Made by a program: the position numbers and the translations under genes | Shown: positions 1-20,666 of the stretch, piece after piece | How positions within the stretch are numbered: the first letter of the stretch is position 1 | Layout: the number at the start of each line of letters is the position of its first letter | Notes under the pieces: model-generated | What the model was told of the DNA's origin: nothing | The model's database searches: none | What the model saw: the letters and a program-made list of their open reading frames with translations, nothing else | Virus record (IMG/VR): IMGVR_UViG_3300035086_000081 | Coordinates: 1-20,666 of that record | Source of the DNA: a virus | DNA length: 20,666 nucleotides | Strand: one strand, 5' to 3'

Positions 1-230
1 AGCAGCGAGAGGCCGGGCGGGTTGTGCTTCAGCGTGATGCCGGGCCCGAAGAGCACGCGCTTGACGACGGCCGGCGCGGGGCCAAACCACTCGATCGTGC
101 CGCCGCCGACGATGCGGACGACGTTGGTGTCAACGGTGTCGTCGACCGGCGCAATGGAAACGGTCCTGGCGCACGCCAGCTCGACAGCAGGCGCCTCGCC
201 ATGTGCGCAGCGCCAGAGCAGAATCGGCAA
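1..230 (-). CDS. Unrecognised phage protein, N-terminal part (runs off the left edge)
   Basis: An open frame reads leftward from a TTG at 230 to the window edge (about 76 codons). The translation is protein-like, with stretches such as TNVVRIVGGGTIEWFGP and VKRVLFGPGITLKHNPPG, whereas the other two minus frames here give low-complexity Arg/Ser-rich text. A TGA sits directly before the TTG, so TTG is the earliest possible start; no ATG or GTG start was found nearby. The gene lies 11 bases after the stop of the 113-aa gene and reads in the same direction, so it probably belongs to the same late transcript. I do not recognise the family. Its position beside HNH and terminase genes suggests a structural or head-assembly role, by context only. 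Confidence 0.55.
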   Translation of the reverse strand, partial: MPILLWRCAHGEAPAVELACARTVSIAPVDDTVDTNVVRIVGGGTIEWFGPAPAVVKRVLFGPGITLKHNPPGLSL

Positions 231-241
231 TCACGCACCCG

Positions 242-583
242 TTACGCCGTCTCGACCGCGATTGCGAACTTGCAGTCGACGTTTTGCTGCACGACCGGAT
301 GACTGCGCGAGCCGAGCCTAAACTTGATGAAATTGATGGACTTCGTCCAATACTCTGAAACCACAATGCCACTGCTCGGATGCGCCACCACGGTGACCTC
401 CATTCCATCCGCAGTAAACAGATCGTTGTAGAGGTTGCCGTCGCTCGAAATCTGAAACGTGAGATTTGCCGGCGACATTTCCTGCGGCACCGTGATCCGC
501 ACGATGTTGCCGCCAGAGCAGTCGGCGCCGTCGGAAAGCGATTCACCGAGCTTGACGGTCGGTCCATCCACGATTGCGAGCAT
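242..583 (-). CDS. Small phage protein of unknown function (113 aa)
   Basis: The 113-aa product starts MLAIVDGPTVKLGESLSD and contains a beta-rich-looking middle (NIVRITVPQEMSPANLTFQI) and the segment VSEYWTKSINFIKFRLGSRS. It has no signal peptide or membrane segment. It starts 5 bases after the HNH gene ends, in the same direction, so it is cotranscribed with the packaging genes. I do not recognise a named family. Small beta-rich proteins next to the HNH gene in HK97-type phages are often head decoration or neck components, but nothing in the sequence shows that here. The start ATG at 583 is supported by the tight gene spacing. Confidence 0.65.
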   Translation of the reverse strand: MLAIVDGPTVKLGESLSDGADCSGGNIVRITVPQEMSPANLTFQISSDGNLYNDLFTADGMEVTVVAHPSSGIVVSEYWTKSINFIKFRLGSRSHPVVQQNVDCKFAIAVETA

Positions 584-588
584 GGGGT

Positions 589-894
589 TCAGCTCCTATT
601 TGCCGGATGGTTGGGATCGATCGGCCAGCCGTCATCGCCGACCTCGATGCTGTAGCCTCGGATTTCGATGTACCGCTTGCGGCTGTCGTGACATTCCTTG
701 CATAGCGACTGGACCTCGCCGAGCGCAAACTTGTTCCAGTCGCCTTCGTGCGGCTTGATGTGATCGACGACCGTTGCCGGCGTCACGACGCTGCGCTTCA
801 TGCAGAACGCGCACAGAGGATGCTCGATGAGCTGCAATCGGCGGCGCCGCTGCCAGAACGCTTTGCCGTAGAACTTTTTCCAAGCCTCATACAT
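589..894 (-). CDS. HNH endonuclease, phage packaging-associated
   Basis: The 101-aa protein carries an HNH/beta-beta-alpha-metal nuclease motif. A zinc-binding CxxC pair lies at about residues 28 and 31 (CAFC), the catalytic Asp-His is in VVDHIKPHEGD (about 42-52), and a second CxxCH is at 65-69 (LCKECH). The length is typical of the single-domain phage HNH proteins encoded next to terminase genes. In HK97-type cos phages such proteins are known to work with terminase in cutting or packaging DNA; that role here is inferred from position, 31 bases after the large terminase stop. The N-terminus is strongly basic (KAFWQRRRRLQ), which suits DNA binding. Confidence 0.9.
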   Translation of the reverse strand: MYEAWKKFYGKAFWQRRRRLQLIEHPLCAFCMKRSVVTPATVVDHIKPHEGDWNKFALGEVQSLCKECHDSRKRYIEIRGYSIEVGDDGWPIDPNHPANRS

Positions 895-925
895 CAGCCG
901 ATCAGCGCATCGGGTTGAAATGTTT

Positions 926-2509
926 TCAGCCTATTAAACTTTCGATATCCACCGGCTTCGCCGCTCTATCGCGTGCCCGCAATCCCATGAGCATTGCGAG
1001 CGCCACCGCGCCGTCGATGCGAAACCGCGACTTGTCCTTGTCGAGTTTTCGGTTGCCGGCCGGGTCCAGCACTGTGACCGCATTAGCCATGTTCCAATTG
1101 AGAATCGGATTGCCCGGATGAACGAGCTTGCGCTCCATCACTGCGATTTCGAGCGCGTCGATCGCCGGCCCCATATCTTTGAAGCCCTGGCCCCACGGTA
1201 TCAGCCGCAAGCCATCGCCGCCTTTGTCGCCGTCCGAATAAGCCTGCAGGCCGATGCGGTCGAACTCGCGCAACAGGTCGTTTATGCGCCAGCGGTCATA
1301 GGCCATGCCCTTGATCTTGCAGCGCCGCGTGAGCTCGGCGATGAAGCGCGCAATAGTTTCGGGATCGATCGTCTTGCCGGGACTTAGGTGCAGGTTGCCG
1401 GTTTCCGCCCACTCCCTGTAACGATGCGATCCCGAACCAAAGTCACGACCGGAATGCTCGGTCAGCGTTTCGCTCGGCTTCCAGAAGTGCGGCTCGACGC
1501 GGCACGGGTCGCCGATCGAGCCGATCATCAGCGCCGTCAAGTCGACCGTGTTCGACAAGTCGAGCGCGAGATAGACCTCCTCGCCGTCATCAATCCGCGG
1601 CGCCCCGATGCAGCCCATCCACTCGGCGCGGCTGATCAGCGATGCGACCGGCGCGACCCGCTGGTTGAGGAAAAGGTTTCGAACCTTCGGCTCCTCGGCC
1701 GGCATGCGGATCGCCTTGCGTATCGCGGTCGCGAGGTCTTCATAGTCGCGGAACTTGTCGAGCGCCGGGTTTGCCTTGCGCCACTGCGCCTCGTCCGCCA
1801 GATCGCAGTCCTCGTCCGCCGCATAGAGATGGCAGACGATCGCCGGGTCAACGCCGCTCAAGCCATCGTCGATCAGCTTCGACAGGACATGCTCCGGGTC
1901 GTTCGATTGCGTGCTGATCGCAATGAACAGCGGCTCTTCGCGCGCGCCGAAGCTCGTATCGAGCACGTCGTACAAGTCGCGGTTCTTGGCCTGCGCCAGC
2001 TCGTCGTAGATCACCACGCTCGGCAGATAGCCGTGCTTCGTTCCCGCCTCGGCGCTAATGGCGCGATAGACCGATCCAGTACGGCGCGCGATCATCGTCT
2101 TGGTCGACGGCACCACTTCGAGCTCGGCCGCGAGGTCGGGCTCCAGGTCGACGATCTGCTTCGCGAACTTGAACACGATCCCCGCTTGGTCGCGATCGTT
2201 GGCGGCGGAATATATCTCGCCGTGCACCGTCGCCTCGGGCCCGATGAGATGCGCGAGCACGATCGCGGCGATCAATGCGGTCTTGCCGTTCTTGCGCGCC
2301 ATCGAAAGGATCGCGCGCCGCACCACGCGCCGCGTCCCGATATGCGGCTCGTAGACATCGCGAATGAAGGCCTTCTGAAACGGCTCTAGCTTGAACGCCT
2401 TGCCCTGGCCAGTGCCCGACGGAATCGTCAGGTTCTCGATGAAGCGGATCACCGCCTTGGCACGCCCGCGCCCGCGCGGCGTGCGCTTAACCGGCGAGGA
2501 GGCCAGCAA
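926..2509 (-). CDS. terL: Phage terminase large subunit (HK97-type ATPase and nuclease)
   Basis: This is the DNA-packaging motor and headful/cos nuclease. With the TTG at 2509 as start it is 527 aa. The ATPase domain has a Walker A variant, SMARKNGKT (about 69-77), and a Walker B, VVIYDELAQ (about 166-173). The C-terminal RNase H-like nuclease shows its acidic residues in LALDLS (D317), MAYDRW (D405) and RFRIDGAVALAM (D499). The frame stays open to an ATG at 2602, but the extra 31 residues are Arg/Ser/Ala-rich and lie wholly over the small terminase gene in another frame, so they look like shadow coding. Family members usually begin shortly before the RVIRFIE-like segment, seen here as AKAVIRFIENL. 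With the chosen start it overlaps terS by 23 bases. The start is the only doubtful part. Confidence 0.92.
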   Translation of the reverse strand: MLASSPVKRTPRGRGRAKAVIRFIENLTIPSGTGQGKAFKLEPFQKAFIRDVYEPHIGTRRVVRRAILSMARKNGKTALIAAIVLAHLIGPEATVHGEIYSAANDRDQAGIVFKFAKQIVDLEPDLAAELEVVPSTKTMIARRTGSVYRAISAEAGTKHGYLPSVVIYDELAQAKNRDLYDVLDTSFGAREEPLFIAISTQSNDPEHVLSKLIDDGLSGVDPAIVCHLYAADEDCDLADEAQWRKANPALDKFRDYEDLATAIRKAIRMPAEEPKVRNLFLNQRVAPVASLISRAEWMGCIGAPRIDDGEEVYLALDLSNTVDLTALMIGSIGDPCRVEPHFWKPSETLTEHSGRDFGSGSHRYREWAETGNLHLSPGKTIDPETIARFIAELTRRCKIKGMAYDRWRINDLLREFDRIGLQAYSDGDKGGDGLRLIPWGQGFKDMGPAIDALEIAVMERKLVHPGNPILNWNMANAVTVLDPAGNRKLDKDKSRFRIDGAVALAMLMGLRARDRAAKPVDIESLIG

Positions 2510-2981
2510 ACTTGCTCTGCGAGTTGTCGCCGTGGATGCCGGCCGAGATGCGGCTGCGCGCCGCCGGCGTGAGGCCGAACTCGGCCGCATAGCGGACGAC
2601 ATCCGCGGCGTGCTTGCGAACGATCGACACCAGCGGATTCACGATGGCGTCGCCGTACTTGCTCTTGATGATCATGCCGTTCATCACCGGATCGCCCGAC
2701 TGCATGCGATGCAGCGACTCGGCCGCCATCTTCCACTGGCCGAACGCGTAGCAGTAAGCGGCGAGCGCCGGCACATCGACCTTGGTGAGAAGCCCGAGCC
2801 GGTGCAGCTCGGTCGCGGTATGCCACCACTCGTCGGCCGCATATCCCGTCACGAACGATGGCGGGTCGGGCACGTCGTCGAACGTCTCAGGTTGCGGCTC
2901 GTCCTTGTTGAGCGGCCGCTTGCCGGTGTTGCCACGCAAGAGTTTGAGATGCGTCGGCATCGGACGCGGACCACGGGTCAT
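2487..2981 (-). CDS. terS: Phage terminase small subunit, P27 family
   Basis: This is the DNA-recognition subunit of the packaging terminase, 164 aa. The N-terminus, GPRPMPTHLKLLRGNTGKRP, is the hallmark of P27-type small terminases (a PTHLKLLRGNPGKRP-like motif). It is followed by the Pro-rich PQPETFDDVPDPP linker and the helical DEWWHTATELHRLGLLT region. The C-terminal half (PLVSIVRKHAADVVRYAAEFGLTPAARSRI) also matches the family layout. The ATG at 2981 overlaps the stop of the upstream methyltransferase (ATGA), so the two are translationally coupled. The large subunit follows directly. Confidence 0.92.
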   Translation of the reverse strand: MTRGPRPMPTHLKLLRGNTGKRPLNKDEPQPETFDDVPDPPSFVTGYAADEWWHTATELHRLGLLTKVDVPALAAYCYAFGQWKMAAESLHRMQSGDPVMNGMIIKSKYGDAIVNPLVSIVRKHAADVVRYAAEFGLTPAARSRISAGIHGDNSQSKFAGLLAG

Positions 2982-4237
2982 GCTGTTTCCTTCAGTTGTT
3001 CGGTGCGGGCCGCAAACGGTGCGCCTGTCGCTTCCAGCGTCGCGACTTTGCCGCTGAAGTTCTGCCAGCGCATTACCGCCACGTCTACATAGGCCGGGTC
3101 GATCTCGATCGCACAGCAGGCGCGGCCCGTCATCTCCGCCGCGATGATCGTGGTGCCCGAGCCGACGAACGGATCATAGACCGCGTCGCCGGCTCGCGAA
3201 TTGTTCTCGATCGGGCGCTTCATGCACTCGACGGGCTTCTGCGTCGAGTGGCCGGTCTCGGATTTCTGCGGCTTGTTGATCTGCCACAACGTCGATTGCG
3301 TGCGGTCGCCTTGCCAGTGTGCAGTTTTGCCGGCTCGCACCGCATACCAGCACGCCTCGTGCTGCAAATGGAAGTGACCGCGGCCGATCGCGAACTGCTG
3401 CTTGGCCCAGATGATCTGCGCGCGGATTTCAAAGCCAGCGGCAACAAGCGCCGCATAGTGCTCCACACTCCTGGCACCCGCCGGGTGCCAGGAGTAGATG
3501 ACATCACCCGGGAAAAGCTTCCACGCTTCCAGCCAATCGCCTTGATCGTCGTTGGACACCAGCCCTACGGCGCGAGCGCCGTAGGGCTTTCCGTTGGCGC
3601 GGTCGGCGCGGTTGCGCCAATCAGGATCATAATTCACCCCATAAGGCGGATCGGTCACCATCAGGTGCGGCCGCGCTCCACCGATAGCGCGCGCGACGTC
3701 CTCGGCATTGGTGGCGTCGCCGCACAGCAGCCGATGCTCGCCGAGCAGCCAAACATCGCCCGGCTTGCTGATCGGCACCGCAGGCGCGTCCGGCACCTCG
3801 TCGGGATCGGTCTTGCCGACGGTCCCCATCGCCTTGATCTCGGCCGCGCTGAAACCGGTCAGCAGCGTGTCGAAATCAAGCGCCTGCAAGTCCTGCAGCT
3901 CGACGCGCAGCATCGCATCGTCCCAGCCCCCGTTCTCGGTCAGCTTGTTGTCGGCGATCAGATAGGCCCGCTTCTGCGCTTCAGACCAACCGCGAGCCAC
4001 CATCGTCGGCACCTCACCGATGCCTAACCTCGCGCCAGCCAGCACCCTCCCGTGCCCAGCTATGATCGACCCAGCCTCATCGACGAGGACCGGCATCGTC
4101 CAGCCCCACTCGCGGATCGAGGCCGCGATCTGCCCGATCTGCGCCTCGCTATGCGTCCGCGCATTGCGCGCGTTGGGGATCAACTCCGCCAGGGCGCGCC
4201 GCTCGACGTGATCGGCCGGCCACGCGCGCTCGTCCAT
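2978..4237 (-). CDS. ParB-like domain fused to DNA adenine/cytosine-N4 methyltransferase
   Basis: The protein is 419 aa with two domains. Residues about 14-100 form a ParB/Srx-like N-terminal domain (NARTHSEAQIGQIAASI, IIAGHGRVLAGARLG). Residues about 160-395 form a beta-type amino-methyltransferase, with the catalytic DPPY (196-199, TDPPYGVNYD) placed before the SAM-binding DPFVGSGTT (355-363). This order defines beta-class N6-adenine or N4-cytosine enzymes. Such fusions are common in phage packaging modules and probably methylate phage DNA, for restriction avoidance or packaging control; the target site cannot be read from sequence. The ATG at 4237 lies 4 bases after the stop of the membrane-protein gene, and the stop overlaps the terS start. 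The coding DNA contains two very long perfect inverted repeats (separate entries). Confidence 0.9.
   Translation of the reverse strand: MDERAWPADHVERRALAELIPNARNARTHSEAQIGQIAASIREWGWTMPVLVDEAGSIIAGHGRVLAGARLGIGEVPTMVARGWSEAQKRAYLIADNKLTENGGWDDAMLRVELQDLQALDFDTLLTGFSAAEIKAMGTVGKTDPDEVPDAPAVPISKPGDVWLLGEHRLLCGDATNAEDVARAIGGARPHLMVTDPPYGVNYDPDWRNRADRANGKPYGARAVGLVSNDDQGDWLEAWKLFPGDVIYSWHPAGARSVEHYAALVAAGFEIRAQIIWAKQQFAIGRGHFHLQHEACWYAVRAGKTAHWQGDRTQSTLWQINKPQKSETGHSTQKPVECMKRPIENNSRAGDAVYDPFVGSGTTIIAAEMTGRACCAIEIDPAYVDVAVMRWQNFSGKVATLEATGAPFAARTEQLKETA
3467..3495. repeat. Perfect 14-bp-arm inverted repeat inside the methyltransferase gene
   Basis: Left arm 3467-3480 (ACTCCTGGCACCCG), a single central C at 3481, right arm 3482-3495 (CGGGTGCCAGGAGT). 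All 14 pairs match. In the gene it encodes the segment YSWHPAGARS of the methyltransferase. Codon choice alone does not require this symmetry. Confidence 0.9.
3561..3588. repeat. Perfect 13-bp-arm inverted repeat inside the methyltransferase gene
   Basis: Left arm 3561-3573 (AGCCCTACGGCGC), spacer GA, right arm 3576-3588 (GCGCCGTAGGGCT). All 13 pairs match. It encodes KPYGARAVGL in the methyltransferase, about 65 bases from the other long palindrome in the same gene. The two repeats differ in sequence. Confidence 0.9.
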
Positions 4238-4241
4238 GCGG

Positions 4242-4478
4242 CTATCCTCGGTACACCAGGAAATGCGGAAACCCGACGCCCAGGCCCAGCACGCTGGCGA
4301 TCCAGACTACGATGGCGATGAGGCACAACAGGCCGACGATGATCTTGCCGAACTTGTAGACGTTGGCGTCGATCGACCAGCCCATGAAGCTCGTGATCAG
4401 CCACACGATGCAGTAGGCGACAAAAATGATGATCGCGATGTACAGCAGCAGCTCAAGGAAGCTGATCAGGATGCCCAT
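4242..4478 (-). CDS. Small two-helix membrane protein
   Basis: The 78-aa protein has two clear hydrophobic segments: about residues 4-31 (ISFLELLLYIAIIIFVAYC and following) and about 46-70 (IIVGLLCLIAIVVWIASVL). They are joined by a short polar loop (SFMGWSIDANVYKFGK). This predicts an inner-membrane hairpin protein. It could be a holin-like or superinfection-related phage protein, but no family motif confirms either, and no endolysin is visible beside it. It is encoded 4 bases before the methyltransferase gene in the same direction. A perfect inverted repeat lies directly upstream of its start. Confidence 0.7.
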   Translation of the reverse strand: MGILISFLELLLYIAIIIFVAYCIVWLITSFMGWSIDANVYKFGKIIVGLLCLIAIVVWIASVLGLGVGFPHFLVYRG

Positions 4479-4483
4479 GGCTT

Positions 4484-4500
4484 ATTCCATCTGATGGAAT
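4484..4500. promoter_or_regulatory. Perfect inverted repeat upstream of the packaging genes, candidate operator
   Basis: ATTCCATC (4484-4491), central T, GATGGAAT (4493-4500), perfect over 8 pairs. It ends 6 bases before the ATG at 4478, so a bound protein or an RNA hairpin would cover the ribosome binding region. A further single half-site-like ATTCCA occurs near 4516. An operator or translational control hairpin is inferred. Confidence 0.4.
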
Positions 4501-4613
4501 GTTATTTTTGCCGGTATTCCAAAACCTGCGGCCGTTGAAACGAGACGGCGTGCGCGCCGCGGCCCAGCGACCATCCTAGCTTTGGACCCTCCCCCCCGGG
4601 CCCTTCTTTGAGG
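4501..4613. other. Non-coding gap with a C/G-rich block, possible cos region
   Basis: No gene is visible between the 78-aa membrane protein and the 131-aa gene. The notable element is a GC block at about 4587-4603 (ACCCTCCCCCCCGGGCCC) lying upstream of the terminase operon in its reading direction. Phages with P27 small terminase and HNH proteins often use a short GC-rich cohesive end near these genes, so this is a candidate cos site. That is inference; no known cos sequence is recognised. Confidence 0.25.
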
Positions 4614-5009
4614 TCACCATTTGAGTTTATCGAGCATCGCCCGCATACGGGCCCACAGCAGATCTTCCATTGCCTGTCGCAGGATCGGACGCGTCGACGT
4701 CTTCGGTTCGTAATGTGACAGCGCGGCGAGTGTTCGCTTGCTCTTGCTGCCGCGCTTGATGCGTCGCCTCATGCCGCTCTGATACAAGCGCGACCGCTTC
4801 ACTTCGAACAAGCTATGCGGTCGGATCACAGTCTTGGCTTGACCACGCGAACGAAAGCGCATGGTGAACGGTTTCTTGCGATCGAGGTCCGCGGTCTGCC
4901 ACTCGCTCAACTCATGACCGATCTCGACGCGCTTCATGTGATCGATCTTGTGCATCATATCGCTGATGCGCTTTTCGATCTTCGAAGTGTCGACCTCGAT
5001 GTCGGGCAT
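4614..5009 (-). CDS. Small basic protein of unknown function (131 aa)
   Basis: The product from the ATG at 5009 (MPDIEVDTSKIEKRISDMM) is 131 aa and strongly basic, notably MRRRIKRGSKSKR (about 80-92). The frame is open further upstream, but the added residues look like read-through of non-coding DNA, and a GGGACG ribosome-site-like stretch precedes 5009. The N-terminal 25 residues could form an amphipathic helix. The C-terminus (RPILRQAMEDLLWARMRAML) recalls the helical ends of phage tail-completion or minor tail proteins, but the match is too weak to name it. It sits between the replication operon and the packaging genes. Confidence 0.55.
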   Translation of the reverse strand: MPDIEVDTSKIEKRISDMMHKIDHMKRVEIGHELSEWQTADLDRKKPFTMRFRSRGQAKTVIRPHSLFEVKRSRLYQSGMRRRIKRGSKSKRTLAALSHYEPKTSTRPILRQAMEDLLWARMRAMLDKLKW

Positions 5010-5184
5010 GATGCTACGTCCCTGGTCAGCGAACAGGCCAAGCCAAGTGAGGCCAGCCAGGGCCGCCAGAAGGCCGCTGGTGCGTTTTGTTTTTAGGTGA
5101 GATGTAGGGTGATATAGGGAAGTGCAAAGACGCATGGGCGAGGCCCTGGCGCGCGTTTCCACTCAAACATGTAAGGGTGGCCCA

Positions 5185-5213
5185 ATTGGTACCATAGGTA
5201 CTGTTGCTGTCAA
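5185..5213 (-). promoter_or_regulatory. Putative leftward promoter with an embedded inverted repeat
   Basis: On the minus strand a perfect TTGACA (-35) lies at 5213-5208. At 16 bases spacing follows TACCAA (5191-5186), preceded by TG as in an extended -10. An inverted repeat GTACC-ATA-GGTAC (5189-5201) overlaps this spacer and could be an operator. The element lies just after the last replication gene, in the otherwise empty 5010-5209 gap, and points at the packaging genes, so it could be the late-gene promoter. The -10 box is only a moderate match. Confidence 0.35.
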
Positions 5214-5695
5214 GTCACAGGTTCGCCCTGCTGCCGCAGCTCCAGCGCGATGACATGCGCACCGGCGGTGACGTAGCGGTAGAACGTGGTTCGCGACCAA
5301 CGGCGTTGCGATAACAGCCTGCGCAGTGATCGGCGATAGGCGATCGCGGTCGCCCACTGGCCGAGGCACAGCCGTTCTTGGGGATGCGGACCCAGGATCG
5401 TGCACAACCAGTCGTGAGCAGCTTCCATCCGGGTGATGTCCTCGGACGACACGCTCGAATCGGCGTACTCCCAGGATTGTAGAATCTGCTCGCGGGCATC
5501 ATCGGCGCGTCCGACCACATCGGCGAACTCGACCACCGTCGAGGGCCATGCGTTGGTGATGGCGCGTCGCCGCGTCCGCGGCAAGCGGCGCTCGACGCTG
5601 TAGGCCTCGATCAGTCTTCGCTGCACCCAGGCGGCGGACCACTGCGCCGGGACGAGCGGCAGGTCGCTATCGATCGCTATGGTCGACAGGCGCAT
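5210..5695 (-). CDS. DUF6362 family protein with C-terminal helix-turn-helix
   Basis: The 161-aa protein has the layout of DUF6362 phage proteins. An N-terminal WSAAWVQRRLIEAYSVERRLP helix is followed by AWPSTVVEF, an acidic middle, RMEAAHDWLCTIL, and a C-terminal helix-turn-helix-like RRWSRTTFYRYVTAGAHVIALELR. A regulatory, DNA-binding role is inferred. The ATG at 5695 was chosen because GAGGAAG lies 7 bases upstream; the open frame extends beyond it but would be shadow coding over the previous gene. It overlaps that gene's end by 29 bases and is the last gene of the leftward replication operon. Some homologues sit just before terminase genes, as here, so it may influence late expression. 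Confidence 0.7.
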   Translation of the reverse strand: MRLSTIAIDSDLPLVPAQWSAAWVQRRLIEAYSVERRLPRTRRRAITNAWPSTVVEFADVVGRADDAREQILQSWEYADSSVSSEDITRMEAAHDWLCTILGPHPQERLCLGQWATAIAYRRSLRRLLSQRRWSRTTFYRYVTAGAHVIALELRQQGEPVT

Positions 5696-6353
5696 TTTCG
5701 GACTTCCTCGGCATGCGATTGATCGAGCGCAACAGCGACGGCGACGCCAGCGTGCCATCGCTCGCATAGACCGGATCGAGGCCGAGCGCGGCATACTCAG
5801 CGAGCACTTGCCGGTCGCGCTTTTCGCGCTGGCGCCGATCATCCGCAGCGCGCGCTTCGTCGCGTTCGAGATCGGCGATGGTTTGGATTCCCCATGTCGC
5901 GCCGTACGCGGCTCGCAGCTCGTCGATGTCCGGTCGACCGCTGCGATCGACGATGCGCGGCGCATTGGCGAGCGCGTTCGCTGTGCGGGCCTCTGCCTCT
6001 GCGGCATTGTACGCCGCAAACAGCGGCGTTTCTTCTCGCCCGCACCACCGCGCGATGTCGGCGATCGTCGGTTTGAACATGCACTCGCGCACGACGCCGA
6101 TGACCGGATGAACGCATGCTGCAGCGATTTCGCGAGGGTGCAGCACAAGCGCGCCGGCGAGTGCGACGACATATTCGCGAGTATCAGCTTGGTTTGTTGC
6201 CGGGTACGACTTGAGCATGATCCCCACCAAGTTCAGCGCCTCCGACACGGACAGCCGCGCCGCTACTCTGGCTCTCAAATCGGCGAGCTTCCTCGGCGAG
6301 TTCGTCGGCGACATGGCGCTCGTGCTTGCCGTTGGCGCGTGCTGGTTTGTCAT
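5667..6353 (-). CDS. Phage replication-region protein, helper-like (228 aa)
   Basis: The 228-aa product has a conserved-looking core at about 40-105: LVGIMLKSYPATNQADTREY, then ALVLHPREIAAACVHPVIG and FKPTIADIARWCGRE. Phage proteins encoded beside replication initiators often show this pattern (about a hundred helical residues ending in a 'P-T-x-x-E/D-I-x-x-W/C' stretch) and are thought to act as helicase-loader-like helpers. That function is inferred. The C-terminal half is charged and helical (DLERDEARAADDRRQREKRDR), a likely coiled coil. The ATG at 6353 has a strong AGGAG 7 bases upstream, even though this makes the gene overlap the preceding one by 170 bases. A later ATG at 6218 (GGTGGGG upstream) would cut the overlap to 35 bases. 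Confidence 0.7.
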   Translation of the reverse strand: MTNQHAPTASTSAMSPTNSPRKLADLRARVAARLSVSEALNLVGIMLKSYPATNQADTREYVVALAGALVLHPREIAAACVHPVIGVVRECMFKPTIADIARWCGREETPLFAAYNAAEAEARTANALANAPRIVDRSGRPDIDELRAAYGATWGIQTIADLERDEARAADDRRQREKRDRQVLAEYAALGLDPVYASDGTLASPSLLRSINRMPRKSENAPVDHSDR

Positions 6354-7083
6354 TCCACCGCTCCTGTTCGATCCACGTTTTCGGGTTCATCCAATGGCGA
6401 TCTTCGGGCTTGGTTTCGCGATAGCAGGCGAGGCCGGCGAGCAGGCCGCGCCAGGAAACCTTGCCGCCCTTTCGCGCCTCGTCGAGCATCGCGAGCGCTG
6501 CGGCCATGCTGACTTTGTGCGGGTAGGCTTCCGCGAATTGCTCGCGGAAATCGCTTGGCCAATCATCGGTTGAATTCGAAGGGGGGTCCGAACCGACCGA
6601 GCCGCTGCCGCGCGCGCGCGCGCGGTTTCGTTTGTTCGACTCCCCTCGACTCCTATCGACTCTCTTAAGATCGACTCGACTCGACTCGACTCCGCCGTCG
6701 AGGGCTCGTCGAGCGTACTGGCCATTGTTCTTTGGAATGACGCCTGTTTCGTCTGGAAACTGGTAGCTAGGCCGGTCGATGCGCTGGTGTTTAGCCCACC
6801 CGGTGATTTGCAAATACTGTTTTCCATCAACATCATAGAGCTTCACCATTGGTTGCCCCAACGCATTCGACGACAATTCGTCGAGCATTCGACGAATGTC
6901 ATCCGAGGAAATGTCGTCTGCGGGGAAGATTTGCTTCTTGAGACGCTTGGTCGAAAACGGCATCCGGCCGCCGTCGTCGCAGAATGTCCAGAGCCCCACG
7001 AACAGCAGTCGAGCCGGTATCGAGCACTCGGTGACCTGATCACTCACCCAGAATTCCGGCTTGATGCTGCGGATGCGGGCCAT
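6184..7083 (-). CDS. Winged-helix replication initiator-like phage protein
   Basis: The 299-aa protein opens with MARIRSIKPEFWVSDQVTEC, a hallmark of phage replication-module proteins with an N-terminal winged-helix domain. ARLLFVGLWTFCDDGGRMP, KQIFPADDISSDDI and YLQITGWAKHQRIDRPSY follow, all within the first 105 residues. A low-complexity charged linker (about 125-165) leads to a C-terminal domain with FREQFAEAYPHKV and WRGLLAGLACYRE. By analogy with lambda O it may bind an origin and recruit a helper; this is inference, supported by the gene pair order and by a repeat array inside the linker-coding DNA. The ATG at 7083 lies 4 bases beyond the stop of the DUF7768 gene. Confidence 0.8.
   Translation of the reverse strand: MARIRSIKPEFWVSDQVTECSIPARLLFVGLWTFCDDGGRMPFSTKRLKKQIFPADDISSDDIRRMLDELSSNALGQPMVKLYDVDGKQYLQITGWAKHQRIDRPSYQFPDETGVIPKNNGQYARRALDGGVESSRVDLKRVDRSRGESNKRNRARARGSGSVGSDPPSNSTDDWPSDFREQFAEAYPHKVSMAAALAMLDEARKGGKVSWRGLLAGLACYRETKPEDRHWMNPKTWIEQERWNDKPARANGKHERHVADELAEEARRFESQSSGAAVRVGGAELGGDHAQVVPGNKPS
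6636..6690. repeat. Iteron-like TCGAC array inside the initiator-like gene, candidate origin
   Basis: Seven copies of TCGAC occur on the plus strand. Three are spaced exactly 10 bases apart (6636, 6646, 6656) and four stand in direct 5-base tandem (6671, 6676, 6681, 6686), separated by a block with the palindrome TCTTAAGA. An alternating CG run lies just before it (about 6608-6624). In lambdoid phages the origin lies as iterons inside the initiator gene, in the linker-coding part, exactly the location seen here. Origin function is inferred. Confidence 0.45.
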
Positions 7084-7087
7084 GGTT

Positions 7088-7438
7088 TCACGTCCCGTGG
7101 TCTGTCGGTTCGAGCCGCCGGTATTCGATCGCGATGCCGTGCTCCTTTGCGCGCTTGATGCCGACGTCCATGCCGGGTGTGATGCGGCCGCCGCGCGGGA
7201 TGTAGATCACCATCGCCTCGGCGCTCCCAATCCACGCGTGACCGGCGTCGATGCCCAGCTCGCGCTCGTCGGGCACGTCGTCGTTCAGGACGCCGCGCTG
7301 CGTGTAGAGCAAGTGCGACGCGAGCGGCGCCTCGCCGCGCATCAGGCAATCGCGCAAGCAGGCGCGCGCAAAACGCACGTTGAGCCAGCGGCGCAACAGG
7401 CCGCCTTGATACGGGCTTTCGAGGATGACGCGCTTCAT
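7088..7438 (-). CDS. DUF7768 family protein (nucleoside deoxyribosyltransferase-like fold)
   Basis: The 116-aa protein shows the full pattern of the DUF7768 family. These are small phage and bacterial proteins related in fold to nucleoside 2-deoxyribosyltransferases. The pattern runs ILESPYQG at the N-terminus, VRFARACLRDCLMRGEAP, ASHLLYTQRGVLNDDVPDER, LGIDAGHAWIGSAEAMVIY, GGRITPGMDVGIKRAKEHG and a final IEYRRL. Enzymatic activity and substrate are not established for the family; a role in nucleotide or DNA-base metabolism is only a guess. The ATG at 7438 follows the methyltransferase stop after a 34-base gap. Confidence 0.8.
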   Translation of the reverse strand: MKRVILESPYQGGLLRRWLNVRFARACLRDCLMRGEAPLASHLLYTQRGVLNDDVPDERELGIDAGHAWIGSAEAMVIYIPRGGRITPGMDVGIKRAKEHGIAIEYRRLEPTDHGT

Positions 7439-7472
7439 GTCTGTTTCTTTCGACGAGTACGCCGAACCTGGG

Positions 7473-8084
7473 CTATTCTGCCGCCTCCCTCATTGGCTGG
7501 TCGAATTTCGTCGCCTCGGCGCCCCAGGTTTTCCACCCCTTGCGCGACGAGCGCGCGAACAATTCCACATAAGGGCCGGCGCAATACCGCTCGATGCGCT
7601 CGTGGATTTCGTCGGGCTTGCGCGAGTGCTCGCGCCGCGGCGAGACGATCAGCTCGCGCACCTTGGCGCTGCGGCGCTTCGGGCTTCCACGTCGCGCCAA
7701 TAGGCATAACTCGGTGTTCTTGCGCGTCGTGTAGCCGAGCCCGACGTGCAGATCACGCTCGCCGGTGAGCACATGGTCGCGCTTTAGCTTCACCCAGGTG
7801 AACGCAATCGCCGAGTATCTGAAACCCCATTCCTGCATCACCTCGAAACTGAATTCTAGCATCGGGCCGGTGACCCACAAAAACAAATGGCAATCCGGTG
7901 CGGCAATATCCTTCACGGGCAGCGCGCAAATCTCGGCCATCGACATCGTTGAGTAGTGCCGCCGCGGATCGCGGGTGCCCACATCTTCGGTGTGGCAGCG
8001 GAAATGCCATGCCGGGTCCGCGAGGATTGCCCTGGCTGATCGCGCCGGCAGGCCGGCAAACATATGGTCGCGCGGCAGGATCAT
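7473..8084 (-). CDS. MT-A70 family adenine-N6 DNA methyltransferase
   Basis: The 203-aa protein has the MT-A70 catalytic tetrapeptide as DPAW (23-26, ILADPAWHF), a variant of DPPW. YSTMSMAEICALPV and LFLWVTGPMLEFSFEVMQEWG follow, then the family C-terminus: HSRKPDEIHERIERY (153-167), YVELFARSSRKGWKTWG (172-188). Bacterial and phage members methylate adenine in DNA. It is likely one of three methyltransferases protecting this phage's DNA. The ATG at 8084 overlaps the stop of the nuclease-like gene (ATGA), showing translational coupling. A second ATG at codon 8 is possible but less well placed. Confidence 0.9.
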   Translation of the reverse strand: MILPRDHMFAGLPARSARAILADPAWHFRCHTEDVGTRDPRRHYSTMSMAEICALPVKDIAAPDCHLFLWVTGPMLEFSFEVMQEWGFRYSAIAFTWVKLKRDHVLTGERDLHVGLGYTTRKNTELCLLARRGSPKRRSAKVRELIVSPRREHSRKPDEIHERIERYCAGPYVELFARSSRKGWKTWGAEATKFDQPMREAAE

Positions 8085-8830
8085 GCGGCTGGCTCCTGCC
8101 GTTGTGCGTCAGCATAAAACAGGCCCGGGCGATGATCGGCGCAATACCAAATCATTTTGTCGGCGCCGTTCTTGTAGCCAAACGTCCCTGGCTTGCCGCA
8201 ATGACACAGGCAGCGCTCAAAGGGCGATTCGTTGCAGAACTCGATCTTCATCTGCGGGGCGATGCCGAGCTTTGATTTTTGCTCCCATGGATTGCAGTTC
8301 GTAGCAACCGACGGCAGATCGGGAGGCGCAACGAAATCGATTGGTGATTGCTTGAAAGCGCCAATTGGCCAATAGACAGCGCCATTGCGAAACGTCGTAT
8401 GAGGATTACGCACGATTTGCGCGTGCATCATCAACTCAGCGAAAGTTTGCCACAACAATATCGGCGACGGATCAGCTTTGAACCCGGGCTTGTACTGAAT
8501 AATATCGAGTTGACCGGGAATACCAGTTTGCTTTTCCACCTCTAAATAGGCGTGCCAGCTCGGCAAATCGATCCCGTGTTGCCATTGCTGTAGCTTTTGA
8601 TATTTGTCGCAGTGATCCTTAAATTTCACCTCTACCCAACGCCCACGACCGCTGCGATAAACCTGGAAGTCCGGCAACGCGTGCTTTCTGATCAAACCAA
8701 TCAACATAGGAGCGCCACCGTTCTCGATGGCATGTGTCGGCACGACCCAATCGCCGGCCCGAACGTGCATCTTCCGCACCGCCTCTTCGGCTAGTCGACC
8801 CCACTCCCATGCTGGCCCGGCAAGCGTCAT
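8081..8830 (-). CDS. PD-(D/E)XK-like nuclease-fold protein with C-terminal Cys cluster
   Basis: The start is the ATG at 8830, overlapping the previous stop as ATGA, giving 249 aa; the frame is open further but only over the neighbour. Residues about 53-71 (PDFQVYRSGRGRWVEVKFK) fit a PD-x(n)-ExK active site: D54, E67, K69. That suggests a restriction-endonuclease-like fold, perhaps a phage resolvase or VRR-NUC-like nuclease. The C-terminal part has a possible zinc site (C207, C209, C211, C230, H233 within ERCLCHCGKP and IWYCADH). No specific family is recognised. The operon context, between Dam-type and MT-A70 methyltransferases, supports a DNA-processing role but not a defined one. Confidence 0.6.
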   Translation of the reverse strand: MTLAGPAWEWGRLAEEAVRKMHVRAGDWVVPTHAIENGGAPMLIGLIRKHALPDFQVYRSGRGRWVEVKFKDHCDKYQKLQQWQHGIDLPSWHAYLEVEKQTGIPGQLDIIQYKPGFKADPSPILLWQTFAELMMHAQIVRNPHTTFRNGAVYWPIGAFKQSPIDFVAPPDLPSVATNCNPWEQKSKLGIAPQMKIEFCNESPFERCLCHCGKPGTFGYKNGADKMIWYCADHRPGLFYADAQRQEPAA

Positions 8831-9783
8831 GCATCGCCCCCATCGTCGAAGGACCACGACGGCACGACGCCAAAACCGATTTTGCAAAACACCGACGCGA
8901 ACCCGGCAACATCCGGCCCAAAATAAAAGAACGCTTGACCTTGTGTCGGCAGCACCTCAATTCCGTTTGGTTGGGTGAACCTGATGCGGCCCTTGGTGAA
9001 ACAGATTGCAGCGCACGATGCCTGCGCCTTGTGAAACCATTCCGTGTCGGTGCAATTGTTGGTGAGCATAATTGCGGCCGTCACGCGACCGGCTGTCACT
9101 TCCTCGATCATCTTGTCGACGAAGTCCGGCAACAGATCGCGGTGATAGGGCGGATTGAGCCACACGCGACCATTCCATTCGCGCTCTAGTCCGTTGGTTT
9201 CAGAGGTGAAGTAGTGCTCGGCCCTCACGGTCTTCTGCGCGATGTCATTGCTGGCCGGGTCGAGATCGATAGCTGCGAGCACAAGACGTGCTGCCTCAAT
9301 GTATTCGGCCGGCGTGTATAACTCGAATTCGCCGGTGCCTTCCGTGCCCCGCACGGTGCCGTCCTTTACTTGCTCGCAGATGCGTTGACATCGCGCCTGC
9401 GCATCCTTCAGGGCCAGCGCCACCTTCGCTCGGTCGAATGCGGTGCCCTTCTTGGTCTTGGTGCAGAAGCGCTTGCGCCAGCGGTGCGCGACCACGTCGC
9501 CAGGGTCGGCGGTGGGGAGGTACGATTTCAGTGCTGAAATCTTACCCCCTTTGCCTTTTCTTTTGGGCTCGACCTGTTGCGCTGCCACGCCGTCGCGCCA
9601 CACGACGTATTCGGCCTGCGCCGTGATCTTTGCCTCGATCGCCTTGAACAGTTTGCTCGGGTCCTTTGCGCGCTTGAAATGTTTCTCGCCGATCTCAGCG
9701 ACAGCAATCGACGCAAGCCCCTTCTCTGGATCATACAATTCCAGTTGGGACGACTTACGCTTTGCGATCGCTCGCTTCGTCAT
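8827..9783 (-). CDS. Phage DNA N-6-adenine methyltransferase (Dam family)
   Basis: The protein is 318 aa. The C-terminal half (about 153-318) is a phage Dam-type methyltransferase. It carries the family motifs ELYTPAEYIEAARLVL, AIDLDPASND (173-180), AEHYFTSETNGLEREWNGRVW and the catalytic NPPY (210-213). TAAIMLTNNCTDTEWFHKA follows. The N-terminal 150 residues are helical and basic (KRKGKGGKISALKSYL) with no motif I recognise; they may bind DNA. It probably methylates adenine in phage DNA. Starts and stops on both sides overlap as ATGA, so resolvase, Dam and nuclease-like protein are coupled. Confidence 0.9.
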   Translation of the reverse strand: MTKRAIAKRKSSQLELYDPEKGLASIAVAEIGEKHFKRAKDPSKLFKAIEAKITAQAEYVVWRDGVAAQQVEPKRKGKGGKISALKSYLPTADPGDVVAHRWRKRFCTKTKKGTAFDRAKVALALKDAQARCQRICEQVKDGTVRGTEGTGEFELYTPAEYIEAARLVLAAIDLDPASNDIAQKTVRAEHYFTSETNGLEREWNGRVWLNPPYHRDLLPDFVDKMIEEVTAGRVTAAIMLTNNCTDTEWFHKAQASCAAICFTKGRIRFTQPNGIEVLPTQGQAFFYFGPDVAGFASVFCKIGFGVVPSWSFDDGGDA

Positions 9784-10298
9784 GCGGCCCCTCTCATGAA
9801 CAGCGGAATCCGCGGCACGCTATTCGGCGCCACCTTCCAACACGCGTAGAGCCACTGCATCGCGGCTTCTGCGGCGTTGTGATCCGGCGCCGACCAGCCG
9901 AGCGCGCCGCAGATCGAGATCGCGCGCGCCTTGGCGATCTCCTTCTTGAGCTTGCCGTCGCCGAGAATGGTTGCGCGCCACGTCTGCACCGGCGCGACCA
10001 GGATGGGGATTTGCTTGTTGCGGGCGATGCCACCGAACGCAGAGAAGATTCCGCACTGAAGCGTCTTATCGAACTGCGGCACGAGGCCTTCGAGAAGAAT
10101 CAGGCCAGGGCGGTGATCGAGGATGCGGCGGATGAACCATGTCTGCGCGCGCGCCCAGATGTCGAACTCATCGTCATGCGGCCGAGCGAAGTTGACGGTT
10201 TCGAGAACAGGATCGCTGCCGGGAACGCCTTCGCAGACACCGGTGACCTTCGCTGAATCGAGCGCAAGAATGCTGGCACCAGCATCGAGTACAATCAT
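9780..10298 (-). CDS. RuvC-like Holliday junction resolvase (phage type)
   Basis: The 172-aa protein has the RNase H-fold resolvase pattern seen in phage RuvC-like proteins. ILALDSAKVTGVCEG gives D14, LILLEGLVP gives E70, and APDHNAAEAAM gives D139 with E144 (where Asp is more usual). The length fits the family. It would resolve branched recombination or replication intermediates before packaging, complementing the RecT/YqaJ genes on the other strand. The ATG at 10298 is preceded by a purine-rich GGGGGAGG. The stop overlaps the Dam gene start. A 48-base gap separates it from the GapR-like gene upstream. Confidence 0.85.
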   Translation of the reverse strand: MIVLDAGASILALDSAKVTGVCEGVPGSDPVLETVNFARPHDDEFDIWARAQTWFIRRILDHRPGLILLEGLVPQFDKTLQCGIFSAFGGIARNKQIPILVAPVQTWRATILGDGKLKKEIAKARAISICGALGWSAPDHNAAEAAMQWLYACWKVAPNSVPRIPLFMRGAA

Positions 10299-10346
10299 CG
10301 CGCAGCCTCCCCCGCCTGCGCCTGCGGGGTCGTTCGATGTTTTTGT

Positions 10347-10727
10347 TTAGATGCCGAGCTGATCTACCGCGTCGTCGCTGCGCGGGCCGTTCGCTCGCTC
10401 GCCGGCGAAATCGCCAAACGGGGTTCCGGCGAAGGCCGCGGCAAGAGCTTCATATTGCGCGCTTTCATCGATGTCGAACTCGCTCGGCAGCGATTCGATC
10501 TTGCGTTCGTACTTGCGCCGCTTCACCACCGCTTTGAGCGGCTTGACCTGGATGCCGTCGTCCTTGGCGGCGCCGAACACGTGCTTGCGCTTATCACGCA
10601 GGAACCGGCACCTGCTCATGTACTCGCCCTTTTCGGAATCCAGGTCCTCGTCGATTTCCTCGATCTGCCTGATGTAGGCTTCCGCTTTCGCGGCGATATC
10701 GTTGCCGCCACTTGCCGCTGCGGTCAT
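10347..10727 (-). CDS. GapR-like DNA-binding protein (DUF2312 family)
   Basis: The start at 10727 is set by AAGGAG 7 bases upstream; the product is 126 aa. Residues about 15-78 (YIRQIEEIDEDLDSEKGEY, FGAAKDDGIQVKPLKAVVKRRK) match the DUF2312/GapR core: a long helix that dimerises, then the A-K-x-x-G-[IF]-x-x-K-x-L basic segment that clamps DNA. GapR in Caulobacter binds overtwisted DNA ahead of forks and stimulates topoisomerases. A phage copy at the head of a replication operon fits a similar job. The C-terminal tail (about 80-126) is acidic and not part of the core. Confidence 0.8.
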   Translation of the reverse strand: MTAAASGGNDIAAKAEAYIRQIEEIDEDLDSEKGEYMSRCRFLRDKRKHVFGAAKDDGIQVKPLKAVVKRRKYERKIESLPSEFDIDESAQYEALAAAFAGTPFGDFAGERANGPRSDDAVDQLGI

Positions 10728-10835
10728 TCGTCGACTCCTTCGCCGGATGTGGATTTGTTCGGTGCTCGACATTGCGACCGGACTTGCGGCAACGTCAAGA
10801 GATGACGCCTGTGGAACCCAACCCGCAAAATCCGC

Positions 10836-10853
10836 ATCGAAAATTATTTCGAT
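10836..10853. promoter_or_regulatory. Inverted repeat, candidate operator 1
   Basis: ATCGAAA (10836-10842), spacer ATTA, TTTCGAT (10847-10853), perfect over 7 pairs. It lies on the leftward-operon side of the divergent region. Confidence 0.4.
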
Positions 10854-10939
10854 TTGCAAAATGCGCAGACTTTTTTTGCCCAACTATGCGGGTGCATTTG
10901 AGATTTCAGAATAGCGCATTATGACGGATGTGCAGACTT

Positions 10940-10953
10940 TGCACATTTGTGCA
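10940..10953. promoter_or_regulatory. Inverted repeat, candidate operator 2
   Basis: TGCACA (10940-10945), spacer TT, TGTGCA (10948-10953), perfect over 6 pairs. It lies in the middle of the divergent region, next to the second GCAGACTTT copy. Confidence 0.4.
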
Positions 10954-10980
10954 TTTGGCCCGAGCGCGGCCGCTTGAAAA

Positions 10981-10999
10981 AAATTTCAGTCTGAAATTT
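10981..10999. promoter_or_regulatory. Perfect 9-bp-arm palindrome, candidate repressor operator
   Basis: AAATTTCAG (10981-10989), central T, CTGAAATTT (10991-10999), perfect over 9 pairs. Related half-sites (TTTCAGA) at about 10903 and 11006 flank it, as expected for a repressor with several binding sites near the rightward start. Confidence 0.5.
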
Positions 11000-11080
11000 A
11001 GTGCTTTTCAGACAACGCCTGTCAAATAAGCGCGGCATACTATGCCAAGACACGACAGGATGTGACATGACGAGACACCA

Positions 11081-12028
11081 ATGATCGAGCACTGGCCGAT
11101 CGACACCTCCACCGAAGCAGGCCGCGCTGCATGGCTGGCACGTCGGAAGGCTTATCTGAATGGATCGACCATCGGCGCACTGTTCGGCGTCCATCCTTGG
11201 CAGACCGTCGGGGGTGTCCATGCCGAGAAGTGCGGCCTGGAGATGCCCGGTCCCGATCCCGAGTCCAGCGTCGTTCGCCGCGGCAATGCGCTCGAAACCG
11301 TGGTGGCGGCCGAAGTTGGCAAGCTGCGGCCCGAATGGAAAATCGTCAAGGCAAATGAGTTTTTGTACGATCAGAAGGCGCGATTAGCAGTCACACCCGA
11401 TTTCTTCATCGAGGGCGACCCGCGCGGCCGCGGCGTGTTGCAGACCAAAACGATCGGCTCGTACCGGTTCAAGAAAGAGTGGCTCGGCGAAGACAGCGAG
11501 CCGACGCCGCCGCTGTGGATCATCCTGCAGAACGCGACCGAAGTGATGCTCGCGGACGCCGCTTTCGGCGTCGTCGGCGTGCTGGTCATCGGCGATTATA
11601 CGTTCGATGCGCACGTGATCGAGGTGCTGCGCCTCAAGAGTGTGGAGCACAAAATCCGCGTCGCCGTGCATAGCTTCTGGCAGGCGCTCGACGCCGGCCA
11701 AGTGCCGACCGTCGACTACGAGCGCGACGGCGATCTTCTCAAGCTGATGTATCCGACCGAAGTCGCAGGCAAAGTGGTCGATCTGCGCGGCGACAACCGC
11801 ATTGTCGAGCTGTGCGAAATCCGCGAACGCAATGCTGCGATGATCGCAGTGGCCGAGAAGGCCAAGAAGGCCGCCGAGACTGAAATGCGCGAGAAGCTCG
11901 GCGATGCTGAGATCGCGATGGTGCAGGGGTGGCGCGTCACGTTGAAAACCACGCACCGACCGGAGGTCGTGCAGAAGGCGGTCGATTACCGCGTGCTGCG
12001 AACCAGCAGGATCGAGGAGGACGCATGA
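11081..12028 (+). CDS. YqaJ-like viral recombinase (alkaline exonuclease type)
   Basis: The 315-aa protein has a YqaJ nuclease domain in its N-terminal two thirds. STIGALFGVHPWQT comes first, then VRRGNALETVVAAEV (E72), TPDFFIEGDPRGRGVLQTKT (D107, Q121, K123) and LWIILQNATEVMLADAAFG. It would resect double-strand ends 5' to 3' and hand single strands to the RecT protein encoded just downstream. The usual Glu of the E-x-K motif is Gln here; Gln variants do occur among prophage YqaJ proteins, so this need not inactivate it. The C-terminal third is charged and helical. It is the first gene of the rightward operon; its stop overlaps the next start (ATGA). Confidence 0.87.
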   Translation: MIEHWPIDTSTEAGRAAWLARRKAYLNGSTIGALFGVHPWQTVGGVHAEKCGLEMPGPDPESSVVRRGNALETVVAAEVGKLRPEWKIVKANEFLYDQKARLAVTPDFFIEGDPRGRGVLQTKTIGSYRFKKEWLGEDSEPTPPLWIILQNATEVMLADAAFGVVGVLVIGDYTFDAHVIEVLRLKSVEHKIRVAVHSFWQALDAGQVPTVDYERDGDLLKLMYPTEVAGKVVDLRGDNRIVELCEIRERNAAMIAVAEKAKKAAETEMREKLGDAEIAMVQGWRVTLKTTHRPEVVQKAVDYRVLRTSRIEEDA

Positions 12029-12369
12029 CCGAGAACCATCGTAACGCTCTGGCGGCACTGGCAGATGAGTTGAGCGAACCCAGGCCACGCTCCTTGGATT
12101 GGAGCCGATCCAACTCTGATCCGTCCATCGTGGAAATGGTCGGCGTGAAAACTGAGGCGCGCCTAGAACACGAAGACCATCGTCGAATGGTCGAGATGCT
12201 CACTTCGACGAACCATCGCCAGCGCGCCATCGCAACTATCTTGAATCGAATGTCCTATCTCGAGCTTGTCGAGTTCGCCGACGATCTCTTCGGCGATCGG
12301 GCATCGATGGAAGCGGCGAGCTTCCCGAATCATCTAGCCCGATGGGCTCGGCAGGCGAAGCAGATTTGA
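12025..12369 (+). CDS. Small protein of unknown function (114 aa)
   Basis: The start is the ATG at 12025, with GAGGAGG 4 bases upstream and a 4-base ATGA overlap with the YqaJ stop; a longer open frame upstream would be shadow coding. The product is 114 aa, acidic to neutral and mainly helical (HRNALAALADELSE, HRRMVEMLTSTNHRQRAIATILNRM, LELVEFADDLFGD). No motif is recognised. Coupling to the YqaJ nuclease gene suggests a shared expression unit, perhaps an accessory to recombination. The first GGCNN tract follows its stop. Confidence 0.7.
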   Translation: MTENHRNALAALADELSEPRPRSLDWSRSNSDPSIVEMVGVKTEARLEHEDHRRMVEMLTSTNHRQRAIATILNRMSYLELVEFADDLFGDRASMEAASFPNHLARWARQAKQI

Positions 12370-12377
12370 TGAATTAT

Positions 12378-12427
12378 GGCGTGGCCTGGCCTGGCAAGGC
12401 AAGGCGAGGCAAGGCAGGGCAGGGCAG
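12378..12427 (+). repeat. GGCNN pentanucleotide tract A (10 units)
   Basis: Ten consecutive GGCNN units fill most of the gap before recT. The last ones are GGCAA and GGCAG, and the tract runs into GGGTTTTTTAAAAAC and then the recT ribosome site (GGAGAG). The first of six such filled junctions in this operon. Confidence 0.9.
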
Positions 12428-12457
12428 GGTTTTTTAAAAACGCTCGGAGAGTAAACG

Positions 12458-13636
12458 ATGAACACACAACAAGTCACCACCGCTCCGCAAGGTCCGAAGG
12501 CCGTTATCGAACAGTTTCGGCGCGATCTGGAAAAGATGGGACCGCAATTCGCGTATGCGCTGCCGGCGCATATTCCGTTAGAGCGGTTTAATAGATGTAT
12601 CATGACGGCACTCCAAAATTCGCCGTCGCTTTTTAAGTGTACGAGGCAATCGCTTTTCAATGCAGCGATGAAAGCCGCCGCTGACGGCCTGCTGCCGGAC
12701 GGCAGAGAAGGCGCTATCGTTCCGTTTTCCGAAAACGAGGACGGCCGCAAGAGCGGCGATCAGGCCGCTTGGATGCCAATGGTTGCCGGCATCCGCAAGA
12801 AGGCGCGCAACAGCGGAGAGCTATCCGATCTGTATGCACATGTCGTGCACGAGGGCGACGCCTTCGAATATCAACTCGGCGACGATCCGCACATTCACCA
12901 CCGGCCGTCGTTGCGTGGTGGGCGCGGGCGCAAGATCATCGCGGCCTATTCGATTGCCGTCTTCAAGGACGGCACCAAGGCTTACGAAATTATGTCAATC
13001 GAGGAGATCGAGGACATCCGCAAGCGCTATTCGAAATCGAAGAGAGGCCCATGGAGTGATCCGATCGCTTACCCGGAAATGTGCCGCAAAACCGTGGTGC
13101 GCTTGCACTGCAAGTCATTGCCGATGTCAACCGACCTCGATGACGTGGTTAGACGGGATGATGAATTGTATGATCTCAAAGGCGCGGCCGAGCGCGGCAA
13201 GCAGGTGACGAAGCGCCAGCCCGCCAGCGCGATGGCGGCGCTTGAGAAGTGGGCCGGCAGCAGCACTAGCGATAGCGAAGGCGATCCGCCGCCGCCGAGC
13301 GCAGACGACCCGGGCGACCCGCAGCCGGGCGACGACACCGTGATCGAGCACGACGCCGACACCGGCGAGGCGTCGCGGGCCGATCCCGAGTTGACCGTCG
13401 GCGCCCTGATCGGCATGGCGCAGAAACAGCCGCCGAAAGACCCCGAGGTTTTTCGGATGTTGACGCGCCAGATCATCGAGGCCGCAAAACGGTCCGGCGG
13501 AAAAGCCAGTGGCGATATGCTCGCATGGTGGTCCGGGCCGAACGCGCGGAGCCTGCGTAATGCCGCAGGAATGACGGCCGATGATACTGCTGCGTTGTCA
13601 GCGGAAGTTAAAGCCGCGTTTGATGAGATGAATTAG
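12458..13636 (+). CDS. recT: RecT single-strand annealing protein
   Basis: The 392-aa protein carries the RecT domain at about residues 12-235. Visible features are FRRDLEKMGPQFAYALPAHI, LFKCTRQSLFNAAMKAAADG, WMPMVAGIRKKARNSGELSD, AHVVHEGDAFEYQLGDDPHI and YPEMCRKTVVRLHCKSLPMS. RecT anneals complementary single strands and works with the YqaJ-type exonuclease encoded two genes upstream. The C-terminal 150 residues are extra. They hold a Pro/Asp-rich acidic linker (GDPPPPSADDPGDPQPGDD) and a small helical end (about 330-392) with no family I can name. Start: ATG 12458 with GGAGAG upstream. Confidence 0.92.
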   Translation: MNTQQVTTAPQGPKAVIEQFRRDLEKMGPQFAYALPAHIPLERFNRCIMTALQNSPSLFKCTRQSLFNAAMKAAADGLLPDGREGAIVPFSENEDGRKSGDQAAWMPMVAGIRKKARNSGELSDLYAHVVHEGDAFEYQLGDDPHIHHRPSLRGGRGRKIIAAYSIAVFKDGTKAYEIMSIEEIEDIRKRYSKSKRGPWSDPIAYPEMCRKTVVRLHCKSLPMSTDLDDVVRRDDELYDLKGAAERGKQVTKRQPASAMAALEKWAGSSTSDSEGDPPPPSADDPGDPQPGDDTVIEHDADTGEASRADPELTVGALIGMAQKQPPKDPEVFRMLTRQIIEAAKRSGGKASGDMLAWWSGPNARSLRNAAGMTADDTAALSAEVKAAFDEMN

Positions 13637-13651
13637 GTGGATTTTGATTAC

Positions 13652-13814
13652 GGCGGGGCCTGGCACGGCGCGGCATGGCAAGGCGTGGCCCGGCGTGGCG
13701 AGGCAGGGATACTTTTGTGGATTGCATGAGTTGCGGCGCGGCGGGGCACGGCGAGGCAAGGCATGGCGAGGCCAGGCGAGGCGTGGCGAGGCAGGGCAGG
13801 GCAAGGCAAGGCAG
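13652..13814 (+). repeat. GGCNN tracts B1 (11 units) and B2 (16 units)
   Basis: B1 covers 13652-13706 and B2 13735-13814. They are separated by a 28-base linker starting GGATACTTTTGTGGATT. A related GTGGATTTTGATTAC precedes B1. B2 runs into GGTCTTAAACAAGGGAG and the next gene's ribosome site. Confidence 0.92.
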
Positions 13815-13839
13815 GGTCTTAAACAAGGGAGAGCACAGC

Positions 13840-14481
13840 ATGTTGGATAAAACGACGACGAAACCAAAAGCGAAAGTTTCCATACCGGCGGCGTCAGAAC
13901 CCGCACTTGGGCCAGCGACGCCAACGATCCGCACAATTCAGATCACCATCGATGGCATCAAACCGCTGCTCACTCATAACCCGGAATCCATGGGCGGCGA
14001 TACGAGCGCCAAGCGCGGCACGAGAATCCCCGAGGCCGAAGTAGAAGCCGAGAACGGCGTCTATCGCCTTCCGGATGGCACCTGCGCAATCAAGGGCGAA
14101 GCCTTTCGCGCCTCGCTGCTTGGCGCCGCCAGTGCCTGGAAGGCCAAGCGTTCGACCATGAAGAGCCACCTGGCCCACGTTGTGGTGGCCGAAGAATTGA
14201 TCCCTCTACAGCGTCGCGATGGCTCGCCGATCAAGGATTATGTGATCGACAGCAGACGCGCGATTGTACAGCGCCAGGGCATCATTCGACGCCGACCGCG
14301 TTTCGATGAGTGGTCCGCGACCTTTCGAGTTGAATTTGATCCGGTGCTGATCAAAACCCCGGAGATCATCGCCGAAATCATGGGCGACGCCGGCAACCGC
14401 ATGGGCGTCGGCGATTATCGGCCACAAAAAAACGGGCCGTTTGGCCGCTTCGCGGTGAGATCGTTCACAGTCGAGGATTGA
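13840..14481 (+). CDS. Conserved-looking phage protein of unknown function (213 aa)
   Basis: The ATG at 13840 has AAGGGAGAG upstream; the frame is open earlier only because the GGCNN tract lacks stops. The product is 213 aa. After a Lys/Pro-rich tail it shows IRTIQITIDGIKPLLTHNP, PDGTCAIKGEAFRASLLGAA, RRAIVQRQGIIRRRPRFDEW, FRVEFDPVLIKTPEIIAEIM and GNRMGVGDYRPQKNGPFGRF. I have seen this layout in phage proteins encoded near recombination genes, ending in a 'G-x-G-D-x-R-P...G-x-F' signature, but know no assigned function. The alternating beta strands and Gly-rich end recall RRM-like folds such as Cas7/RAMP proteins; that is a guess. It likely binds nucleic acid. Confidence 0.75.
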   Translation: MLDKTTTKPKAKVSIPAASEPALGPATPTIRTIQITIDGIKPLLTHNPESMGGDTSAKRGTRIPEAEVEAENGVYRLPDGTCAIKGEAFRASLLGAASAWKAKRSTMKSHLAHVVVAEELIPLQRRDGSPIKDYVIDSRRAIVQRQGIIRRRPRFDEWSATFRVEFDPVLIKTPEIIAEIMGDAGNRMGVGDYRPQKNGPFGRFAVRSFTVED

Positions 14482-14486
14482 GATGC

Positions 14487-14754
14487 GGCGTGGCACGGCC
14501 TGGCGAGGCGCGGCCAGGCGAGGCATGGCGGGGCCTGGCCGGGCGAGGCAAGGCAGGGATACTTTGTCGATTGCAGTTACGGCGCGGCGAGGCCCGGCGC
14601 GGCGCGGCAAGGCGTGGCGGGGCGGGGCGAGGCATGGCAGGGCTGTTTTGGCAATTTCCAATGGGGCTGGGCGCGGCTGGGCGAGGCAGGGCGCGGCTTG
14701 GCCTGGCGTGGCGTGGCGGGGCCTGGCCGGGCGAGGCAAGGCGGGGCAGGGCAG
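14487..14754 (+). repeat. GGCNN tracts C1 (14), C2 (12) and C3 (18 units)
   Basis: This is the largest block: 14487-14556, 14581-14640 and 14665-14754. Two 24-base linkers separate them; the first begins GGATACTTTGTCGATTGC and the second GGCTGTTTTGGCAATTTC. C3 runs into GGTTTTGACTAAGGAGG, which is the ribosome site of the ParB-like gene. Confidence 0.92.
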
Positions 14755-14776
14755 GGTTTTGACTAAGGAGGAACCG

Positions 14777-15439
14777 ATGAAACTAGCGATCGGCGAAATA
14801 GTATTCGACGAGACTATGTATCCAAGAAATGGCGTATCCGAATTCAACATTCAGCGGCTTGCGCTTGCCGGCGAGGCTGGCGCCAAGTTTCCTCCACTCG
14901 TTGTGGAAGTAAAGACGCACCGTCTCGTCGATGGGCGCCACCGTTTGGAAGTTTACCGGCGCAAGGGCATAACAAAGGTCGATGTCATCGAGAAAAAGTA
15001 TGCCAGCGACGCCGACATGTTCGCCGACGCTGTTAGGTTAAATATCGGCCACGGCACGCCGCTTGATCAATATACGATCCGTCATTCGGTGCTTCGATTG
15101 GAGCAGTATGGCTATACGCGCGAGCAGATTGCCGAGGTGGTTCGTCTGCCTCTCGAAAGGATTGAGAAGATCGAGCGCGGCTTTGCCAACGCGCCAGACG
15201 GCCATCCGATCGCACTCAAAGGCGGCCTGAGCCACCTACACGGCGAAACGCTCAACACAGAACAACAAGCGCTCAATCGCAGATACAGCGGCGGCAAGGC
15301 GACGTTTCATCTGCGTCAGCTTTGCGTGCTGATCGAGACCGATATGTGGCCGCGATCCGACGGTTTCACACATGAGATGGAAAGGCTGATTTCGCTTTGG
15401 GCGAATGTAAAGGCTCAGGCGAAATCGAGTGCGGCTTGA
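14777..15439 (+). CDS. ParB-like nuclease/Srx-domain protein
   Basis: The 220-aa protein starts at the ATG at 14777 behind an ideal TAAGGAGG. Residues about 5-85 form a ParB N-terminal-like domain: YPRNGVSEFNIQRLALAGE, PPLVVEVKTHRLVDGRHRLE (the DGRHR nucleotide-binding motif) and YRRKGITKVDVIEKKY. A helix-turn-helix-like segment follows at about 112-135 (YGYTREQIAEVVRLPLERIE). Phage proteins of this type are usually regulators or modification-related rather than partition proteins; no parA or parS is visible. It stands alone between two GGCNN blocks. Confidence 0.8.
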   Translation: MKLAIGEIVFDETMYPRNGVSEFNIQRLALAGEAGAKFPPLVVEVKTHRLVDGRHRLEVYRRKGITKVDVIEKKYASDADMFADAVRLNIGHGTPLDQYTIRHSVLRLEQYGYTREQIAEVVRLPLERIEKIERGFANAPDGHPIALKGGLSHLHGETLNTEQQALNRRYSGGKATFHLRQLCVLIETDMWPRSDGFTHEMERLISLWANVKAQAKSSAA

Positions 15440-15443
15440 GTGC

Positions 15444-15598
15444 GGCGAGGCGGGGCCAGGCCAGGCTTGGCGTGGCGCGGCGCGGCGGGGCATGGCAGGG
15501 CGAGGCATGGATACTTTGGCGATTTCCCGATGCGGCGAGGCGAGGCGCGGCATGGCGGGGCGCGGCTTGGCCTGGCCTGGCAAGGCAAGGCGAGGCAG
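15444..15598 (+). repeat. GGCNN tracts D1 (13) and D2 (13 units)
   Basis: Tracts at 15444-15508 and 15534-15598. They are separated by a linker beginning GGATACTTTGGCGATTTC. D2 is followed by GGATACTTGGATGATTTAA and then the ribosome site of the next gene. Confidence 0.92.
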
Positions 15599-15627
15599 GG
15601 ATACTTGGATGATTTAAGGGGCGGGTA

Positions 15628-15852
15628 ATGCTGAGCAAGAAATCTCACCACACGCCGGTTTTAGCTATGAGTGTCCCGGAATTTTGCCAGGCGTTCCGCA
15701 TCTCAGTGCCGTTTTACTACAAACTACGCAGACAGGGACTCGGCCCGCGCGAAATGAAATTAGGCAGTCGGGCGGTGATCTCAATGGCGGCGGCAAATGA
15801 ATGGATCACCGAGCGAGAAGGAGGTCCGAAGAATGAGCAGAAAGCGCCTTGA
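15628..15852 (+). CDS. Small AlpA/excisionase-type helix-turn-helix protein
   Basis: The 74-aa protein has the form of AlpA/MerR-like phage regulators: MSVPEFCQAFRISVPFYYKL (helix-turn-helix, about 14-33), then a wing-like LRRQGLGPREMKLGSRAVIS and a helical AAANEWITERE. Such proteins act as excisionases or transcription activators. Start ATG 15628, with GGGGCGGG upstream; the ATG of MSVPEF (15667) is an alternative. The next gene begins 20 bases before its stop, so both are made as a pair. Confidence 0.75.
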   Translation: MLSKKSHHTPVLAMSVPEFCQAFRISVPFYYKLRRQGLGPREMKLGSRAVISMAAANEWITEREGGPKNEQKAP

Positions 15853-16048
15853 AGACTCGCCACTCCCTACGGAGATCGAACTGTTGAAAATTATCAATAT
15901 CCGCCAGGCCGCCGAGCTGGCCGGCGTCAGCGTGAGAACTTTGCAAAGAGCGCACAGTGCCCGGATCATCCGCGTCAGCCCCGGCCGCCTGGGCATGCGG
16001 GTGCGCGACGCCTTGATGATCGCCGAAGGAAAGCGAGGCGCGTCATGA
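15833..16048 (+). CDS. Small helix-turn-helix DNA-binding protein
   Basis: The start ATG at 15833 is marked by a perfect GAAGGAGG 7-8 bases upstream; the open frame begins 36 bases earlier but without such a site. The 71-aa product contains NIRQAAELAGVSVRTLQRAH (about 25-44), a textbook helix-turn-helix, followed by IIRVSPGRLGMRVRDALMIA. It is probably a second regulator paired with the preceding one. Candidates for its targets are the palindromes at 10836-10999, which lack any adjacent repressor gene; this link is inference. Confidence 0.75.
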   Translation: MSRKRLEDSPLPTEIELLKIINIRQAAELAGVSVRTLQRAHSARIIRVSPGRLGMRVRDALMIAEGKRGAS

Positions 16049-16063
16049 CGGACGCAGGATTTT

Positions 16064-16213
16064 GGCGCGGCGTGGCCCGGCGCGGCATGGCACGGCGAGG
16101 CATGGCGAGGCATGGCAGGGATACTTTTGTGGATTTGGGTTGTGGCGCGGCGCGGCGGGGCGCGGCAGGGCGAGGCGTGGCGGGGCCAGGCGTGGCGGGG
16201 CAAGGCAGGGCAG
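16064..16213 (+). repeat. GGCNN tracts E1 (11) and E2 (14 units)
   Basis: Tracts at 16064-16118 and 16144-16213. The linker starts GGATACTTTTGTGGATTTG, matching the block B linker nearly base for base. E2 ends in GGATACCTTTGTCAATTTAG, then GGAGAGG as ribosome site. Confidence 0.92.
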
Positions 16214-16245
16214 GGATACCTTTGTCAATTTAGCGGAGAGGCAAC

Positions 16246-16446
16246 ATGAAAACCGAAACTGAGGTCCATCGCGACCTCAACATCATGCGGGGCATCCTCA
16301 CGCCCCTCGACGACGATAGTCGAGAGGGCATGCTCGCCGCCATTCTGCTGTGGTTTCTGACCCATCACGAGGATCGGGATACTGCGTTAGACCACCTGAT
16401 AGTCCGCATGGAAGAAATCGAAAGCGATGTAGAGCGGAAGGCGTAG
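16246..16446 (+). CDS. Small acidic protein of unknown function (66 aa)
   Basis: The product is 66 aa, acidic and helical (EVHRDLNIMRGILTPL, GMLAAILLWFLTHHEDRDTALDHLI, RMEEIESDVERK). GGAGAGG lies just upstream of the ATG. The central hydrophobic stretch is short and amphipathic, so a membrane helix is unlikely. No family is recognised. Its stop is 2 bases before the DnaA-domain gene, so the two are coexpressed. Confidence 0.65.
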   Translation: MKTETEVHRDLNIMRGILTPLDDDSREGMLAAILLWFLTHHEDRDTALDHLIVRMEEIESDVERKA

Positions 16447-16448
16447 CA

Positions 16449-16979
16449 ATGAAGGTCGCACCCGCACAAGTGCCGGATTATTCGAGCGCGGACGAAATGC
16501 TGGCGAGGTACCGGTCGATCCACTCGGCATTTTGGCGGCAGCTTATGCCTGCGCCGCCGCGGCCGCGGCCGCCCGCAGCGCTCTTGCAGCACCTTGCGCG
16601 ACCCGCTTCGCCATCGTCGCCCGCCGCACTGCCTGAGCGAATCCGCCCACCGACCGCGCCTCATGCGCCGACGTCAATGGTCGATGAGATCGTGCGGGAA
16701 ACGTGCCTGTCGTTCGGCTGCTCCAAGACCGAGCTATTTGCCCGCCGGCGCAATCTCGAGGTCGTCTACCCCCGCGGAATCGCGATGTCGCTATGCTGCA
16801 AATTGACGACGCGCAGCACAGTGGAGATCGGCCGCCGTCTCGGCGGCTTCGATCACAGCACGGTCTTGAACATCGTCCGCAAGCTGCAGCCCTATCTCGA
16901 TGCCGCCGCGGACGGAATGCCGGAGGACGCGACGGTGCATCAGTGGATCTGCTCGATGCGGTTTCATATGAACATTTGA
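16449..16979 (+). CDS. Stand-alone DnaA domain IV (DnaA-box-binding) protein
   Basis: The ATG at 16449 gives 176 aa. Residues about 78-148 match DnaA domain IV: IVRETCLSFGCSKTELFARR, NLEVVYPRGIAMSLCCKLTT, RSTVEIGRRLGGFDHSTVLN. The GGFDHST segment corresponds to the DnaA signature GGRDHTTV that reads the DnaA box. The AAA+ domain is absent; instead there is a Pro/Ala-rich disordered N-terminus (about 33-76). Proteins with only this domain occur in alphaproteobacteria and phages and probably bind DnaA boxes as competitors or regulators of replication. No adjacent ATPase gene is present. Role is inferred. Confidence 0.85.
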   Translation: MKVAPAQVPDYSSADEMLARYRSIHSAFWRQLMPAPPRPRPPAALLQHLARPASPSSPAALPERIRPPTAPHAPTSMVDEIVRETCLSFGCSKTELFARRRNLEVVYPRGIAMSLCCKLTTRSTVEIGRRLGGFDHSTVLNIVRKLQPYLDAAADGMPEDATVHQWICSMRFHMNI

Positions 16980-16986
16980 TGGATAT

Positions 16987-17066
16987 GGCCCGGCGAGGCG
17001 AGGCGCGGTACGGCCCGGCACGGCCAGGCTGGGTGTGGCCGGGCGTGGCATGGCGAGGCAAGGCAG
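16987..17066 (+). repeat. GGCNN tract F (16 units)
   Basis: Sixteen units at 16987-17066; two of them start GGT instead of GGC (near 17007 and 17032), the only deviations noticed in the whole array. It ends in GGCAGGGATATTTTGGGGAT, again the shared tail, directly before the next start codon. Confidence 0.9.
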
Positions 17067-17091
17067 GGATATTTTGGGGATTTGAAATGTC

Positions 17092-17277
17092 ATGAAAACC
17101 CTAGAGGAGCTTGAGCGCATCAGGAGAGCCGGACCCGATCTGCTTGAGGCTTTGGAGGCTATTGTCGAGGGCTTTCGCGGCGCAAACCCAGCACCCGGCA
17201 AAACGCTTACTGCAATGACCAAATACGAAGCCCGCGAGATTGCACGCGCCGCCATCGAGAAGGTCAAGTCGTGGTGA
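17092..17277 (+). CDS. Small helical protein of unknown function (61 aa)
   Basis: The 61-aa product consists of helices: KTLEELERIRRAGPDLLEAL, EAIVEGFRG, then AMTKYEAREIARAAIEKVKS. No motif is recognised. The ribosome site is weak (GGGGATTTGAAATGTC). Its end overlaps the next start (GTGGTGA). It is part of a three-gene coupled cluster. Confidence 0.6.
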   Translation: MKTLEELERIRRAGPDLLEALEAIVEGFRGANPAPGKTLTAMTKYEAREIARAAIEKVKSW

Positions 17278-17456
17278 TCGCAGCCGAGGATAAGCTCAGG
17301 GAGATCGAGCGCGAGCTGAAGCTGCGCCGGCGGCTGTACCCGCACTGGATCGAGATCGGCAAGATCGAGGCGGGTGACGCCAAGCGGCAGATCGATATCC
17401 TGGTCGAGATCGCGGACGACTACGAGAAGCAGGCGCAGTCGGAGCGCCTTTTATGA
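17271..17456 (+). CDS. Small coiled-coil-like protein (61 aa, GTG start)
   Basis: The GTG at 17271 follows GAGAAGG at about 7 bases; the adjacent GTG at 17274 is equally possible and would overlap the previous stop as GTGA. The 61-aa product is charged and helical (EDKLREIERELKLRRRLYPH, ILVEIADDYEKQ). The pattern resembles phage small proteins found near replication genes, of unknown role. It overlaps the next gene by 4 bases (ATGA). Confidence 0.6.
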   Translation: MVIAAEDKLREIERELKLRRRLYPHWIEIGKIEAGDAKRQIDILVEIADDYEKQAQSERLL

Positions 17457-17827
17457 TCGATGCCGAGACAATCCAAATCTTGCTCGACCTTCTCAACCCG
17501 TTGCACGGCTCGCTCGATATACAAGTCACCGAGCAGTTCACCGATGAACGAGAATTGGCCCCTCCAAAGGAACGCGAATACGCCGTCAACGTCACTTGGC
17601 AGAATGAGCGCGATTTGACGCAAGCCGTTATGATTCTGGAAAAGAGAAAGGCTGCCCTCGCGGCGGTCGCCTCGGTGCTGCTCGAATGGCGCGACGCGCG
17701 CGCGGCGTTCCTGGCGTGCATCGACACCGCGCCGCACGAGGACCAGACCATCCCGGCGAATATTGGCCGCCGCTTCGCCGATGCCGAAGAGAAGCTGTTC
17801 GAGGTCGCAAAGGCCCTCGGCTCTTGA
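17453..17827 (+). CDS. Hypothetical protein (124 aa), last gene of the rightward operon
   Basis: The 124-aa product has no recognised domain. The N-terminal part (ETIQILLDLLNPLHGSLDIQ, EYAVNVTWQNERDLTQAVMI) looks mixed alpha/beta. Residues 60-122 are helical and alanine-rich (KRKAALAAVASVLLEWRDAR, RRFADAEEKLFEVAKAL). The ATG overlaps the previous stop. No further gene follows before the terminator at 18000. Confidence 0.65.
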   Translation: MIDAETIQILLDLLNPLHGSLDIQVTEQFTDERELAPPKEREYAVNVTWQNERDLTQAVMILEKRKAALAAVASVLLEWRDARAAFLACIDTAPHEDQTIPANIGRRFADAEEKLFEVAKALGS

Positions 17828-17889
17828 GAGGGAAAGGCCGGAAAATGACGCTCAGAGGAGAACGATATACATGCGACAATTAACTATAC

Positions 17890-17917
17890 TTGACTTCCGC
17901 CAAGTAATCGCTATTAT
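17890..17917 (+). promoter_or_regulatory. Strong sigma-70-like promoter
   Basis: TTGACT (17890-17895), 16-base spacer, TATTAT (17912-17917) in a locally AT-rich stretch. It reads rightward, but only about 110 bases remain before the terminator and the convergent integrase gene, so it cannot serve a normal gene there. Confidence 0.55.
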
Positions 17918-17923
17918 ATAGTT

Positions 17924-18025
17924 ATCGAGACCGGGACGTTCCCTGGCCCAGACCAGCAAAATGACGCGGAAGTAGCGGTGTGCCCAACCCTCGATCCACA
18001 ACCCCGGCCGCTAGGCCGGGGTTCT
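17924..18025 (+). ncRNA. Candidate small RNA between promoter and terminator
   Basis: A transcript from the promoter at 17890 would start near 17924 and end at the hairpin 18000-18023, about 100 nt. It would carry a 5' hairpin (about 17930-17945, GGGA-CGT-TCCC core with outer CC/GG pairs) and the terminator hairpin. No open frame with a ribosome site longer than a few codons lies in it. It could act as an antisense or regulatory RNA, or simply be a leader. Confidence 0.3.
18000..18023. terminator. Hairpin terminator between convergent operon ends
   Basis: A perfect 10-bp stem, AACCCCGGCC (18000-18009), loop GCTA, GGCCGGGGTT (18014-18023). On the plus strand it is followed by CTGCGTTT, so the T-tract is weak. 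Being symmetric, it can serve the rightward operon and the integrase gene, which ends at 18037 from the other side. Confidence 0.7.
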
Positions 18026-18036
18026 GCGTTTGGGGG

Positions 18037-19275
18037 TTACCTCTTCAGACTAACCACGTTGTCGGCGGGCGCCTCGTCCTGCAGCAGGCCGCGGCGGAAA
18101 ATCTCGTCGCTGTGCGAGGCGATGTCCTTCGCGTAGTGCTTCTCGATCATCACGACGCTGGTATCGCTGACCGCCGCCACAATTCGGATCGGCGTGCCGG
18201 CCAGTAACTGCCGCGTGATGGCCGAGTGCCGCAGCGCGTACAGCGTAATCCGATCGGGATCGAGCCCGACCGCCGCGACGACCTCGCGGACCGCCGGGCG
18301 ATAGAACGAGCACGGGTCATGGCCCCAGGGAAGCCCGCTGGTGCGCTGAACGAGCAGCGGGGCATGTGTAGCCCTCCCCTCGGCTGCGGCCCTCAGGCGC
18401 CGCGCTAGCGAGGCGGTGACGGGCACGGCGACGTGCTCGGCCAAACGGGCGAGTCGGTCCTTGCTGCCGCCCTTGGCCGACCTCGGCATCATGAGGCGCG
18501 GCGGGACGTCCAGCAGATCGGCGATGGTGAGACGCGCCACCTGGACCGGCCTCGCCCCGGTCGCGGCCAGCACGTCGACGAACAGCCCGAGCTGCGGATC
18601 ATGCTCATAGGCCGCGCGGACGATTGCCCGCACCTGATCGTCGGTGAGGACCACGTTGCGCGCCCGTGCCGCCGCCGGCAGCGCCTTGATCTTCAGCTCG
18701 CCCAGGTGCGCCCGAACGCGGGCGTCGGTCTCGGCGGCCAGGGCAAACGACGCCATCAGGCCTTTCACGAGCCGGTTGACGGTCGCGGCCTGCCGATCGC
18801 CGACCAGGCTGTCGCGCCAGCGCCCGAGCTCGCCGCGGGAGAGCAACTGCACAGGCTTGTCGAGCATGGCCGCCGGCAGTAGCGCGCGCGGCTGCTGCGC
18901 GTTGTAGGGTCGGCCGCCGCGGGCTTTCAAATAGGTCTCGTAGCGATCGAGCGCCTCGCCGGCGGTGACTGGCCGGCTCTCGTCGACCGGCGCCCCCGGC
19001 TGCTGACGCGCCAGCTTGCGGGCTTCCTCCTGGGCTTGCCAGAAGGTCAGCACGGCCGGCGGCGCGGCGGGCTCAAGATCGTCGGCGAGGCCGATGCGCT
19101 TCATCCACTCCGCACCATTGCCGCGGACGCGGACGCTCCACGTGCCGGCCCCAGCGTTGCGGCGATAGCCGAGCGAGATGTTGGGCGCCAGGGCCACCCA
19201 GATCGGCTTTTTGGCGATCGGCAGCTTGAGGCGGGCGGTGGCGCTTTCGAGCTTGGGGGCGCGGGGCTTGGGCAT
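18037..19275 (-). CDS. int: Tyrosine-type phage integrase
   Basis: The 412-aa protein belongs to the tyrosine recombinases. The N-terminal part (about 20-65) contains an arm-binding/DUF4102-like beta region (WVALAPNISLGYRRNAGAGT). A SAM-like core-binding domain lies at about 100-200, and the catalytic domain from about 205. Catalytic residues seen are R242 (ATGARPVQVARL), K268/K272 (AKGGSKD), R349 in LYALRHSAITR and the nucleophile Y381 (EKHYAK). Two His positions are altered: Tyr at 346 in box II, and no His in VSDTSVVMIE. Such variants are common in this subgroup. It catalyses integration and excision. The start at 19275 lies 3 bases after the exported-protein stop. Confidence 0.92.
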   Translation of the reverse strand: MPKPRAPKLESATARLKLPIAKKPIWVALAPNISLGYRRNAGAGTWSVRVRGNGAEWMKRIGLADDLEPAAPPAVLTFWQAQEEARKLARQQPGAPVDESRPVTAGEALDRYETYLKARGGRPYNAQQPRALLPAAMLDKPVQLLSRGELGRWRDSLVGDRQAATVNRLVKGLMASFALAAETDARVRAHLGELKIKALPAAARARNVVLTDDQVRAIVRAAYEHDPQLGLFVDVLAATGARPVQVARLTIADLLDVPPRLMMPRSAKGGSKDRLARLAEHVAVPVTASLARRLRAAAEGRATHAPLLVQRTSGLPWGHDPCSFYRPAVREVVAAVGLDPDRITLYALRHSAITRQLLAGTPIRIVAAVSDTSVVMIEKHYAKDIASHSDEIFRRGLLQDEAPADNVVSLKR

Positions 19276-19278
19276 GAA

Positions 19279-19758
19279 TCACCGGCTGCGTGAAAGCGTC
19301 GGCGGCATGCCGAGGACCGCCCAAAAGCACGTCGGCGGCTCGGGTGGCCCTGACTGCGGTGATGGACTGGCGCCTGGATTCCACCCGTCAGTCATCTCTA
19401 AGCAAACGATGCCATCCCAACCTGCAAATATCTTCGCGACCCGATACTTGTGGTTTGTCAGGAGCGGGCCACAGACATTGCTCCAAAAGGCGGCCACTCC
19501 TCCATCGCTGATCCGTCGGTTAGCCGGCAAGTCGTGAGCTTGAACGAAGTCCTCAACCGCTGCTGCGCTGTGACCGGACCAGACGTAAATGCGATACGCC
19601 TCCTGCGCGTTCTTTAGATCGTAGCACTGGACGTAGTCTCGATCGTAGACGTCCCCCACGGGCCAACTGATCATTTGGCCGACCTTCAGGTGGGGCGGAT
19701 CGGCTTTGGCGGGCAGTGCGATGCAGACGAGCGCGAGCATCAAAATCTTGGTCTTCAT
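19279..19758 (-). CDS. Small exported protein, lysogeny-region 'moron' candidate
   Basis: From the ATG at 19758 (AGAGGG upstream) the product is 159 aa and begins with a classic signal peptide, MKTKILMLALVCIALPAKA, with a predicted cut before DPP (about 19/20). The mature part has four Cys (about 45, 96, 119, 144), allowing two disulfides in the periplasm, and a Pro/Ser-rich tail. I do not recognise its family. A frame extending upstream to 19866 lacks a good start. It sits directly before int in the same direction, between int and the attachment region, the usual place of lysogenic-conversion genes expressed from the prophage. Confidence 0.7.
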   Translation of the reverse strand: MKTKILMLALVCIALPAKADPPHLKVGQMISWPVGDVYDRDYVQCYDLKNAQEAYRIYVWSGHSAAAVEDFVQAHDLPANRRISDGGVAAFWSNVCGPLLTNHKYRVAKIFAGWDGIVCLEMTDGWNPGASPSPQSGPPEPPTCFWAVLGMPPTLSRSR

Positions 19759-19763
19759 TGTTG

Positions 19764-19782
19764 GGTGTCCCTCTGGTGTCCC
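19764..19782 (+). repeat. Tandem GGTGTCCC pair 1, candidate integrase arm sites
   Basis: GGTGTCCC at 19764-19771 and again at 19775-19782, exactly 11 bases apart. It is one of two identical-spacing pairs beside the integrase gene. It also lies just upstream of the exported-protein start, where it could influence that promoter. An adjacent small inverted repeat TGTAC-GGCT-GTACA is at 19794-19807. Confidence 0.5.
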
Positions 19783-19971
19783 AAATAGCGGAATGTACGG
19801 CTGTACACGCCCATAGAACAACATAGACACTTCCGCTTGTGCCGCAAGGGTTTCTGCGGCCACCAACTATGCCATGTTAAGACACCAGACACAATAAATT
19901 ACCCTTGTAGGGTACGTGGCAACAGGCATGCCGGAAGCAAAAGGCTAGCAATATCAATGATGTGTTGGAAG

Positions 19972-19991
19972 TGGTGTCCCAATGGTGTCCC
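19972..19991 (+). repeat. Tandem TGGTGTCCC pair 2, candidate integrase arm sites
   Basis: TGGTGTCCC at 19972-19980 and 19983-19991, again 11 bases apart (one helical turn). A perfect hairpin TACCCT-TGT-AGGGTA lies at 19900-19914 between the two pairs. Together these would frame an attachment-site region. The 19759-20147 stretch holds no gene I can support. Confidence 0.5.
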
Positions 19992-20147
19992 CAACCAGCC
20001 AAATCTACGGAAATCGGTCCCGAGTGGACTTGGAGGTGAATAAACAGATGCCGAAAACGGGCGCGCGACGCTCATGTAGATGATAAGCGCTCCCAACAAT
20101 GCGAAGAAGACGCCGGGCGCGGCCTTTAGCTTGGCGGCAACGTCTTT

Positions 20148-20282
20148 ATGCGCGCCGTACAGCGCAAGGGACTAGGATCCGAAGTTGAGGCGGAACTACT
20201 CAAAAAAATAGAAAATCCAGTTGTTTTCAAGCCGCTAACACAGGATCTGGCGCACGGCTATGATGCCGATGTCTTGGTTTAA
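20148..20282 (+). pseudogene. Fragment resembling the middle of a P63C-domain protein
   Basis: A 44-codon open stretch reads MRAVQRKGLGSEVEAELLKK then IENPVVFKPLTQDLAHGYDA and stops at TAA (20280-20282). The pattern 'helix, then PxxF..., then HGYDAxxL' resembles the P63C domain region of bacterial proteins that are normally several hundred residues. No continuation in any frame was found after the stop and no convincing N-terminus before it. It is therefore likely a decayed host or mobile-element remnant. The antisense frame here also reads protein-like (KAAPGVFFALLGALIIYMSV), so the assignment is uncertain. Confidence 0.35.
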
Positions 20283-20299
20283 ACTGAGACACGACCGCA

Positions 20300-20519
20300 T
20301 CATCCTTTTGGATGACAAGAACTATCCGATAGGATAGAGGCGCACCCGCAAAAATGCAGATTGACACGCAAGCAGTTGTGGAATGCCCAAAATGGGCATC
20401 CCCAGCGGTAGTGTTCCATTAAGGCTGCATTAAAAAGTGACAGAAAATCAATGCGGTTGCCCTTGTCATCTGCGACCACCTGACGCACGATGTCACTTCT
20501 TGGCGACATTTCTGTCGCC
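20300..20519. other. Non-coding stretch with four perfect hairpins
   Basis: Within 220 bases there are TCATCC-TTTT-GGATGA (20300-20315), CTATCC-GATA-GGATAG (20322-20337), ATGCCCA-AAA-TGGGCAT (20383-20399) and GGCGACA-TTTC-TGTCGCC (20502-20519). All stems are perfect with 3-4 base loops. No convincing gene is present; a 69-codon minus frame overlaps but looks random. A structured RNA or protein-binding region is possible. Confidence 0.45.
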
Positions 20520-20602
20520 TCTCTAGCGACACTGGCTAAGCGACGAAAATCATCCTTCCATTCAAGAAGGGACCGACCGTCATGCCCAGCACGCAGACTC
20601 CT

Positions 20603-20629
20603 CCCCCCCCCCCCCCCCCCCCCCCCCCC
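20603..20629 (+). repeat. 27-base poly-C homopolymer
   Basis: An uninterrupted run of 27 C near the right edge, preceded by CTCCT. Such length is rare in bacteria; it may be a phase-variable tract, or a sequencing or gap-fill artefact. The last 150 bases hold no gene that can be supported. Confidence 0.85.
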
Positions 20630-20666
20630 TGGAGCGCGCGGTCGGGTTAGCGGAGAACCAGCCGGG

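Follow-up and report, generated by a model that had tools for sequence, protein, structure and literature searches.

VIPR (Viral Interference Programmable Repeat) is a phage-borne cousin of CRISPR with seven types, which a preprint of 2026 was the first to describe (PMC13142463, doi 10.64898/2026.04.26.720920). It consists of a RAMP protein, Vipr, and of vrRNAs with 9–16 YNNGG repeats, hypervariable in NN, and an invariable 3′ tail; accessory genes are termed vap. The NN bases pair with double-stranded DNA, skipping one base, and rival phages are repressed by the complex (PMC13142463). In the SUSP1 clade the tail is structured, with a pseudoknot, and in SUSP1 itself one guide lies upstream and three downstream of vipr (PMC13142463).

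Here we analysed a 20,666-nucleotide stretch of a viral record (IMGVR_UViG_3300035086_000081, the window), in which eleven tracts of GGCNN units lie between genes. These tracts are almost certainly the vrRNAs of a VIPR system, an assignment made because of the homology of a neighbouring protein to SUSP1 Vipr, its predicted RAMP fold, the co-occurrence of protein and tracts, the sense direction of the tracts, and the replacement of the NN pairs in related phages whilst the tail is kept. A recently described RNA-guided system, which has been proposed to precede CRISPR, would thus extend to one more clade of phages, here with an exceptionally large set of guides, and a pattern in raw sequence leads by itself to the system.

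GGCNN tracts of the window

A preliminary description, made from the letters alone, had placed eleven tracts at six gene junctions, and both the coordinates and the junctions hold. It put the array at about 148 units, we counted 149 in register (147 exact GGC and two GGT, both in the last tract, 16987–17064), all on the + strand and with 10 to 18 units per tract. Five consecutive GGCNN units occurred 95 times (overlapping occurrences), all on the + strand, and never in 100 dinucleotide-preserving shuffles. It was also correct that all tracts have the same orientation relative to transcription, that they are absent where genes overlap, and that conservation lies in the five-base period of GGC and not in the unit, the register being kept whilst the NN pairs are free. 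The pairs use 14 of the 16 dinucleotides in the window, where TA and TC are missing as described, but this is no rule because both are found as NN in related contigs. The neighbouring genes have functions in recombination and DNA binding, and the features are as follows.

12378..12444, + strand, putative vrRNA 1: 10-unit tract (12378–12425) in sense direction, running into the recT leader AGGGTTTTTTAAAAACG, a tail of the gene-leader type
12458..13636, + strand, recT, neighbouring gene (Pfam RecT, E 2.2e-39)
13652..13724, + strand, putative vrRNA 2: 11-unit tract (13652–13704), tail AGGGATACTTTTGTGGATTG
13735..13839, + strand, putative vrRNA 3: 16-unit tract (13735–13812), running into the vipr leader AGGGTCTTAAACAAGGGAGAGCACAGC
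13840..14481, + strand, vipr, 213 aa, PHROG_4652 (E 1.6e-23), Cas7/Csm3-like RAMP protein
14487..14574, + strand, putative vrRNA 4: 14-unit tract (14487–14554), tail AGGGATACTTTGTCGATTGC
14581..14664, + strand, putative vrRNA 5: 13-unit tract (14581–14643), degenerate tail TGTTTTGGCAATTTCC
14665..14776, + strand, putative vrRNA 6: 18-unit tract (14665–14752), running into the leader of the ParB-like gene
14777..15439, + strand, ParB-like gene, 220 aa, PHROG_1033 (E 7.5e-13), candidate vap (accessory DNA-binding protein)
15444..15528, + strand, putative vrRNA 7: 13-unit tract (15444–15506), tail ATGGATACTTTGGCGATTTCC
15534..15616, + strand, putative vrRNA 8: 13-unit tract (15534–15596), tail AGGGATACTTGGATGATTT
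16064..16137, + strand, putative vrRNA 9: 11-unit tract (16064–16116), tail AGGGATACTTTTGTGGATTT
16144..16232, + strand, putative vrRNA 10: 14-unit tract (16144–16211), tail AGGGATACCTTTGTCAATTT
16987..17085, + strand, putative vrRNA 11: 16-unit tract (16987–17064; 14 GGC, two GGT), tail AGGGATATTTTGGGGATTT

Two elements are absent from the preliminary description: a tail, approximately GGCARGGATACTTTKGNSGATT, common to eight of the eleven tracts (the copy of tract 5 is degenerate), and the run-in of the remaining three tracts to gene leaders, namely those of recT, vipr and the ParB-like gene. The tail GATACTTT is accordingly missing from three tracts and degenerate in a fourth. No Rfam family, hammerhead included, matched the tract region of the window or 15 other loci. 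Elsewhere in the window, a run of 27 C is present close to the contig end (20603–20629).

Tracts in other sequences

Scanning IMG/VR with eight GGC units matched at least 120 stretches, and the recurrence at gene junctions that the preliminary description had proposed to look for was found, degenerate GGCNN tracts lying between genes and in sense direction in many viral contigs. Among the matches listed, the median relative entropy of NN was 0.79 in viral contigs, which mostly carried degenerate tracts, versus 0.23 in bacterial contigs, which mostly carried simple satellites, and the G+C content of tract-bearing contigs ranged from ~0.39 to 0.76. Genes around the tracts were called with a codon-model caller; of 385 distinct tracts among the matches listed, 282 had both flanking genes in the same direction as the tract, 10 had both in the opposite direction, and 11 lay inside genes, and we therefore regard the tracts as sense-strand, noncoding elements. 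Across all viral tracts the final one or two NN pairs were purine-rich. A BLAST search of one tract against isolate phages returned no match, perhaps owing to low-complexity filtering. In three contigs (L015:6351-6978, L042 and L080) the GGYNN arrays were very long and almost continuous, with a chain of ~98 units in L015; these are perhaps overlapping or staggered guides.

A Vipr-family protein accompanies the tracts

When all 1385 called proteins were compared with one another, a single family was prominent, with members in 85 of 121 loci, the window among them, and the next best family reached 22 (among the matches listed). Its window member is the gene at 13840–14481, amid the tracts. The family is PHROG_4652. 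Where tracts were degenerate, a profile of the family detected it in 82 of 111 viral loci (among the matches listed) and 6 of 13 bacterial ones, whereas the 107 simple-satellite loci gave no match. The tracts lay on the vipr strand in 251 cases and on the opposite strand in eight, with a median distance of 54 bases between vipr and the nearest tract.

PHROG_4652 is annotated as of unknown function, and no Pfam match was significant. A predicted model built from 76 aligned family members (pLDDT 89.7) had its best fold matches in Csm3 and other Cas7-like RAMP proteins (Foldseek E 1.5e-7, Z up to 13.2 for Csm3), and a glycine-rich loop motif, AGxxxGxGDxRPxxxGxFGRF, is conserved in the family. The family profile matched PDB chain 36pp_D, the ‘SUSP1 Vipr protein’, with an E-value of 5.5e-41, and the window protein alone matched the same chain at 4.1e-6. 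The preliminary description had offered four readings of the tracts; the sole survivor, an array for a DNA- or RNA-binding protein, came close, the protein being by homology and predicted fold an RNA-binding RAMP protein.

Relatives of the family were found in 156 and 161 records of isolate phages (two queries). GGY tracts lie directly upstream of the Vipr-family gene in Pseudomonas phage LESphi2, in mycobacteriophage Quico and in Felixounavirus ESCO50 (39% G+C), the last of which has GGT units beside GGC, whilst the same scan found no GGC tract in Listonella phage phiHSIC, where a Vipr-family protein is present. In Quico (L256:19584-19822) the blocks comprise 15, 11, 11 and 6 units, with a phase shift, GGCAGGC, between them.

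Of 21 whole viral records that carried degenerate tracts and had no Vipr in the stretch fetched, 19 had no Vipr profile match anywhere in the record (4 to 105 kb; L017, L035, L083, L099, L105, L111 and L113 are among them). Such records may be fragments, may encode a more divergent Vipr, or may carry orphan guides without a protein of their own.

Homologues of the ParB-like protein follow vipr directly in four loci including the window, overlapping it by 4 bases in one and 1 base in another, and the gene at 14777 is probably an accessory (vap) gene. Three other small gene families occupy this position behind vipr, in 21, 10 and 7 loci and often with a 4-base overlap (e.g. L011:7081-7527, L027:5699-6253 and L014:8580-9059), and are candidate vap genes.

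NN series are replaced between related phages

Three contigs are related to the window. L258, another IMG/VR record, is identical to it over 6750 bases; it may come from a related sample, and so it counts against a random assembly error and is no proof of independence. In L261 and L262 the Vipr protein is 96% identical to that of the window and the tails are as in the window at several junctions, yet the NN series are different. The vipr leader that follows tract 3 is kept in both, of identical type and preceded by different NN pairs, and the leader of the ParB-like gene is kept in L261. The ParB-like protein (94–95% identical) has stayed together with vipr, whereas recT has been replaced, sharing just 37–38% identity with that of the window; recT is apparently an interchangeable cassette outside the VIPR module. 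This comparison of NN pairs between relatives, which the preliminary description had called for, gave the pattern that would be expected of replaceable guides on a conserved scaffold, and three related phages with near-identical Vipr and different guides amount to a natural experiment on guide renewal. As far as could be tested, the tracts are due neither to chance nor to artefact. Using the DnaA-like protein as a query for further relatives returned solely the identical record, and a search for host DNA among 397 genomes from a single bacterial order gave only weak matches, the best at 64–73% identity over up to ~1.2 kb.

Sites of TRAP (MtrB) are triplets with two free bases between them, at a period of five, and regulate the protein's own leader. 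A comparable ring protein could bind GGC triplets in mRNA leaders and so control translation of genes downstream in the same phage, with NN as mere spacer, and the formal likeness to TRAP triplets as well as the sense direction of the tracts between genes would suit this. We consider it very improbable, as the co-occurring protein is a RAMP matching Vipr, several tracts stand in tandem instead of one per leader, and spacers should drift along with the protein, whereas NN is replaced wholesale at 96% protein identity.

It is about equally improbable that the tracts are chiefly linkers through which a RecT/YqaJ pair exchanges cassettes (one of the readings in the preliminary description), guide function being secondary or absent. 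The divergence of recT within a VIPR module that is otherwise kept speaks for such exchange, and so does a block of five NN common to both members in two pairs of window tracts (expected 0.03–0.05), from which we conclude that tracts may occasionally exchange segments. As the main function, however, linkage does not agree with tracts that follow the strand of vipr, with the association of the Vipr family and tracts in phages having quite different neighbours, or with variable NN pairs, which make for poor homology.

Two-tier G-quadruplexes in the transcript or DNA, another earlier suggestion and possible in principle given GG at every fifth base, are the least credible of these readings because the C that follows GG varies hardly more than GG itself, being replaced in 2984 units by T in 104, A in 31 and G in 8. 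The earlier idea of a self-spreading repeat is disfavoured because related phages keep the tail yet swap the NN pairs; a copied satellite and an assembly artefact both fit poorly.

Search for targets

For four of the eleven guides, a subpattern with 20 to 22 specified bases was sought in viral contigs as an exact match, and two of those four were also compared, allowing up to three mismatches, with the 397 genomes of the bacterial order mentioned above; neither search gave a match. All eleven guides compared with the three related phage contigs gave no excess over shuffles, and when skip lengths of 0–4 were tried for 353 guides in 2.2 Mb of DNA, no length stood out. The absence of targets says little, the search of public collections having covered four of eleven guides. 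NN frequencies (103 loci) correlated with codon positions 1–2 (r 0.65), which is in line with a skip at the wobble base but weak because a uniform distribution fits as well (−2.780 per NN for the codon model vs. −2.773, log 1/16, for the uniform).

With one skipped base, guide 11 (16987–17064) matched L261/L262 at 9 of 15 NN, within the 3′ end of their DnaA-like gene and with the skip falling on the wobble base; this gene is the orthologue of the guide's neighbour in the window (16449–16979). We do not claim the match because 5 of 400 shuffled versions scored equally high and 31 guides were tried, and it is not significant once multiple testing is allowed for.

Proposed mode of action

On the VIPR assignment, the tracts would be the repeat regions of eleven vrRNAs and the product of 13840–14481 the Vipr protein that binds them. 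Small Cas7-like subunits would form a row on the RNA, each occupying a single GGY-NN unit, gripping the fixed GGY and leaving the NN pairs turned outward. Read with one base skipped between pairs, the NN series would specify a double-stranded DNA site in a rival phage or prophage, and the complex seated there would shut off transcription. Expression of the vrRNAs, formation of the complex, the one-base skip and the repression of rivals are inferred from the published system (PMC13142463). The variable NN pairs, taken in the preliminary description as tolerated noise, are most likely the part that bears the information. Because they are distributed across six junctions within a recombination/replication operon, the guides are probably cut out of the operon transcripts or started within them.

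Comparison with known systems

The locus shares with described VIPR systems a homologous RAMP protein, GGY/NN repeats and a conserved 3′ tail, as well as tracts in the noncoding gaps around vipr and on its strand, a location in a phage and a small neighbouring DNA-binding gene. It differs in having eleven guides distributed among six junctions within a recT/ParB/DnaA-like operon, in its short tail, in the ParB-like nature of the candidate accessory gene, and in the number of units per tract, 10 to 18 compared with 9 to 16 (one tract has 18). With Class 1 CRISPR (type III Csm3/Cas7) it has in common the predicted protein fold, the glycine-rich loop and the expectation of a guide RNA on a periodic filament, whereas the window has a period of five and two informative bases per unit; no array of identical repeats and spacers appeared in the tandem-repeat results, from a tool not aimed at spaced repeats, and no other cas gene was recognised among the window genes examined. 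TRAP (MtrB) resembles it in the triplets with two free bases and period of five; its protein is a different one, and it acts on its own leader, with no guide.

VIPR itself is already known, and the novelty here is the layout and the size of the guide set. A more tentative suggestion, which we consider less likely than not, is that this clade represents a distinct VIPR layout, with many operon-embedded guides, a ParB-like partner, renewal by exchange of tract segments, and, in some phages, orphan guides that use the protein of another element.
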